Below, in pieces: positions 1 to 64,000 of a stretch of DNA of 64,000 bases. The translations under genes and the position numbers were made by a program. Source of the stretch: an uncultured Haliea sp. (GTDB lineage Bacteria > Pseudomonadota > Gammaproteobacteria > Pseudomonadales > Halieaceae). Within the stretch, counting starts at the first letter, position 1; each line of letters opens with the position of its first letter. Location of the stretch: the NCBI GenBank assembly GCA_913061145.1, contig CAJXUQ010000015.1, positions 1 through 64,000 of the forward strand, written 5' to 3'. The notes below the pieces were generated by a model, which saw nothing but the letters and a program-made list of their open reading frames with translations, had not been told where the DNA came from and searched no databases.

Positions 1-26
1 GGCTCGGAGATGTGTATAAGAGACAG
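1..26 (+). other. Nextera sequencing adapter remnant
   Basis: Bases 8-26 read AGATGTGTATAAGAGACAG, the 19-bp Tn5 mosaic end used in Nextera libraries, and bases 1-7 (GGCTCGG) match the adjoining read-2 adapter sequence. This is synthetic DNA left untrimmed at a contig edge. Real sequence starts at 27. Confidence 0.97.
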
Positions 27-105
27 GGAATGGGGTCAAGGGGAAAGGCCCTACCTTGAAAAGGCCAAAAAGGCTCTCCCGCCAGTCCGTCACTTGGGTG
101 TCGTC

Positions 106-1953
106 ATGTTCTCGCTGTTCCAACGCAAAAGGGTGCCAACCGCCGGCACACCGTCCACCGCCTCCATAGCGATGCCCCAAGGGCTGACCCGGCCGGAGTC
201 GGCCGCCTCGCTGCTGGCGACGCCACGCCGGCGGAAGCTGCTGGAACACATCTGGCAACGGACCTCGCTGTCGCGCAAGCAATTCGCCACGCTGTACCTG
301 ACACCCCTGGAGCGCTACGCCGAGCTGGTGCAACAGTTCCCCGCCTCCGAGAGTCACCATCACGCCTATCCGGGCGGCATGCTGGATCACGGCCTGGAGA
401 TCGTGGCCTACGCATTGAAGCTGCGACAGTCGCATCTGCTGCCCGCCGGGGTCACGCCGGAAGCGCAGGCGGCCCAGGCCGAGGCCTGGACTGCGGGCAC
501 CGCTTACGCGGCCCTGCTGCACGACATCGGCAAGATCGCCGTCGATCTGCATGTCGAATATGCCGATGGCACTCTCTGGCATCCCTGGCATGGCCCGTTG
601 CAGCGGCCGTATCGCTTCCGCTACCGCAAGGATCGCGAGTATCGGCTGCACGGTGCCGCCACCGGACTGCTGTACACCCGGCTGCTGGACCGCGAGATTC
701 TCGACTGGCTCAACGGCTTCTCCGATCTGTGGGCTTCCCTGCTGTACGTCCTGGCCGGCCAGTACGAGCACGCCGGCACCCTTGGCGAACTGGTCGTGCA
801 GGCCGACCAAGCCTCCGTCGCTCAGGAACTTGGCGGCGACCCGAACAAGGCGCTGGCCGCACCCAGGCACGCGCTACAACGCAAGCTGCTCGACGGCCTG
901 CGCTATTTGCTAAAAGAGGAGTTCAAGCTGAACCAGCCCCAGGCTTCGGACGGCTGGCTGACCCAGGACGCGCTCTGGCTGGTGAGCAAGACCGTCTCCG
1001 ACAAGCTGCGGGCGCATCTGCTATCGCAGGGCATCGATGGCATCCCGGCCAGCAACACGGCAGTGTTCAACGTGCTTCAGGACCATGGCATCGCCCTGGC
1101 CACGCCGGACGGTAAGGCGATCTGGAAAGCCACGGTCGCGAGCGATGCCGGCTGGTCGCACAGCTTCACCTTTCTGAAACTGTCCCCGGCGATGATTTGG
1201 GAAGCGTCCGACCGGCCGGCAGCCTTCGCGGGCACCGTACAGGTGGAGCCGGAAGGGTCGGCGGCACAGACACCCGCACCCGAGGCCATCGACGTGGAAA
1301 CAGGGGAATCCGCCCCGGTGACTACCGAGTCCACCACATCAACGACTGCCGACAGCAGCGTCGAGGAGCTGCTGGAACTGCTCGATTCGTCTCCCGCGTC
1401 CACTGCTACGGCCATGCCGCTTCAGCCCCTCGCTGAGAAGCCCGCGCCGTTGCCGGACCATAAGCCCGCCGACACCACGCCGGTCCAGGCAGTACACCAA
1501 GGCGACGCCGATCCATCCGGTGCTCATTTTCTCGCGTGGCTGCGTCAGAGCATCCAGACGCGCAAGCTCATCATCAACGACGCCAAGGCGCTGGTACATA
1601 CCGTGGCCGACACGGCGTATCTCGTGAGTCCCGGCGTGTTCCAGCGCTACGCGCAGGAGCACCCGCAGATCACCGCCCTGGCCAAGCAGGACAAGCTACC
1701 GGAATGGCAGTGGGTACAAAAGCGGTTCGAGAAGCTGGGCCTGCACCGCAAACAGGCCAGCGGGCTGAACATCTGGAATTGCGAAGTGACGGGGCCTCGC
1801 AAGTCCAGGCGGCTGCACGGATACCTGCTGACCAGCCCCGATACGCTGTTCCATGAGATACCCCCGAACAATCCTTACCTGCGCCTCGCCAACGCCGAGG
1901 CACAGCGTGACGACTCGGCGTTTCATGCCAAGAACGATGACGAGCAGGAATAG
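106..1953 (+). CDS. MobH-family conjugative relaxase (TraI_2 domain)
   Basis: A 615-residue protein that should nick the transfer origin of an integrative conjugative element and lead the strand into the recipient. The N-terminal part carries the TraI_2 signature: HHHAYPGGMLDHGLEI near residues 84-98 and the HD-type metal site LLHDIGK with H139-D140. A Pro/Ala/Thr-rich linker of roughly 130 residues follows, then a C-terminal TraI_2_C/DUF1528-type domain (about 480-590). I chose ATG 106 because the family normally begins with a short MFSLF-like start and because the frame upstream runs into the adapter; no clear ribosome site is visible. It lies beside a regulator and an integrase, which supports an ICE end. 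Family assignment is from recognisable motifs; activity is inferred. Confidence 0.88.
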   Translation: MFSLFQRKRVPTAGTPSTASIAMPQGLTRPESAASLLATPRRRKLLEHIWQRTSLSRKQFATLYLTPLERYAELVQQFPASESHHHAYPGGMLDHGLEIVAYALKLRQSHLLPAGVTPEAQAAQAEAWTAGTAYAALLHDIGKIAVDLHVEYADGTLWHPWHGPLQRPYRFRYRKDREYRLHGAATGLLYTRLLDREILDWLNGFSDLWASLLYVLAGQYEHAGTLGELVVQADQASVAQELGGDPNKALAAPRHALQRKLLDGLRYLLKEEFKLNQPQASDGWLTQDALWLVSKTVSDKLRAHLLSQGIDGIPASNTAVFNVLQDHGIALATPDGKAIWKATVASDAGWSHSFTFLKLSPAMIWEASDRPAAFAGTVQVEPEGSAAQTPAPEAIDVETGESAPVTTESTTSTTADSSVEELLELLDSSPASTATAMPLQPLAEKPAPLPDHKPADTTPVQAVHQGDADPSGAHFLAWLRQSIQTRKLIINDAKALVHTVADTAYLVSPGVFQRYAQEHPQITALAKQDKLPEWQWVQKRFEKLGLHRKQASGLNIWNCEVTGPRKSRRLHGYLLTSPDTLFHEIPPNNPYLRLANAEAQRDDSAFHAKNDDEQE

Positions 1954-1971
1954 GATGCGACGCCGGCGCCC

Positions 1972-2277
1972 TCAGTTGCCGCGCTTGGGCGGGTCCGATT
2001 CGGCCAGCTTGGCCTCCATCGCAGCCATCAGGTGGGCAGAGCTGCACTTCAGGGCGCGGGCGATCTTGAGGATCAGAGGAAGCGTGGGAATGTGCTCGCC
2101 CCGCTCGATCTTGCCCATGTGCGACCGCTCGATTCCGGCCAGGTGGGCCAGCGTTTCCTGCGCGATCCCCTGGTCCGTTCTTTCCTCCCGCACCACTGCC
2201 CCAAACGCGATCGCTGGTTCCGCTTCGTATGTTGTTGTCCCGGCTGGTCGGCCGCGTTGAATCGATCGCTTTTGCAT
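1972..2277 (-). CDS. XRE-family helix-turn-helix regulator
   Basis: A 101-residue DNA-binding protein. The Cro/C1-type helix-turn-helix covers about residues 30-85: GAVVREERTDQGIAQETLAHLAG followed in the family order by the recognition helix IERSHMGKIERGEH and LPLILKIARAL. Such small regulators usually repress their own promoter and neighbouring element genes. It is divergent from the LysR-like gene, with a perfect 8-bp inverted repeat between them (2318-2342). ATG 2277 is preferred; an upstream TTG at 2283 would add two residues. It overlaps nothing and lies 18 bp from the convergent end of the relaxase gene. Confidence 0.85.
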   Translation of the reverse strand: MQKRSIQRGRPAGTTTYEAEPAIAFGAVVREERTDQGIAQETLAHLAGIERSHMGKIERGEHIPTLPLILKIARALKCSSAHLMAAMEAKLAESDPPKRGN

Positions 2278-2317
2278 TGCCAAAAGCGTCGATCAGGGCC
2301 ACGATATAAACCACGTT

Positions 2318-2342
2318 AAACTTAACTCATTCGATTAAGTTT
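2318..2342. promoter_or_regulatory. Palindromic operator candidate between divergent regulators
   Basis: AAACTTAA (2318-2325) and TTAAGTTT (2335-2342) form a perfect 8-bp inverted repeat around a 9-bp centre, in an AT-rich spacer between the XRE and LysR-like genes. Its position suggests the binding site of the XRE protein; this is inference. Confidence 0.55.
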
Positions 2343-2371
2343 CCATGCTTTAGCGCCTTCGGAAGTTGCAC

Positions 2372-2998
2372 GTGAGATCGATCGACGTCTCCACTGAAAT
2401 CCGCCTGGCAGTCCTCGGCGATTGGGTTCCTCCCCAACTCGCCGACGTGCTCGCCATACAGCGCGCCGAAGAACCTGAAACCCTGGCAGTTCTGATCGAC
2501 ACAGCGGCCACCGGACAACAACAGGAACGACCTGGTGACGGCTTCGACTTCGCGTTGTCCGCCACCCATCGGGAGTGGCCTGGCTGGCTCTGCGAACCGC
2601 TGTGGCACGACACCCTGGCCGTCGCTGTGGCAAAGCGATCCCACTTGCTGGCCTACCGAGAAGTACCCTGCCAGGAAGCGCTCAAACAGCCGCTGATCTA
2701 CGCGCGATCAACGGCCGAAGAGTCGTGGCGCACGCTCGCACAGAGCGCATTCGAGAACGAATTGCGGGACCGCGAAGCAGCCGTCAGTACGTTCGAGGTC
2801 GCCATGACGCTGGTCGCAGCGGGGTACGGAATCGCCGTGGCCCCATCCACGAGACTTGCCGGGTATCGATGCCAGGGCATCGCCCTGCGGCCGCTGGCGA
2901 GCGCACCGATGATCGTGACCGCCTACCTGATTAGACCCGACGTTGCCCTGACGGAGCCTCAAGAGGGCTTTCTTCGACGCGCCCGCTCAATGTCCTGA
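2372..2998 (+). CDS. LysR-type substrate-binding domain protein lacking the HTH
   Basis: A 208-residue protein that resembles only the effector-binding half of a LysR regulator: two alpha/beta lobes with stretches such as CEPLWHDTLAVAVAKRSHLL, STFEVAMTLVAAGYGIAVAPS and ALRPLASAPMIVTAYLI. The normal N-terminal winged helix-turn-helix of about 60 residues is absent, and the upstream 90 bp do not encode one in any frame I can see. GTG 2372 is chosen because GGAAG lies 6 bp upstream; a TTG at 2366 is possible. It probably senses a small molecule or modulates a partner rather than binding DNA itself. It sits between the XRE gene and the integrase. Confidence 0.72.
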   Translation: MRSIDVSTEIRLAVLGDWVPPQLADVLAIQRAEEPETLAVLIDTAATGQQQERPGDGFDFALSATHREWPGWLCEPLWHDTLAVAVAKRSHLLAYREVPCQEALKQPLIYARSTAEESWRTLAQSAFENELRDREAAVSTFEVAMTLVAAGYGIAVAPSTRLAGYRCQGIALRPLASAPMIVTAYLIRPDVALTEPQEGFLRRARSMS

Positions 2999-3023
2999 GC
3001 AGCCTCTCAGCCCGGCACGCGCC

Positions 3024-4292
3024 TCACTCCCGCTCGATGACCCGCAGCAAGGCCCTGCGCCGTTTCGACAGCGGCCCGAAGGTTGCCATGACCTCGTTCA
3101 TCGAATCGCCACGAGCCATCGCATCGAGGATGTCCGCCCAATCCTGCATGATGATCTTCCGCGATGCGATGTACTTGGTGTGGTCGTAGGGTGCGCGCGA
3201 CGAATCTTTCTTCCGCTTCGAGTGGGCCAGTTGCAGATCAACCCGGTTCTCTGGGTAGCTCAACAAGCCGAGCAGCGTGGTCGCTGTTGAGCGGAAGCCG
3301 TGCGAAGAAAACTGTCCACCGTAGCCCATGCGCTCCAACACCTTGTTGAGCGTCGTAGCCGACATAACCGTTCCCGGCTTCCTGAAGCCGGGAAACAGCA
3401 CCTTCCCTCCGCCTGTCAGCGTGTGCAGTTCTTTCAACAGCACGATGGCCTGCTTCGAGAGCGGAACGATGTGAGGGTCGCGCATCTTCATGCGCCCCGC
3501 AGGAACCGTCCACATCGCACTGTCCAGATCGAACTCGGACCAGTGCGCCTTGCGCAGTTCGGCCGTGCGGACATAAGTGAGGGCCATCAATCGCAGTGCA
3601 ATGACAGTGACCCGGTAACCTGCATCATCCACACGGCTCAAGAACTTCGGGATCTCTTGCCACGGTAGCGGTGGATGGTGTCGAACTCGGGGGCGCTTGA
3701 CCGACCGTTTCAGCAGCGCCGTCGGATCACTGTCGCAAAGCTCTTCACCCGCCGCGTATGCGAAGATTTGGCTGCACAATTGCCTGATCAGGATCGCAAC
3801 GGTGGGAGCGCCGCGCTCCGCAACATCCTTAATGACGGGGCGCAGGTGAGCAGTCCGGATTGAGCTGACCGGCAGCTTGCCCACTTTGGGAAAAACATCG
3901 TTCTCCAAAGTGCGCTTGACTTGATCGGCGTAACCCTCGCTCCACTGCACGTTGCTCGCCATCCATCTGCGAGCCACTGGCTCAAAGGTGTTCTCGTTCT
4001 TTTCAAGCTGAGTGGAGATGTTGACTCTCTTCTCCACCACGGGGTGTACGCCCTTCTTGACGAGTTCCCGCGCGCGATCCCGCTCGGTCCGCGCCGCCTC
4101 CAGTGAGACCTGGGGGTACTTGCCGATCGCGTAGATGGCAGGCTTTCCGCCAAGCCGATAGCGGTAGCGCCACAACTTGCTTCCGCTGGGCGTGACGTAC
4201 AGAAATAGACTACCCCCGTCCTTGAGCCAGTACGGTTCTTTTTGGGAAGGAATGGTCTCGACCTTCCTGGCCGAGAGCAGGTTCATGGCCAT
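3024..4292 (-). CDS. int: P4-type tyrosine integrase
   Basis: A 422-residue site-specific recombinase expected to insert and excise the element. The N-terminal DUF4102 arm-binding domain spans about 1-90 (YWLKDGGSLFLYVTPSGSKLWRYRY is typical in pattern), a core-binding SAM-like domain 100-195, and the catalytic domain 205-395 with R242 (YVRTAELR), H331-xx-R334 (HGFR), H357 and nucleophile Y369 in APYDH, followed by the usual ASRK-x5-W ending. All key residues are present, so it should be active. ATG 4292 is preceded by AGGTGA; ATG 4286 is an alternative start. Its start faces the chromosome junction at 4450, the usual layout for an integrase next to its attachment site. Confidence 0.93.
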   Translation of the reverse strand: MAMNLLSARKVETIPSQKEPYWLKDGGSLFLYVTPSGSKLWRYRYRLGGKPAIYAIGKYPQVSLEAARTERDRARELVKKGVHPVVEKRVNISTQLEKNENTFEPVARRWMASNVQWSEGYADQVKRTLENDVFPKVGKLPVSSIRTAHLRPVIKDVAERGAPTVAILIRQLCSQIFAYAAGEELCDSDPTALLKRSVKRPRVRHHPPLPWQEIPKFLSRVDDAGYRVTVIALRLMALTYVRTAELRKAHWSEFDLDSAMWTVPAGRMKMRDPHIVPLSKQAIVLLKELHTLTGGGKVLFPGFRKPGTVMSATTLNKVLERMGYGGQFSSHGFRSTATTLLGLLSYPENRVDLQLAHSKRKKDSSRAPYDHTKYIASRKIIMQDWADILDAMARGDSMNEVMATFGPLSKRRRALLRVIERE

Positions 4293-4342
4293 GTGTGTAT
4301 ATCACCTCTCTTGAGGTCCTATATACACAGAAATATACACAC
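4293..4342. promoter_or_regulatory. Inverted repeats in the integrase promoter region
   Basis: GTGTGTATAT (4293-4302) and ATATACACAC (4333-4342) are a perfect 10-bp inverted repeat; a second ATATACACA copy sits at 4321-4329. Between them ACCTC/GAGGT (4304-4317) makes a small hairpin. The block abuts the integrase start and could bind an excisionase, the integrase arm domain or a repressor. Confidence 0.5.
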
Positions 4343-4450
4343 TTGCAGCAGATTGGTCTAGCCTTCACCAGACCATCAAGGAAGTCACATCAATACAAAT
4401 CAACAACTTACACTTTCTCCATGGAACACGGTGGAGCTTGATGGATGCTA
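4343..4450. other. Element end / attachment-site region
   Basis: AT-richer non-coding DNA between the integrase promoter and the chromosome. It holds small inverted repeats: TGGTCT/AGACCA (4354-4375) and CTCCA/TGGAG (4417-4436), the kind of arms often found in att regions. The boundary with chromosomal trpG sequence is at about 4450/4451. No tRNA gene is present here. Confidence 0.5.
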
Positions 4451-4483
4451 ATCGTAGTTGTCGATCATCAGAATGTCAGGCAT
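4448..4483 (-). pseudogene. trpG: 5' fragment of trpG cut by the element
   Basis: Read on the minus strand from ATG at 4483, the sequence encodes MPDILMIDNYD and then a TAG stop at 4450-4448. ILMIDNYD is the near-invariant start of anthranilate synthase component II (normally continuing SFTYN). A ribosome site (AAGGGA) lies 8 bp before the ATG. The break comes right after codon 11, where element DNA begins, so only the start of the glutamine amidotransferase remains on this side. The rest of trpG, with trpD and trpC, would be expected beyond the other end of the element. A second in-frame ATG exists at 4519 but lacks a better ribosome site. Confidence 0.85.
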
Positions 4484-4523
4484 GGTCGTCCCTTGCAGCG
4501 TGGGGCGTGAGTTTACCATGCCT
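4478..4523 (-). promoter_or_regulatory. Hairpin covering the trpG start codon
   Basis: On the transcript, AGGCAUGGU (from 4523-4515) can pair perfectly over 9 bp with ACCAUGCCU (4486-4478), which contains the trpG AUG. The 28-nt loop holds the ribosome-binding site. This would make start-codon access depend on folding; function is inferred only. Confidence 0.4.
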
Positions 4524-4614
4524 CAGGGCGCTGCGAGAGGGCAGCTCACAACGCACCCGGTAAAGATACCTGCGGCCCACAGCCCTGGCCCGCGAAAGAG
4601 GCCGCTGCACCCTG

Positions 4615-5517
4615 CTACTCAGCCGGGGCGCGGCACTCCCGGGGCTTTTCCAGCACCAGTACATCCTGGAAAAACGGCCCCGGCACTTCTTTCCAGTTGC
4701 CGTGATAGTGGGCGGCGAGCCGCAGCTGGCTGGCCTCCAGCAGGCTGGCCAGGCCCACCGGCGTCATGCCGATGGCCTCCTCCGGCACCTGCGCCCAGCC
4801 GGGACACAACCACTCGGATGAGCCGTAAGCGGGCTGGTCGAACACCCAGCGCTCAAGCGGCGTGGCGTGAAAGCGCGCGGCCTTGTCCGCAGCGCGCGGC
4901 AAGGTGGCGTGATACGCCTCATCCAGCAGAAACACCGTCACCAGCGCCTTGCCGCCGGGCTCCAGCACGCGCGCCAGCTCCGCCATATAGAAACGGGCGT
5001 CCCGTTCGTTGAAATGCGTCCACACCGACAGTGCAGTCACCAGCTGTTGCCCAGCGTCGGCGATCGGCCAGGGGGCGCCCGCTGCTGTCTGGTCAGGCGC
5101 GTAGAACGGATTGGCGGTGTCCAGGTGCAGGAAACGGTAGTGCTCACCCTGGTAGTGCTGGCGACAGAATGCAAGCTGCTCGGCAGCCACATCCAGGCCG
5201 GTGTAGCAGCCGCCGCGACCCAGAAAGGGTTCGCAGGCAATGGCCAGCAGGCCGGCACCACAGCCGACATCCAGCACGCGCAGGTCTTCCCGCCAGCCGA
5301 TATGCTGGCCAATGAGCGTCTGGAAGATGCCGATAACGTGGGCCCACTCGGCATAGGCATACTTGCCACCGCGACGCCGCTTCTCCCCGGGTATCAGCCG
5401 CAGGTTGCGGGTGCGCAGCACGCGGGCCTGGTCTTCAGGCAGATACAGTTCATCGAGCAGCGCGTAGGGGTGCTCGCAGTGTGCCAGCAGAGCCTGCAGC
5501 TGCTCGCGCACGCTCAC
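4615..5517 (-). CDS. Class I SAM-dependent methyltransferase in the trp operon
   Basis: A 300-residue soluble protein. The SAM-binding fold is visible: motif [18 protein letters not shown] (about residues 82-98), an acidic end of strand 2 in CYTGLDVA, motif with HLDTANPF, and [31 protein letters not shown] for the post-core strands. The substrate is not recognisable. It starts with GTG in a GTGA overlap with the trpE stop and ends 131 bp before trpG, so it is translationally coupled to trpE. Its placement between the two anthranilate synthase subunits is unusual; it could modify a tryptophan- or anthranilate-derived product, or simply ride in the operon. Confidence 0.85.
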
Positions 5518-7004
5518 GGCGAGTCTAGCCCGGCCAGCACCATGGACGCCGCGCGGAACATGGCGCGCGCCTTATTGTGAGTTTCCTTCCACTCCAGGCG
5601 GGGCACCGAGTCGGCGACCACGCCAGCGCCCACCTGGATGTACAGCTTGCCGTCCTTGATCACCGCGGTACGGATGGCGATGGCGGTGTCCATCTCGCCG
5701 GCCCAGGACAGATACCCGACGGCGCCGCCATAAACGCCGCGCTTTACCGGCTCCAGTTCGTCAATGATTTCCATCGCACGTATTTTGGGCGCCCCGCTCA
5801 GGGTGCCGGCGGGCAGGGTGGCCCGCAGTACATCGATCGCCGACTTGCCCGGCTGCAACTGGCCACAGACATTGGACACGATGTGCATGACGTGGGAATA
5901 CCGCTCCACCGCCATCTTGTCGCTGAGGGTGACGGAGCCGATACGGGCAATACGACCGATGTCGTTACGCCCCAGGTCGATGAGCATGAGGTGTTCGGCG
6001 ATCTCCTTGGGGTCCGCGAGCAATTCCGCCTCCAGCGCCTTGTCCTCGGCCTCGCTGTAGCCGCGCCGGCGGGTCCCGGCCAGCGGGCGCACGGTCACTT
6101 CATTGTTCTGCAGGCGGGCGAGGATCTCCGGGGACGACCCCACGATATGGAAGTCCCCGAGATCCAGATAGTACATATAGGGCGAGGGGTTCAGGTTGCG
6201 CAGCGCCCGGTACAGATTCAGGGGCGGCGCGCTGAACGGCACCTGGAGGCGCTGCGAAGGCACAACCTGCATCACGTCGCCGGCCAGCACATAGTCCTTG
6301 ATACGCTCTACAACCCGGGCGAAGCCCGCCTCGTCGAAATGCGACGTCGCTGAGGCCTCAAGCGCATCGCTATCGGCGCCGCCCAGCGCCACATCCGGTA
6401 ACGGCGGCATGGGTTCACGCAGTTTCAGCGCGAGCCTGCTCAGGCGCTCCCGCGCCTCCTGCAGCGCGCCGGGCCGCTGCGGGTCGGCGTTGATGATCAG
6501 GCGGATGGTGCCGGACAGATTGTCGAACACCAGCACCTCTTCCGACACCATGAGCAGGATATCGGGGTTGCCGAGCTCGTCCCGGGGGGCGCCAGCGCGC
6601 AGCCGAGGCTCCACGTAGCGCACCGTGTCATACCCGAAGTAACCCACCAGCCCACCGTGGAATACCGGCAGGCCGGCATCCGGTGCGCTGCGATAGCGCT
6701 GCTGGAAGTCCTCGACGTACTGCAGCGGGTCGGCGACCTCGGCCTGCTCGACCACAGCGCCATCCACCAGCACCTCGACGCGGTTGCCGAACACCCGCAA
6801 CAACGTGCGGCAGGGCAGGCCGATGATCGAATAGCGCCCCCACTTTTCGCCGCCCTGCACGGACTCGAAGAAGTAGGAGAAGGCCCCTTCACCCAGCTTG
6901 CGATAGGTGCTGACCGGAGTTTCGAGATCTGCCAGCACTTCGGTGCTGACCGGGATACGATTGTAACCCTGTGCCGCGAGGGCGCTGAATTCTGCCTCGT
7001 TCAT
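5514..7004 (-). CDS. trpE: Anthranilate synthase component I
   Basis: A 496-residue enzyme converting chorismate and ammonia (from TrpG) to anthranilate, the first step of tryptophan synthesis. The N-terminal regulatory part has [20 protein letters not shown], the LLES-type region that binds tryptophan for feedback inhibition. The C-terminal chorismate-binding domain has [34 protein letters not shown] and VQVGAG-like ([11 protein letters not shown]) motifs. ATG 7004 begins [10 protein letters not shown] and overlaps the rpe stop by 4 bp (ATGA); a longer frame upstream is the shadow of rpe. Without an intact trpG nearby, it may use free ammonia or a TrpG made from the far side of the inserted element. 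Confidence 0.97.
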
Positions 7005-7681
7005 CGGGGCTGTTGCACCTCCGCCAGCGCCGCCCGCATCTGCGCAATCACGGCGCGGTAGTCGGGTGCATTGAAAATGGCCGAGCCGGCCACGAAGGTG
7101 TCGGCGCCCGCTGCCGCAATGTCCGCGATATTGGCCGCGGTGACGCCGCCGTCGATCTCCAGCCGGATGTCGTGGCACGAGGCGTCGATCAGGGCCCGCG
7201 CCTCGCGCAGTTTATCCAGCGTCGCCGGAATAAAGGACTGGCCGCCAAAGCCCGGGTTGACTGACATCAGCAACACCATGTCCACCTTGTCCATCACGTA
7301 GCGCAGCGCCTCGAGCCCCGCGTGCGGGTTGAACACCAGCCCGCTCTTGCAGCCGGCATCGCGGATCATCTGCAGGGATCGATCGACATGGGTCGACGCA
7401 TCGGGATGGAAGGTAATATAGCTGGCGCCGGCCTCGGCGAAGTCGCCGATCAGCCTGTCTACCGGGCTGACCATCAGGTGCACGTCTATCGGCGCCGTGA
7501 CGCCGTGCTTGCGCAGCGCCTTGCACACCATCGGGCCAATGGTGAGGTTGGGGACATAGTGGTTGTCCATGACGTCGAAGTGCACCACATCGGCGCCAGC
7601 GGCCAGCACGGCATCCACCTCTTCGCCGAGCCGAGCAAAATTCGCCGACAGGATAGAGGGGGCAATCAGGTAATCAGCCAT
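7001..7681 (-). CDS. rpe: Ribulose-phosphate 3-epimerase
   Basis: A 226-residue TIM-barrel enzyme of the pentose phosphate pathway that interconverts ribulose 5-phosphate and xylulose 5-phosphate. Family hallmarks are complete: [15 protein letters not shown] at the start, [36 protein letters not shown] and LEIDGGV. The metal ligands (H and D of HFDVMD, H of DVHLMV, D of EIDGGV) are present. In Pseudomonas gph normally separates rpe from trpE; here rpe overlaps trpE directly and gph is absent. Confidence 0.97.
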
Positions 7682-7736
7682 GTGCTGGCTCCGGAAACTG
7701 AACAGGCGGCTATTCTAGCGGCTAAGTGCTGACAGA

Positions 7737-8432
7737 TCATCCCGTGCTGTCCGCAGCGGCACGGAGTCGGGCATCCAGCGCCTGCAAGCGCTCAGGCGTG
7801 CCGACATCGGCCCAGGCGCCGGTGAAATGCTCACCCGACAGGCGCCCGGCGGTTATTGCGGTATCCAGCAGTGGTCGCAGGGGCAACTTCCCCGGCGCCA
7901 TGTCGGCGAAGAAACCGGCGCTGAACACCCCGATACCCGCGTAGGTCAACCCCGTAGCCGCGGGTGGCCGGGGGACCACACGGCCGCTGTCCGTCAGCTG
8001 GAAATCGCCCAGCGGGTGCTGCGGTGGATTGTCGACCAGCACCAGATGTGCGGTACCGTCCGGCAGATGGGCGTGTGCAAGCAGGCGCTGCAGGGGGTAT
8101 TCGGTCCACACATCACCATTCACCACCAGAAATGGGGCGCTGCCCAGCAGCGGCAGCGCGCGCTGGATGCCGCCCGCCGTCTCCAGCGGCTCTGGCTCCC
8201 GCGAATAGCGAATGCGCACGCCCCAGCGCTGGCCGTCGCCACACCAGTCGACAATCTGTTGTCCCAGATGCGCGACATTGATCACCAGGTCGTCCAGCCC
8301 GAGCGCTGCCAGGGCCTCAATGTGCCAGGCAATCAGAGGTCGGCCGCCCGCCTGCAGCAGGGGCTTGGGGGTATGCTCCGTGAGCGGCCGCATGCGCTCG
8401 CCGAATCCCGCCGCCAGGATCATGACTTTCAC
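7737..8432 (-). CDS. murU: N-acetylmuramate alpha-1-phosphate uridylyltransferase
   Basis: A 231-residue nucleotidyltransferase that makes UDP-MurNAc from MurNAc-1-phosphate, closing a peptidoglycan-recycling route that bypasses fosfomycin-sensitive MurA. The fold is shown by MILAAGFGERMRPLTEHTPKPLL (nucleotide-binding start, pattern G-x-G-x-R-x13-K), VVNGDVW with the catalytic Asp and WADVGTPERL near the end. GTG 8432 is chosen since it makes a GTGA overlap with amgK and gives the usual family length. Directly follows amgK, its pathway partner. Confidence 0.93.
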   Translation of the reverse strand: MKVMILAAGFGERMRPLTEHTPKPLLQAGGRPLIAWHIEALAALGLDDLVINVAHLGQQIVDWCGDGQRWGVRIRYSREPEPLETAGGIQRALPLLGSAPFLVVNGDVWTEYPLQRLLAHAHLPDGTAHLVLVDNPPQHPLGDFQLTDSGRVVPRPPAATGLTYAGIGVFSAGFFADMAPGKLPLRPLLDTAITAGRLSGEHFTGAWADVGTPERLQALDARLRAAADSTG

Positions 8433-9457
8433 GTGCGGCTCCAGGGCTGGCGTTGGATAACCGGCAATACCCGCTGGCCAAACCAACCCGCTATCCCATC
8501 GAGCGCCGGATGTTGCCCCGCGTACAGGGCGAACACCTCCTGTACATACGCCAGCACCCGCGGCAGATCCTGCAGGTAGTCGGTCTTCCCGTCGCGCAGC
8601 GCCAGCCGTGCAAAGGTGCCCAGCACCTTGAGGTGCCGCTGCAGGCCCATCCAGTCGAACCAGCGCAGGAAGGTGGCGTCATCCAGCGCCGGCAGTCGCC
8701 CTGAGGCCGTCAGTGCATCGCGGTAGGCGAGCGCCCACCCTGCAACCCTGTCCCGCGGCCAGCGAACGTAGCAGTCTTTCAGCAGGGACACCGCGTCGTA
8801 GGTGAGAGGCCCGGACACGGCATCCTGGAAGTCGATCACCGCGAGTTGCCCGTCCGCCATGCACATGAGGTTGCGGCTGTGAAAGTCACGGTGTACCAGC
8901 ACCCGGGGCTGGGCCAGGGCATTTGCGACGAGCAGCCCGTCCAGTTCCGCCAGCGCGGCGCGCTCGTCATCCGAGAGCGCGAGGCCGAGCAGCGCGGTCA
9001 GGAACCACTCGGGAAAACGCGCCAGTTCCTCACCCAGCAATCCCGCATCATACGCGGGCAGCGCAATGGTGTCGGCAGGGAGGTCCGCCATGCGCCGCTG
9101 AAGGGCCAGGGCCTGTCGATACCAGCCGTCGGCAGCGTCGGCGGTCAGCCGATCCAGCAGCAGGCTGTCACCGAGGTCCTCCAGCATCAGGTACCCCTGT
9201 TCGAGGTCCGCCGCGAGCAGCGCCGGCACGCGCACTCCGCCCGCCTCCAGGCAGGCGCGAACGGCAAGGAACTCGCGGTTTTTCTGCGAGGCAGGGGGCG
9301 AGTCCACTGCAATATAAACCTGCGCCCGCGTGCGCAGCCGGAAGTAGCGACGCTGGCTGGCATCTCCCACCAGCGGGTGCAGAGTGGGCGCGTCATCGGC
9401 GTTGATTGACAGCGCCTGCATGGACCAGGAAAGCAGGCCGCCTGGCGGTAAGGACAT
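8429..9457 (-). CDS. amgK: MurNAc/GlcNAc anomeric kinase
   Basis: A 342-residue aminoglycoside-phosphotransferase-fold kinase that phosphorylates MurNAc and GlcNAc at C1, feeding MurU. Kinase motifs are VLVHRDFHSRNLM (catalytic loop HRDFHxxN) and LAVIDFQDAVSGP (metal-binding DFQ). GDASQRRYFRL forms the nucleotide loop. ATG 9457 has GGGAG 6 bp upstream; the frame extends 11 codons further but without a ribosome site. The gene is divergent from lptD, the arrangement known in Pseudomonas, and heads the amgK-murU-rpe-trpE run. Confidence 0.93.
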   Translation of the reverse strand: MSLPPGGLLSWSMQALSINADDAPTLHPLVGDASQRRYFRLRTRAQVYIAVDSPPASQKNREFLAVRACLEAGGVRVPALLAADLEQGYLMLEDLGDSLLLDRLTADAADGWYRQALALQRRMADLPADTIALPAYDAGLLGEELARFPEWFLTALLGLALSDDERAALAELDGLLVANALAQPRVLVHRDFHSRNLMCMADGQLAVIDFQDAVSGPLTYDAVSLLKDCYVRWPRDRVAGWALAYRDALTASGRLPALDDATFLRWFDWMGLQRHLKVLGTFARLALRDGKTDYLQDLPRVLAYVQEVFALYAGQHPALDGIAGWFGQRVLPVIQRQPWSRT

Positions 9458-9545
9458 GAGAAGCTCCCGCAACGAAAAAGACCCGGACAAGCCGGGGGCG
9501 ATGCATTATCATCCCGTTTTACACCAAAAAATGCACCCAAACCTG

Positions 9546-11915
9546 ATGACCCCGCGCCCGCACAGCCCCGTCCACCCCCGGTTGCGCCACCTCGCCATCG
9601 CCCTGAGCCTCAGCGCACTGTGGTCTCTGCAGACTGTGGCGGATGATGCGGCGCAGCTGGACTGGGTGCCCACCTCGGCAACGCCCGAGGCGCAGCGCGA
9701 CCCGCAGTGCCTGCGATGCGGCGGCCGCTATGTCGACCCGCTGGCGGAATCAGACCCGGCAGACACCCCGGAAACCTCAGACATTCGTGCCCGTGCCACC
9801 GAGTCCGAACTGCAGGGTGACGATGTCTACCTGCGCGGCGGGGTGACTGTCGACCAGGGCTATCGGCAACTGCGCGGCGAGGACGGTTATTTCGACCGTG
9901 CCGAGCGCGAGGGTACCGTCAGCGGCGGCATCACCCTGCGTGAGCCGGGCGTCCTGTTGCGCGGGGAGGAGGCCCGCTATTCGGCCAACAGCGGTGAGGC
10001 CAGTATCCGCGACAGCGAATTCGTCCTGCACCAACAGCACCTGCATGGCAGCGCGGCGCAATTGCGCCGCGCCGCGGATGGCACGCTGTTCATCCAGGAC
10101 GGGCGTCTGTCCTACTGCGCCCCGGATGATGAAGAGTGGGCGATGCGTGCCGACAACATCAAGCTGGACCTCGAGGAAGGGCTGGGCACGGCAACCGGCG
10201 CCAAACTCGACGTCGCCGGCGTGCCGGTGCTCTACCTGCCCTGGGTGCGCTTTCCGCTGGACGACCGTCGTCGCACCGGCCTGTTGTGGCCCGACATCAG
10301 CTCCGACACCAATGGCGGGCTGGACCTCGCCGTACCGGTGTATCTCAACCTGGCGCCGAACTACGATGCGCTGTATACGCCGCGCTACATTCAGGAGCGC
10401 GGGCTGAACCACGAGCTTGAAACACGCTACCTGAACCGCAACACCGGGTTCTGGTCAGTCGGCGGCACCTGGATGGGCAGTGATGATCGCTACGCACGCG
10501 AGCGCCCGGATGCCGGGGACGATTCGCGCTGGCTGGCCAATGTGCGCCAGAACGGGCTGTTCGAGCAGCGCTGGCGCTCGCGCATTGACTACTCCCGGGT
10601 CAGTGACGTGGACTACTTCAAGGACCTCAATACCTCCAACCTGGACACCAAGCGCCAGACCAGCCTGTTGCAACTCGGCACCCTCGACTACCTGGGAGAC
10701 CAGTGGCTTGTGGGCCTGGAGTTGCAGGAGTTCCAGTCACTCGCCGACGACCTCGACAACGACTACCAGAAACTGCCGCAGATCACCGCGCGCTACCGCG
10801 GCGAGAATACGCCCTTCACGGTTGCGCCCCTGTTCCTGTCGCAGTATTCGTACTTCGACTCCAACGATGATGTCGTCACCGGTCAGCGCATGTATCTCGA
10901 GGGCGGTGCCACTTACCCCATGCTGTGGCAGTACGGCTTTCTCAACTCCACCGCCAAGTACCGCTATCTCGAGTATGCGCTGAATGACAACGGCGAACTG
11001 GGTGATGACAGCCCGTCGGCGGGCTCGGCGCTGGCCAGCCTGGACGGCGGCCTGTTCTTCGAACGCGCCACCAGCCTTGCAGGGAAGCCGCTGCTGCAAA
11101 CGCTGGAACCTCGCGCCTATTATCTGATCAGCGAATACGATGACCAGTCGACGCAGCCTGACTTCGACAGCGCCGAACTGACGTTCACCTACAACCAGCT
11201 GTTTCGCGATACGCGATTCTCCGGCCGGGACCGCCTGGACGATGCCAACCGCCTGTCCCTGGGTTTGACCACGCGCTATATCAGCGCCGAGGACGGTCGC
11301 GAGTATCTCAGCGCCAGCGTCGGGCAGATTTTCTATTTGCGCGACCGGCGCGTACGGCTGAACCCGGATGACACGGCGCTGGAGCAGTCGAGCTCTGAAA
11401 TGGCCGGGGAAATCACCTTCACCCCCAACAAGCGCCTGAGCCTGCGCAACAGCCTGGTCTGGGACCCGGACAGTGGCAACATGAACGCCGGCAGCGCCTA
11501 CGCCAGTTACCGCCGCTCGGACAACGCGGTATTCAACGTGGGCTACTCCTATCGACGCCCCGTCACGCTGGTCGACAACGATACCGTCACCGAGCAGGCC
11601 CACCTGTCCGCCTATTACCCCGTGAACAATCGCTGGAGCGTATTCGGCGCCGTGAACTTCAGCGTCGAGGGCAGTACCAGCGTGGAAGATATGTTCGGAA
11701 TCGAATACGATAGCTGCTGCTGGCGCGTGCGCCTGCTGCATCTGCGCTATATCGATACGACGTCAGGGCAAGATCCGGACTTTACGGATCCCAACCTGGA
11801 ACGGCGTTACTCCACACAGGTCCAGGTCCTGCTGAAGGGCATGGGCGGCTTTGGCAGCCGGGTCACCGACCTGCTTGAAGACATGATTCGAGGTTTTGAC
11901 GAACGTGACTATTAA
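9546..11915 (+). CDS. lptD: LPS-assembly outer membrane protein LptD
   Basis: A 789-residue outer membrane protein which, with LptE, inserts lipopolysaccharide into the outer leaflet. The signal peptide reads [20 protein letters not shown]. An OstA/LptA-like periplasmic jellyroll spans about residues 80-230 ([18 protein letters not shown]) and the rest is an amphipathic beta barrel ending in a long C-terminal region with paired Cys (DSCCW). A Cys pair near the N-terminus (CLRCGG) completes the set used for disulfide maturation. ATG 9546 puts a charged n-region ahead of the signal; 9531 or 9501 are alternatives since no start has a clear ribosome site. Confidence 0.95.
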
Positions 11916-13185
11916 ATCCGCACTGCTGGCCGCCGGCCTTGCTGCGACCCTGCTCCTTGGCAGCCAGGTGCAGGCACAAACACAGATACTCGACCAGGTT
12001 GTGGCCATCGTGGACGATGACGTGATCATGGCCAGCGAGCTGCGCGAGCGCGTTGCAGCCATCACCCAGAGCCTGCAGTCACGCGGGGTCGAATTGCCCC
12101 CGGAGGATGTGCTGATTCGCGAAACCCTGGACAGGCTGATTCTGGAGAGCATCCAGTTGCAGTTGGGCAACCGCGTCGGTGCACGTATCTCAGATGCACA
12201 GCTCAACCAGGCAATGGAACGCGTAGCCGCACAGAACCGCATGAGCCTGGCCGACTTCAGTGCGGCACTGGAGCAGCAGGGGCAATCCTACGCTGCCATG
12301 CGCGAACAGGTGCGGCGCGAGATGATCATCCAGCGGGTTCAGGCCGGCAACGTCAATCAACGTATCCAGATATCCGAGCAGGAGGTGCGCAACTTCCTCG
12401 CCTCACCGGAGGGACAGAAGCTGACCCAGCCGGAGTACCGCATTCTTCACGCCCTGCTGCCCCTGCCGGAGGATGCACCCAGCAGTGACGTCGAAGCGGC
12501 GCGCAGTTATCTCAACGGCCTGCTGCGCCGCATCCGCGCAGGCGAGCCCTTCGACCAGGTCATTTCCTCCAACGATGGCCGCTACGCGTTCTCCGGAGGC
12601 GACCTGGGCTGGCGCAAGCTGGAGGATCTGCCGAGCCTGTTCAGCGATGTGGCACCGGATCTTGAAGTCGGCGCCACATCCGACCCGATCCGCAGCCCCT
12701 CCGGCCTGCACCTGATCAACCTCGCCGATATGCAGGGCGGTGAGCAGATGGTCAACCAGACCCGTGTGCGCCACATTCTCATCCAGCCCTCCGAAATCAT
12801 GACGGAAGAGCAGGCTGAAGCTCGTGCACGGGAGCTGAGGAGCCGTATCCTGCAGGGCGAGGACTTCGCCGAACTGGCGCGCAAGTACTCCAAGGACATC
12901 GGCTCCGCCGCGGAGGGCGGCGACCTAGGCTGGACCACCCCCGGGCAGATGGTGCCCGAATTCGAGGCGGCGATGGCCGATACCGCCGTAGGGGAGATAT
13001 CCGAGCCGGTGAAAAGCCAGTTTGGCTGGCACATCCTCGAAGTGATGGAGCGCCGCGAGCAGGACATGACCGCCCAGGCCATTCGCAACCGTGCGACCGA
13101 GGCGCTGCACCAACGCAAATACGACGAAGAACTGGACGCCTGGCTGCGGAAAATTCGCGACGAAGCGTTCGTCGACATCAAATAA
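11905..13185 (+). CDS. surA: Periplasmic peptidyl-prolyl isomerase/chaperone SurA
   Basis: A 426-residue chaperone for outer membrane proteins such as LptD. A signal peptide ([19 protein letters not shown]) precedes the SurA N-terminal domain starting [20 protein letters not shown]. Two parvulin domains follow, about 170-270 ([12 protein letters not shown]) and 280-385 (VRHILIQPS...[17 protein letters not shown]), then a short C-terminal helix. GTG 11905 is chosen because GAGG lies 11 bp upstream; it overlaps the end of lptD by 11 bp, and TTG 11896 is less likely. Confidence 0.95.
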
Positions 13186-13192
13186 CGCCGAC

Positions 13193-14236
13193 GTGACGAT
13201 TCCCAGAATCGCCATCACCGCCGGGGAACCTGCGGGTATCGGGCCGGATATCGTTGTCATGCTTGCCCAGCAGGACTGGCCCGCGGAACTGGTAGTGATC
13301 GCGGCACCGGGCCTGCTGCTGCAACGAGCGGAGCTGCTGGGGCTGCCGCTGAACCTGCAGCGTGCAGACTTCGCGGCGCCTACGCGCGCGCAGGCGGCAG
13401 GCACCCTGACCGTGCTGCCCGCCTCGGCGCCCAGCCAGGACAAGACAACGACAGGCGCGTCAGGCCTGTTCGCCCCGACACTGGCTGCGCCGGTGCTGCC
13501 GGGCAGCCTGGACCGGGCGAATGCGCCCTACGTGGTGCAAACACTTGAGCTGGCGGCAGACGGCTGCCTTTCCGGGTGTTTTGACGCGATGGTCACCGCA
13601 CCGGTACAGAAGTCGATCATCAATGACGCGGGCATCCCCTTTAGCGGCCATACCGAGTTCCTGGCCGCCCGGACCCATACCGCACAGGTGGTGATGCTGC
13701 TCGCCGCCGATGAGTTACGGGTGGCGCTGGCCACCACGCACCTGCCGCTGTCGGCTGTCGCCCAGGCCATCACACGCGATTCACTGGCTCGCACCCTGCG
13801 CATTCTGCACGCGGATCTGCAGGGCAAATTTGGTATCCAGGCACCCTGCATTGCCGTGCTGGGCCTCAACCCGCACGCCGGCGAAGGCGGCCACCTGGGG
13901 CGCGAGGAGATAGAGATCATCACGCCACTGCTGGAGCAGCTGCGCGCGGAGGGCATGCACCTGCTGGGGCCGCTGCCCGCAGACACCGCCTTCAGCCCGA
14001 CACTGCTGGAACAGGCGGACGCCTACCTCGCCATGTTCCACGACCAGGGCTTGCCGGTGCTGAAATATGCGGGGTTCGGCAACGCGGTCAACATCACGCT
14101 GGGCCTGCCGATCCTGCGGACCAGTGTGGACCACGGGACAGCGCTGGAACTGGCGGGCACCGGGCTGGCCAGTGATGGGAGCCTGCGCGCGGCGCTAGGC
14201 CTGGCCGTGAAGCTGGCCCAGCAACGTAGTCCGTAG
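13193..14236 (+). CDS. pdxA: 4-hydroxythreonine-4-phosphate dehydrogenase
   Basis: A 347-residue NAD-dependent enzyme of de novo pyridoxal 5'-phosphate synthesis. The start [15 protein letters not shown], the metal-site [34 protein letters not shown] and TSVDHGTAL are family signatures with all metal histidines present. GTG 13193 lies 8 bp after the surA stop, so the genes are coupled. The protein is slightly longer than the usual 330 residues. In related genomes ksgA follows directly; here two genes on the other strand intervene. Confidence 0.96.
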
Positions 14237-14260
14237 CACGCGGTCCCATCGGCGTAGCCG

Positions 14261-14968
14261 TCAGCGCGAAGCAGCCACCGGCTGCCGGTACTGCGCAATA
14301 ACCTCCTCCGGACTCCCCTCAGCGCGCAATTGCCCCTGCTCAATCCACACCGCACGGTCACAGAGCGCCTTCAGCTGCCCCTCGGCGTGGGAGACAAACA
14401 CCACCGTCTGCTCGCCGCCAAGGCGCTGCTGCATGGCGGCCAACGCCTTGTCGCGGAACTGCGCATCGCCCACGCTCAACACCTCGTCGATCAGCAGGAT
14501 ATCCACCCGCGTCAGCAGGCCGCTGGCAAAACCCAGACGGGCGCGCATACCAGAGGAATAGGTTTTCACCGGCTCCTCGAATGAGTCGCCCAGTTCTGTG
14601 AACTCGCGAATAGCGTCCAGGCTGGCCAGCGCATCGCGCTTGCTCACCCCCTGCAACATGGCGGAGATGAGCGCGTTGTCGCGACCGGAGAGGGAATCCT
14701 GAAAGCCCAGCCCCAGGCTGAGCAGCGCGCAGCTGGCACCGGCGCGGCGGCGAATCACCCCCTGCCGCGGCTCGATGATGCCGGCCATCAGGCGCAACAT
14801 AGTGGTTTTGCCGGCCCCGTTGCGACCGACGATACCCAGGGTATCTCCCGGCATGACCCGCAGGGAGACATTGTCCAGCACATGGTGCAGGCCATGGTCG
14901 AAACTGCTTTTGCGCGCCATGTAGTGATGGGAGACGCCCACCAGTTCCAGCATCGGCAGGTCGCTCAT
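14261..14968 (-). CDS. ABC exporter ATPase, polysaccharide type (Wzt/KpsT-like)
   Basis: A 235-residue ATP-binding subunit that powers export of a lipid-linked glycan through the inner membrane. Walker A is GRNGAGKTT, the signature is TYSSGMRARLGFA, Walker B is ILLIDEVLSVGD, and FVSHA gives the H-loop. RAGASCALLSLGLGF is typical of the polysaccharide-exporter subfamily. It lacks the C-terminal carbohydrate-binding domain of long Wzt proteins, so it is closer to KpsT/TagH-type short forms. It overlaps the permease stop by 4 bp. No glycosyltransferases adjoin, so the substrate is unknown. Confidence 0.88.
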   Translation of the reverse strand: MSDLPMLELVGVSHHYMARKSSFDHGLHHVLDNVSLRVMPGDTLGIVGRNGAGKTTMLRLMAGIIEPRQGVIRRRAGASCALLSLGLGFQDSLSGRDNALISAMLQGVSKRDALASLDAIREFTELGDSFEEPVKTYSSGMRARLGFASGLLTRVDILLIDEVLSVGDAQFRDKALAAMQQRLGGEQTVVFVSHAEGQLKALCDRAVWIEQGQLRAEGSPEEVIAQYRQPVAASR

Positions 14969-15738
14969 GAGGTGATTACCCGCAGGGCGATAAAGCGGCT
15001 GTGACGCCGCAGCACTGCCAGTCCCGCCAGAGCCATCAGCAGCGCAACACTGCCGACAATCGCCAGATGCACGGCATTCGGCGCCACACCCGCCAGCAGG
15101 ATCTGCCGGTAGGCATCCAGCAGGAAGGCGAGCGGGTTCAGTGTCAGCACCCAGTGGGTCATGGCCGGATCCAGGTCACGGGGGTCCCAGAACACCCCGG
15201 AGGTGAACATGAGAAATATGGTCGCCATGGAGATAAAGACGTGGAAGTCGAACACCCAGCACACCAGATAGGCCGCAAACAGCGAGCAGGCCACGATCAG
15301 CAGGTAGTTCACCAGCATCACCGGGAGCAGCCAGCCCCACACCAGTGAAGGCGTATAACCCTTGGCGAGGAGTACCGCAAACAGCAACAGGAAGACCGCG
15401 GCCTGTTTATACAGGCCCTCCTGAATGGTGGCCAGGGGAAACAGGCTCTTCGGAATATCGACCCGGCCGACCAGACCCTTGCTGCCGAGAATACTGCGGG
15501 CCGCCTGGTTCAGCGACTTGGAAAACCAGACAAACGCCAGCTGCCCGCACATCAGGAACACCACGAAATCTTCCTTGCGGTTCTGCAGGATGAGCTCGAA
15601 GACCACATAAAACACCAGCACATAGAGTAAGGGCTCAAGCACCCACCACACGTAGCCGAAAAAATAGCGCGAGGCATCGGCCTTCAGTGACAGGCGAGCC
15701 ATGGTGTCCATGAGTGTGGCGTACTGCGAGAGTGTCAT
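14965..15738 (-). CDS. ABC-2 type polysaccharide exporter permease (Wzm-like)
   Basis: A 257-residue membrane protein with about six transmembrane helices (for example YVLVFYVVFELIL, AVFLLLFAVLLA, LLIVACSLFAAYLVCWV, AIVGSVALLMALAGLAVL). RYFFGYVWWVLEPLLYVLVF and NPLAFLLDAYRQILL match the ABC-2 transporter family that forms the channel for O-antigen or capsule export. ATG 15738 begins MTLSQYATLM; the longer frame upstream runs through ksgA antisense and is rejected. Paired with the downstream ATPase by ATGA overlap, divergent from ksgA. Confidence 0.88.
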   Translation of the reverse strand: MTLSQYATLMDTMARLSLKADASRYFFGYVWWVLEPLLYVLVFYVVFELILQNRKEDFVVFLMCGQLAFVWFSKSLNQAARSILGSKGLVGRVDIPKSLFPLATIQEGLYKQAAVFLLLFAVLLAKGYTPSLVWGWLLPVMLVNYLLIVACSLFAAYLVCWVFDFHVFISMATIFLMFTSGVFWDPRDLDPAMTHWVLTLNPLAFLLDAYRQILLAGVAPNAVHLAIVGSVALLMALAGLAVLRRHSRFIALRVITS

Positions 15739-15892
15739 GCGGCGTTCTGGTAGCTCATCGATATGGGGCGGGAGTATAACAGCCGGGGCAGGAGAAGTGC
15801 GGTGGCCAGTGAGACACCAGTCCGGAATGCCCGCTGGCCATCGCCCGTGTGAAAACGTGCACTTTGCCCGGCATGCCCCGTACAATGCGCCC

Positions 15893-16681
15893 ATGAAAAC
15901 CACCCACACACCGCGCAAGCGCTTCGGCCAGAATTTCCTGCAGGACGCAGGCATCATTGCCGAGATCGCCAATGCCATACACCCGCAACCCGGTGAGCAC
16001 CTGGTGGAGATCGGGCCCGGCCAGGGTGCGCTGACAGCGGCACTGATAAGTCGCGAAATACGCCTCGACGTGGTGGAACTGGACCGGGATCTGGTGACGG
16101 GCTTGCTGGCGGCCTTCAGCATCTACCCGGGTTTCAAATTGCACAGCGCCGATGCGCTGGCCTTCGACTTCGCCACACTGGCCCGCGATGGTGTGCCGCT
16201 CAGGGTGGTAGGCAACCTGCCCTACAACATCTCCACGCCCCTGTTGTTTCGCCTGCTGGAGTTCGCCCCCCTGCTGCAGGACATGCACTTCATGCTGCAG
16301 TTGGAGGTGGTCAACCGCCTGGCAGCAACGCCCGGGGGCAAGCACTGGGGGCGTCTCGGCATCATGGCCCAGTATCACTGCGCGGTGGAACACCTGTTCG
16401 ATGTGCCGCCCGAGGCTTTTTATCCGCCGCCGAAAGTCCAGTCAGCCATTGTCAGGCTGACCCCCTACCCGCATTCGCCCTGGCCAGAGTGCGACGAGGA
16501 CAGTTTACGCAAGATCGTGCAGGCCTCCTTCGCCCAGCGCCGCAAAACGCTGCGCAATAATTTAAAGGGTATACTCTCCGATCACGAACTCGAGCAGCTG
16601 GGGGTTGACCCCGGTGCCCGCGCAGAGACGCTGCAGCTGCTGGATTTTATCCGCCTGGCCAACCACCTGAGCGATGCCTGA
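15893..16681 (+). CDS. ksgA: 16S rRNA dimethyladenosine transferase
   Basis: A 262-residue SAM enzyme that dimethylates two adjacent adenosines near the 3' end of 16S rRNA. RKRFGQNFL at the start, VEIGPGQGALTAAL (motif I) and NLPYNISTPLLF (motif IV, NLPY) are complete, with FAQRRKTLRNNLKG in the C-terminal domain. A TACAAT -10 box ends only 6 bp before the ATG, so the message may have almost no leader. Followed by apaG with overlapping ends. Confidence 0.97.
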   Translation: MKTTHTPRKRFGQNFLQDAGIIAEIANAIHPQPGEHLVEIGPGQGALTAALISREIRLDVVELDRDLVTGLLAAFSIYPGFKLHSADALAFDFATLARDGVPLRVVGNLPYNISTPLLFRLLEFAPLLQDMHFMLQLEVVNRLAATPGGKHWGRLGIMAQYHCAVEHLFDVPPEAFYPPPKVQSAIVRLTPYPHSPWPECDEDSLRKIVQASFAQRRKTLRNNLKGILSDHELEQLGVDPGARAETLQLLDFIRLANHLSDA

Positions 16682-17108
16682 CACCATGGAAACCCGAACA
16701 CCCAGCCCCTTCGACCCCTCCCTGGTGAACGTTGATGTGGTGACCAGTTACCTCGCGCGCCATTCACGTCCCGCCGACGGGCAGTACACCTTTGCCTACA
16801 CCATCACGATCCGCAACAGTGGCCGCCAGGCTGTGCAGCTGCTGTCGCGGCACTGGATCATTACCGATGCGGAAGGGGCGCAGCAGGAGGTTCGCGGCGA
16901 GGGCGTGGTCGGCGAGCAGCCGGTGATTCAACCGGGCGCGTATTTCCGCTATACCAGCGGCACAACCCTGGCCACCCCGGTCGGCTTCATGGAAGGCAGC
17001 TACACCATGGTCACCCGCACCGGGGGGGCAGCGGGCGGTGAGGCCGAGCAGCGCTTCGATGTGCCCATCCGCGCCTTCACCCTGCACACTCCCACGGCGC
17101 TGAACTGA
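16674..17108 (+). CDS. apaG: ApaG domain protein
   Basis: A 144-residue fibronectin-III-like beta-sandwich protein, also called DUF525. It contains FAYTITIRNSGRQAVQLLSRHWIITDA, the glycine-rich GEGVVGEQPVIQPGAYFRYTSGT segment and GFMEGSYTMV. Its biochemical role in bacteria is not settled. ATG 16674 overlaps the ksgA stop by 8 bp; an in-frame ATG at 16686 would give 140 residues. The ksgA-apaG-apaH order is standard in gammaproteobacteria. Confidence 0.94.
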   Translation: MPDTMETRTPSPFDPSLVNVDVVTSYLARHSRPADGQYTFAYTITIRNSGRQAVQLLSRHWIITDAEGAQQEVRGEGVVGEQPVIQPGAYFRYTSGTTLATPVGFMEGSYTMVTRTGGAAGGEAEQRFDVPIRAFTLHTPTALN

Positions 17109-17117
17109 GTAGCCGCT

Positions 17118-17954
17118 GTGGCGATCTATGCAGTCGGTGACATACAGGGATGCCTGCAGCCACTGAAGCACCTGCTCAAGCGCGTGCAGTTCAACCCCGA
17201 TCGCGACACCCTGTGGTCGGTTGGCGACATCGTCAACCGAGGCCCCAAGTGCCTGAAAACCCTGCGTTTTCTGTATGACATGCGCGACAATCTGGTCATG
17301 GTGCTGGGCAATCATGACCTGCACCTGCTGGCTGTCGCGGCCGGTGTGCGCGCACCCTCGCCCTCAGACACGCTGGACAAGATTCTCGCCGCACCGGACC
17401 GGGACAAGCTGCTCAACTGGCTGACGCACCGACCGCTGCTGCACTACGAGCACGGCTACACCATGGTGCATGCGGGCATCCCGCCGCAGTGGAGCGTAGA
17501 AGACGCCATGCACCGCGCCTGGGAGGTGGAGGCCGTATTGCAGAGCCCCGATTGCATCACGTTCCTGGCGGCAATGTACGGTAACGAGCCGGCAGTCTGG
17601 TCCGATGAGCTACAGGGCATGGAGCGGCTGCGGGTGATCACCAACTACCTTACGCGCATGCGCTATTGCACCAAGAAGGGCGTGCTCGACCTGCTGAGCA
17701 AGGGCCCCATTCCCAACCCCCGGCCGGAAGGCGACAGCAAGAAGGTCTCTCCCTGGTTCAGCCACAAGAAACGCAAGACCGCGGGCGACAAGATCATTTT
17801 CGGTCACTGGGCCTCGATAGAGGGCGTTACCGACAGCCCGAACACCATAGGTCTCGACACCGGCTGCGTGTGGGGTGGCGCCATGACCCTGTACAACCTG
17901 GACACCGGCGAGCGCACCTCCTGCGCCTGCAAGAACGGGCGCTGTCGGGCGTGA
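17118..17954 (+). CDS. apaH: Symmetrical bis(5'-nucleosyl)-tetraphosphatase
   Basis: A 278-residue metallophosphoesterase that splits Ap4A to two ADP and also removes Np4 caps from RNA. Metal-site motifs run in order: [21 protein letters not shown], and later MVHAG and FGHWAS. It starts with GTG at 17118, 10 bp after apaG, and its TGA stop overlaps the GTG of cca. Length is normal. Confidence 0.96.
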
Positions 17955-19180
17955 AAACCTACCTGGTCGGCGGCGCTGTGCGCGATGCCCTGCTCGATTA
18001 CCCCTGCAGCGAACGCGACTGGGTGGTGGTGGGGGCCACACCAGACACCCTGCTGGCCCTGGGCTATCAGCAAGTGGGCAAAGACTTCCCCGTTTTCCTG
18101 CACCCGGAAACCAAGGAAGAACACGCCCTGGCGCGCACAGAACGCAAGCAGGGTCACGGCTATACCGGCTTTGTAGTGCACTGCGATCCCGCAGTCACGC
18201 TGGAAGAGGACCTGCTGCGCCGCGACCTGACGATCAACGCGATGGCCCGCGACGCAACCGGGCAGATCATCGACCCCTACGGTGGCCAGCGGGACCTGCG
18301 CCAGCGCGTGCTGCGCCACGTGTCCGGAGCCTTTGTGGAAGACCCACTGCGGGTGCTGCGCACAGCGCGCTTCGCCGCCCGCTACGCGCACCTCGGCTTT
18401 ACCGTTGCAGCGGAGACGCTGGCGTTGATGACGGACATCGTCAACCAGGGTGAACTGGAGCATCTGCCGGCGGAGCGCGTCTGGATCGAGATGCAGAGAG
18501 CACTCGCTGAACGAAGCCCCGAGACCTTCATCACGGTACTGCGCGACTGCGGCGCGCTGCGCGCACTGCTGCCGGAGGTCGACAGGCTGTTCGGCGTGCC
18601 GCAAAGCCCGCAGTATCACCCGGAAGTGGATACCGGCCTGCACACCCTGATGGTGTTGCAGCAGGCAGCCCGCCTCACCCCCGCCGCGGATGTGCGCTTT
18701 GCGGCCCTGCTGCATGACCTGGGCAAGGGCAAAACGCCGGAAGCCGAGTGGCCACGGCACATCGCACACGAGCAGCGTGGCCTGGCGCTGGTGCGCGATG
18801 TCTGCCAGCGACTGCGCGCACCCAACCAGTACCGGGACCTGGCGCTACAGGTTTGCGAATTCCACCTGCTCTGCCATCGGGCGCGGGAACTGCGAGGCAA
18901 AACCCTGTTGAAGCTGCTGCGTGGAACCGGCGCCCTGCGCCAGCCACAGCGGTTCGAGGCATTTCTGCAGGCCTGCGAGGCCGACGCCCGCGGTCGTGCG
19001 GGCAGCGAGCAGCGCCCCTATCCACAGGCGGCCTACCTGCGCGAGGCGCTGCGCAGGGCGAGATCGGTCAGTGCCGAGGCGTTCGTGGCGCAGGGGCTTG
19101 CTGGCAAGGCACTGGGCGAGGCGCTGGCGGCGGAACAGATCCGCCTGCTGGACGCCATGCGCACAACACCCGCCGATTGA
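17951..19180 (+). CDS. cca: CCA-adding enzyme (multifunctional tRNA nucleotidyltransferase)
   Basis: A 409-residue class II enzyme that adds or repairs the tRNA CCA end. The nucleotidyltransferase head has [20 protein letters not shown] (catalytic D-x-D area) and [10 protein letters not shown]; the neck holds [18 protein letters not shown]. The C-terminal half has an HD phosphohydrolase site (HDLGKGKTP with the upstream H of LHTLMV), as in the E. coli-type multifunctional form. GTG 17951 makes a 4-bp overlap with apaH. Confidence 0.96.
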
Positions 19181-19204
19181 GGCGGCGCAGCGCGCCCGGC
19201 GTAT

Positions 19205-19720
19205 TCACTCGGCGCGGGATATCCAGCGCCCGCGCCAGGCAAAGTCGACCCGCTTCAGCGCCTGGCTGTCCTGCCGAAACGCGCGCCACAGCTCGGCGTA
19301 GCTCGAACCGGTAGCGGGATGCCGGTGCGCCGGTGCCAACTCGGCCAGGGGGCGCAACACAAAGGCGTTTTCCAGTATCTCCCCGCGGGGGAGGCTGATG
19401 CCGTGGTGCTCGCCCACCAGATCGCCGTAGGTGAGAATATCGATGTCCAGCTGCCGGGCGGAGAAGCGGGTCGCATTCAGCGGGCGACCGTGCTCGGTCT
19501 CGATGGCGCGCAGGCGAGTCGCCATGTCGGCCAGCGGCAATCGGGTCTCCACCGCAACAACCATATTCAGGAAGGGTTGTCCGTCAAAGCCGATGGCGGC
19601 ACTGTCGTACACAGGTGAGAGTTCCAGGGCGCCAAAGAGCGCCTGCAGCGCATCCAGCCCTGCAACAAGATAGCGTTCACGATCGATATTGCTGCCCAGG
19701 CCAAGAAAAACACGGGTCAC
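19205..19720 (-). CDS. folK: 6-hydroxymethyl-dihydropterin pyrophosphokinase
   Basis: A 171-residue enzyme of folate synthesis that pyrophosphorylates the pterin. Signatures are FLGLGSNIDRERYL, QPFLNMVVAVET and the metal site RQLDIDILTYGD with HGISLPRGEILENAFVL. GTG 19720 is chosen by the 4-bp overlap with folB and by the conserved start TRVFLGLGSN. Convergent with cca (24-bp gap). Confidence 0.95.
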   Translation of the reverse strand: MTRVFLGLGSNIDRERYLVAGLDALQALFGALELSPVYDSAAIGFDGQPFLNMVVAVETRLPLADMATRLRAIETEHGRPLNATRFSARQLDIDILTYGDLVGEHHGISLPRGEILENAFVLRPLAELAPAHRHPATGSSYAELWRAFRQDSQALKRVDFAWRGRWISRAE

Positions 19721-20079
19721 GCCGGGCGTACCCCGCGCTCGATCAGCACACCGACGTCGCGCGCCTGCAGCACTGCCCCCGGCTTGCACAGACGCAGGCG
19801 CAACCACGGCACATCGAAGCCGCCAAGCACCTGCTCGGCAAGCTCCTCAGCAAGCGTCTCCAGCAGCTCGCAGCGCGAGGCCTCCACCCAGTCGATCACC
19901 CGCCGGGACACCGCGGCATAATCCAGTGCGCGGGACAGATCATCCCCCTGTGCGGCGGGGCGATTGTCCCAGGCCATTTCCAGGTCGATAAGCAGGGTTT
20001 GCCGGATTCCGCGCTCCCAGTCGTAGACGCCGATCACGGCATCCGCGCGCAATTCACGAATAAAGACAATATCTACCAC
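19717..20079 (-). CDS. folB: Dihydroneopterin aldolase
   Basis: A 120-residue folate-pathway enzyme; it may also act as the 7,8-dihydroneopterin epimerase. FIRELRADAVIGVYDWERGIRQTLLIDLEM is the family N-terminal block, DYAAVSRRVI and ELLETLAEELAEQVL follow, and K near WLRLRLCKPGAV is the catalytic lysine. GTG 20079 gives the usual length; the extra codons upstream are poorly conserved. Translationally coupled to folK. The plsY gene often found between folB and tsaD is not here. Confidence 0.93.
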   Translation of the reverse strand: MVDIVFIRELRADAVIGVYDWERGIRQTLLIDLEMAWDNRPAAQGDDLSRALDYAAVSRRVIDWVEASRCELLETLAEELAEQVLGGFDVPWLRLRLCKPGAVLQARDVGVLIERGVRPA

Positions 20080-20210
20080 GGCGGCCGTTCCTGCGCCGCA
20101 GCGGGGCGGCGACACGTATCTCGGGACATAATCCAGGCCTTCACTGAGCAGTGGCGCATGATACTGGCATCGGCGGCGCCCGACCAGCCGACACCGCTGC
20201 CACGGACTCC

Positions 20211-21236
20211 CTAGAGCGGCGGGAGTTCGGTCATTGGCCAGCGGGGCCGCACGGTCGTCACGGGGCCGTCCACCTGACCCGCCGCCAGACGCTGGGCCCC
20301 GGCAAAGGCGATCATCGCACCATTATCGGTACAGAACTGCGGTGCCGGGTAGAAGACACGGGCCCCGGTTTTGCCGAGTGCGGACTGCAACTGCGCGCGC
20401 AGATTGCGATTGGCGCTGACGCCACCGGCCATGACCAACGTGGACAGGCCCTCCTGTTCCAGCGCCCGGCGACACTTGATCACCAGCGTGGCAACCACGG
20501 CCTCCTCAAAGGCGCGGGCGATGTCGCACTTGTCCTGGTCGCTCAGGCCACTCTCCTCACGGCAGGCGTTCACGGTGTTAAGGGTGAAGGTTTTCAGGCC
20601 GCTGAAGCTGAAATCGAGCCCCGGGCGATTGACCATGGGTCGTGGAAAATCGAAGCGGGTGGCGTCACCGGATTCGGCGAGCCGGGCGATATGTGGGCCA
20701 CCGGGGTAAGGTAGCCCGAGCATCTTGGCCGCCTTGTCGAAGGCTTCACCGGCAGCATCGTCCAGCGATTCTCCCAGCAGACGGTAACGACCGATGCCGT
20801 CGACCCGCACCAGCTGTGTGTGGCCCCCGGACACCAGTAGCGCGACAAAGGGGTATTCCGGGTGCTCCTTCTCCAGCATGGGTGCCAGCAGATGGCCTTC
20901 CATGTGATGCACGCCCAGGGCCGGGATATTCCAGGCCCAGGCCAGCGTCTGCGCCAGCGTGGCGCCCACCATCAGGGCGCCGACCAGTCCCGGTCCCGCC
21001 GTATAGGCCACGCCATCCAGTTCTGCCGGGCTCAGACCCGCCTCCTGCAACACCTGGTGCACCAGCGGCAGTGTCTTGCGCACGTGGTCGCGCGAGGCCA
21101 ACTCGGGGACCACACCACCATATTCCACGTGTATTTCGACCTGGCTGAACAAGGCGTGCGCCAGCAGGCCGCGGCTGGTGTCAAAAATGGCCACGCCGGT
21201 TTCGTCGCAGGACGTTTCCAGGCCCAGAATTCGCAT
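20211..21236 (-). CDS. tsaD: tRNA threonylcarbamoyladenosine transferase TsaD
   Basis: A 341-residue ASKHA-fold protein that, with TsaB and TsaE, transfers the threonylcarbamoyl group to A37 of ANN-decoding tRNAs. [14 protein letters not shown] at the start, [10 protein letters not shown] with the two iron-binding histidines and [20 protein letters not shown]-like ([13 protein letters not shown]) and [10 protein letters not shown] complete the family set. Divergent from rpsU across a 275-bp spacer with tandem repeats. Confidence 0.97.
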
Positions 21237-21319
21237 AAGGGCTCCATGATGTTTGCAGCGGGGGATAATACCGGGTTGTGCCGGGGCGTGCGAGGCTGGT
21301 CAGGCCCTCCGGACTTCCC

Positions 21320-21403
21320 GGGTTACGCACCCCGGACTGCGCGTCACGGGCTACGCACCCCGGACTGCGCGTCACGGGCTACGCGCCCCGGACTGCGCGT
21401 CCC
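21320..21403. repeat. Tandem repeat, 28-bp unit x3, upstream of rpsU
   Basis: Three head-to-tail 28-bp copies at 21320-21347, 21348-21375 and 21376-21403, each beginning GGGYTACGC and containing CCCCGGACTGCGCGT. They differ by only one to three bases. A degenerate half copy precedes them, and GGGCTTTGC at 21404 looks like the start of a fourth that merges into the rpsU -35 box. Confidence 0.95.
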
Positions 21404-21408
21404 GGGCT

Positions 21409-21437
21409 TTGCAAATGCCGCCACATGGGTATAGAAT
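21409..21437 (+). promoter_or_regulatory. rpsU operon promoter
   Basis: TTGCAA (21409-21414) and TAGAAT (21432-21437) are spaced by 17 bp, a good sigma-70 promoter 75 bp ahead of the rpsU start. Confidence 0.7.
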
Positions 21438-21511
21438 GCGCGACCTTTTACGGCTCAACGCTCCGGCAGCGGGTGTGCAGGCCACGAACAGACGAAACAG
21501 GTAAAGAGTTA

Positions 21512-21727
21512 ATGCCGCATATCAAATTGAAGGAAAACGAGCCCTTTGACGTCGCCCTGCGTCGTTTCAAGCGCTCTTGTGAAAAGGCTGGCGTACTGGC
21601 AGAAGTGCGCAAGCGTGAGCACTACGAAAAGCCCACCACGACCCGCAAGCGCGCCGCGGCTGCCGCCGTCAAGCGCCACCTGAAGAAGCTGTCCCGGGAA
21701 AACCGCAAGCGCGTCCGCCTGTATTGA
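21512..21727 (+). CDS. rpsU: 30S ribosomal protein S21
   Basis: A 71-residue, very basic ribosomal protein. [20 protein letters not shown] and [10 protein letters not shown] are canonical. It leads the macromolecular-synthesis operon with yqeY, dnaG and rpoD. ATG 21512 is preceded by the weak ribosome site GTAAAGAG; the longer upstream frame includes the tandem repeats and is not used. Confidence 0.98.
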
Positions 21728-21761
21728 TTCCCTGCCAGGCAGCACACAGGCAGCCCAGCCC

Positions 21762-22217
21762 ATGAGCAGCGCCACACTTGTAGAAACCATCAAGGCCGCC
21801 ATGAAAGCGGCCATGAAGGCCCGTGACAAGGAACGCCTGGGCACCATCCGGCTGATTCAGTCGGAATTCAAGCGGATTGAGGTTGACGAGCGCATCGACA
21901 TCGATGACGCGCGCGCCCTCGCCATCCTCGACAAGATGATCAAGCAGCGTCGCGATTCGGCGCAGCAGTACCACGCCGCGGAACGCCCCGAGCTCGCAGC
22001 CCAGGAAGAACGGGAAATCGCGGTTATCCAGGAATTCCTGCCCAGCCCGCTCAGTGAAGCCGAGCTTGACGAACTGGTCAATGCCGCCATCAGCCGCGCT
22101 GAAGGCAGCGGCATGCAGGCCATGGGCGCCGTGATGGCCGAGCTCAAACCCCAGCTGCAGGGCCGCGCCGACGTGGGCGCGGTCAGCAGGCTGGTGAAGG
22201 CGCGCCTGACCGCCTGA
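21762..22217 (+). CDS. yqeY: GatB/YqeY domain protein
   Basis: A 151-residue helical protein resembling the tRNA-binding tail domain of the GatB amidotransferase subunit. Typical stretches: KARDKERLGTIRLIQSEFKRIEVDE, MIKQRRDSAQQYH and EIAVIQEFLPSPLSEAEL. Its exact role is unknown although it may touch tRNA. It lies 34 bp after rpsU and 119 bp before dnaG. Confidence 0.95.
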   Translation: MSSATLVETIKAAMKAAMKARDKERLGTIRLIQSEFKRIEVDERIDIDDARALAILDKMIKQRRDSAQQYHAAERPELAAQEEREIAVIQEFLPSPLSEAELDELVNAAISRAEGSGMQAMGAVMAELKPQLQGRADVGAVSRLVKARLTA

Positions 22218-22336
22218 CCGGTGGCCTGCCGGCCCGCCCTCCATGCGCGTCGATGCTGCCGCCACGCCGCTCACCGCTGACAAGCCTCCGGCGCCGTGCT
22301 TCAATGGCCGGCTATACTGAGTATCGCTGATCTTCC

Positions 22337-24184
22337 ATGGCCGGACGCATTCCACAAAAGTTCCTCGACGACCTGCTCGACCGCGTGGACATCGTGGAGG
22401 TGATCGATCGCCGGGTGAAACTGAAAAAAACCGGCAAGAACTACAGCGCCCGCTGCCCCTTCCACGAGGAGAAAACCCCCTCCTTCAGCGTCAACCCCGA
22501 CAAGCAGTTCTACTACTGCTTTGGCTGCGGTGCCGGCGGCAACGCCCTCGGCTTCGTCATGGACTACGAGAACGTGGACTTCCCCCTGGCGGTGGAAACG
22601 CTGGCCAGCAGCCTCGGCCTGGAAGTGCCGCGGGAGCAGACACGGCCCGGCAGCCCCCAGCCCGGCAGGGAGGAAACCGGCAAACCGCTGTACGCCCTGC
22701 TGGAACAGGCCGCGCGCTACTACCAGAAGCAGCTGCGCAGCCACCCCGAGGCGCACCGCGCCGTGGACTACCTGAAGCAGCGCGGACTCACCGGCGAAAT
22801 TGCCAAACGCTTTGACCTGGGATTCGCCCCGCCGGGCTGGGACAACCTGCTGCAGGCCCTCGGTGACAGCGAGGAACAGCGCAAATGGCTGCTCGAGACC
22901 GGGATGCTGGTGCAGAACGAGGCAGGGCGCACCTACGACCGCTTCCGCGATCGCGTCATGTTTCCGATTCGCGACCAGCGCGGCCGCATTATCGCGTTCG
23001 GTGGGCGGGTGCTTGGCGACGACAAACCCAAGTACCTGAACTCCCCGGAGACGCCCATTTTCTCCAAGGGCCGCGAGCTGTATGGCCTCTACCAGGCACG
23101 CCAGGCCAACCGCAAGCTGGATCGGGTGCTGGTCGTGGAGGGCTATATGGACGTGATCGCGCTGGCCCAGCACGACATTACCCAGGCCACCGCGACACTG
23201 GGCACCGCGACCAGCCAGGCGCATCTGGAGCGCCTGTATCGGCTGACACCCGAGGTTGTATTCTGTTTCGATGGCGATGCCGCCGGGCGCAAGGCGGCGC
23301 TGCGTGCGCTGGAAGCAGCACTCCCCTGCATGGAGGATGGACGGCAGGCACGTTTCCTGTTTCTCGATGAAGGCGAGGACCCGGACACCCTGGTGCGCAA
23401 AGTGGGCAGTGACGCCTTCCGTGAGCTGGTCAGGCGCGCGACGCCGCTGGAGACCTTCCTCTTCGAGGCTGTGAGCGAAGACCTCGACACCACCACCCTG
23501 GAGGGACGCGCGCGCCTCAGCAAGCTCGCCCTGCCGTGGCTGCGCCAGCTGCCCGAGGGCGTGTTCCGCCAGCTCATGTTCCGCTCACTCGCCGAGCGAA
23601 CCGGGTTGACCGTTGCAGAGCTCATGCACCTGGAGGCACCACCGCTCGCACCCGCGCCTGGGCCGACCAACAAGGCCCCAGGAGAGCAACCCGAGGGCGG
23701 CGGGCCGAAGCGCCGCAATCCCAGCGGCCGCGCACCGCTGGGCTACAGCAATCTGGCCCAGGCGGCCATCGCCCTGCTACTGCACCAGCCCGACATCGCG
23801 GCCCGCGTGGAGGTTGCCGCCATCGCCGCGCTGGAAGGCGAGGACATCGTGCTGCTGCGCGAGCTGCTGGCACTGCTGCAGCGGCGCCCGGATTCCAACA
23901 CCGCCATGCTGCTCGGTCACTGGTATGGCACACCGGAAGGTGAGCTGCTCAGCCGACTGGCCGGGGAGGAGCGACTGATTCCACGCGAGGGGATCGAACA
24001 GCAGTTTATCGATACCGTGGAAGCGCTGGCGCAGCTGCCCCAGCGCAGCGAATTGTCAGCGCGAGTCGACAAATTGAAAGCGACCAACTACGCTGAGATG
24101 AGCGAAGCGGACAAGCAACAACTCAGGGATCTGCTGAAGGAAAAGCAGCGTCTGGATGAGGCCCGCAAGAAGCGGCAGCCTTGA
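22337..24184 (+). CDS. dnaG: DNA primase
   Basis: A 615-residue enzyme that makes RNA primers for replication. The N-terminal zinc ribbon has C-x2-H...C-x2-C ([20 protein letters not shown]), the TOPRIM core has [11 protein letters not shown] and [11 protein letters not shown] with the acidic triad, and the C-terminal DnaB-interacting helical domain ends [25 protein letters not shown] -10-like box lies at 22313-22318 but has no clear -35. The last codons run into an 18-bp tandem repeat. Confidence 0.98.
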
Positions 24185-24285
24185 GCGATGCAGCAGCCTT
24201 GAGCGATGCAGCAGCCTTGAGCGACCCAACAGCCTTGAGCGGAGCAACAGCCCTGAGCGGAGCAGGAGCAACAGCCCTGAGCCTG
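24172..24285. repeat. Tandem repeat, 18-bp unit, between dnaG and rpoD
   Basis: Six imperfect 18-bp copies with consensus GCAGCAGCCTTGAGCGAT start inside the last codons of dnaG (24172) and run to 24285, with a 6-bp insertion at 24262-24267 before the final copy. The copies drift along the array (CCTTGAG becomes CCCTGAG). Because 18 is a multiple of 3, the rpoD frame stays open across the array. Confidence 0.93.
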
Positions 24286-24368
24286 ACCGCATTGAGCCGC
24301 GCACCGCTCACGCCAAAGCGCTCCAATTAATACCGGGGATTGCACTGGAGGGTCGGCTCTGTTCCGGC

Positions 24369-24374
24369 TATAAT
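24369..24374 (+). promoter_or_regulatory. rpoD promoter -10 box
   Basis: TATAAT at 24369-24374, 46 bp before the rpoD ATG. The -35 area at 17 bp spacing (TGGAGG) is poor, and TTGCAC at 24340 is too far at 23 bp. The transcript leader would be very T-rich (run of eight T at 24386-24393 region). Confidence 0.5.
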
Positions 24375-24419
24375 TTCCGGCTACGTTTTTTTTGTATTTT
24401 ATTCGAAGGTGTCTGCCGA

Positions 24420-26228
<1,809 letters not shown>

Positions 26229-26233
26229 GGACT

Positions 26234-26247
26234 GACCCGCGCGGGTC
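26234..26247. repeat. 14-bp perfect palindrome after rpoD
   Basis: GACCCGCGCGGGTC begins 5 bp after the rpoD stop codon. It can fold as a short GC hairpin but no T run follows, so it is at most a weak terminator or RNA-stabilising structure. Confidence 0.5.
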
Positions 26248-26293
26248 GCCACGGACGGCGCCTGCGCACACCGCCTATCGCCGGAGCCCGAAC

Positions 26294-27286
26294 ATGCCCG
26301 TGTCATTGTGCATGATCGTCAAGGACGAAGCCTTTTTCCTGCGCGACTGCCTCAGCGCTGCCGCACCGCATGTCGACGAACTCGTCGTTGTTGACACCGG
26401 TTCCAGCGACAACAGCCGGACCATCGCCAGTGACTTTACCGACCGGGTGTTCGATTACACCTGGCACGATGACTACGCCGCCGCCCGCAACTATTCCCTG
26501 GCACAGGCGCGAAACGACTGGATCCTCGTGCTGGACGCCGACGAGCTCATCACCCCCACCGACTTCTCTGCCCTGCACCAGGTCATCGCACGCACCGACC
26601 TCGATGGCTTTTTCCTGCAACAGTACAACTACAACAACGACCAGACGGCCTATGGCTGGCAGGCTGCGCAGGACCTCGAGCTCAGCCGCGGCTTCAGCGG
26701 CTATACCGTCAACCCCATCCTGCGCCTGTTCCGCAATCGCCCGGACATCCGCTACGCCGGCAGCATCCACGAGACGGTAGATGCCTCCATAGACGAACAC
26801 CGTCAGGGAACGCTGCACATCCCGATCCACCACTACATCGACGCCAACCCGGCGCGACCGCGCAGCGCGCGCTCACTGCGCTATCTGGCGCTGATGGAGC
26901 GCGAACTGGCCACACTGCCCAGCGGCAGGCTCTACAGCATCGCCGCGACCAGCGCGATGTACCATGCGGAAGACTTCTCCCGCGCACGCGACTACTTTGT
27001 GCGCGCCGCGGAGATGGGCTACCGTCCCGGGCACAGTCTGGAGGGCGCTGCGGAGGCCTGCTACCGGGCACAGGATTTCGGCGCCGCCAGCGACCTCTAC
27101 CAGCGCGCGGAGGCCACGGGCCACCGCACACCCGCCATGTGCCTGAACCGGGCGAACCTCGCGGTCAAGGCGGGCGACCATGCAGGCGCTGCCACACTCC
27201 TGCAGGAATGCCTCGACCTCGGTGGCCTGAGCGCTGAAATCAATGCCGTGATCCGGCGCAACATCGAGATCCTGCAGGCACGCTAA
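26294..27286 (+). CDS. Family 2 glycosyltransferase with TPR-like tail
   Basis: A 330-residue cytoplasmic protein. The GT-A domain is at the N-terminus: VSLCMIVKDEAFFLRDCL, ELVVVDTGSSDNS and the metal-binding WILVLDADELI. DIRYAGSIHETVD is typical of the SunS-like subgroup of GT2. From about residue 210 the sequence turns into helical repeats (ARDYFVRAAEMGYRPGHSLEGAAEACYRAQDFGAASDLYQRA) like tetratricopeptides. It probably transfers a sugar from a nucleotide donor to a protein or glycan; acceptor unknown. It follows rpoD by 65 bp and may be read through from it. Confidence 0.85.
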   Translation: MPVSLCMIVKDEAFFLRDCLSAAAPHVDELVVVDTGSSDNSRTIASDFTDRVFDYTWHDDYAAARNYSLAQARNDWILVLDADELITPTDFSALHQVIARTDLDGFFLQQYNYNNDQTAYGWQAAQDLELSRGFSGYTVNPILRLFRNRPDIRYAGSIHETVDASIDEHRQGTLHIPIHHYIDANPARPRSARSLRYLALMERELATLPSGRLYSIAATSAMYHAEDFSRARDYFVRAAEMGYRPGHSLEGAAEACYRAQDFGAASDLYQRAEATGHRTPAMCLNRANLAVKAGDHAGAATLLQECLDLGGLSAEINAVIRRNIEILQAR

Positions 27287-27354
27287 GGCACACATCGCCA
27301 CTGATGCCCGACAGCCTGCGGCGGTCGCCCCAGGCCCCGCCGGGGGCCCCACAA

Positions 27355-27382
27355 TTGACAGGCCCCCCGCGTCACCTACGCT
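27355..27382 (+). promoter_or_regulatory. Promoter candidate for the exported protein gene
   Basis: A perfect TTGACA -35 (27355-27360), 16-bp spacer and TACGCT -10-like box (27377-27382), 62 bp ahead of ATG 27445. Confidence 0.5.
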
Positions 27383-27444
27383 TAGTGGATGCCGAAGCTG
27401 GTCTCACTGGCATAGCCCTCATAACAATTACAGGAAATACTGCC

Positions 27445-28191
27445 ATGAAAAGAGCAACTTATGCCGCTGCAGCGGCGCTCGTCTTGGCCGCGGCCAGCGC
27501 TGCACCGTCCAGTGCCCAGGATACCGCAACAGCTCAACCCCTCGAGCTCTATGCCTGTACCTTCAAGGAAGGAAAGGGATTCGCCGACCTTGAAAGCGCC
27601 AACAAGGGCCTGAAGAAATGGGCCGCGAAACACAGCCGCGGCTACAATGCGTGGATGATCACGCCGCAGTTCCGCACCGGGGAGATGCCGTTTGAGGTGG
27701 GCTTCATAGGCGCCTATGACAACGCTGAACAGTTCGGCGCGCAGATGCAGAAATGGGTGCACGAGTCGGGAGCAGTGTCACAGGCCTATGCCGATGCACT
27801 GTATTGCAGCCACGCATTGATGGCGTCCTACACCATCCTGGAACCCGACGGCGAGCCGGGCGACGGTGTGGTCTGGTTCGCTCGCTGCTCCCTCGACGAC
27901 GACAGCGGCATGGCTGACGCCATGGCCGGCCATAGCAGTGTCAGCGCCATGATGGTGGAGATGGAAGCGCCCGGCGCGAGCTGGATCCTGGCGCCCTCCC
28001 TGGGCGTCGGCGATGTTGAGTTCGACTATTATCACGTAGCCGCATGGCCGTCCTATGCCGCACTGGGCAAGGCCTTTGAGGCGTATATGAACGGCGGTGG
28101 TATCGCCAGGGCCAACGCCACCATGGATGATGTTGCGCACTGCAGCTCACCCAACCTCTACGATGCCGTGAATATTATCGCTGCTCCCTAG
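27445..28191 (+). CDS. Exported protein of unknown function
   Basis: A 248-residue protein with a clear Sec signal peptide (KRATYAAAAALVLAAASAAPSSAQD). The mature part has two similar halves, each opening with a conserved-looking phrase: ELYACTFKEGKGFADL and VVWFARCSLDDDSGMADA, with matching Trp/Tyr-rich strands (WMITPQFRTGEMPFEVGFIGAYDN, WILAPSLGVGDVEFDYYHVAAWPS). This suggests two tandem alpha/beta-barrel (dimeric ferredoxin-like) domains; that reading is inference. Three or four Cys could form periplasmic disulfides. ATG 27445 follows the ribosome site AGGAAA. Own promoter and terminator, so it is a single-gene unit. Confidence 0.75.
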   Translation: MKRATYAAAAALVLAAASAAPSSAQDTATAQPLELYACTFKEGKGFADLESANKGLKKWAAKHSRGYNAWMITPQFRTGEMPFEVGFIGAYDNAEQFGAQMQKWVHESGAVSQAYADALYCSHALMASYTILEPDGEPGDGVVWFARCSLDDDSGMADAMAGHSSVSAMMVEMEAPGASWILAPSLGVGDVEFDYYHVAAWPSYAALGKAFEAYMNGGGIARANATMDDVAHCSSPNLYDAVNIIAAP

Positions 28192-28196
28192 GCGCA

Positions 28197-28249
28197 CCCA
28201 CCCGCCGCAATCAGCCCCACACAGGGCTGTGACTGCGGTGGGTTCTTCT
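28197..28249 (+). terminator. Rho-independent terminator
   Basis: An imperfect GC-rich stem: CCCACC...GCAATCAGCCC (28197-28217) pairs with GGGCTGTGACTGC...GGTGGG (28224-28242), followed by TTCTTCT. It closes the exported-protein gene; its right arm overlaps the -35 box of the tRNA promoter. Confidence 0.65.
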
Positions 28250-28256
28250 CTATAAT
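28229..28256 (+). promoter_or_regulatory. tRNA promoter
   Basis: GTGACT (28229-28234) and a perfect TATAAT (28251-28256) with a 16-bp spacer, 18 bp upstream of the mature tRNA 5' end. Confidence 0.65.
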
Positions 28257-28273
28257 CCCCCACCTGCATTATC

Positions 28274-28350
28274 GGGCCTATAGCTCAGTTGGTTAGAGCA
28301 GTCGACTCATAATCGATTGGTCCCAGGTTCAAGTCCTGGTGGGCCCACCA
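28274..28350 (+). tRNA. tRNA with CAT anticodon, probably tRNA-Ile2
   Basis: 77 nt with encoded CCA. Acceptor GGGCCTA pairs with TGGGCCC, D arm GCTC/GAGC, anticodon stem GTCGA/TCGAT around loop CTCATAA (anticodon CAT), T arm CCAGG/CCTGG with TTCAAGT loop, discriminator A. The CAGTCGACTCATAATCGATT-like arm and overall pattern resemble E. coli ileX rather than elongator or initiator tRNA-Met, so TilS would convert C34 to lysidine to read AUA. Its place after rpoD matches Pseudomonas. Confidence 0.93.
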
Positions 28351-28431
28351 ATTTCTGGCTCTCCCCAATTCACGGGGGATGCGCCGATATTCACTAAACC
28401 CTGTTAACTGCTGACCACGACATTCCCGTTG

Positions 28432-30303
28432 TCACGGGCTGTACCAGATCGGGGAACTGTACACCCTCTCCTGGATTGTGGCCGGGTGTCCGGTATCCTT
28501 CGGGTCGATACCCAACGCGATGGCGTCCAACAGGGAGTAGCGTGGTGTAGGGATTTCCAGCACACGAGCGTAATAGAAGGCGCGTTGCGTGGGGTCGAAA
28601 TCGGGGTCGGTCCAGACCGCCGTAAAACCCGTTGTGCCGATGGTGTTGGTATATTCCCCGGTTTCCTGATTCACCGTATTGCCAACGCGTTGCGCACCGT
28701 CGGTACGCCCGCCGGACAGCGCCACGTCATACACAACCTCCGCCGTACTGCCGTCGTCCCTGAGCCAGCCCTTGACGATCTGAGCCCGGTCGAGGTTGGC
28801 CCCATCGGGGTCTTTCATTGCGGCCAACAGGAAGGTGGGAGTGCGGCCATGCTGTCCCTTCAGATCGCCCCCCATGGGCACTCCCTTGGTGTAGCCTACC
28901 GCTGCCGGATCCGGCGCTTCTGTATCAGCAGCGTCGAAGTGGAAGCCGCCAAAGAAGCGCAGAGTGATGCGGGGCCCAGTGGTGGCATAGACCTCGCGGC
29001 GCTGGAAGGCGTCAAAGATGGCCTGGCGGGTATTCTCTGTGGCCCACACGCCGGCGTAGCCGGCAGCGCCCATATCCCAGCCCCGAGAGCCGCCGATCCC
29101 CGTGAAGTGCGAGCGCAATTCGGGACGAGAATCGTGCTGGCCCTTGCCGGCAAAATTATCTTCTTCTACCGCACTCATGCCGGTATGACTGTCGGTGCTG
29201 CCGATCACCCCAAGCTTGAAGGGGTTAGTGCCCAACGTCTCCTCCCAGGCCAACCCGCGCTTCAACCCAGCGCGGACGTAGTCTCCCTCAGTGGGTGCGG
29301 GTGTGCGGCCATCCGGGGTCAGCACAAAAGGGAAAGTTTCGAAGTCGGCAAATTCATCGGTCGGGGACAGGAGTGGGTGGGTCTCGCTGTCACCCTTGAT
29401 TTGAGTAATTTCGATAACACGTTCCCACTTCGCCCGCGCACGGGCGTAGGCGGCATCCAGCGGATCGCCACTCTGGTCCAGCAGCGGGAACATCTGCCCC
29501 ATGCTGATGTTCCCGTTGTGGGGAATGGCGATAAACTCCGCTCCCGTGCGTGCGCTGGTTTCCTCCAGCCAAGCCCACAGATCCCGGGGGTCACCGCTCT
29601 CCAGTGAACTGTAGGGAAGGAACTGGCGCGCCACATTACCGCCGTGGGGTGTGAAAACCACTCGGTGCAGGTTACCGACCTGTGGCTGTGCACTCCACTC
29701 CCAGCCTATGAATGCGGTGAACTCGCCGGGGGTATTGTGGCTCTCAACGGTGTCGATGCTGGCCTCCCAGGTCGGGCGGCGCTTGTCACCTGCGTGCATG
29801 CCCGCTATCAGTTCCTGCGCGCTCAATCCGGAGCTGGATTGCAATCCACTGCCAATGCGCACAATCTCATCGTAGACGGCCTGCAACTCTGACTCACTCT
29901 GCTGCCCGCCCATGCTGGCCAGTATTTTACCCGCGCTGGTTTCCGCGATGTCCGGGTCACCGTCAAACAGCCGCACGATGGAGCCAAAGAGCTCTGCATG
30001 GTCCGCCACCACGGCAAAATCCAGCGGTGCATTGAGGTGCCAGCGGACGTTCGTGGTTGGGCTAATCACTGGCAGCCCCCGGGCAAAGCGCAGCGCGGTA
30101 TCGGGGGTCGAGGTCGGCGTATTGAACAGGTAGACATCAAAGGAGTTACTGGTGTGCAGGTGGGTGTCACCCCAGTAGAGATTCGTTCTGCGTTCGGTGG
30201 CGAGGGGCCTGTCGCCCGGGGAAGCCGCGTGACCTTCCATTGGCAATAAAGCCGCCACCAGCAACATAGTCGTGGAGGCGCGCTGCAGATGACTCCAGTT
30301 CAT
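28432..30303 (-). CDS. Exported DUF3604 protein (PHP-like fold)
   Basis: A 623-residue protein with a signal peptide (MLLVAALLPMEGHAAS). The DUF3604 hallmarks are NLYWGDTHLHTSNSFD near the start, DFAVVADHAELFG, GEFTAFIGWEWS, FIAIPHNGNIS, KLGVIGSTDSHTG and GGSRGWDMGAAGYAGVWA. The metal-ligand pattern (HLH, DH, H near PHNGN, DSH) resembles PHP/amidohydrolase metal sites, so a hydrolase is likely, but no substrate is known for the family. ATG 30303 has AGGAGG-like AAGGAGG upstream on its strand (just beyond 30308). Convergent with the tRNA gene, leaving an 81-bp gap. Confidence 0.9.
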   Translation of the reverse strand: MNWSHLQRASTTMLLVAALLPMEGHAASPGDRPLATERRTNLYWGDTHLHTSNSFDVYLFNTPTSTPDTALRFARGLPVISPTTNVRWHLNAPLDFAVVADHAELFGSIVRLFDGDPDIAETSAGKILASMGGQQSESELQAVYDEIVRIGSGLQSSSGLSAQELIAGMHAGDKRRPTWEASIDTVESHNTPGEFTAFIGWEWSAQPQVGNLHRVVFTPHGGNVARQFLPYSSLESGDPRDLWAWLEETSARTGAEFIAIPHNGNISMGQMFPLLDQSGDPLDAAYARARAKWERVIEITQIKGDSETHPLLSPTDEFADFETFPFVLTPDGRTPAPTEGDYVRAGLKRGLAWEETLGTNPFKLGVIGSTDSHTGMSAVEEDNFAGKGQHDSRPELRSHFTGIGGSRGWDMGAAGYAGVWATENTRQAIFDAFQRREVYATTGPRITLRFFGGFHFDAADTEAPDPAAVGYTKGVPMGGDLKGQHGRTPTFLLAAMKDPDGANLDRAQIVKGWLRDDGSTAEVVYDVALSGGRTDGAQRVGNTVNQETGEYTNTIGTTGFTAVWTDPDFDPTQRAFYYARVLEIPTPRYSLLDAIALGIDPKDTGHPATIQERVYSSPIWYSP

Positions 30304-30664
30304 ATAACCTCCTTGTGAACGGGCGGATCAAGCACTGCATTGTCGTTGCGATAGGGTGGGGTGGGTATTTCCCCCTGCCAATTCGCAAAGGATAGACCCG
30401 GGGTCATGACAATGCCACCATCGACCATCGTGCACTGGCCAGTAATGCAGCCGCTTTTCCGCTTCCCATACCCGCGCCGTTTTTCCGGGGCCACAGCTTG
30501 TACTGACCTGCTATTTTCCTCTAAGGTGAAGTGAGGCTTTTTCAGTCATCACACCGTCTGCCATCATTGTCGGGCTCTCTGGCAAAAGCCTCGATTATCT
30601 CCCGAGGGGTGCCCATCCCGGCAGATCGGCCGGTAACGCGCACCCATCAGCAGCGAAAGGGACA
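30304..30664. other. Intergenic spacer between DUF3604 and cho genes
   Basis: A 361-bp spacer between divergent genes. Apart from the SDR relic it shows no open frame I trust and no clear terminator. Both promoters must lie here but no strong -35/-10 pair stands out. Confidence 0.6.
30400..30470 (-). pseudogene. Relic of an SDR gene 3' end
   Basis: On the minus strand, about 30455-30400 reads SGCITGQCTMVDGGIVMT. ITGQ-x3-VDGG is the C-terminal signature of short-chain dehydrogenases. No Rossmann fold, active-site Tyr or start lies upstream, and there is no stop at the usual place, so only a broken tail remains ahead of the DUF3604 gene. Confidence 0.5.
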
Positions 30665-31591
30665 ATGCACCCGCCTGAGTATTTCGTGAACGGGCAGTTG
30701 GTCGACCAGCCGCCGAACAGCCCCGGTGTCTATCGCCTGTATGGCGACGGCCCCACGCCCCTGTACATCGGCAAGAGCCTGCACATCGCGCGCAGACTGC
30801 GCGAACACGCTCGCGAGGCGGAGTCCTCGGCCCGCCACCAGCGCCTGATGCGCAGCACCCGCCGCATCGACTGTACGTTAACGGCGGGGGACATTGGCGC
30901 CCAGCTTCTGGAAAACCTCGAGATCAAGCGGGACATGCCACTGTTCAACCGGCGTCAGCGCAGGGCTCGCCACCCGGTCACCGTGCATGTACCCCGCCTG
31001 CCCGCAGCGGCTTCGGGCTTTCTGCGACCCGAGGTGACGGCGCTGGCGGCTGACAGTCTGTCCCCAGACGACAGCCACTACGGCCTGTTTCGCCAGCGCC
31101 GGGCAGCCGAGGACTACCTGATCACCCTCGCGCGGCGCTGCGGCCTGTGCCAGCGTGTGCTCGGGCTGGACCGGGGCCGCGGCCCCTGTTTCGCGTACCA
31201 GCTCGGGCAATGTCTCGGCGCCTGTGTGGGTCGGGAGCCCGCCAAGAAGCACAACCTGAGGCTGCTGGCAGCCCTGGCCCCCGCGCAACTCGCGGCCTGG
31301 CCCTGGCAGCACGCCATCCTGCTCCGGGAGGACGCACCGGGGAACGCGCACACGGACTGGCACCTGGTGCACCAGTGGCACCACCTCGGGACTTTTCCAT
31401 CCCTGCGGCATTTACCCCGGCGTGCACCGGCCGCGAGCCCGCCCGCCCTTGACCTGGACGCCTACCGGATACTGCTGCGCGCGTTTCGCCAGCCGGAGGT
31501 GCAGCGCTATGCCTATCGACCCGATGGCAGACCCCGCGCCGTTCCCCTGCCCGATGCATCGCATGGCACTGTGGACCCCGCAGGGCTATGA
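30665..31591 (+). CDS. cho: Cho-type UvrC homologue endonuclease
   Basis: A 308-residue nuclease resembling the N-terminal half of UvrC, which makes the 3' incision in nucleotide excision repair at bulky lesions. The GIY-YIG domain has GVYRLYGDGPTPLYIGKSLHIARRLREH, with the catalytic Glu in LLENLEIKRDMPLFN. The Cys-rich block GPCFAYQLGQCLGACVG matches Cho and UvrC. Length is close to E. coli Cho (295). It would work with UvrA and UvrB encoded elsewhere; in E. coli cho is SOS-regulated, but no LexA box is obvious upstream here. Confidence 0.9.
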   Translation: MHPPEYFVNGQLVDQPPNSPGVYRLYGDGPTPLYIGKSLHIARRLREHAREAESSARHQRLMRSTRRIDCTLTAGDIGAQLLENLEIKRDMPLFNRRQRRARHPVTVHVPRLPAAASGFLRPEVTALAADSLSPDDSHYGLFRQRRAAEDYLITLARRCGLCQRVLGLDRGRGPCFAYQLGQCLGACVGREPAKKHNLRLLAALAPAQLAAWPWQHAILLREDAPGNAHTDWHLVHQWHHLGTFPSLRHLPRRAPAASPPALDLDAYRILLRAFRQPEVQRYAYRPDGRPRAVPLPDASHGTVDPAGL

Positions 31592-31630
31592 TGGCCTGCC
31601 GGTTTCTTCGCAACGCAGGACATCACGGCC

Positions 31631-32242
31631 ATGCCTCATCCAATACCCTACACCCGGTGGGCCGCAGCCGTTGCCGCCCTGCTGTTCACACTCGCCGGTT
31701 GCAGCAACCAGCCCTCGTTCACTGTCGATTACGCGGATGACGTCGATTTCAGCAGTTTCCGCAGCTATCGCTGGTACGACGATATACACGGGTCCGAGCT
31801 CGCCGAATACCGCCAGTACAACAGCTCGGACAAGCGCGTGCGCACCTATGTCGACCGCGAGCTGAAAGCCCATGGGTTGCGCGAAAGCACCACTGAGCGC
31901 GCCGATGTCTGGGTGAATTACCACATATCGAAAGAACAGCAGATGCGGATTGACAGTTTCAGCCGCTACCCTTCGGCGGGCATGCATGGCGGAGTGGGGG
32001 TTGGCACCTACGGTTCAGCCGTGAGCCTCGGCTATAGCAGCGGACCCAGCGTGAGAACCTACAAGGAAGGGACGGTGGTACTCGATATCATTGATGCACG
32101 CAGGAGCAAGATAGTCTGGCGTGGCATTGCAGAAGGGCGGCTCAAGGAAAACCTCTCCATCAACGACAAGAACCGCGTCGCTTCCGAGGTGGCCGCCGAG
32201 CTGCTGGCGGACTTCCCCCCACGCCCGGTGCCCACGGATTGA
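31631..32242 (+). CDS. DUF4136 lipoprotein
   Basis: A 203-residue lipoprotein. The lipobox LFTLAGC puts the lipidated Cys at residue 24. The DUF4136 pattern is present: DFSSFRSYRWYD, ADVWVNYHI, KEGTVVLDIIDARRSKIVWRGIAEGRL and a C-terminal ELLADFPP. It should sit at the outer or inner membrane facing the periplasm. Function unknown for the family. Convergent with the DUF2058 gene (22-bp gap). Confidence 0.88.
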   Translation: MPHPIPYTRWAAAVAALLFTLAGCSNQPSFTVDYADDVDFSSFRSYRWYDDIHGSELAEYRQYNSSDKRVRTYVDRELKAHGLRESTTERADVWVNYHISKEQQMRIDSFSRYPSAGMHGGVGVGTYGSAVSLGYSSGPSVRTYKEGTVVLDIIDARRSKIVWRGIAEGRLKENLSINDKNRVASEVAAELLADFPPRPVPTD

Positions 32243-32264
32243 GGGCCGAATCGACCCCGGCGAC

Positions 32265-32813
32265 CTACCACATGAGGTCGTCAGGGATTTCGTAGTCCTT
32301 GTACCAGTCCTGCTCCTCCGAGCTGAGGCCGGTAGCCCCCGCTTCGCTGCAGATGATCACCCGCGCAGCGTCGCGCTCGGCAATCTTGTCCGCGATAGGG
32401 CGTGGCAGCATTTCATACTGGTCGCCCTGTTTCACAATGGCGATGTTACCGGCCGCCAGCTGCTTCTGGTCCATGCTGGTGACGTACAGCTTCTTGACCT
32501 TGGTGCCGTCGGTGAAGTTGAAGCCCACATCCCCCTTGCCACGCGGAAGCTTGTGACTCTCGACCAGTTGCCTGATCTGCGCGTTGATGGCTTTGCGCGC
32601 CGCCTCGGCGTTGCGCGCCTCATTCAGTTCCCGGTCGCGCTCCGCTTTGCTCGCCAGCGCCTGCCGCGCCGCCTCGCGGGTCTCCTCTGCCGGGTCGTGC
32701 CCGCCACGACGCGCCACATTCGCCTGCTTGCGCTTGTCCTTGGCCAGGCGCTTGGCCTTGGCGGTATCTGCCAAACCGGCCTGCAACAATTGATCCTGTA
32801 GTGAACCCGCCAT
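32265..32813 (-). CDS. DUF2058 protein (YaiL-like)
   Basis: A 182-residue, highly charged soluble protein, rich in Lys, Arg and Ala in its first 100 residues (LAKDKRKQANVARRGG, EETREAARQALASKAERDRELNEARNAE) and probably coiled-coil there. The C-terminal part VGFNFTDGTKVKKLYVTSMDQKQLAAG is the DUF2058 core. E. coli YaiL has the same layout; an association with nucleoid or ribosome is possible but unproven. ATG 32813 starts MAGSLQDQLLQAGL, the conserved start; the upstream extension is rejected. Confidence 0.9.
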   Translation of the reverse strand: MAGSLQDQLLQAGLADTAKAKRLAKDKRKQANVARRGGHDPAEETREAARQALASKAERDRELNEARNAEAARKAINAQIRQLVESHKLPRGKGDVGFNFTDGTKVKKLYVTSMDQKQLAAGNIAIVKQGDQYEMLPRPIADKIAERDAARVIICSEAGATGLSSEEQDWYKDYEIPDDLMW

Positions 32814-32864
32814 CAGCACTGACCTCCCTGGCCGCAAATTGCAATTTCTGGACACCGCAACACG

Positions 32865-33710
32865 TCAGCGGTCCAGGTCCTGTGCCGAGTGCCGCTCCGG
32901 CTGATGATCCTCTTCCGGCCCCCAGATACGGTTTACACGTCGGCCACGCTGCACCGCGGGGCGCTCTGCGATCTCTTTGGCCCAACGGTTGACGTGGGTA
33001 TAGGAGCCCACATCGAGGAACTCCTGGGCGTCGTACAACGTTTCCAGCACCAGACCTCCGTACCAGGGCCAGTTCGCCATGTCGGCTATGGTGTAGTCCT
33101 CACCACAGAGAAAGCGGCGCTCCGCCAGGTTGCGATCCAGCACATCGAGCTGGCGCTTGACCTCCATGGTAAAGCGATTAATGGGGTACTCGAGCTTTTC
33201 CGGCGCGTAGGCGTAAAAGTGGCCGAACCCGCCGCCGAGGTAGGGCACACTGCCCATCTGCCAGAACAGCCACGACAGGCACTCCGCGCGCTGACCCGCC
33301 GCCCGCGGCAGAAACTCGCCAAATTTCTCCGCGAGGTAAAACAGGATCGCACCGGATTCGAACACCCGTGCCGGCGGATTGGTGCTGCAATCAAGCAGCG
33401 CGGGAATCTTGGAATTCGGGTTGACGTCGACAAAACCAGAGCTGAACTGCTCGCCTTCGAGAATGTTGATCACCCACGCATCGTATTCAGCGCCTGAGTG
33501 GCCCAGCGCCAGCAGCTCCTCCAGCAACACGGTCACCTTGATACCGTTGGGAGTGGCCAGGGAATAGAGCTGCAGCGGGTGTTCGCCGCGCGGTAGTGCC
33601 TTGTCGTGTGTGGCGCCGGCAATCGGCCGGTTGATGTTGGCAAAACGCCCGCCATTACCCGGCTCCCAAGTCCAGACCTGCGGCGGCACGTATGCTTTTG
33701 ACTCACTCAT
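32865..33710 (-). CDS. yghU: Glutathione-dependent disulfide reductase, YghU type
   Basis: A 281-residue GST-superfamily protein of the Nu class, which reduces disulfides using two bound glutathiones rather than conjugating. The start PPQVWTWEPGNGGRFANINRPIAGATH, YSLATPNGIKVTVLLEELL, NPNSKIPALLD, WLFWQMGSVPYLGGGFGHFYAYAPEKLEYPINRF and ADMANWPWYGG are diagnostic of YghU/YfcG-like proteins. Gene stands alone, with a 15-bp gap from the downstream end of the next gene. Confidence 0.93.
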   Translation of the reverse strand: MSESKAYVPPQVWTWEPGNGGRFANINRPIAGATHDKALPRGEHPLQLYSLATPNGIKVTVLLEELLALGHSGAEYDAWVINILEGEQFSSGFVDVNPNSKIPALLDCSTNPPARVFESGAILFYLAEKFGEFLPRAAGQRAECLSWLFWQMGSVPYLGGGFGHFYAYAPEKLEYPINRFTMEVKRQLDVLDRNLAERRFLCGEDYTIADMANWPWYGGLVLETLYDAQEFLDVGSYTHVNRWAKEIAERPAVQRGRRVNRIWGPEEDHQPERHSAQDLDR

Positions 33711-33725
33711 ACCCTGTTGCTCCTG

Positions 33726-34511
33726 TCATTGCTGCGCTGCGGGTAACACCCGCAGCGGTTGCTGAAAAACGCCGGCGTTGCCGGTACTGTGCTGGGAGGC
33801 TGTGACCTGCAGGATGAAGTCGCCACTACCCGGGAGCTGGACCGTACCGGAAAATTCATTTTCAACACCGGTAAATTCCAGCGTCTGCTGGGCCACACGC
33901 TCACCGTCACGCAACACCTGCAGCGTCACGGCAAAGTCACTCACCGGCCAGAGGCCATCACGGTCCAGCGGGCAACCGCAGAGCATGGTCACCTGTGTGG
34001 TCACGGCCAGCTCAGCCGCGCTCACCCGATAATCCACGAGGTCCACAATCAGCCCCGACATGTGCAGAATCACCGGCCGCTGCGCCCGGTCTTCCCCGGG
34101 GAGCAACCAGAGGCTCAGCGCCGTCTGCTGCACACTTTGCGCGACACCCAGTGGGCCGGTGACCGCGATTTCCACCCGCGTGGGTTGCTCGAGCGCCAGC
34201 TCGGCATCAAAGCTCGCAGGAGCGCCCACAGTGGATGAACGGCCACGCAGTTGCGGTTCCTGCATGAGCGCCGCCGTGTCCCCGGTGCCGCCCTGCAGCG
34301 GACCATGGGCCAGGATCTTCCCGCTCGCCAGATCGCGCACCTGCACCTGCAACCCACCAACCTTGCTGCCGATAAACTTGGCGTCCTCACTGCGCACCAA
34401 CACTTTGAGGGGTGTGGTGACAGCATTCTCCAGCGCGAATACCGGTTGCTGCAGGGCCAATAACAACAGGCAGGCCATGCCCTGTAACGCGGCTGTGAAT
34501 GTGTACTTCAT
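33726..34511 (-). CDS. Exported protein of unknown function
   Basis: A 261-residue protein with a signal peptide (FTAALQGMACLLLLALQQPVFA). The mature part is beta-rich with segments such as GLQVQVRDLASGKILAHGPLQGGTGD, PASFDAELALEQPTRVEIAVTGP and TVQLPGSGDFILQVTASQ, suggesting two or three immunoglobulin-like sandwiches. A CGCP motif (MLCGCPL) might bind metal or make a disulfide. ATG 34511 has GGGAGAA upstream; the long frame beyond it is antisense to yeeN and rejected. Same strand as the yghU gene with a 15-bp gap, so the two may be one operon. I do not recognise the family. Confidence 0.72.
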   Translation of the reverse strand: MKYTFTAALQGMACLLLLALQQPVFALENAVTTPLKVLVRSEDAKFIGSKVGGLQVQVRDLASGKILAHGPLQGGTGDTAALMQEPQLRGRSSTVGAPASFDAELALEQPTRVEIAVTGPLGVAQSVQQTALSLWLLPGEDRAQRPVILHMSGLIVDLVDYRVSAAELAVTTQVTMLCGCPLDRDGLWPVSDFAVTLQVLRDGERVAQQTLEFTGVENEFSGTVQLPGSGDFILQVTASQHSTGNAGVFQQPLRVLPAAQQ

Positions 34512-34609
34512 GGGGTTCTCCCGGCGTTGTTCGTCTTCTCTTCCGCCGTAGTCTAGCAGGCTCACAAGGGGCCGTAACCGGCTGTTTCCGCCGTCCACCC
34601 CCCGGACCC

Positions 34610-34640
34610 TTGTCAAGCCCCCGGGGGCAGGCCCTATAAT
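34610..34640 (+). promoter_or_regulatory. Promoter of the yebC/yeeN gene
   Basis: TTGTCA (34610-34615) and a perfect TATAAT (34635-34640) with a 19-bp spacer that holds a CCCCCGGGGG palindrome. The start codon is 31 bp downstream. Confidence 0.55.
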
Positions 34641-34670
34641 GCCCGGCTCTGTGACTATCGGGACCAGCAC

Positions 34671-35384
34671 ATGGGCCGCGCCTACCAGAACCGCAAAGAC
34701 TCCATCGCCAAAACATCGGACGCCAAGGCCCGCGTGTACAGCAAGTATGCGCGGGAAATCTATGTGACCGGCAAGGCCGGCGGCACCGACCCCGATGCCA
34801 ACCTGGCACTGCGCAGCCTGCTCGAGCGCGCGCGCAAGGACCAGGTGCCGGCCCACGTTATCGAGAAGGCGATCGACAAGGCCACCGGCGGCGGCGGGGA
34901 GGACTTTGCCGTGGCGCGCTACGAGGGTTTCGGACCCGGCGGCACCATGGTGATCGTCGAGTGCCTGACCGACAATCCGAACCGCACCTTTGGCGATGTG
35001 CGCCACTGCTTCACCAAAACCAAGTGCAAGCTGGGCACGCCGGGCAGCGTGAGCCACCTGTTCGACCACAGCGCGATCCTGGTGTTTCCCGGCGACGATG
35101 AAGAAGCGGCCCTGGAAGCCCTGATGGAAGCCGACGTGGACGTCACCGACATCGAGTGTGAGGACGGCCGGATCAGTGCGTTTGTCCCCCACACCGAACA
35201 TTTCAAAGCACGCCAGGCGCTACTGGATGCCTTCAGCGGGCTGGAATTCGACGTCGACGAGGTGCAGTTCGTGCCCCAGACATCGGTGACCCTGGAAGGC
35301 GAGGACGCACAGGTCATGGAGCGTCTGCTGGATATGCTCAACTACCTGGACGACGTACAGAACGTTTACCACAACGCCGCCTGA
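34671..35384 (+). CDS. yeeN: YebC/PmpR-family protein, YeeN branch
   Basis: A 237-residue three-domain protein. The start [16 protein letters not shown] is that of the YeeN branch, distinct from YebC (which begins MAGHSKWANI). [59 protein letters not shown] and PGSVSHLFD follow the family. Members are described as transcriptional regulators and, more recently for YebC, as factors that relieve ribosome stalling; which applies here is unknown. Confidence 0.92.
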
Positions 35385-35399
35385 TTGCCGCCGCGGGGT

Positions 35400-37145
35400 T
35401 TACTGCGCGGCGCGCTGCGCTTCGATCCAGTCCGCCACAACGTCTTCCAGAATCGCGATGGCCAGCGAACCATTGCCCACCACCACGTCGTGAAAGGCAC
35501 GCAGGTCGAAGCGACTGCCCAGCGCGTCCTGCGCCCGCTGCCGCAGCGCCTGAATGCGCAATTCACCCACCTTGTAGGCCGTGGCCTGCCCGGGCCAGGT
35601 AATGTAACGGTCCACTTCCGAAACCACTTCCGCCTCGGTCAGTGCCGAGTTCTCCAGCAGGTAGTCAATTGCCTGTTGCCGGGTCCAACCAAAAGCGTGT
35701 AACCCTGTGTCTATGACCAGCCGGTTGGCGCGCCAGATCTCGTAGGTGAGGCGCCCGAAATCACTGGCCGGTTCGGTATAGAAGCCCATTTCCCTGCCGA
35801 GGCTCTCCGCATACAGACCCCAGCCCTCGCCGAACGCAGCGTGATACAGGGGCTGCCGGAATGCCGGCAGGTCGAGCTCCAGCGCCAGTGCCGACTGGTG
35901 ATGATGGCCAGGCACGGCCTCATGCAGGGTCAGCGCCTCCAGCGCGTAAAGTGGCTGCGACTGAAAGCTGCCGGCGTCAATGAAGTAGACGCCGGCGGTG
36001 CGCCCGTCCGCAGGACCGCTGACATAGTAGGCACCGCGGCCCGGCGCGTTGCGAATTTCGTAGGTGTTACGCGCCAGATGGCCGAAGAAGCGCGGCATCA
36101 TGCCGTCGGCCCGCTTGGCGATCAGGGCGGTTTTCTCCATCAGCTCCTGCGCTGACTCTGCGTAGGATTCGGGGGCGGCGCGCAGCTGGTCGAGAAAGGC
36201 CCGGAAGCTGCCCTGAAAGCCGCTGCGTTCGATAATCCGCGCCATTTCCGCACGAATACGCGCCGTCTCCCGCAGACCGATCTCATGGATTTCCCGCGCA
36301 CTCAGGTTTGTGGTGGTGAAGTAATTAAGCAGGTAGTCGTAGTAGGCATCGCCTCCCGGTATCGAGGCAATGCCGACGCCCACGCGGCAGCTGGGCAGGT
36401 AGGTAGCACGGTAGAAAACCAACAGTTCGCGGTAGGCAGGCAGCACGGAATCGGCAATCAGCCTTTCCCCGCGCTCGCGAAGGCGCGCGTGCTCACTCTC
36501 CGGCACAGCGTCCGGCAGGGCGACAAACGGGGCGTACAGACTGCTGTCTCGCGGGTCCGCCACCAGCAGCTGCGCAATACTTTCCTCCACGCCGCCCAGC
36601 GCGCCGCAGTGTTGTGTAAACCCGCTGTCCACCCCCGCCTGCAGCGCGGCGATCTGCTCGCGATTGTAACGCGGGAAATCCGCCAGGCTGACCAGATACT
36701 GCTCGTAGTCCTCAAGCGTCGCAAAGGGCATGTTCGCCGGCGCATTGGCGAAATAACTGTGGTAGCCAAACAGGCTGGTAATCGGAAACAGGTGATCCTG
36801 GAAGCGATAGCTGTTGCGTTCCGTCTCGCGCTCATAGCGGAACAGGCGGGCACTGATGGCATCCTGGCCGTCGAGGCTGCGGGTGTCGATTGCGGCCAGG
36901 CGCTGCAACATCGCTTCGTTGAATTCCCGGCGTCGCTCGCGGCCCTCGGGACTCAGGTCAGGCAGCTTTCCCGCCGGACGGAAGGCATCAGGATCCGTAC
37001 GAAAAAACACCTGTTCCTGCGTGGCCTGCGCCCAGTAGTCGTCAAACAGTGTATGCAACTGCTCCCGGGGCTCTCCCGCCAGGGTGAGTGACGATAGCAG
37101 AGCCAACACGATCGGCAGGGCGCGATACAGTGACAGACGGAACAT
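35400..37145 (-). CDS. Exported DUF885 metallopeptidase
   Basis: A 581-residue protein with a signal peptide (LYRALPIVLALLSSLTLAG). The DUF885 zinc motif HEAVPGHHHQ lies near residue 400 and a downstream Glu is in FGEGWGLYAESLGREMGFY. Other family blocks: DYLLNYFTTTNLSAREIHEIGL, GPADGRTAGVYFIDAG and TWPGQATAYKVGELRI. Likely a periplasmic carboxypeptidase-like enzyme on peptides. ATG 37145 follows GGAGA; a GTG/ATG nine codons upstream is less likely. Divergently placed from nothing; it is convergent with yeeN (16-bp gap). Confidence 0.9.
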   Translation of the reverse strand: MFRLSLYRALPIVLALLSSLTLAGEPREQLHTLFDDYWAQATQEQVFFRTDPDAFRPAGKLPDLSPEGRERRREFNEAMLQRLAAIDTRSLDGQDAISARLFRYERETERNSYRFQDHLFPITSLFGYHSYFANAPANMPFATLEDYEQYLVSLADFPRYNREQIAALQAGVDSGFTQHCGALGGVEESIAQLLVADPRDSSLYAPFVALPDAVPESEHARLRERGERLIADSVLPAYRELLVFYRATYLPSCRVGVGIASIPGGDAYYDYLLNYFTTTNLSAREIHEIGLRETARIRAEMARIIERSGFQGSFRAFLDQLRAAPESYAESAQELMEKTALIAKRADGMMPRFFGHLARNTYEIRNAPGRGAYYVSGPADGRTAGVYFIDAGSFQSQPLYALEALTLHEAVPGHHHQSALALELDLPAFRQPLYHAAFGEGWGLYAESLGREMGFYTEPASDFGRLTYEIWRANRLVIDTGLHAFGWTRQQAIDYLLENSALTEAEVVSEVDRYITWPGQATAYKVGELRIQALRQRAQDALGSRFDLRAFHDVVVGNGSLAIAILEDVVADWIEAQRAAQ

Positions 37146-37203
37146 GGAAATCTCCAGCAGCAGCGTTGGCACCAGAATAACAGGCCCACGGCATTCCGGG
37201 TAT

Positions 37204-38433
37204 TCAGGTCACCTGTGGCCGCTGCCTGAAGCGGGCATCGCGGTACAGCGCGCTGGCCAGGATGTGGCGCAGCCGGTCCACCGCGCAGGCCACATCGGCA
37301 AAACTGTTGTACAGCGGCGCAAAGCCGAAGCGCACCACATCCGGCTCGCGGAAATCGACAATCACCCCGGCTTCAATCAGTGCCTGCGATACACCCCAGG
37401 CATGGGGGTGCGACAGCGCGACATGGCTGCCACGGCGAGCACCATCGCGCGGGGTCAGCAGGCACAGCTCGCCGGCTGTAAGGTCCTCCTCAATACCCTC
37501 AATGAAGCATCTGGACAGTGCCAGTGACTTGGCCCGCAACGCTGCCATGGACACACCCTCGAAGCAGTCGAGGGCCGTATCCAGAGCGGCCATACCGAGG
37601 ATGCCCGGCGTGCCCGCGAGGTAGCGGCGAATACCGGGGGCGGGACGATAGTCCGGCTCGAACGCAAATGGCTGGGCATGACCCAACCAGCCGGACAGCG
37701 GCTGCGACACCTGATTCTGGTGACGTTCGGCGAGATAGACGAACGCGGGGGCACCCGGCCCGCCGTTGAGGAACTTATAGCCGCAGCCCACCGCCATGTC
37801 GACCTCCCAGGCATCCAGCTGGATCGGCAACACACCTGCGCTGTGGGCCAGATCCCACAGCACAAGAATGCCCTGCGCATGCGCCGCGCGGGTCAGCGCC
37901 TGTACATCGTGCAGGCTGCCGTCGCGGAAGTTCACCTGGGTGAGCATCAGTACGGCCACCTCGCTGTTCATGGCGCCCGCCAGCTGTTCCAGTGGCACGC
38001 TGCGCAGGGTGCAGCGCGCGTCACCCAGCAGGTCGCTAATGCCCTCGGCAAGGTAAAGATCGGTGGGGAAGTTATCCCGCTGGCTGAGGATCACCGAACG
38101 GCCAGGTCGCAACTGCAGGGCGGTGGTGAGCAGCTTGAACAGGTTCAGCGAAATGCTGTCGCAACACAGGACCTGACCGGGGCCGGCTCCGACCAGCGCA
38201 GCGATTTTTTCGCCGACACTGATCGGCATGCCGATCCAGTCGTGGCGATTCCAACTGCTGATCAGGTCGCGACCCCACTCCTCGCGCAGCAGCCGTTCAA
38301 GCCGGGCGGGCACGGCGGCGGGCAGCACACCCAGGGAGTTGCCGTCCAGGTAGACCGTGTTGTCGGGCAGCTGGAAGCGCTGGCGCAGGTAACCAAGCGC
38401 ATCCTGGGCATCGAGTGCGGCGGGATCTCTCAT
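37204..38433 (-). CDS. kynU: Kynureninase
   Basis: A 409-residue PLP enzyme that cleaves kynurenine to anthranilate and alanine, part of tryptophan degradation. VYLDGNSLGVLP at the start, the PLP lysine K220 in GCGYKFLNGGPGAPAF, DLAHSAGVLPIQLD with the PLP-binding Asp, and SHPHAWGVSQALIEAGVIVDFREPD are conserved. It overlaps the upstream hydrolase by 4 bp (ATGA), so the two are coupled. No tryptophan dioxygenase is present in the window. Anthranilate made here could in principle feed the tryptophan pathway past TrpEG. Confidence 0.96.
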   Translation of the reverse strand: MRDPAALDAQDALGYLRQRFQLPDNTVYLDGNSLGVLPAAVPARLERLLREEWGRDLISSWNRHDWIGMPISVGEKIAALVGAGPGQVLCCDSISLNLFKLLTTALQLRPGRSVILSQRDNFPTDLYLAEGISDLLGDARCTLRSVPLEQLAGAMNSEVAVLMLTQVNFRDGSLHDVQALTRAAHAQGILVLWDLAHSAGVLPIQLDAWEVDMAVGCGYKFLNGGPGAPAFVYLAERHQNQVSQPLSGWLGHAQPFAFEPDYRPAPGIRRYLAGTPGILGMAALDTALDCFEGVSMAALRAKSLALSRCFIEGIEEDLTAGELCLLTPRDGARRGSHVALSHPHAWGVSQALIEAGVIVDFREPDVVRFGFAPLYNSFADVACAVDRLRHILASALYRDARFRQRPQVT

Positions 38434-39296
38434 GGCTGTTCCAGCAGCGTGTGCAAGGCCTGGACAATGGCCGGAAACGCCGCTGTCCCCGGGTGCACAA
38501 GGTCGAAATGTCCGGCGCCCGCAATGACGCGCGCAGCGGCCTGCGGTATCGCATGCATCTGTGCGAGCGGCACGATGGAGTCAGCATCACCATGCAGGAG
38601 CATCGTTGCCGGCGGCAGTGCCAGTCGATGTGGCGAGGCCGCCGCATACTGCGCCGGCACCTCCTGCGGCAGCCCACCAAGAAACGGACCGGTCGCGCGC
38701 TGGCAACTGTTGCTGCCCAGGGCGTACGCGTCGAGGTCAGTGATGGCAGCCAGCCCAAGCACGCCGCGCATACGAAGCCCGTTCAGCGGCGCCCGCTCCA
38801 GCGCTGCAGTCGCCCACAGGGCCAGCTGCCCGCCCGCAGAATGCCCGACCAGCAGCACCTGTTGCAGGTCCGCGCCTGTCGGCGCCTGCGCCTGCAACGC
38901 CCGCAGCGCAGCCAGCAGGTCTTCCCCGCTCCCGGGCCAGCCACCCCCCGCCTCCCCGACACGGCGATATTCCGGGGCCCACACGGCAAACCCTTCGGCC
39001 GCGAGGGCCGAGGCCAGTGGGGCAATGTGTGCCACGTCATAGGCCTCCAGCCAGCAGCCGCCGTGCACGAGTACAACAACCGGCGCCGGCTCGCTGGCAG
39101 GCGGCGCACGCCAGAAGCGGACGTACTGGCTGGCCGCCGGACCGTAGGTAAATTGCGCGCTGTGCGGCGCGGCACCCGCGGACAGTACGTCGGCGAAGCT
39201 CACCGGCATGTCGACAGATTGCGCCGGCACCACGGCTGAGACCATTACGCCGGGGAGAAACGCAGCCAGTGCCTGGAACAGGTGCAGCCTGATCAC
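38430..39296 (-). CDS. Exported alpha/beta hydrolase, possible arylformamidase
   Basis: A 288-residue hydrolase with a signal-peptide-like start (FQALAAFLPGVMVSAVVPAQS). The oxyanion motif VHGGCW, nucleophile elbow GHSAGGQLA, acid in LLHGDADSIVP and final His in GAGHFDLV form a complete esterase triad. HGG-type hydrolases coupled to kynureninase are often kynurenine formamidases, but a predicted export signal argues for a different or periplasmic substrate. GTG 39296 is chosen from its GTGA overlap with the upstream lipoprotein gene. Confidence 0.8.
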   Translation of the reverse strand: MIRLHLFQALAAFLPGVMVSAVVPAQSVDMPVSFADVLSAGAAPHSAQFTYGPAASQYVRFWRAPPASEPAPVVVLVHGGCWLEAYDVAHIAPLASALAAEGFAVWAPEYRRVGEAGGGWPGSGEDLLAALRALQAQAPTGADLQQVLLVGHSAGGQLALWATAALERAPLNGLRMRGVLGLAAITDLDAYALGSNSCQRATGPFLGGLPQEVPAQYAAASPHRLALPPATMLLHGDADSIVPLAQMHAIPQAAARVIAGAGHFDLVHPGTAAFPAIVQALHTLLEQP

Positions 39297-39889
39297 TGTG
39301 CGCAACGATAGAGGCCGGGGTTGCGTACCTGCATCACGCCATTGGCCTGATGCACGAAACCCACATTCATACGGGTCGCGGTTGCCGGCACATTTACAGG
39401 AATACGCACCGTAAACCAGTCTGTCTGCCCGAGGTGTGGCTCATGCTCCAGCGTGCTGTCCAGCATGAGACGGTCCCCGCCCATGACCGGATCGGGATCG
39501 CCCCAGATCAGAATCTGCGCACCACCGCCGCGCTTGAAGCCATGAATGACCTCATCGGTGTCCAGCGCCAGCTTGAACTCTGCCTGAAACAGCAACTGCT
39601 CGCCGCGCAGCGCGCGCGCACGGGGCGCCTGGCTGAACTTGAACCAGGGCTGGGTCGCAATCTTTTCGATGGTCAGCACGCCGTCGTTTACCTCGGTGGT
39701 GAAGGAGCGCTCACCCGCGTGCTGGGAACCCGACCAGGGACGCAGTGAGCCGCTCGTCTCGTCGGCGGCAAAGCCGGGGTTACCCAGCAGATTCTCTCCC
39801 AGGTCACAGGAACCTGCCACCGTGGTGGGACCCGCGCCGGCCTGACAGGCAGCCAGCAACAGTGCCAGCAGCGGAACAATGATTTTCAT
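39293..39889 (-). CDS. Lipoprotein of unknown function
   Basis: A 198-residue lipoprotein; the lipobox LLLAAC gives the lipidated Cys at residue 15. The mature part looks like a carbohydrate-binding-type beta sandwich: ENLLGNPGFAADETSG, RPWSGSQHAG, GVLTIEKIATQPWFKFSQ, LLFQAEFKLALDTDE and TRMNVGFVHQANGVMQVRNPGLY are the pattern seen in CBM-like domains that begin NLLxNPGF. First gene of a three-gene run with the hydrolase and kynU, by GTGA overlap. Role unclear. Confidence 0.78.
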   Translation of the reverse strand: MKIIVPLLALLLAACQAGAGPTTVAGSCDLGENLLGNPGFAADETSGSLRPWSGSQHAGERSFTTEVNDGVLTIEKIATQPWFKFSQAPRARALRGEQLLFQAEFKLALDTDEVIHGFKRGGGAQILIWGDPDPVMGGDRLMLDSTLEHEPHLGQTDWFTVRIPVNVPATATRMNVGFVHQANGVMQVRNPGLYRCAQ

Positions 39890-39991
39890 GGCGGATGAAT
39901 CCTCTTGGTCGACGGAGCCCAGCGCCGTATGCTATCCCAGAGCGGCTGGCGACTACAGACCGAATACATAACAAGACTGAGGAACCTCGGC

Positions 39992-40936
39992 ATGATGACT
40001 CTTCACGCTACCAGCCTGCGGGCTTTTCTGGCAGCACTGACACTCGCAACACCGGCCATGGCTGACGACTGGTACCCTTCGCGCCACGGCGCAGACGACA
40101 CTCTGGGCGCAATCAATTTTCTCTCGCCGGACAAAGTGGTGCAGGCGGCGCGTCTGGTCACCACCGGCAAAACCTATGCGCTGGGTGTACCCACAGGGCC
40201 GGACTCTCCAGCCTATGGGCCGCGCCGCTATGCCATGACCGTCCTGCAACTGGACGATGGCCTGGGCACTCCCCTGGCGGCAAACGGCATCACCTCCAAC
40301 GATGACCTGCTGCAGACCTGGATGGGCATTGGCAGCCAGATTGACGGCCTCGGCCACTTGGGCATCAGGCATCGCTACTACAACGGCAAACACCCCAGTG
40401 AGTTCGTGACGGTGACGGGGCTGACCACTTTCGGTATCGACACCCTGCCACCCATCGTCAGCCGGGGTGTGCTGCTGGACATGGCGGCGCATTTTGGCAA
40501 GCCGATGCTCGAAGCGGGCACGGTGTTCAACAGCGCGGAGATCAAGGCCGCGGCCAGCGCACAGAATGTGCGCCTGGAACAGGGCGACGTTGTGCTCTTC
40601 CATACCGGATGGCTGTCGCTGTCTGAAACCGATCCCGAGCGTTTCATGGCCGGCGAACCCGGGCTCGGGGAGGACGGTGCGCGCTATCTCGGTGAGTTGG
40701 GCGTGGTGGCCGTGGGGGCGGACACCTGGGGACTGGACGCCCTGCCCGGCGACAAGGCAGATGAGTTGTTCCCCGCACACCAGGAACTGCTGGCGCGCCA
40801 GGGCGTGTACGTGCTGGAAAACATGGATACGCGGGCACTGGTGGCAGACGGGGTGCAGGAATTTCTCTTCGTGCTGGGTCAACCGCGCTTTGTGGGCGCG
40901 GTGCAGGCCGTCATCAACCCGGTGGCCATTCGCTGA
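39992..40936 (+). CDS. Exported cyclase-family protein (PF04199, KynB-like superfamily)
   Basis: A 314-residue protein with a signal peptide (RAFLAALTLATPAMADD). It belongs to the superfamily of metal-dependent cyclases/hydrolases that includes kynurenine formamidase KynB: SQIDGLGHLGIRH replaces the usual HxGTHxDxPxH metal motif, and GVLLDMAAHFGK, LEQGDVVLFHTGW and EFLFVLGQPRFVGAVQAVINPVAIR fit the larger-size subgroup. ATG 39992 follows GAGGAA. Divergent from the lipoprotein-hydrolase-kynU run, hence a second candidate for formylkynurenine-type hydrolysis. Confidence 0.85.
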   Translation: MMTLHATSLRAFLAALTLATPAMADDWYPSRHGADDTLGAINFLSPDKVVQAARLVTTGKTYALGVPTGPDSPAYGPRRYAMTVLQLDDGLGTPLAANGITSNDDLLQTWMGIGSQIDGLGHLGIRHRYYNGKHPSEFVTVTGLTTFGIDTLPPIVSRGVLLDMAAHFGKPMLEAGTVFNSAEIKAAASAQNVRLEQGDVVLFHTGWLSLSETDPERFMAGEPGLGEDGARYLGELGVVAVGADTWGLDALPGDKADELFPAHQELLARQGVYVLENMDTRALVADGVQEFLFVLGQPRFVGAVQAVINPVAIR

Positions 40937-41005
40937 GCACGCGCGCTGGCCACCGTCATGGAAATTGCGTAGCGTTGAGCGTGCCCCGCAGAGGAACCTG
41001 ATACC

Positions 41006-42391
41006 GTGAATACACACCGAAACCTGTTTCTACCCATTGCCATTGCCCTGCTTGCCGGCTGTTCCGACGGCAGCGACCAGCCACCGCCGGAACCTGTCGC
41101 GCCCTCATCGCTGAGCATAGCGCCCACGGCTGTTCCCGAGGGCGCCCCGGGCGAAATGTCCACACTGCGTTTCCGTGCAACCCTGACCGAGCCGCAGCCC
41201 GCCCCGGTGCGCGTCATCTTCCGCACCGAGGGCGACAGCGCCCGCCCGGACATCGACTTCCTGCCCACTGAGGGCGACGTCACGATTGCAGCCGGCGCCC
41301 TGAGCGCCGATATTACGGTGGAGGTGTTTGGCAACGCGCTTGACGAACCTGCCAAAACGCTGCGCCTGGTTTACAGCGTTGACGGCAATGCCGAACCGAC
41401 CGGGGACACGGCGCTGGGAACCATCGCCAACGACGACGCCCTGTGCCAGACCTCCGCGGACAAGGAGCCCAACCCCTGGCGCGTATTCGGCGCAGATCCG
41501 CTGAACTACGCCCACCGCGGCGGTGTGATCGATTTCCCCGAGAACACGCTGTACGCCTATGCGGAAGTCGCGGAGGTCGGCGCCGACGTACTGGAGATGG
41601 ACGTCTACCAGACGCTCGACAACGAACTGGTGATACTTCATGACCTGACGGTGGACCGCACCACCAACGGCGAGGGTCGCGTTGTCGACCTGACCCTTGC
41701 TGAACTGCGCGAGCTGGACGCCGCCTACTGGTTCGTACCCGGCGTTGGGACACCCCGTGACCGCCCGGAAGCCGACTACGTGTTCCGTGGCATCGCCACC
41801 GGTGACCGCCCGCCACCGCCCGGCTACAGCCGCGAGGACTTCCGCATTCCCACGCTGGAGGAAGCCCTGCAGCGCTTTGCGGGCAGGCTGTTGAACGTTG
41901 AATTGAAGCCGGACCTGGACGGGGTCGGCGACTACGAACAGCAGATTGCGACGTTGCTGCTGCGCTACGGACGGACCCACGACATTATCGCGGCGTCGTT
42001 TGTCGACGAGGCCGCCAATGCCTTCAAGCGTGCGGCACCCTGCATACCCACGTCGGTGCCGCTGGGCCAGGGTACCGGCCTGGTGCTGGGGGCACAGGGC
42101 CCCGGCACGATTCCGCCGGTGCCGGAACACGTGTCGTTCCAGGTGCCGCCGGATACCAGCCAGATTACCGGCGAAGGCCAGCTCCCCGAGGGCTTCTTCC
42201 TGCAGGTGGTCAATGAAGACTTTGTAGCCGATGCCCACGCGGCCAATCTCGCCGTTCAGGTGTGGACCATCAACGCCTGTGAGGACATGTTGCAGATGAT
42301 GGCGCTGGGAGTGGATGCTATAATGACCGACCGTCCCGTGCTCCTGCAGTCCTTGCTGGACACACCACCCGCTGAACGTCGCTGCGACTGA
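41006..42391 (+). CDS. Glycerophosphodiester phosphodiesterase lipoprotein with Calx-beta-like domain
   Basis: A 461-residue lipoprotein (lipobox ALLAGC, Cys 19). Residues 35-145 look like a Calx-beta sandwich (GEMSTLRFRATLTEPQPAPVRVIF, DFLPTEGDVTIAAG, TLGTIANDD-like ending). The GDPD domain follows from 165: NYAHRGGVIDFPENTLYAY, EMDVYQTLDNELVILHD, NVELKPD, VQVWTINACEDM and GVDAIMTDRP, with catalytic H-R-G, E-N-T, E-x-D and H-D residues in place. It should split deacylated phospholipids at the cell surface to glycerol 3-phosphate. GTG start at 41006. Confidence 0.92.
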   Translation: MNTHRNLFLPIAIALLAGCSDGSDQPPPEPVAPSSLSIAPTAVPEGAPGEMSTLRFRATLTEPQPAPVRVIFRTEGDSARPDIDFLPTEGDVTIAAGALSADITVEVFGNALDEPAKTLRLVYSVDGNAEPTGDTALGTIANDDALCQTSADKEPNPWRVFGADPLNYAHRGGVIDFPENTLYAYAEVAEVGADVLEMDVYQTLDNELVILHDLTVDRTTNGEGRVVDLTLAELRELDAAYWFVPGVGTPRDRPEADYVFRGIATGDRPPPPGYSREDFRIPTLEEALQRFAGRLLNVELKPDLDGVGDYEQQIATLLLRYGRTHDIIAASFVDEAANAFKRAAPCIPTSVPLGQGTGLVLGAQGPGTIPPVPEHVSFQVPPDTSQITGEGQLPEGFFLQVVNEDFVADAHAANLAVQVWTINACEDMLQMMALGVDAIMTDRPVLLQSLLDTPPAERRCD

Positions 42392-42408
42392 TCCGGAGAC
42401 CACACCCT

Positions 42409-43863
42409 ATGCGCCGCCTTTCGTGGCTTGCCGCCCTGCTGCTCTGGCTGGGGGCGGCGGCGCCTGCATCCGCAGTGCCCACGCTGGCTGAGCAGAATTT
42501 CGCACCCGCACAGGCACAGCGTATGAACATTGTGCTGATCACCGCGGACGACCTTGGCAAGTCGCTGGGCACCTACGGCGACCCACTGGCACAGACACCC
42601 CATCTCGATGCACTTGCCGCCCGCGGTGTGCTCTTCGAGCGCGCCTGGGTGACCCAGGCCTCCTGCAGTTCTTCGCGGGCCTCCATGCTCACCGGGCTTT
42701 ACCCCCACCAGCACGGACAGATTGGCCTGGCTGGACAACACGCAGAGTTCAGCCTGCGCAGGGGCCTGACCACCCTGCCGGGACTGCTGCGCGCCGCGGG
42801 CTATTTCAACGGCATTATCGGCAAGCTGCATATTGATCCACCGGATGCATTCCCTTTTGATCGTCGCTGGAACGCCGACAACGGCGCGATGGAGAGCCGT
42901 GACGTGCGGCGCGTCGCCAGCGTGGCCAGGGATTTCCTGCGCCAGCGTGGAAGCCGGCCTTTCTTCCTGTACGTCAATTACTTCGACCCGCACCGCCCGT
43001 ACAGCAGCGAGTCCGACCAGTTCCTGGGACTGCCGGCGGCGCCTTATACCGCCGAGGACGTTACACCACTGCCTTTCCTCGGCATCGACAGCCCACTGAT
43101 ACGCAGCGAAGTGGCCTCCTACTACAACGGCATCAGCCGTCTGGACACCGGGGTGGGCCTGTTGCTGCAGGAACTGGCGCGGGCCGGCGTGCTGGAGCGC
43201 ACAGTCGTGGTGTTTGTCAGCGACCACGGCGCGCCCTTCAGCCGTGCGAAAACCACCACGTACGAAGCCGGCGTGAGCGTCCCGCTGATCATTCACTGGC
43301 CCGGTACCGGCCGCGCTGGCCTGCGCAGTGAAGCACTGGTATCGACTGTGGACCTGATGCCCACGCTGCTGGAAGCGGCTCGCGTTGCACCGCCGCGCAC
43401 AGAGGGTCGCTCACTGCGCCCGCTGCTCAGTGGCACCACGCCACCCCAGTGGCGCGGCCTGCTGTTCACGGAATACAATGCCCACGCGCCCGAGCACTTC
43501 TATCCGCGCCGCGCTGTGCGCACAACCCGTTTCAAGCTGATCCACAACCTCGACAGCGCCTGCCGCAACCCGCTGAGTTATATCGGCAACACGCGCCTGA
43601 GCCCTACCGTGCGCCCCGCGCCAGGCTGGAACGCCACCTATCGCAACCTGTTTCACCCGCCGGAGTTCGAGCTGTATGACCTGCTCGTTGACCCGTTTGA
43701 GACCAACAATCTGGCCAACAGGCCACAGCAGGCGCAGCGCCTGGCCAATCTGCAGGCAGCGCTGCTCCAGTGGCGCCAGCGCACCGGCGATCCCCTGCTG
43801 GAACCGACAGAGCTTCCCCGCCTGAAAGCGGCACTGGGTGTGGGCTGCGTCAGTCGTCGCTGA
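42409..43863 (+). CDS. Exported sulfatase
   Basis: A 484-residue hydrolase of the alkaline-phosphatase-like superfamily with a signal peptide (AALLLWLGAAAPASA). NIVLITADDLGKSLG supplies the metal Asp pair; SCSSSRASMLTGLYPHQHG is the active site, with C86 as the residue converted to formylglycine by an FGE elsewhere. The usual CxPSR is CSSSR here. VVFVSDHGAPF gives the second metal site. Substrate is probably a sulfated glycan or ester. 18 bp after the GDPD gene, so likely co-transcribed. It overlaps the next gene, on the other strand, by 14 bp. Confidence 0.9.
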   Translation: MRRLSWLAALLLWLGAAAPASAVPTLAEQNFAPAQAQRMNIVLITADDLGKSLGTYGDPLAQTPHLDALAARGVLFERAWVTQASCSSSRASMLTGLYPHQHGQIGLAGQHAEFSLRRGLTTLPGLLRAAGYFNGIIGKLHIDPPDAFPFDRRWNADNGAMESRDVRRVASVARDFLRQRGSRPFFLYVNYFDPHRPYSSESDQFLGLPAAPYTAEDVTPLPFLGIDSPLIRSEVASYYNGISRLDTGVGLLLQELARAGVLERTVVVFVSDHGAPFSRAKTTTYEAGVSVPLIIHWPGTGRAGLRSEALVSTVDLMPTLLEAARVAPPRTEGRSLRPLLSGTTPPQWRGLLFTEYNAHAPEHFYPRRAVRTTRFKLIHNLDSACRNPLSYIGNTRLSPTVRPAPGWNATYRNLFHPPEFELYDLLVDPFETNNLANRPQQAQRLANLQAALLQWRQRTGDPLLEPTELPRLKAALGVGCVSRR

Positions 43864-44866
43864 CGCGCACCACCAGTTTGCCCATGTTGCCGCCGTCGAA
43901 CAGCAGATTCACTGCCTCGGGCGCCTGCTCAAGGCCATCGATCACGGTTTCCCGATGCTTCAGGCGCCCCTCGAGATACCAGGTGGCCAGTTCCTGTGTG
44001 GCCGCGGGGAAGCGCTCCATAAAGTCGGAAACGATAAAGCCCCGCACTTCGATACGGCGCATCAATATGGATGAAAAATCCGCGCGCATGGGTTCGCCGC
44101 TGTTGTAACCCGAAATCATGCCGCAGAGGGGCATGCGCCCGAAGAGATTCATACGCGCCATGACCGCCTCCATAATCTCGCCGCCGACATTCTCGAAATT
44201 AACATCGATGCCGTCCGGCGTCGCCGCCGCGAGCTGCTCACGCCAGTCGCCCGCCTTGTAATCCACCGCAGCATCAAAGCCCAGCTCGTCGAGCAGGTAA
44301 CGACACTTTTCCCGGCCACCGGCAATGCCCACGACCCGACAACCCCGGATCTTGGCGATCTGTCCCACCACGGAACCCACGGCGCCGGCGGCGGCGGATA
44401 CCAGCACGGTTTCCCCAACCTGCGGGCGACCAATATCCAGCAGGCCAAAATAGGCAGTGAGCCCGGTCATACCGCAGGCGCCGAGCATCGCAGAGAGAGG
44501 AATCGGCAGATTGGCGGGCAACACGGCCATGGCATTCTCTCCCTCGTCGGCCAGACAGTAGTCCTGCCAGCCGGTCAGGCCCATGACGTGGTCACCCACC
44601 TGATAGCGCTCCGACGCCGACTTCACCACGACGCCGATGCCGCCGCCGCGCATCACATCACCGATGGCAACCGGCGGCATGTACTGATCCATGTCGCTCA
44701 TCCAGATCCTGTTGGTTGGGTCGAGGCTGAGGTACTGCACCCGCACCAGCGCCTGCCCAGGCCCCGGCTCGGGCGCGGGCTCGGTCAGGAAATCGAAGTG
44801 CGCACGCTCAATACGTCCAGCAGGGCGTGCTTTCAGGCGGAATTGTCGGTTGTCGAGAGCAGTCAT
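43850..44866 (-). CDS. NADP-dependent MDR oxidoreductase (prostaglandin/alkenal reductase-like)
   Basis: A 338-residue zinc-free medium-chain reductase. LDPTNRIWMSDMDQYMPPVAIGDVMRGGGIGVV matches the leukotriene B4 dehydrogenase/CurA branch; the Rossmann part has VLVSAAAGAVGSVVGQIAKIRGCRVVGIAGG, and FENVGGEIMEAVMARM, GMISGYN follow. It probably reduces activated C=C bonds with NADPH. ATG 44866 has GGAG 6 bp upstream; ATG 44878 is an alternative. Divergent from the BCCT gene. Confidence 0.92.
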   Translation of the reverse strand: MTALDNRQFRLKARPAGRIERAHFDFLTEPAPEPGPGQALVRVQYLSLDPTNRIWMSDMDQYMPPVAIGDVMRGGGIGVVVKSASERYQVGDHVMGLTGWQDYCLADEGENAMAVLPANLPIPLSAMLGACGMTGLTAYFGLLDIGRPQVGETVLVSAAAGAVGSVVGQIAKIRGCRVVGIAGGREKCRYLLDELGFDAAVDYKAGDWREQLAAATPDGIDVNFENVGGEIMEAVMARMNLFGRMPLCGMISGYNSGEPMRADFSSILMRRIEVRGFIVSDFMERFPAATQELATWYLEGRLKHRETVIDGLEQAPEAVNLLFDGGNMGKLVVRVSDD

Positions 44867-45053
44867 CGGGGTCTCCATGGTCAAGGCAATCTGCCCCGCG
44901 AAGCGCAAGTTCAGGGGGCAGCAGCCTGAACAGTAACAGAATAGGCTGCGGCACCCCACTGCTGCGCGGTACACCTGTGCGGCCCCGTCTGTTACCCTGC
45001 CCGGCGCACCCGTGAAATGAACCCGCCCCAGCGTGCGGGCAGAGGATCCTTGC

Positions 45054-47105
45054 ATGAACGAGGCGCACACTGCCAAAACACCCTCCTCCACCGTGCTATT
45101 ACCGGTGTTTATCCCGGCGGTGGTGGTCATTGTCCTGCTCGTCATCGGCACCATCAGCAGCCCCGATCTCGCCGGCCAGCTGTTCAGCTCATCCCTGGCC
45201 TGGATCACCAGCACCTTCGGCTGGTTCTACATGCTGTCGGTGGCGTTCTTCCTCGTGTTCATTGTCGTGGTGGCGTTCAGCAACTGGGGCAACATCAAGC
45301 TGGGGCCGGACCACGCGGACCCGCAATACAGCTTCCCGGCCTGGTTTGCCATGCTGTTCTCGGCCGGCTATGGCATCGCCCTGCTGTTCTTCGGCGTCGC
45401 GGAGCCCGTGCTGCACTATTCAGCGCCCCCGGCGGGTGCGCCGGAAACCGTGAATGCGGCCCGGCAGGCCATGCAAATTGCCTTTTTCCACTGGGGCTTC
45501 CACATCTGGGCAATCTACGGGCTGGTGGGGCTGGTGCTGGCCTACTTCGCCTTTCGCCACGGACTGCCGCTGTCGATCCGCTCCGCACTGTACCCCCTGA
45601 TCGGCAACCGCATTTATGGTCCCATCGGGCACGCGGTCGATGTCTTCGCCATACTCGGCACCATGTTCGGGATAGCCACGACGCTGGGGCTCTCCGTTGC
45701 GCAGATCAACGCCGGTATCAACTACCTCTGGCCGCAGATTCCGGTGAGCGTGACCGTACAGATCATCGCCATTGTCGCCATCACCGCCCTGGCGATTTTC
45801 TCGGTGGTGGCAGGTATGGACAAGGGTGTGAAGCGGCTGTCCATCCTCAACATGGTGCTGGCGGTGGCACTGATGCTGTTTGTGTTCAGCGTGGGCCCCA
45901 CTGTGCATATCCTCGAGAGTTTCCTGCAGAACACGGGCAGTTACCTGAACCATATCGTAGAACGCACCTTCAATCTGCAGGCCTACACGCGCAGCGACTG
46001 GATCGGCAACTGGACCCTGTTCATCTTTGGCTGGACCATCGCCTGGGCCCCCTTCGTGGGCCTGTTCATCGCCAAGATCAGCCGCGGACGGACCATACGC
46101 CAGTTCGTCGTCGGCGTGATGTTCGTGCCCACACTGTTCACGTTCATGTGGTTCTCTATCTTCGGTGACACCGCGCTGCACCTGATCATGAACGAGGGTT
46201 ACCACACACTCATCGACCAGGTGCAGGCCGATCACGCCGTGGCCCTGTTCAAGCTGTTTGAAGTGCTGCCATTTTCCTCCCTGGTCTCCTTCCTGACGGT
46301 CATCCTCATCGTCACCTTCTTCGTCACCTCCTCGGACTCCGGCTCATTGGTCATCGACTCCCTGGCATCGGGGGGCGCCGCCATCACACCCATATGGCAG
46401 CGCGTGTTCTGGGCCAGCAGCGAAGGAGCCGTGGCCGCGACCCTGCTGCTTGCGGGCGGCCTGGGCGCGCTGCAGACCATGACCATCGCCAGTGCCCTGC
46501 CGTTCTCCCTGATCATGATCGCGGCGGCGATCGGCATGTGGCGCGCCCTGGTGATTGAGGGCCATCACCACACCAGCCTGAATACTGGCGTAACGGGGCG
46601 TCTGTCAGTGGGCAATGGCCGCGGGTTGTGGCGCCGCCGCCTCGCGGGACTGGTCACGTTCCCGGATCGGGGTGAAGTGGAGGCTTTCATCGGCACCACG
46701 GTGCGCAAGGCCATGTGGCGGGTACAGCGTGAACTGGACAAGCAGGGCTGGCATGCCACCTTGCACGAGGACGACGCGCCGGCACGTCTGTGGCTGGAAG
46801 TGACCAAGGACGAGGCCGTGGACTTTATCTACGAGATTCGCCTGCTGGAGCACAGTCTGCCCCACTACGCGTTTCCGGAGATGGCACACAGCAGTGAGGA
46901 CAGCGCACACTACTGCCGCGCCGAGGTGTTCCTGCGCCGCGGCGGCCAGTCCTACGATGTCTACGGCTTCGACCAGCACGACATCATCACCGACATTCTC
47001 GACCAGTTGGAAAAGCACCTGCATTTCCTGCACATTTCGCCGGCGAGCCTGCCCTGGAACATGGCCGAGCACGACGACATGCTGCGGGCAGCGTCGGAGA
47101 GCTAG
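45054..47105 (+). CDS. BCCT-family betaine/choline/carnitine transporter
   Basis: A 683-residue inner-membrane transporter with about 12 helices that takes up quaternary ammonium compatible solutes with Na+ or H+. FFHWGFHIWAIY and GWTIAWAPFVGLFIAKISRGRTIRQF are the family signature; SSDSGSLVIDSLASGG marks the C-terminal pore helices. A cytoplasmic tail of about 150 residues (from EVEAFIGTTVRKAMWRVQ) is like that of BetT and may sense osmolarity. ATG 45054 (MNEAHTAKTP) is preceded by AGGATC. The stop overlaps that of the convergent transglycosylase gene at a CTAG. Confidence 0.94.
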   Translation: MNEAHTAKTPSSTVLLPVFIPAVVVIVLLVIGTISSPDLAGQLFSSSLAWITSTFGWFYMLSVAFFLVFIVVVAFSNWGNIKLGPDHADPQYSFPAWFAMLFSAGYGIALLFFGVAEPVLHYSAPPAGAPETVNAARQAMQIAFFHWGFHIWAIYGLVGLVLAYFAFRHGLPLSIRSALYPLIGNRIYGPIGHAVDVFAILGTMFGIATTLGLSVAQINAGINYLWPQIPVSVTVQIIAIVAITALAIFSVVAGMDKGVKRLSILNMVLAVALMLFVFSVGPTVHILESFLQNTGSYLNHIVERTFNLQAYTRSDWIGNWTLFIFGWTIAWAPFVGLFIAKISRGRTIRQFVVGVMFVPTLFTFMWFSIFGDTALHLIMNEGYHTLIDQVQADHAVALFKLFEVLPFSSLVSFLTVILIVTFFVTSSDSGSLVIDSLASGGAAITPIWQRVFWASSEGAVAATLLLAGGLGALQTMTIASALPFSLIMIAAAIGMWRALVIEGHHHTSLNTGVTGRLSVGNGRGLWRRRLAGLVTFPDRGEVEAFIGTTVRKAMWRVQRELDKQGWHATLHEDDAPARLWLEVTKDEAVDFIYEIRLLEHSLPHYAFPEMAHSSEDSAHYCRAEVFLRRGGQSYDVYGFDQHDIITDILDQLEKHLHFLHISPASLPWNMAEHDDMLRAASES

Positions 47106-48328
47106 TTGCCTGCGCCAGCCCCCTCCGCCAATGCCGCCCGCTGCAGGCGCTGCAGAATCTCGCTGCCGGGGTAGCCGTCCGCCACCGCCCCGACGCTGCG
47201 CTGGAAGCGGCTCAGTGCGGCGCGCGTGCCCGACCCGAACAGTCCGTCTTCCTCCCCCGCGTCATGACCCAGCAGGTTCAGCTGCTGCTGCAAGGCCAGC
47301 ACATCGGCACGCGCCAGCGGCTGCTGATCGGCCGGTGGTGCCTGCCGCAGGGGTCCAGCACCGGCAATGCGGTCCGCGAGGTGGCCCACGGAAAGCGCGT
47401 AGGATTCAGAGCGATTCCAGCGCATGATCACGGCGAAATTGTCGTACACGAGGAAGGCCGGGCCTGGCGCTCCAGCGGGTACCAGCAGCGATGCCTGCAG
47501 GTCCGCAACCGGCAACGCGCCGCCGTCGTTGCGCAGCACACCCAGCCGGGACCACTCCGCCAGTGGCAGTGCCTCGCCGGACAGCGCAAGCTCATAGGGA
47601 AAACCTGCCGGCAGACGGACCTCGCGCCCCCAGCGCAACTCGGGCACCCAGCCCAGATCGCGCAGGAAGCGCGCACCCGAGGCCAGCGCATCCCGCTCGC
47701 TGTGCCACAGGTTGATGCGGCCATCACCGTCGCCGTCAACCGCATAGCGCAGGTAGTTCGACGGCATGAACTGGGTGTGTCCCACCGCACCCGCCCAGGA
47801 GCCCTGCATATCGTCCGGACTCAGGCCTTCGCGCTCCAGCAGCTGCAGCGCGGCAACGAACTCGCCGCCAAAGAAGTCTGCGCGCCGGGTGTCACAGGCC
47901 AGCGTCGCCAGGGAGTCCAGGGTGGGCATGCGGCCGAGATAGGAGCCGAAATTGGTCTCCAGGCCCCAGAAGGCCACCAGATAGTGGCCGGGCACGCCGT
48001 AGTCCCGCTGCAGCTGCGCAAGGAAATCGCGGTGCTGCGCATACAGCGCCCGCCCCTGCTCGATTCGGCTCTCGGATACCCGCGTGTTGAAATACTGGGC
48101 AAAGGTCTGCACGAACTCGGGCTGCTTGCCGTCCAGTTCCAGCACCCGTTCCTGCTGCTGCATGCCGGGTACGACCGTGTCCACGATGTCCGCCGCCACC
48201 CCGGCCGCCCGCGCCTGATCCTGCAGTGCCAACAGGCACTCCGCAAAACGCTCTTCCGCCCGGGCCGAAACACCGGCCAGCAGGCATACCACAACGACCA
48301 CTTTGCGCAACAACATGACACACATCAT
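47102..48328 (-). CDS. Lytic murein transglycosylase, MltB family with peptidoglycan-binding domain
   Basis: A 408-residue periplasmic enzyme that cleaves glycan strands of the cell wall to anhydro-muropeptides. Signal peptide VVVVCLLAGVSARAEE; catalytic Glu E124 in WGLETNFGSYLG; GAVGHTQFMPSNYLRYAVDGDGDG and NFAVIMRWNRSESYALSVGHLADRI follow the family. A PG_binding_1 domain closes the protein (LQQQLNLLGHDAGEEDGLFGSGTRAAL). The layout is that of Pseudomonas SltB-type members. ATG 48328 or 48316. Confidence 0.93.
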   Translation of the reverse strand: MMCVMLLRKVVVVVCLLAGVSARAEERFAECLLALQDQARAAGVAADIVDTVVPGMQQQERVLELDGKQPEFVQTFAQYFNTRVSESRIEQGRALYAQHRDFLAQLQRDYGVPGHYLVAFWGLETNFGSYLGRMPTLDSLATLACDTRRADFFGGEFVAALQLLEREGLSPDDMQGSWAGAVGHTQFMPSNYLRYAVDGDGDGRINLWHSERDALASGARFLRDLGWVPELRWGREVRLPAGFPYELALSGEALPLAEWSRLGVLRNDGGALPVADLQASLLVPAGAPGPAFLVYDNFAVIMRWNRSESYALSVGHLADRIAGAGPLRQAPPADQQPLARADVLALQQQLNLLGHDAGEEDGLFGSGTRAALSRFQRSVGAVADGYPGSEILQRLQRAALAEGAGAGN

Positions 48329-48459
48329 CCAGTAGGTTTCTGCGGATACTTACACCAGCCCGAACAGGAAGCAAGATCCAGCCTGGCTGCCCCCGCGCTT
48401 CGAGAATCGGCACACAAGTCGCTATACTGTGCAGCGACCCAACGGCGAGAGACAATCCC

Positions 48460-49632
48460 ATGAACACTGTAGCCCGGCTACTGCTCCCCTGCACACTGCT
48501 GCTGAGCTTCATCGGCACCAGCAGTCACGCCCAGGACGTACACTATTCCACGTACCACGATTACCGTGTCGTGCCGGTGGTCGACGGCCTGGTCAGGCCC
48601 TGGTCGATGGCGTTCCTGCCCGGGGGCGACATGCTGGTCACCGAACAGCCGGGCCGCCTGCGCATCGTCCGCAACGGACGCCTGCTGGAGCAGCCGGTCA
48701 GCGGCGTACCGGAGGTGTTCTACAAGGGTCAGGGCGGCCTGCTGGACGTGGTACTGCACCCTGACTTCGCCAACAACCGGCTGGTGTACCTGTCCTACGC
48801 CAAACCACTGGCAGATGGGGAGTCCACCACAGCGGTGGCGCGCGGTCGCTACGCCGACGGTGGCCTGAGCGAGGTGGAGGAGATTTTCGTCGCGCAGTCC
48901 CGCGGCCGCGGACACTACGGATCCCGCCTCGCGTTTGACGACCAGGGCTACCTGTTCATCAGCGTAGGTGACCGTCAGGTTCCGCCGACCGGCGATCTGC
49001 CAGCGCACCCGGCACAGCAGCTTGCAGACCACCACGGGGTCATTGTGCGCCTGCACGACGATGGCCGTGTACCCGCAGACAACCCCTTCCTGGACAGGCC
49101 GCAGGCACTGCCGGAGATATGGAGCTACGGCCACCGCAACGCCCAGGGTATGGTCATTGACGGCGCAGACGGCACGCTGTGGATCACCGAGCACGGCCCA
49201 CAGGGCGGAGACGAGCTGAACCGTATCCAGAAAGGTGCCAACTACGGTTGGCCGGTGATTGGCTATGGCGTGAACTATGGCGAGGGTACGACGATCCACG
49301 CGACCACGCACGCTGATGGCATGGAACAGCCGGTAAAGGTCTGGGTGCCCTCCATTGGCACATCGGGCCTCACACTCTATGCAGGTGACGCCTTCCCGAA
49401 GTGGCGCGGCTATCTGCTCGCCGGTGGCCTGTCGGGGCAAGAGCTGACCCTGCTCCGGTTGCAGGACGGCAAAGTCGTCCATGAGGAGACCCTGGCCAGG
49501 GACATCGGACGCCTGCGCGATGTGCGCGAGGGCCCTGATGGCTTCATTTACCTCGCTGTGGATGACCGCAGTGCGGAGCCGTCTGCGATTGTCCGTCTGG
49601 AGCCGGTACCGATTGCACAGCGCATGGAGTAA
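48460..49632 (+). CDS. PQQ-dependent aldose sugar dehydrogenase, exported
   Basis: A 390-residue six-bladed propeller enzyme of the soluble glucose dehydrogenase family (E. coli YliI/Asd), with signal peptide LLLPCTLLLSFIGTSSHAQD. RPWSMAFLPGGDMLVTEQPGRLRIV, GQGGLLDVVLHPDF, GRGHYGSRLAFDDQGYLFISVGD, SYGHRNAQGM, EHGPQGGDELN and IGTSGLTLYAGDAFP are typical, including the catalytic His in the SRL/HYGS area. It would oxidise aldoses in the periplasm if PQQ is available; no pqq genes are in the window. Confidence 0.92.
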   Translation: MNTVARLLLPCTLLLSFIGTSSHAQDVHYSTYHDYRVVPVVDGLVRPWSMAFLPGGDMLVTEQPGRLRIVRNGRLLEQPVSGVPEVFYKGQGGLLDVVLHPDFANNRLVYLSYAKPLADGESTTAVARGRYADGGLSEVEEIFVAQSRGRGHYGSRLAFDDQGYLFISVGDRQVPPTGDLPAHPAQQLADHHGVIVRLHDDGRVPADNPFLDRPQALPEIWSYGHRNAQGMVIDGADGTLWITEHGPQGGDELNRIQKGANYGWPVIGYGVNYGEGTTIHATTHADGMEQPVKVWVPSIGTSGLTLYAGDAFPKWRGYLLAGGLSGQELTLLRLQDGKVVHEETLARDIGRLRDVREGPDGFIYLAVDDRSAEPSAIVRLEPVPIAQRME

Positions 49633-49709
49633 GTTGCCCGACCCGCAAGGGCTTGCGCAACCGCCGCATATTTCCGCTATGCTGTTGGCACCGTTCAGGA
49701 GAAACCGTT

Positions 49710-49955
49710 ATGGCCCTGCCCAGAGAGCACATAGAAGAAATCGAACTGCTGCTGAAATTTGACCTGAGCAGCGCACAGGTCGGCCTCAAGGTGCACAGCA
49801 ACGCGAATCCGCAGATGATCGCCGCCACACGGCGGCTGCACGACAAGGGCCTGATTGACCAGGAGGATGGCGGGTTTCTCACGCCGCTTGGCCACGAGGC
49901 CGCGGAGCACCTGCAGTTCGTCGCCCAGATCCTCGGCACCCCCGCCGCTGCGTGA
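49710..49955 (+). CDS. Small conserved protein, TIGR02647-like
   Basis: An 81-residue protein with a winged-helix look: HIEEIELLLKFDLSSAQVGLKVH then ATRRLHDKGLIDQEDGGFLTPLGHEAAEHL, the second part resembling the wing of a MarR/ArsR-type domain. It matches my memory of the TIGR02647 family from Pseudomonas and relatives, function unknown. AGGAGAAA lies just upstream of ATG 49710; an upstream frame is rejected. Confidence 0.78.
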   Translation: MALPREHIEEIELLLKFDLSSAQVGLKVHSNANPQMIAATRRLHDKGLIDQEDGGFLTPLGHEAAEHLQFVAQILGTPAAA

Positions 49956-49994
49956 GTGGGGAGCAATGGGCTCGCGGCGTCAGCCGCCTGCCTG

Positions 49995-50849
49995 CTAGGG
50001 GAGACTGCGCTGCAATGCCTCCGCAGCCATCTGCTCCAACAGTCTGAAGGTGCCTACCGGATCCTTGCGTTTCATCTCCAGCAGGCTCATTTCGGGCCCG
50101 CTGCCCACCTCGATTTCCTCTGTGCCGCGGCAGAAACCCTGCACGATGACCCGGGCACACTCGACGACATCCATGCCGTTGTCGACATCGTCCTCGATAT
50201 CACCCGCGGCGGCTCCACTGCCGGTGAGGGCCTGCCGTGCGATATCGGTGCGAATGTAACCCGGCACGATCGTGGTGACCTGCACACCCAGGTGCGCGAC
50301 TTCGGTGCGCAGCGCGTCGAAAAAGCCCATCACCGCGTGTTTCGCCGCACAGTACCCGGTGCGCAACGGCGCCCCGACCTTGCCGGCCACGCTGGCAGTG
50401 ACCGCGACATGCCCCTGGCCACGGGCGACCATAGTGGGCAGCACCAGCTTGGTCAGCGCAATCTGCCCCAGTACATCGACCTCGAACAGCCGGCGATACA
50501 CGCTCAGCTCCGTGTTCAGGCAGGCGGAGCGCTGGGAAATCCCGGCATTGTTGATCAGCAGGTCGACCTGCCCGTAGCGACCCAGCACCGTTTCGACCGC
50601 CGCCGGCATGGACTCGGTGTCGGCGACATCCAGGGGCTGCACCAGCACATCATCAGTGGCGGCACCGGCCGCAATACACTCCTCGCGCACCGCCTGCAGC
50701 CGGTCCTCGCGGCGTGCCGATAACACCAGCCTCGCTCCCGCGCCGGCCAGCTCGACCGCCAGTGCCGCGCCAATGCCACTTGACGCACCCGTGATCCAGA
50801 CCACTTTGTGGGCAAACAGTTTTTCCGGGGTAGCCGTAGCGTCCGTCAT
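49995..50849 (-). CDS. Short-chain dehydrogenase/reductase
   Basis: A 284-residue NAD(P)-dependent oxidoreductase of the classical SDR type. Cofactor motif TGASSGIG, NNAG in LLINNAGIS, catalytic Ser in TASVAGK and Tyr-x3-Lys in GYCAAKHA are present; PGYIRTDI follows. Several residues after 210 suggest a DHRS7-like member acting on a lipid or steroid carbonyl, but the substrate cannot be told from sequence. Confidence 0.92.
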   Translation of the reverse strand: MTDATATPEKLFAHKVVWITGASSGIGAALAVELAGAGARLVLSARREDRLQAVREECIAAGAATDDVLVQPLDVADTESMPAAVETVLGRYGQVDLLINNAGISQRSACLNTELSVYRRLFEVDVLGQIALTKLVLPTMVARGQGHVAVTASVAGKVGAPLRTGYCAAKHAVMGFFDALRTEVAHLGVQVTTIVPGYIRTDIARQALTGSGAAAGDIEDDVDNGMDVVECARVIVQGFCRGTEEIEVGSGPEMSLLEMKRKDPVGTFRLLEQMAAEALQRSLP

Positions 50850-50924
50850 CAGCGTTCCTCTCTCGGTGATTCGGCGTCATTATCTGTATGAAGCCGGTGG
50901 CTTGGCAAAGCCTTTCCCGATCGT

Positions 50925-51128
50925 TCAGGAGAACGCGCTGCCGCTGCGTACACCCAGCTTCCTGAACAGTATCGCAGCCGGGCAAAAGCCGGTAAACGAC
51001 GACTGCAACAGGTTGGCACCCACAAACGCCGTGAACCACAACCAGTTACCACTGTGCAGCTGGGACAGCAACAGGCTCAGCAAGATCATCACACCGGCAA
51101 AGGCCAGCACCGCGCGATCAAGTGTCAT
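50925..51128 (-). CDS. DUF2892 inner-membrane protein
   Basis: A 67-residue protein with two transmembrane segments (AVLAFAGVMILLSLLL and WFTAFVGANLLQSSF) ending TGFCPAAILFRKLGV, the DUF2892 signature also found as the membrane tail of the rhodanese YgaP. Possible role in sulfur or cyanide-related stress by analogy only. ATG 51128. An operator-like dyad lies 36 bp upstream. Confidence 0.85.
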   Translation of the reverse strand: MTLDRAVLAFAGVMILLSLLLSQLHSGNWLWFTAFVGANLLQSSFTGFCPAAILFRKLGVRSGSAFS

Positions 51129-51160
51129 TTTTTCACTCCGTCACCAAGGCAAGACACTCT

Positions 51161-51182
51161 AACATTAGTCTACGCTAATATT
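51161..51182. promoter_or_regulatory. ATTAG-N6-CTAAT dyad upstream of the DUF2892 gene
   Basis: ATTAG (51164-51168) and CTAAT (51175-51179) with outer bases making a 7/8 match on each side. Dyads of this shape are used by ArsR-type repressors that often control DUF2892 genes; no such repressor is nearby. Confidence 0.5.
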
Positions 51183-51280
51183 TTGCGCAAGCCATTCGAC
51201 CGCGACCCTGTGCTACCCTTGCCCGCTGATCGGAGCCCGCGGATGCTGCCGTCAACCGTCAGGCAATGGGAGCTGCCTTC

Positions 51281-52138
51281 ATGCTACACACACTGACCCG
51301 CTTCGGCGTTGTACTCATTCTGGGCCTGGGCATCACACTCGCCGGCAGTCACACAGGCGCCAGCTGGCTGGGATGGCCGGTCTTCGCCCTGTGCGCGGGG
51401 CTCGCTTTTGCGCTGCAGTGGCTGGCCTTCGTACCCGCCTGGCGGCTGCAGACAGAAACCTTCTACGACCTCACAGGAGCGCTGACCTATCTCTCCGTGA
51501 TCTGGCTGGCGGTTGCCCTGACACCGGGGCAGAGCGCCGCGAGCCTGCTGCTGGCTGCCTGCATCAGCCTCTGGGCCCTGCGTCTGGGGAGTTTCCTGTT
51601 CCTGCGTATCCGCGCCGATGGCAAGGACTCCCGTTTCGACCAGATCAAACCCTACGCCAGCCGTTTTCTCTTCACCTGGACCCTTCAGGGCCTCTGGGTG
51701 GTCATCACCGCGGGCTGCGCGCTGGCCGCCATCACCAGCGGTCGCATGGCGGAAATGGGCTTGCCCGGCTTGCTGGGCCTCACGCTGTGGGTGCTTGGTT
51801 TCACCATAGAGGTGGTTGCCGACAGCCAGAAACGCCGCTTCCGTCGCACGCAGGGCGCCGAACGCTTTATCGACAGTGGCCTGTGGGCACGCTCCCGCCA
51901 CCCCAACTACTTCGGCGAGATCATCCTCTGGCTGGGTATCGCATTGATGTCCCTGCCGGCGCTGCAGGGCTGGCAATGGGCCACGCTGATCTCTCCCGTG
52001 TTCGTTTTCGTGCTGCTCACCCGGGTCAGTGGCATCCCCCTTCTGGAGCGCAAAGCGGAGCGACGCTGGGGGCAGGACCCGCAATGGCAGGCCTACAAGG
52101 CACGCACGCCTGCGCTGGTGCCACGCCTGCGCGCTTGA
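51281..52138 (+). CDS. DUF1295 membrane protein (steroid 5-alpha reductase-like)
   Basis: A 285-residue protein with about six or seven membrane helices. The C-terminal part carries the isoprenylcysteine methyltransferase/5-alpha-reductase fold signature: GLWARSRHPNYFGEIILWLGIALMSLPALQGWQW and RVSGIPLLERKAERRWGQDPQWQAYKARTP. QTETFYDLTGALTYLSV is the DUF1295 start block. It may reduce a steroid-like or polyprenyl lipid; no activity is established for the family. ATG 51281 has GGGAG 8 bp upstream; ATG 51266 would add five residues. Confidence 0.88.
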   Translation: MLHTLTRFGVVLILGLGITLAGSHTGASWLGWPVFALCAGLAFALQWLAFVPAWRLQTETFYDLTGALTYLSVIWLAVALTPGQSAASLLLAACISLWALRLGSFLFLRIRADGKDSRFDQIKPYASRFLFTWTLQGLWVVITAGCALAAITSGRMAEMGLPGLLGLTLWVLGFTIEVVADSQKRRFRRTQGAERFIDSGLWARSRHPNYFGEIILWLGIALMSLPALQGWQWATLISPVFVFVLLTRVSGIPLLERKAERRWGQDPQWQAYKARTPALVPRLRA

Positions 52139-52205
52139 GCTGCCGCGTGCCTGCACCGCAGGGCTGGGCTATAGTGCGCACCCACACCACGAGTACCGCC
52201 CCCAC

Positions 52206-52745
52206 ATGGCCCTGAAATCCACGATCTTCAAGATGGACCTGAACGTTGCCGACCTCGACAGGCAGGTCTACGGCGATTTCCCACTCACCCTGGCGCGCCA
52301 TCCATCGGAAACCGATGAACGCATGATGTTGCGGGTGCTGGCTTTCGCCCTGCATGCCGGCGACCAGCTCACCTTCGGCCGCGGCATCAGCACCGACGAC
52401 GAACCGGACCTGTGGCAGAAAGACCTGACCGGGGCCATCGAGCTGTGGGTAGAGCTGGGCGCCCCCGATCCCGACCGCCTGCGCAAGGCCTGCGCCAGGG
52501 GGCAGCAGGTGGTGCTGTATATGTACGGTGACCGCGCCGTGCCGGTCTGGTGGCAAAAAAATGCCAGTGCCCTGGAACGCTTCAAGCACCTCAGAATCTG
52601 GCAGGTTGCCGACAGCAGCCTGCGCAGCCTGGCGCAGATGGCCCGTCCCGGTCTGCAGCTGCAGTGCACTATCAGCGACGGCGAAGTCATGGTGAGCGGC
52701 CAGGGGGAGACCATCAGCATCACTCCGAGCCCACTGAAACCCTGA
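52206..52745 (+). CDS. yaeQ: YaeQ family protein
   Basis: A 179-residue protein with a PD-(D/E)XK nuclease-like fold. ALKSTIFKMDLNVADLDRQVYGDFPLTLARHPSETDERMMLRVLAFAL and EPDLWQKDLTGAIELWVELG are characteristic. E. coli YaeQ has been linked to suppression of RfaH loss, but its activity is unknown. The start follows no strong ribosome site; ATG 52206 matches the conserved N-terminus. Confidence 0.93.
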   Translation: MALKSTIFKMDLNVADLDRQVYGDFPLTLARHPSETDERMMLRVLAFALHAGDQLTFGRGISTDDEPDLWQKDLTGAIELWVELGAPDPDRLRKACARGQQVVLYMYGDRAVPVWWQKNASALERFKHLRIWQVADSSLRSLAQMARPGLQLQCTISDGEVMVSGQGETISITPSPLKP

Positions 52746-52823
52746 ACGGGCGCGCCGCGGGGCCCGTGCCCCCAATGCCCGGCCTGCGGTATAGTGGGCA
52801 CTGACCTGGACAACGCCTCGCTT

Positions 52824-53468
52824 ATGAAACGCTTCCCCGCCCTCTCCTCCCGCAATCTGGTTCGGGTCGCCCTGGTGCTGCTGGGCCTCAGCCTGTATCA
52901 ACTCGCCACCGACGGCGAGGTGAACTGGCACCGACAGGCACTGGACAAATTGGCCGGGGAGCGCAACACCGGCCTCGGCCAGGCAGTGGAATCGCTGGAA
53001 ACCGCGGGCGCGGCACGCGAGGGGCAGGCCCCTGAGCACTTTGACCTGACCGGTCGCGTGGTGCGCATCGCCGACGGCGACACGCTGTCCCTGCTCGACG
53101 CGAGCAACACCCAGCACAAGATCCGCTTCTTCGGCATCGATGCTCCGGAAAGCGACCAGCCACATGGGAATCGCTCGCGGGAGGCGCTGGCAGCGCTGGT
53201 CTCGGGCAAGCGCCTCGGCGTGGTGGTAATCGAGGAGGACGACTACGGGCGCAAGGTCGGCACGGTGTATGCCGATGGCCGCAACGTCAACCTGGCGCTG
53301 GTCGAACAGGGCCACGCCTGGTGGTATCAGTATTTCGCACGTCAGGAGCACGCTCTGGAGGCCGCCGAGCGAGAGGCGCGTTCTGCGCGGCGCGGCCTCT
53401 GGGCAGGGAGCGACCCCACACCCCCCTGGGACTGGCGACGCCAGCAGCGCCTGCGCGACGCGCGCTGA
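52824..53468 (+). CDS. Exported staphylococcal-nuclease-like (thermonuclease) protein
   Basis: A 214-residue protein anchored or exported by an N-terminal hydrophobic segment (VRVALVLLGLSLYQLA). The SNase domain begins at about residue 75: GRVVRIADGDTLSLLDA, KIRFFGIDAPESDQPHG with catalytic Asp and Arg, VVVIEEDDYGRKVGTVYADGRNVNLALVEQGHAWWY and the final ARSARRGLWAGSDPTPPWDWRR. A Ca-dependent periplasmic nuclease is likely. Confidence 0.92.
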   Translation: MKRFPALSSRNLVRVALVLLGLSLYQLATDGEVNWHRQALDKLAGERNTGLGQAVESLETAGAAREGQAPEHFDLTGRVVRIADGDTLSLLDASNTQHKIRFFGIDAPESDQPHGNRSREALAALVSGKRLGVVVIEEDDYGRKVGTVYADGRNVNLALVEQGHAWWYQYFARQEHALEAAEREARSARRGLWAGSDPTPPWDWRRQQRLRDAR

Positions 53469-53483
53469 CGCGGGCAGGCCCTG

Positions 53484-54305
53484 TCAGGCTGGCTGGCAGG
53501 CGGGGCAGGCGTACAGCCGCCGGCTGTTCAACTCACTGCGCACAATCGCCGCGGCACACCGATAGCAGGGCAACCCGTCGCGCCCAAACACCGCGAAACG
53601 GCGCTGCTCCCAGGGCAACGCAGTGCCCTCCAGCGCGCGCGCCAGGGACGGCGCCAGGGTGACGCCGGCAGTGCGGTAGCTGCGCAGGCTGACATCCAGG
53701 GTTGCCCGCGCCAGTCGACCGCGTTCTCCGGCACTGAGGCTGGCGGCCCGCCGCAGTGGGTGCAGGCGTGCAGCGTGCAGGATCTCACTGCGCAGATAGT
53801 TGCCGATGCCCGCAACAAAACCCTGGTCCAGATACAGGCTGGCCAGATTGCGGCGCACAAACTGCGGGCTCTGCAGCCGGTCCGCAATGGTTCGCCAGGC
53901 CAGTCCGGTAGACATGATGTCAGGGCCCAGCCGCGCCAGAAAAGGGTGCTGCTCCAGTTCCTCCACGGGCCACACGCTGATGTCCGACGCGCTATAGAGA
54001 ACGGCGGAGTGAGTCGCGGTTTGCAGCAGCAGACGCAGTGAGCGCGTACTTTCGGGCAGCTGCTGCCCCTGCACCACGCACCAGACACCGTATAGCTGAT
54101 TGTGCGAGTACACCGTCAGGCCATGTTCAAAGTGCAATAGCATGGCCTTGCCTCGGGTTTCCACCGCCCGCACCCGGTGGCCACGCAACCTCCGCTCCAC
54201 CTTGCGCAGGCGCGACAGACCGAAACGCACTGTCTTTATGGTGCGACCTTCCAGCACCGCGGCAATCTCGTCCGCAGCCCGGCGGATTTCTGGCCCCTCG
54301 GGCAT
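53484..54305 (-). CDS. nei: Endonuclease VIII (Fpg/Nei family DNA glycosylase)
   Basis: A 273-residue DNA repair glycosylase/AP lyase for oxidised pyrimidines. The catalytic N-terminus PEGPEIRRAADEI has Pro2 and Glu3 exposed after Met removal and is typical of Nei rather than MutM; GKAMLLHFEHG has the conserved Lys; GIGNYLRSEILHAARLHP is the H2TH motif. The C-terminal zinc finger is CYRCAAAIVRSELNSRRLYACPAC. Confidence 0.95.
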   Translation of the reverse strand: MPEGPEIRRAADEIAAVLEGRTIKTVRFGLSRLRKVERRLRGHRVRAVETRGKAMLLHFEHGLTVYSHNQLYGVWCVVQGQQLPESTRSLRLLLQTATHSAVLYSASDISVWPVEELEQHPFLARLGPDIMSTGLAWRTIADRLQSPQFVRRNLASLYLDQGFVAGIGNYLRSEILHAARLHPLRRAASLSAGERGRLARATLDVSLRSYRTAGVTLAPSLARALEGTALPWEQRRFAVFGRDGLPCYRCAAAIVRSELNSRRLYACPACQPA

Positions 54306-54387
54306 CCGGCTAACTCCCCGCGCACCCGGCGCTGGCTGGTGAATGAACTGTAATTAGCTACGCGACCGGCTGCGCTGCGGATGAGCC

Positions 54388-54447
54388 GGCAGCCGATGCT
54401 GCGGCAGCCGATGCTGTGCCAGCCGACGCTGCGACAGCCGATATGCT
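54388..54447. repeat. Tandem repeat, 15-bp unit x4, upstream of the peptide transporter
   Basis: Four imperfect 15-bp copies of GGCAGCCGATGCTGC at 54388-54402, 54403-54417, 54418-54432 and 54433-54447, each diverging a little more. Next to it GGTGCC/GGCACC (54457-54473) is a perfect 6-bp hairpin with a 5-nt loop. The block lies between the divergent nei and ABC permease genes. Confidence 0.9.
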
Positions 54448-54536
54448 TTGCCCCGCGGTGCCTTTGTGGCACCATCCGGATTCACGCCGATACACCACAC
54501 GGCAGGGAACACGACAGGGGCTTCACCGGACATCGC

Positions 54537-55556
54537 ATGCGCGACTATTTTCTCAGACGCCTCTTGCTCGTCCCGCCCACGCTAATTGGTGTGACCATTA
54601 TCGTCTTTGCCATTACGCGCCTGGTCCCCGGTGGCCCGCTGGAACGCGCCATCATGGAAACGCAGCAGATGAGCCTTTCCGGCGGCGGCGCCCAGATGGC
54701 GGGCCAGGGCATGGCCATCTCGGAGGCACAACTCGACCGGCTGCGGGAATACTACGGCTTCGACAAGCCGGTGCTGCAAAGCTATGCCGCCTGGCTGGGT
54801 AAGGTGCTGCGCGGCGACCTGGGCAGCTCCTATCGCTACAACGAGCCGGTGTGGGACGTCATCAGCGAGCGCTTCCCTGTATCGCTGTATTACGGGCTGG
54901 TGACCCTGGTGATCACCTACGCAGTCTGCATACCACTGGGCATTCTCAAGGCCATACGCCACCGCACCTTTGTCGACAATATCAGCTCGGTGCTCATCTT
55001 TGTCGGCTACGCGATACCCGGCTACGCCCTCGGCTCACTGCTGATACTGCTGTTTTCAGTGCGCCTGGAGTGGTTCCCCATGGGCGGCTTTGTGAGCTAT
55101 GACTTCCGCGACCTGTCGCTGGGCGCACAGGCACTGGACTTGCTGCGCCACTCCGTACTGCCACTGATTTGCTACCTGGTGGGCAGCTTCGCCCTGGTCA
55201 CGCTGTTGCTCAAGAACCATCTGATGGACAACCTGGCAGCGGACTACATACGCACCGCGATCGCCAAAGGAGTGTCCTTCCGGCAGTCGGTCACGCGCCA
55301 TGCCGTGCGCAACTCGCTGATCCCCATCGCGACCACGTTCGGGCAGAACATCACCCTGCTGGTATCCGGCTCCTTCCTGATAGAAACCATCTTTGATATC
55401 GACGGTTTTGGCCTGCTCGGCCTGACGGCCATTCTCGACCGCGACTATCCGGTGGTCATGGGCGTGGTGTTACTGGCCAGCCTGTTGCTGCTGATTGGCA
55501 ACATTATCTCGGACATCCTGGTCGCACTGGTCGACCCGCGGATACGGTTCCAGTAG
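54537..55556 (+). CDS. Peptide ABC importer permease (YejB-like)
   Basis: A 339-residue inner-membrane protein with about six helices. MRDYFLRRLLLVPPTLIGVTIIVFAITRLVPGGPLERAI is the start seen in YejB/OppB; the EAA-like coupling loop is RTAIAKGVSFRQSVTRHAVRNSLIP and the end is GNIISDILVALVDPRIRF. ATG 54537 gives the conserved start. First gene of a five-gene operon with permease E, substrate-binding protein and two ATPases. Confidence 0.93.
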   Translation: MRDYFLRRLLLVPPTLIGVTIIVFAITRLVPGGPLERAIMETQQMSLSGGGAQMAGQGMAISEAQLDRLREYYGFDKPVLQSYAAWLGKVLRGDLGSSYRYNEPVWDVISERFPVSLYYGLVTLVITYAVCIPLGILKAIRHRTFVDNISSVLIFVGYAIPGYALGSLLILLFSVRLEWFPMGGFVSYDFRDLSLGAQALDLLRHSVLPLICYLVGSFALVTLLLKNHLMDNLAADYIRTAIAKGVSFRQSVTRHAVRNSLIPIATTFGQNITLLVSGSFLIETIFDIDGFGLLGLTAILDRDYPVVMGVVLLASLLLLIGNIISDILVALVDPRIRFQ

Positions 55557-55559
55557 GCC

Positions 55560-56627
55560 ATGTTTGCACTCACGCCCCAAACACGAAAAAAGCTGCGGCG
55601 CTTCCGCCAGATCAAGCGCGGCTACTACAGCTTCCTGATTCTCCTGGGGCTTTCCGCGCTGCTGGCCTGTGGTGAGCTGCTGATCAACAGCCGGGCGCTG
55701 GTGGTGAGTTATCAGGGCGAACTCTACTTCCCCACCTATGGCGACTTCCACCCGGGTACCGACTTCGGCCTCGACTACGACTACGAGACCAACTACCGGG
55801 ACTTACAGGACCGTTTCGACGAGGCCGATGAGGGGAACTGGGTGCTGCTGCCCCTGGTGCCCTACAATCCCTATGAGAACAACGCCGCCGGTGGCGTGTT
55901 CCGGCCGCAGCCACCCAGTGCCGCGTCACAGCACTACCTGGGCACGGACACCACCAGCCGGGACATCCTTGCGCGGCTCTTCTACGGCACACGCATCGCG
56001 CTGCTGTTCGCACTCGGCTTCACGCTCTCCGTCTACCTGATCGGCATTGCCATCGGCTGTGCCATGGGCTACTTCGGCGGCGTCTTCGACCTGATACTGC
56101 AGCGCGTCATTGAGATCTGGTCCAATGTGCCTTTCCTGTACATGGTCATCATCATCTTTTCCGTCATCCCATCGACGGTCGCGGTACCGACACGCATCGG
56201 CATTCTGTTGCTGGTGATGGTGCTGTTTTCCTGGACGGGGATGACCTATTACATGCGCACGGAAACCTACAAGGAGAAGGCTCGGGACTATGTCGCCGCC
56301 GCGCGCATCATTGGCGCCTCCAACACGCGCATCATCTTCCGCCACATCATGCCCAATGTGCTGTCGACGCTGATCACCTTCATGCCTTTCACGGTAGTAG
56401 CCGCCATTTCCGCCATCACCGCACTCGATTTTCTCGGCTTCGGCCTGCCCGTACCCACACCCAGCCTGGGCGAGTTGCTCAAGCAGGGCACTGCCAACCT
56501 GCGCACGGCACCGTGGATTGTCATTTCCGCGTTCGGCACGCTGGTCGCGCTGCTGACGCTGGTGACGTTTATCGGCGAAGCCATCCGCGAGTCATTCGAT
56601 CCCAAAACCTTCTCTGTTTACCGCTAG
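55560..56627 (+). CDS. Peptide ABC importer permease (YejE-like)
   Basis: A 355-residue permease. KRGYYSFLILLGLSALLACGELLIN is the first helix; the long periplasmic part with DFHPGTDFGLDYDYETNYRDLQ and YLGTDTTSRDILARLFYGTRIAL is typical of YejE. The cytoplasmic EAA-type loop is KARDYVAAARIIGASNTRIIFRHIMPNVLSTLI. It follows yejB-like by 3 bp and pairs with it. Confidence 0.93.
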   Translation: MFALTPQTRKKLRRFRQIKRGYYSFLILLGLSALLACGELLINSRALVVSYQGELYFPTYGDFHPGTDFGLDYDYETNYRDLQDRFDEADEGNWVLLPLVPYNPYENNAAGGVFRPQPPSAASQHYLGTDTTSRDILARLFYGTRIALLFALGFTLSVYLIGIAIGCAMGYFGGVFDLILQRVIEIWSNVPFLYMVIIIFSVIPSTVAVPTRIGILLLVMVLFSWTGMTYYMRTETYKEKARDYVAAARIIGASNTRIIFRHIMPNVLSTLITFMPFTVVAAISAITALDFLGFGLPVPTPSLGELLKQGTANLRTAPWIVISAFGTLVALLTLVTFIGEAIRESFDPKTFSVYR

Positions 56628-56652
56628 GGACAACGCACATGAGGAATCCGCC

Positions 56653-58608
56653 ATGAAAAAGACCCTGTACTGCCTGTTATTCAGCCTGTGCGTTGCAGGC
56701 TGCGGCGAGTCATCCCAGGAGCCCACAGATATCGCGGCCAGCGCCGACGGGCTGGCGGGGGTCACCGCCGAGGTAGAAGCCTACTACGCTGCCAACCCGG
56801 ATTTCTTCAGTTTCAAGACGCCGGCTGACCTGCCCGCGGACCTGGTGTGGGAGAACAACAACCACCTGCCGGAGATCGGCTCGCCGGACGCCGTCAAGGG
56901 CGGCACGCAGAATGCCGCCCTGCAGGACTTTCCGCGCACCCTGCGCACCGTAGGCCCGGACTCAAACGGCGGTTTTCGCACCTATCTACTCGACGACACG
57001 GGCATGACCATGGCCCACGTGCACCCGGAGACCCGCGACCTGTATCCCGGGCTGGCAGAATCCTGGGCCATCGATGAAGCGGCGCGCACGGTATACGTCA
57101 AGCTGGACCCGGCTGCACGGTTCTCCGATGGCGAGCCCGTCACCGCAGACGACTATCTGTTCATGTTCTGGTTCTACCGCTCGCCCTACATCATGGCGCC
57201 CTGGTACAACAACTTCTACAGCACGACCTACACCAACATCACCCGCTACGATGACCACACCATCTCCATCACCACCCGGGAGCTCAAGCCGGACCTCGAT
57301 GAGCGCGTGCTCCTGTTGCGGCCTATTCCGCAGCATTTCTACACCGACATGGGTGACGACTTCAGCGAGCGCTACCAGTGGGAATTCGAACCCACGCCCG
57401 GCGCCTACATCATACGCCCGGAGGACGTGCGCAAGGGGCGCTCCATCGCCCTCACACGCAACAAGGACTGGTGGGCAAAGGACAAAAAATACTGGCGCTA
57501 CCGCTTCAATCCGGACCGTATCCAGTTCACGGTTATTCGCGACGACGCCAAGACCTTCGAGGCCTTCAAGCGCGGCGATATCGACCAGTTCGGGCTGGGT
57601 CTTGCGGAATACTGGTATGAGAAGCTGCCAGACAGCGACCCGGACATCCAGGCCGGGTACATTCACAAGGTGATGTACTACAACCAGCGGCCGCGACCCA
57701 ATTTCGGCCTGTGGATCAACACGGCCCAGCCGCTGCTGAGTGACCGCGAAATACGGCTGGGCATCAATTACGCCACGAACTGGGAGCTGGTAATTGAGAA
57801 GTTCTTCCGCGGTGACAACACGCGCATGAACACCGGGCAGGAAGGCTTCGGTGATTTCACACACCCCACCATCACCGCACGCACCTTCGACATCAGCAAG
57901 GCCCAGGCGCACTTTGCGGCAGCGGGTTTCACCGAGCGTGGCGCCGACGGCATTCTGGTCAATGACCAGGGCCAGCGACTGGCCTTCACGCTCTCCACCG
58001 GCTACGAGAGCCTGCGCGATGTACTGACCATCCTGCGCGAGGAAGCGGCCAAGGCGGGCCTTGATCTGCGCATTGAAGTGCTCGATGGCACCGTAGGCTG
58101 GAAGAAGGTACAGGAAAAACAACACGATATATTCTTCACCGCCTTTGGCGTATTCCTGGAACTGTACCCCCGCTTCTGGGAGCACTATCACTCCGACAAC
58201 GCCTACGACAGGGCCTTCCTGGACGATGGCAGTGTCAATCCCGAGCGCAAACTGAAGACCCAGACCAACAACCTGGAAAGTTTTGCAATTCTGGAAATGG
58301 ATCAGCTGATCGAACGCTATCGGCGCTCCAACGACCGCGACGACATGATCCAGCTGGCACACCGGATGACGGAATTGCATCACGAGCACGCCTCCTTCGT
58401 GCCCGGTTTCTACCAGGGCTTTTTCCGCATCGGCCACTGGCGCTGGCTGCGCTACCCCGAGGGTTTCTCGCACAAGCACGCGCAGGGTCCTGGGGAGACC
58501 TTCGTGCACTGGATCGACACCGACATGAAAGCAGAGACCGAAGCTGCCCGTCGCGACGGCACGCGTTTCGACCCCTTCATCCGCGTGTATGACCAATGGG
58601 CGGAGTAG
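56653..58608 (+). CDS. Peptide-binding lipoprotein of the Yej/Opp importer
   Basis: A 651-residue SBP family 5 protein with lipobox LCVAGC (Cys 17), so it is membrane-tethered in the periplasm. The N-terminal extension NNHLPEIGSPDAVKGGTQNAALQDFPRTLRTVGPDSNG is like YejA; GLAESWAIDEAARTVYVKLDPAARFSDGEPVTADDYLF and GAYIIRPEDVRKGRSIALTRNKDWW are family blocks. It should deliver oligopeptides, or a peptide-nucleotide compound as in E. coli YejA, to the permeases. Confidence 0.93.
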   Translation: MKKTLYCLLFSLCVAGCGESSQEPTDIAASADGLAGVTAEVEAYYAANPDFFSFKTPADLPADLVWENNNHLPEIGSPDAVKGGTQNAALQDFPRTLRTVGPDSNGGFRTYLLDDTGMTMAHVHPETRDLYPGLAESWAIDEAARTVYVKLDPAARFSDGEPVTADDYLFMFWFYRSPYIMAPWYNNFYSTTYTNITRYDDHTISITTRELKPDLDERVLLLRPIPQHFYTDMGDDFSERYQWEFEPTPGAYIIRPEDVRKGRSIALTRNKDWWAKDKKYWRYRFNPDRIQFTVIRDDAKTFEAFKRGDIDQFGLGLAEYWYEKLPDSDPDIQAGYIHKVMYYNQRPRPNFGLWINTAQPLLSDREIRLGINYATNWELVIEKFFRGDNTRMNTGQEGFGDFTHPTITARTFDISKAQAHFAAAGFTERGADGILVNDQGQRLAFTLSTGYESLRDVLTILREEAAKAGLDLRIEVLDGTVGWKKVQEKQHDIFFTAFGVFLELYPRFWEHYHSDNAYDRAFLDDGSVNPERKLKTQTNNLESFAILEMDQLIERYRRSNDRDDMIQLAHRMTELHHEHASFVPGFYQGFFRIGHWRWLRYPEGFSHKHAQGPGETFVHWIDTDMKAETEAARRDGTRFDPFIRVYDQWAE

Positions 58609-58614
58609 CCAGCC

Positions 58615-59586
58615 GTGGCACTGCTTGAAGTCGACCAGCTGGTCACCGAGTTCGCCACCGATGAAGGCCTGGTGCGCGCGGTAGACGGCGTCAGTTTCAC
58701 GGTGGATGCCGGAGCCACGCTGGGCATCGTCGGCGAGTCCGGCTGCGGCAAGAGCGTGACGGCGCTGTCGATCATGCGCCTGCTGCCGCAACCCATGGGT
58801 CGGATTGCAGGCGGCAGCCTGCTGTTCCAGGGTACCGACCTCGCCCGGCTCGATATTCCCGAGATGCAGAAGATTCGCGGGCGGCGTATCGGCATGGTCT
58901 TCCAGGAGCCCATGACGGCATTGAACCCGGTGCACACCATCGGCCGCCAGCTCACCGAGGGCATGCTGCTGCACAAGGTCTGCGAGCCTGCCAACGCGCT
59001 GCGTGCTGCCGCCGACATGCTCGATCGGGTGGGCATTCCGTCGCCGGACCTGCGCCTGGGCGAATACCCCCACCAGCTGTCCGGCGGTATGCGCCAGCGG
59101 GTGGTGATTGCCATGGCGCTGGCCTGCGAGCCGGACCTGCTGATCGCCGACGAACCCACCACGGCGCTGGATGTCACCATCCAGGCCCAGATTCTGGAAC
59201 TGATCGCCGACCTGCAGAAGCGTATGGGGATGGCGGTGATCATGATCACCCATGATCTCGGCGTGATCGCGGAAACCTGCGAACAGGTGGTGGTGATGTA
59301 CGCCGGCAAGGTCGCGGAACAGGGCTCCGTGTTTGATATCTTCGACCGGCCGGCCCACCCCTACACGCGCGGTCTGCTGGCCTCCATACCGCGACTGGAG
59401 ACCGAGGCAAAGTCGCGCCTCGGTGTGATAGAGGGCATGGTGCCCGGTCTGCGCGACCTGCCGCTGGGCTGCCGCTTCGAGAACCGCTGCACCTTTGCCG
59501 TGGACCGCTGCCGGGAGCAGCTTCCGGCACCTGAGCAGGTGGCGGCCGGTCACGCGGTCAGCTGCCTGCGGTGGCAAGAACTGTGA
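58615..59586 (+). CDS. Peptide ABC importer ATPase (OppD-type)
   Basis: A 323-residue ATPase. Walker [10 protein letters not shown], signature [10 protein letters not shown], Walker [13 protein letters not shown] and H-loop ITHD are present. The C-terminal oligopeptide-transport extension has [20 protein letters not shown] with its four Cys-rich region. It starts with GTG 58615, 6 bp after the binding-protein gene, and its stop overlaps the next ATPase. Confidence 0.94.
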
Positions 59587-60560
59587 GCGCGCCACTGCTG
59601 GAAGTCAGCAACCTGCAGATGCACTTCCCGGTGCGCGAAGGTCTGTTCCTGCGTGCCCGGGCCTTCAACCGCGCCGTGGATGGCGTATCATTCACCATCA
59701 ATCCAGGGGAAACACTGGGTCTGGTCGGTGAATCAGGCTGTGGCAAATCGACCCTGGGGCGCTGCATCACGCGGCTCTACACGCCCACTGGCGGCAGTAT
59801 CCGCTTCGCCGGCGAGGACATCACGCACATGCGGCCCCGCACCCTGCGCCCACTCCGGCAGGACATCCAGATGATTTTCCAGGACCCCATGGAGTCACTG
59901 AATGCGCGGCACACCGTGGGCGATATCCTCGAAGAACCGTTCACCGTGCACCGTATCGGCGACCGCATCTGGCGCCGCAAACGGGTCGCAGAGCTGCTGA
60001 ACATCGTCGGCCTGCCCGCCCGCTCGGCCACGCGCTTTCCCTTTGAATTCTCCGGCGGTCAGCGACAGCGTATCGGCATTGCACGGGCCATCGCCCTGAA
60101 CCCCAGGCTGGTGATCTGCGATGAGCCGGTCTCGGCACTGGACGTGTCCATCCAAAGCCAGATTCTCAACCTGCTGGTCGACCTGCAGCGCGAATTCAAC
60201 CTCGCCTACCTGTTCATCGCCCACGACCTGGCGGTGGTCAAGCACGTTTCAGACCGGGTCGCGATCATGTACCTGGGCAAAATCGTGGAAACGGCCCCCA
60301 GCGAAACACTCTACCGGGAGGCCAGCCACCCTTACACGCAGAGCCTGATCTCGGCCATTCCCGTGCCGGACCCGCACCGCAAGGCACAACGCGATGTGCT
60401 GCGGGGGGACGTACCCTCGCCCATCAACCCGCCCACGGGTTGCAGCTTTCACCCGCGCTGCCCCCGCGCCGAGCCGCGATGCAGTGAGGCCGAACCCGGT
60501 CTGGCACCGCTGACAGGCACCCACGCAGCGGCCTGCCACCTGCTCGCCCGCAGCGGCTAA
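59583..60560 (+). CDS. Peptide ABC importer ATPase (OppF-type)
   Basis: A 325-residue ATPase. [18 protein letters not shown] is the typical OppF start; Walker [10 protein letters not shown], signature [10 protein letters not shown], Walker [14 protein letters not shown]-loop IAHD, and the C-terminal block [28 protein letters not shown] 59583 overlaps the preceding stop as GTGA. E. coli Yej uses one fused ATPase (YejF); here the two halves are separate genes. Confidence 0.94.
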
Positions 60561-60626
60561 CCTTGCCTGCGCTGATCGGGGAGCCGGCAAATGCCGTATA
60601 CTGCGCGAGACTCAGGAGAGTGCTGA

Positions 60627-60794
60627 ATGACACCGAGGAATACCGCAGAAACACAACACCCCCGGCTGCCCTGCCGCGGTTGCACCCCCGATTGCCGCAA
60701 CTACGCCGTCTGTGAAGGGGTCCCCTGGCGGATCGACCGCGACGGCACGCTCAGCGCCCCTATTCACCGCTCACCCGTGCCTGAACGCCAGTAA
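60627..60794 (+). CDS. Small Cys-rich protein, unknown function
   Basis: A 55-residue protein preceded by an AGGAG ribosome site 7 bp upstream. It contains PCRGCTPDCRNYAVC, i.e. C-x2-C-x3-C-x5-C with Cys at residues 16, 19, 23 and 29, then EGVPWRIDRDGTL. Four closely spaced Cys suggest a small zinc knuckle. It is 67 bp after the transporter operon and its stop abuts that of the convergent wax ester synthase gene. I do not recognise the family; the ribosome site and Cys pattern make it a likely real gene. Confidence 0.6.
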   Translation: MTPRNTAETQHPRLPCRGCTPDCRNYAVCEGVPWRIDRDGTLSAPIHRSPVPERQ

Positions 60795-62351
60795 CTAGGC
60801 GGGCCGCTTGCGCGGACGCGCCCTCGCTTTTGCTGTGGCCTTTGACTTCGCCTTGGGCACGCTTTCCTTGCGCGTCCTGGTGGCGCGAGGCTGCGTCTTA
60901 CCGGCCGCTTTTTTGCGCCTGGCCGCGGGTTTCTTCCGCGGCGCTTCCGCCGCTGCCTGCAGGTCCGCATAGGCGCGCTGCAGGCACTGCTCGTAGAAGC
61001 CCGGGTCCGGCATCATCGCGCGGCAGGCCTGGAACGACACAGCAATCTGCCCGTCGTAGCTGGTGACCGCATGGAACAACCCCATATTGTCAATGCAGGG
61101 GCCGAGGCCGTAGCTGCGCACGACGTGCGCACCACACATATACAGAGGCACCTGCGGGCCTGGCACATTGGTCACGATCGTATTGAAGATCGGCTTCATG
61201 CCCGCCATAAGCCCCGAACCCAGTGCCGCGCGCACGCCGAGGGCGGCGAGTTCCGCCGGCAGGCTGTGCGTCATGTCGGTCATGAAGCGCGCCCCGACCG
61301 CCTCGTGGTAGGCCTTGGAGCCCACCGCGTCCCGGTGCACGCTGCGCAGGCGCTCCAGGGGCTCCGCAACGTCTGAGCCCAGCGGGATGGTCATCATCGA
61401 TACCTGATTGCCACCGCTGTACGCCTCGTCGCGACTGCGAACATTGACCGGCGCCCCCGCCACCAGGCTCTTTGCAGGCAGTTCCTGCTTGTCCATCAGG
61501 TACTGGCGCAGTGCACCGCCGACGATGCTCAGGATGGCATCGTTGACCGTCGCCCCCGGCACCGCCTCCCGTGCCCGGCGAATCACGGCGAGGTCAAAAT
61601 CCACCGCGCCGAACACCCGGTGCGGCGACACCGCCGCGTTGAAGCGGGTGCGTTCCTTGTCACCCAGTGTACGAAACTTCTTCGCCTTGACCCCCTCGTG
61701 CACGCGACGCCAGGCGGGAATACCCTGCCCGACCATGCGCGCCAGTCGAAACGGGGCTTTCATATTGACCTTGTATGCCCGCCATAGCATTTCGGCCGTG
61801 CTGGGCGCAGGGTCCAGCAAGGGCGGCGCCACCGGGCGCGGCGGCGGCGGTGTGGCAGACAGGTCGTGCAGTGCAGATATCAGCTCGACACCGGAAGCCC
61901 CGTCGATCGCCGCATGGTGCACCTTGAGCAGCATGGCGTAACAGCCCGGCGGCAGGCCTGCCACATTGTCCAGGCCTTCGATGATGTAGGCCTCCCAGAG
62001 CGGGCGCGCCCGGTCCAGCGGCCGGGCGTGAAGCCGTGCCGCCAGAATCGACAGCTGGCGCCAGTCACCCGGTTTCGGCAGGGCGATATGGCGCACGTGG
62101 AACTCGAGGTCGAAACGGTCATCGTCGACCCAGTAGGGCTGGTCCAGGTTCAGTGGCACCATCGCCAGCTTGCGCCGGAATATCGGTGAGCGATCCAGCC
62201 GCTCCGCGAAGGTGGCGAGAATGTCCTTGAAACGTACGACATCGCGGCCGGTGGTGGCGGGGTCGTAAATCAGCAGGGGCGCGATGTGCATCGGCGAATT
62301 GTTCATCTCTGCGTACAGAAACGTCGCGTCGAGTCCACTCAATTGATGCAT
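60795..62351 (-). CDS. Wax ester synthase/diacylglycerol acyltransferase with basic tail
   Basis: A 518-residue WS/DGAT enzyme that joins acyl-CoA to fatty alcohol or diacylglycerol to make storage lipid. The catalytic HHxxxDG is HHAAIDG at 145-151; LDATFLYAEMNNSPMHIAPL at the start, PLDRARPLWEAYIIEGL, NDAILSIVGGALRQYL, and TNVPGPQVPLYMCGAHV follow the family. The last 50 residues (469-518) are almost only Lys, Arg, Ala, Pro and Thr, unlike the catalytic part, and look like the tail of histone H1 or a phasin-like DNA-binding segment. ATG 62351 matches the conserved MxxLSGxDATFLY start. Confidence 0.93.
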   Translation of the reverse strand: MHQLSGLDATFLYAEMNNSPMHIAPLLIYDPATTGRDVVRFKDILATFAERLDRSPIFRRKLAMVPLNLDQPYWVDDDRFDLEFHVRHIALPKPGDWRQLSILAARLHARPLDRARPLWEAYIIEGLDNVAGLPPGCYAMLLKVHHAAIDGASGVELISALHDLSATPPPPRPVAPPLLDPAPSTAEMLWRAYKVNMKAPFRLARMVGQGIPAWRRVHEGVKAKKFRTLGDKERTRFNAAVSPHRVFGAVDFDLAVIRRAREAVPGATVNDAILSIVGGALRQYLMDKQELPAKSLVAGAPVNVRSRDEAYSGGNQVSMMTIPLGSDVAEPLERLRSVHRDAVGSKAYHEAVGARFMTDMTHSLPAELAALGVRAALGSGLMAGMKPIFNTIVTNVPGPQVPLYMCGAHVVRSYGLGPCIDNMGLFHAVTSYDGQIAVSFQACRAMMPDPGFYEQCLQRAYADLQAAAEAPRKKPAARRKKAAGKTQPRATRTRKESVPKAKSKATAKARARPRKRPA

Positions 62352-62413
62352 GCAGTGCCTACTCCCGGTCAGTTGCGGGGCCGCGCTTCGCGCCCTTCTC
62401 CCTGAGTATAGCC

Positions 62414-63811
62414 TCAGTCGCGTCGCTTGCGCGTTACCGTCAGCCAGTCCAACACAATGCCTGCACCCGGGGTGAAGCGCGAAATCCGGTAAACCACCTG
62501 CAGCAGGTCAGGGCGCTGGCGCACGCGCAGCTCCACCGAGCGGGGAATGAACCAGGCAAGAATAATGCCCCGCAGCAGGCCCGATACGAGGAAAATCAGC
62601 ACGACCGGGTGCAGCGGCTGCCAGCTTTCCGGGAGCCAGGCCGCGAGGTCCGAAAGGTGCCCGGCCAGATAACCACCGAACAGGGCGCCACAAAAAATGC
62701 CGACCGCGCCCAGCGAAGACTGCACCGCCGCGTAGCTCGCAAAATCCGACCGCGGCGGCCGCAGGTCGTAGAGGTAGTTGGCGGTACTGAGAGTGAAGCC
62801 CCCCCAGGCAAGCCCCGACAGCACCTGCACCGCGAGCAGGTAAGTGAAGTCGCTGGATACCAGCCACAACGCAGGCACTACCGGCAGCAGCAGACTGCTG
62901 GACACCATGACCCAGCGGTTGCCCCAGCGGTCACAGATACGCCCCCAGACCGACAGGGTGAAGAACTGTGTGAGAATCGCGATGCCGGTATTGGCGGAAA
63001 ACTGCCAGTAGCTGTAATTCAGGTCGCGCAGCATGTACACACTGAAAAAGGGTGCGGAAATTGCTACAGCAGACTGCATGCCGGCAATGAACAGGCTGTA
63101 CTGGTAAAAGGTCTTGTCGCGGAAGGCATCGCGCACACGGTGCAGGGTAGCCGTAAAGGATATGGCGCCAGGCACGCTGCTGTGATCCGGGTCGTGCATG
63201 CGCCGTAGCTGGTGTGCGGAAGCGCCGCGGCCCGCTGCGGCGAGCAGGAACAGTGCACCAAAACACAGCCAGGCCAGCTCGAAACGCTGGAACAGGCCGA
63301 GCAGCGCACCGCCGCCCGCAAACACGGCGAAGCTGGTGATCATGGTCAGGCGCGTGCGCCCCGCAAAGAAGGCCCCGCGGCGCCGTGGCGGCACCACGCT
63401 GCCCATCCAGCTGCGCCACTGCGGCTGCACGAAGTTGGCGCTGGCCTGGTAGAGCACCGCCAACACGATCAACCAGGTGACGGCGTTGTCGGGGCGGATA
63501 AACGCTATCAGCGCCATCCCCAGCACCGCCAGCGCCTGCAGGACCACGCCGGTGACGATTGCCCGGCGCCGGGAAAAACGCGGGCACAGCCACACCGATA
63601 GCAGCTGGAACAGCGCCCCTGCCAGCTGCGGGGCGGCCATCAACCAGCCCATCTGTGCCAGGCTGGCGCGCAGGGATATGGCGAAGGCACCGAGGTAGTT
63701 GTCGCAAATGCCGGTCATCATGGAACTGGACACAGCGTCGCGGCGCGAACGCGAAAGCGTGTCGCGCAGCCAGACATTGCGCCGCTGGGTGGTGGGGGGC
63801 GTACTGTTCAC
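62414..63811 (-). CDS. MFS transporter
   Basis: A 465-residue inner-membrane protein with about 12 helices (e.g. QLAGALFQLLSVWLCPRF, AIVTGVVLQALAVLGMALIAF, LFLLAAAGRG, WLVSSDFTYLLAVQVLSGLAWGG). RWGNRWVM lies in the loop between helices 8 and 9, as the second MFS motif A copy. The substrate is unknown; the protein resembles uncharacterised MFS members more than known sugar or drug pumps. 62-bp gap to the wax ester synthase. Confidence 0.88.
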   Translation of the reverse strand: MNSTPPTTQRRNVWLRDTLSRSRRDAVSSSMMTGICDNYLGAFAISLRASLAQMGWLMAAPQLAGALFQLLSVWLCPRFSRRRAIVTGVVLQALAVLGMALIAFIRPDNAVTWLIVLAVLYQASANFVQPQWRSWMGSVVPPRRRGAFFAGRTRLTMITSFAVFAGGGALLGLFQRFELAWLCFGALFLLAAAGRGASAHQLRRMHDPDHSSVPGAISFTATLHRVRDAFRDKTFYQYSLFIAGMQSAVAISAPFFSVYMLRDLNYSYWQFSANTGIAILTQFFTLSVWGRICDRWGNRWVMVSSSLLLPVVPALWLVSSDFTYLLAVQVLSGLAWGGFTLSTANYLYDLRPPRSDFASYAAVQSSLGAVGIFCGALFGGYLAGHLSDLAAWLPESWQPLHPVVLIFLVSGLLRGIILAWFIPRSVELRVRQRPDLLQVVYRISRFTPGAGIVLDWLTVTRKRRD

Positions 63812-63922
63812 GGGGGTCCTCGACGTCTACCCGACAAGCATACGCCAAAACCTGCAGACGACCAGCGGTGCGGCCGCGCGAATGTGCTAACCTTTTTCAC
63901 AACACTCTGTGGAGAGCACACG

Positions 63923-64000
63923 ATGTCACTCAAAAAGCTGGCGTGCAGCGCCTGCCTCGCACTGCTCGCGACCCAGACCGCCGCACAAGCAGACGAGACC
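63923..64000 (+). CDS. Start of an exported protein, cut by the window end
   Basis: ATG 63923 opens 26 codons reading MSLKKLACSACLALLATQTAAQADET, a clean signal peptide with likely cleavage after AQA. Ribosome site GGAGAG lies upstream. The rest lies beyond the window, so the product cannot be named. Divergent from the MFS gene. Confidence 0.8.
   Translation, partial: MSLKKLACSACLALLATQTAAQADET

Follow-up and report, generated by a model that had tools for sequence, protein, structure and literature searches.

ICEs of the PFGI-1/ICEclc/PAGI-2 class are known for insertion at the 3′ ends of tRNA genes, and phage P4 integrates at a tRNA gene. An element that enters a gene at its start exacts a cost unless it also rebuilds that gene, and the well-described cases (prfC and dusA) are few. 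According to PMC2791158, and to PMC8409611 citing Hochhut and Waldor 1999, SXT/R391 inserts at the 5′ end of prfC and gives this gene a new promoter and N-terminus. The dusA islands (IMEVchUSA3) also insert at a 5′ end, restoring the frame with an altered N-terminus, and new promoter activity and expression were demonstrated by lacZ fusion (PMC8409611). A search of the open literature found no description of trpG as the target of an ICE or island, or of the integrase clade described below. In that literature trpG was mentioned otherwise, with a pyocin cluster lying between trpE and trpG in P. aeruginosa, in a list of folate genes, and as the flank of a secretion island.

Here, we analysed 64,000 nucleotides from an uncultured Haliea sp. 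(Halieaceae; assembly GCA_913061145.1, contig CAJXUQ010000015.1, positions 1 to 64,000), hereafter called the window. The locus is very probably the site at which an ICE with a MobH relaxase of the PFGI-1 class and a P4-type integrase has integrated at the MIDNYD codons at the 5′ end of trpG, the gene being rebuilt with a foreign N-terminus. As read from the sequences compared, this conclusion is carried by the near junction in the window, the empty site in congeners, the site specificity of the whole integrase clade, and the rebuilt trpG genes of 12 related elements.

Results

The near junction and the attachment core

A previous sequence-only reading of this DNA had described eleven codons of trpG ending in IDNYD and closed by a stop codon, with a complete P4-type integrase and a MobH relaxase behind the boundary. 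All of this was borne out on the minus strand and by profile searches (Table 1), which gave three domains for the integrase. The switch to element DNA that the same reading placed directly after IDNYD is real as a junction but is not a sharp border, since positions 4450-4471 form an att core shared by host and element.

Table 1. Features around the severed 5′ end of trpG, in window coordinates.
Feature	Position	Strand	Basis or detail
MobH relaxase, PFGI-1 class	10..1953	+	NCBIfam MobH, TIGR03760
LysR substrate-binding-domain ORF, between relaxase and integrase	2366..2998	+	Pfam PF03466
P4-type tyrosine integrase, 422 aa, trpG-specific clade	3024..4292	-	Pfam Arm-DNA-bind_3, Phage_int_M, Phage_integrase
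int-side element end (attL arm), carries TGTGTATA direct repeats 4320-4352	4293..4449	-	
att core CTGATGATCGACAACTACGATT, codes (L)MIDNYD, common to host and element	4450..4471	-	overlap of two homologies
trpG 5′ fragment MPDILMIDNYD, severed by element	4451..4483	-	ATG 4483-4481, then TAG 4450-4448
Host methyltransferase-like gene, between trpE and trpG	4615..5517	-	profile search
Host trpE	5514..7178	-	TIGR00564

Homology to other elements extended over window positions 25-4471, with identities of 98.1% to a Pseudomonadales MAG, 97.7% to Alcanivorax sp. S71-1-4 and 95.7% to a Polycyclovorans MAG, and the first 1510 bp from the core inward were identical to the Alcanivorax element. On the host side, positions 4450-4555 were 98.1% identical to the intact trpG of the congener G020, and the 61 bp directly before the core were identical to this empty site; the match between the empty-site trpG of relatives and the severed fragment that had been predicted was thus found, and reached down to 4450. 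Intact trpG and trpC were present in all seven congeners. Because host homology runs down to 4450 while element homology runs up to 4471, the last trpG codons belong to both and not solely to the host. The C at 4460 (codon GAC) probably arrived with the element, as the two nearest congeners have GAT and the closest elements match the C.

The contig (C15) stops at base 1 of the window, and the assembly (3.52 Mb, 53 contigs, 97.8% complete) contains the element in fragments, as might be expected if an element contig and a host contig had been joined into a chimera during assembly or binning. However, the exact junction recurred in 22 other records, the empty site was present in congeners, and the identical stretches on the host and element sides meet within the core. 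The recurrent junction and shared core refute a chimera for practical purposes, and we regard its probability as negligible. Judged from these homologies, the near junction is real, far beyond chance.

The methyltransferase-like gene also adjoins trpG in the congener G019 (94.6% identity), and the element now parts host trpE from trpG-D-C. With the trpE-trpG unit split, the two anthranilate synthase subunits may be expressed from different signals. On the element side, the relaxase was 96-97% identical to the relaxases of three other loci (L037, L038 and L040), and neither Pfam nor a reading of the frames revealed a recognisable helix-turn-helix or DNA-binding part in the LysR-type ORF.

One integrase clade, one trpG site

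A scan of bacterial genomes returned 22 further integrases with 53-100% identity to that of the window, one of them truncated, and each of the 22 has its start 174-198 bp past the MIDNYD codons of trpG. The carriers are Gamma- and Betaproteobacteria, namely Alcanivorax, Polycyclovorans, Aliidiomarina, Porticoccus, Parahaliea, Stutzerimonas, Bordetella, Denitromonas, several Burkholderiales and other MAGs. Parahaliea mediterranea (whose contigs appear both as G135 and as G149) is of the same family as the window's host, which is taken as one of the Halieaceae. Maximum-likelihood analysis put the trpG-site integrases on one side of a single branch with support of 100/100, and none of 500 shuffles scored as low; the trpG group in this tree comprised 22 rows including the window's own, the truncated Aliidiomarina copy being left out.

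Among distant relatives (about 34-44% identity), the trpG motif lay upstream in one of the 37 scanned, from Pseudogulbenkiania ferrooxidans 2002 (L059; far junction L104). This integrase is only 43% identical and was placed outside the trpG clade, on long branches that leave its exact position unsure; at its far end, too, trpG gains an in-frame start (MLL). Targeting of trpG may have arisen a second time in this lineage. In collections of plasmids, phages and viral contigs, no carrier of a trpG-clade integrase was seen, as all integrases were below 60% identity (best 41-45% among the matches listed). The window's own genome contains a second P4-type integrase (G000:C16:18687-19907), which is 37% identical to the first.

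Far junctions of related elements

The body of trpG was located in 12 carrier genomes (L111 and L112 being one genome), where the DNA upstream of it represents the other element end. Some of these far junctions depend on one another or stand apart, in that L108 and L110 share the same sequence ahead of the core and L104 goes with the outlying integrase. In all 12, the element provides a start codon and 3-5 codons that read in frame into ATGATCGAYAAY or a variant of it. The supplied N-termini (MARLL, MYKLL, MLL, MVKLL, VSKIL with a GTG start, MHKIL, MPKIL and MARIL) all lead into MIDNYDSFTYN or a closely similar sequence, giving a full-length trpG. An in-frame start combined with a Shine-Dalgarno-like 4-mer was present in 12/12 far ends, compared to a mean of 0.66 and a maximum of 4 in 2000 shuffling trials; the core itself contains an in-frame ATG. 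Direct repeats of the TGTGTATA type, seen in the window at 4320-4352, occur again at the far ends of related elements, so that pairs of these arm-type repeats stand both some tens of bases ahead of the trpG start that the element brings and ahead of int.

The shared far end of L108 and L110 precedes different host trpG genes, in Polycyclovorans and Alcanivorax, and this identity would suggest that the element moved recently from one distant host to another. Core repeats were found at both ends in the Denitromonas, Porticoccus and Aliidiomarina relatives, and the distances between them gave element sizes of ~102.8 kb in Denitromonas ohlonensis, ~114.8 kb in Porticoccus and ~11.5 kb in Aliidiomarina maris. 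In the Aliidiomarina island (L196), the integrase is truncated (residues 1-243) and accompanied by a heavy-metal-efflux-like operon. The target of this island may be a gene of the trpG or the pabA type, the best NCBIfam equivalogs, which scored below cut-off, being aminodeoxychorismate synthase component II. At its end the Porticoccus trpG element carries a CusA/CzcA heavy-metal efflux gene (L192:11053-14205) oriented toward the rebuilt trpG, which makes read-through from cargo into trpG conceivable in this host.

Far end and trpGDC in the window's genome

The sequence-only reading had also proposed that the far junction recreates trpG from an element-borne start. This was observed in the 12 related elements, but the window's own far junction is absent from the assembly, in which a search with the Alcanivorax far-end DNA matched only the int-side repeats. 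Neither trpG nor trpD nor trpC was found in this assembly, despite its completeness of 97.8%; one match to the IDNYD pattern, on contig C7, was rejected because by eye it belongs to an isocitrate lyase-like gene. The absence of all three genes is what would be seen if the insertion had destroyed trpG, or if trpGDC had been lost, leaving a strain that needs tryptophan from outside. Against such a loss, trpE and trpA are kept, and the gap is bounded by contig ends: in the congeners G019 and G020, DNA lying ~7.5 kb past the trpG core aligns with the end of the window genome's contig C32 at 93-95% identity (94.5% in the comparison used to bound the gap). The intervening 7.5 kb of the congener appears, by eye, to hold purD and purH as well. 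Bounded in this way and extending to purD and purH, the gap points to a contig omitted from the assembly or bin, which apparently lacks a host piece and most of the element. Destruction of trpG also sits poorly with the full-length gene found in 12/12 relatives with a visible far junction, the only ones counted. We therefore consider loss of the gene or of the pathway in this strain highly improbable. By analogy with the related elements, trpG would be rebuilt in the window's genome too.

Two other relatives lacked a match to trpG: in G166 trpC was partial at a contig edge, and in G032 trpC was absent. Both may hide further trpG insertions.

Transfer genes

The window holds a site-specific integrase beside its attachment site and a relaxase, and transfer genes were found on another contig of the same genome (C41, 12.7 kb), unlinked to the window. 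C41 carries genes for TraC (TIGR03744), TIGR03752 and TIGR03746, and several of its genes are 82-91% identical to those of the Porticoccus trpG element and stand in the same order. Contig C41 probably belongs to the window's element. With the ATPase on this unlinked contig, both the TIGR03760 relaxase and the TIGR03744 ATPase of the PFGI-1 backbone scored over cut-off; the relaxase of the Denitromonas element is of this class too.

Some relatives are reduced, such as the 11.5 kb Aliidiomarina maris island with its truncated integrase and metal-efflux-like genes, and the rest of the element is unlinked in the window's own assembly. The element might accordingly be a mobilizable or decayed island that has kept a relaxase and an integrase and is no longer conjugative. 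This is unlikely given that C41 carries TraC and other transfer genes of the PFGI-1 class in the order of the 115 kb Porticoccus element. We infer that the element is capable of excision and conjugative transfer.

Discussion

The proposed mechanism is that integrases of this clade would recognise the DNA that encodes the region of the conserved TrpG motif IDNYDSFTYN and carry out site-specific recombination at the MIDNYD codons at the 5′ end of the gene. What stays next to int would be the promoter of the host with the start codon and the first 11 codons of the gene; at the far end, the remainder of trpG would receive a Shine-Dalgarno sequence, a start codon and 3-5 codons from the element. 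As trpG is split from its own start signals and yet rebuilt, the element can make its home in a conserved biosynthetic gene that survives the insertion. One integrase clade thereby exploits DNA that encodes an almost invariant protein motif, within a gene for amino-acid biosynthesis, which explains how the same type of element reaches hosts in many orders. From the 12 natural fusions it can be read which changes at its N-terminus TrpG tolerates, and trpG-clade integrases serve a site that is present in many tryptophan-making bacteria.

The earlier suggestion that tryptophan synthesis falls under element control can be retained for the translation-start signals seen in relatives, but not for transcription, as no promoter was recognised with confidence; simple consensus scans of three far ends (attR) found no clear sigma-70 site above chance. 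A promoter for trpG would presumably be supplied by the element. Since the signals at the far ends reach only as far as translation start, claims of control over tryptophan synthesis exceed the evidence. A more ambitious proposal is that the element governs host tryptophan synthesis, with Int or excisionase acting on the arm-type repeats and repressing or switching trpGDC, uncoupled from trpE, and with two separate integrase lineages at the same trpG codons. If true, anthranilate synthesis would be tied to the state of the element; we consider this quite unlikely.

Compared to described systems, the integrated element of the preferred reading resembles SXT/R391 in being a large conjugative element with a tyrosine integrase at the 5′ end of a conserved gene, but its target is trpG rather than prfC and its relaxase and TraC are of the PFGI-1 class. 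At its site it thus behaves as SXT does, yet it is no member of SXT/R391. The dusA islands are mobilizable islands with another target, and they replace about 35 N-terminal codons, whereas 3-5 are supplied to trpG. Target gene, integrase clade and PFGI-1 backbone set the element apart from this group as well as from SXT/R391. The window integrase is of the same type as that of phage P4, with 39% identity, and the trpG clade is separate, on a long branch. With PFGI-1/ICEclc/PAGI-2 ICEs it has in common the relaxase family TIGR03760 and, on contig C41, the TIGR03744, TIGR03746 and TIGR03752 transfer proteins; these ICEs differ in using the 3′ ends of tRNA genes where the integrase clade described here uses the start of trpG. 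Integration at a 5′ end with rebuilding of the gene is already known from prfC and dusA; what appears to be new, judging from the open literature searched, is trpG as the target and the integrase clade that recognises it.
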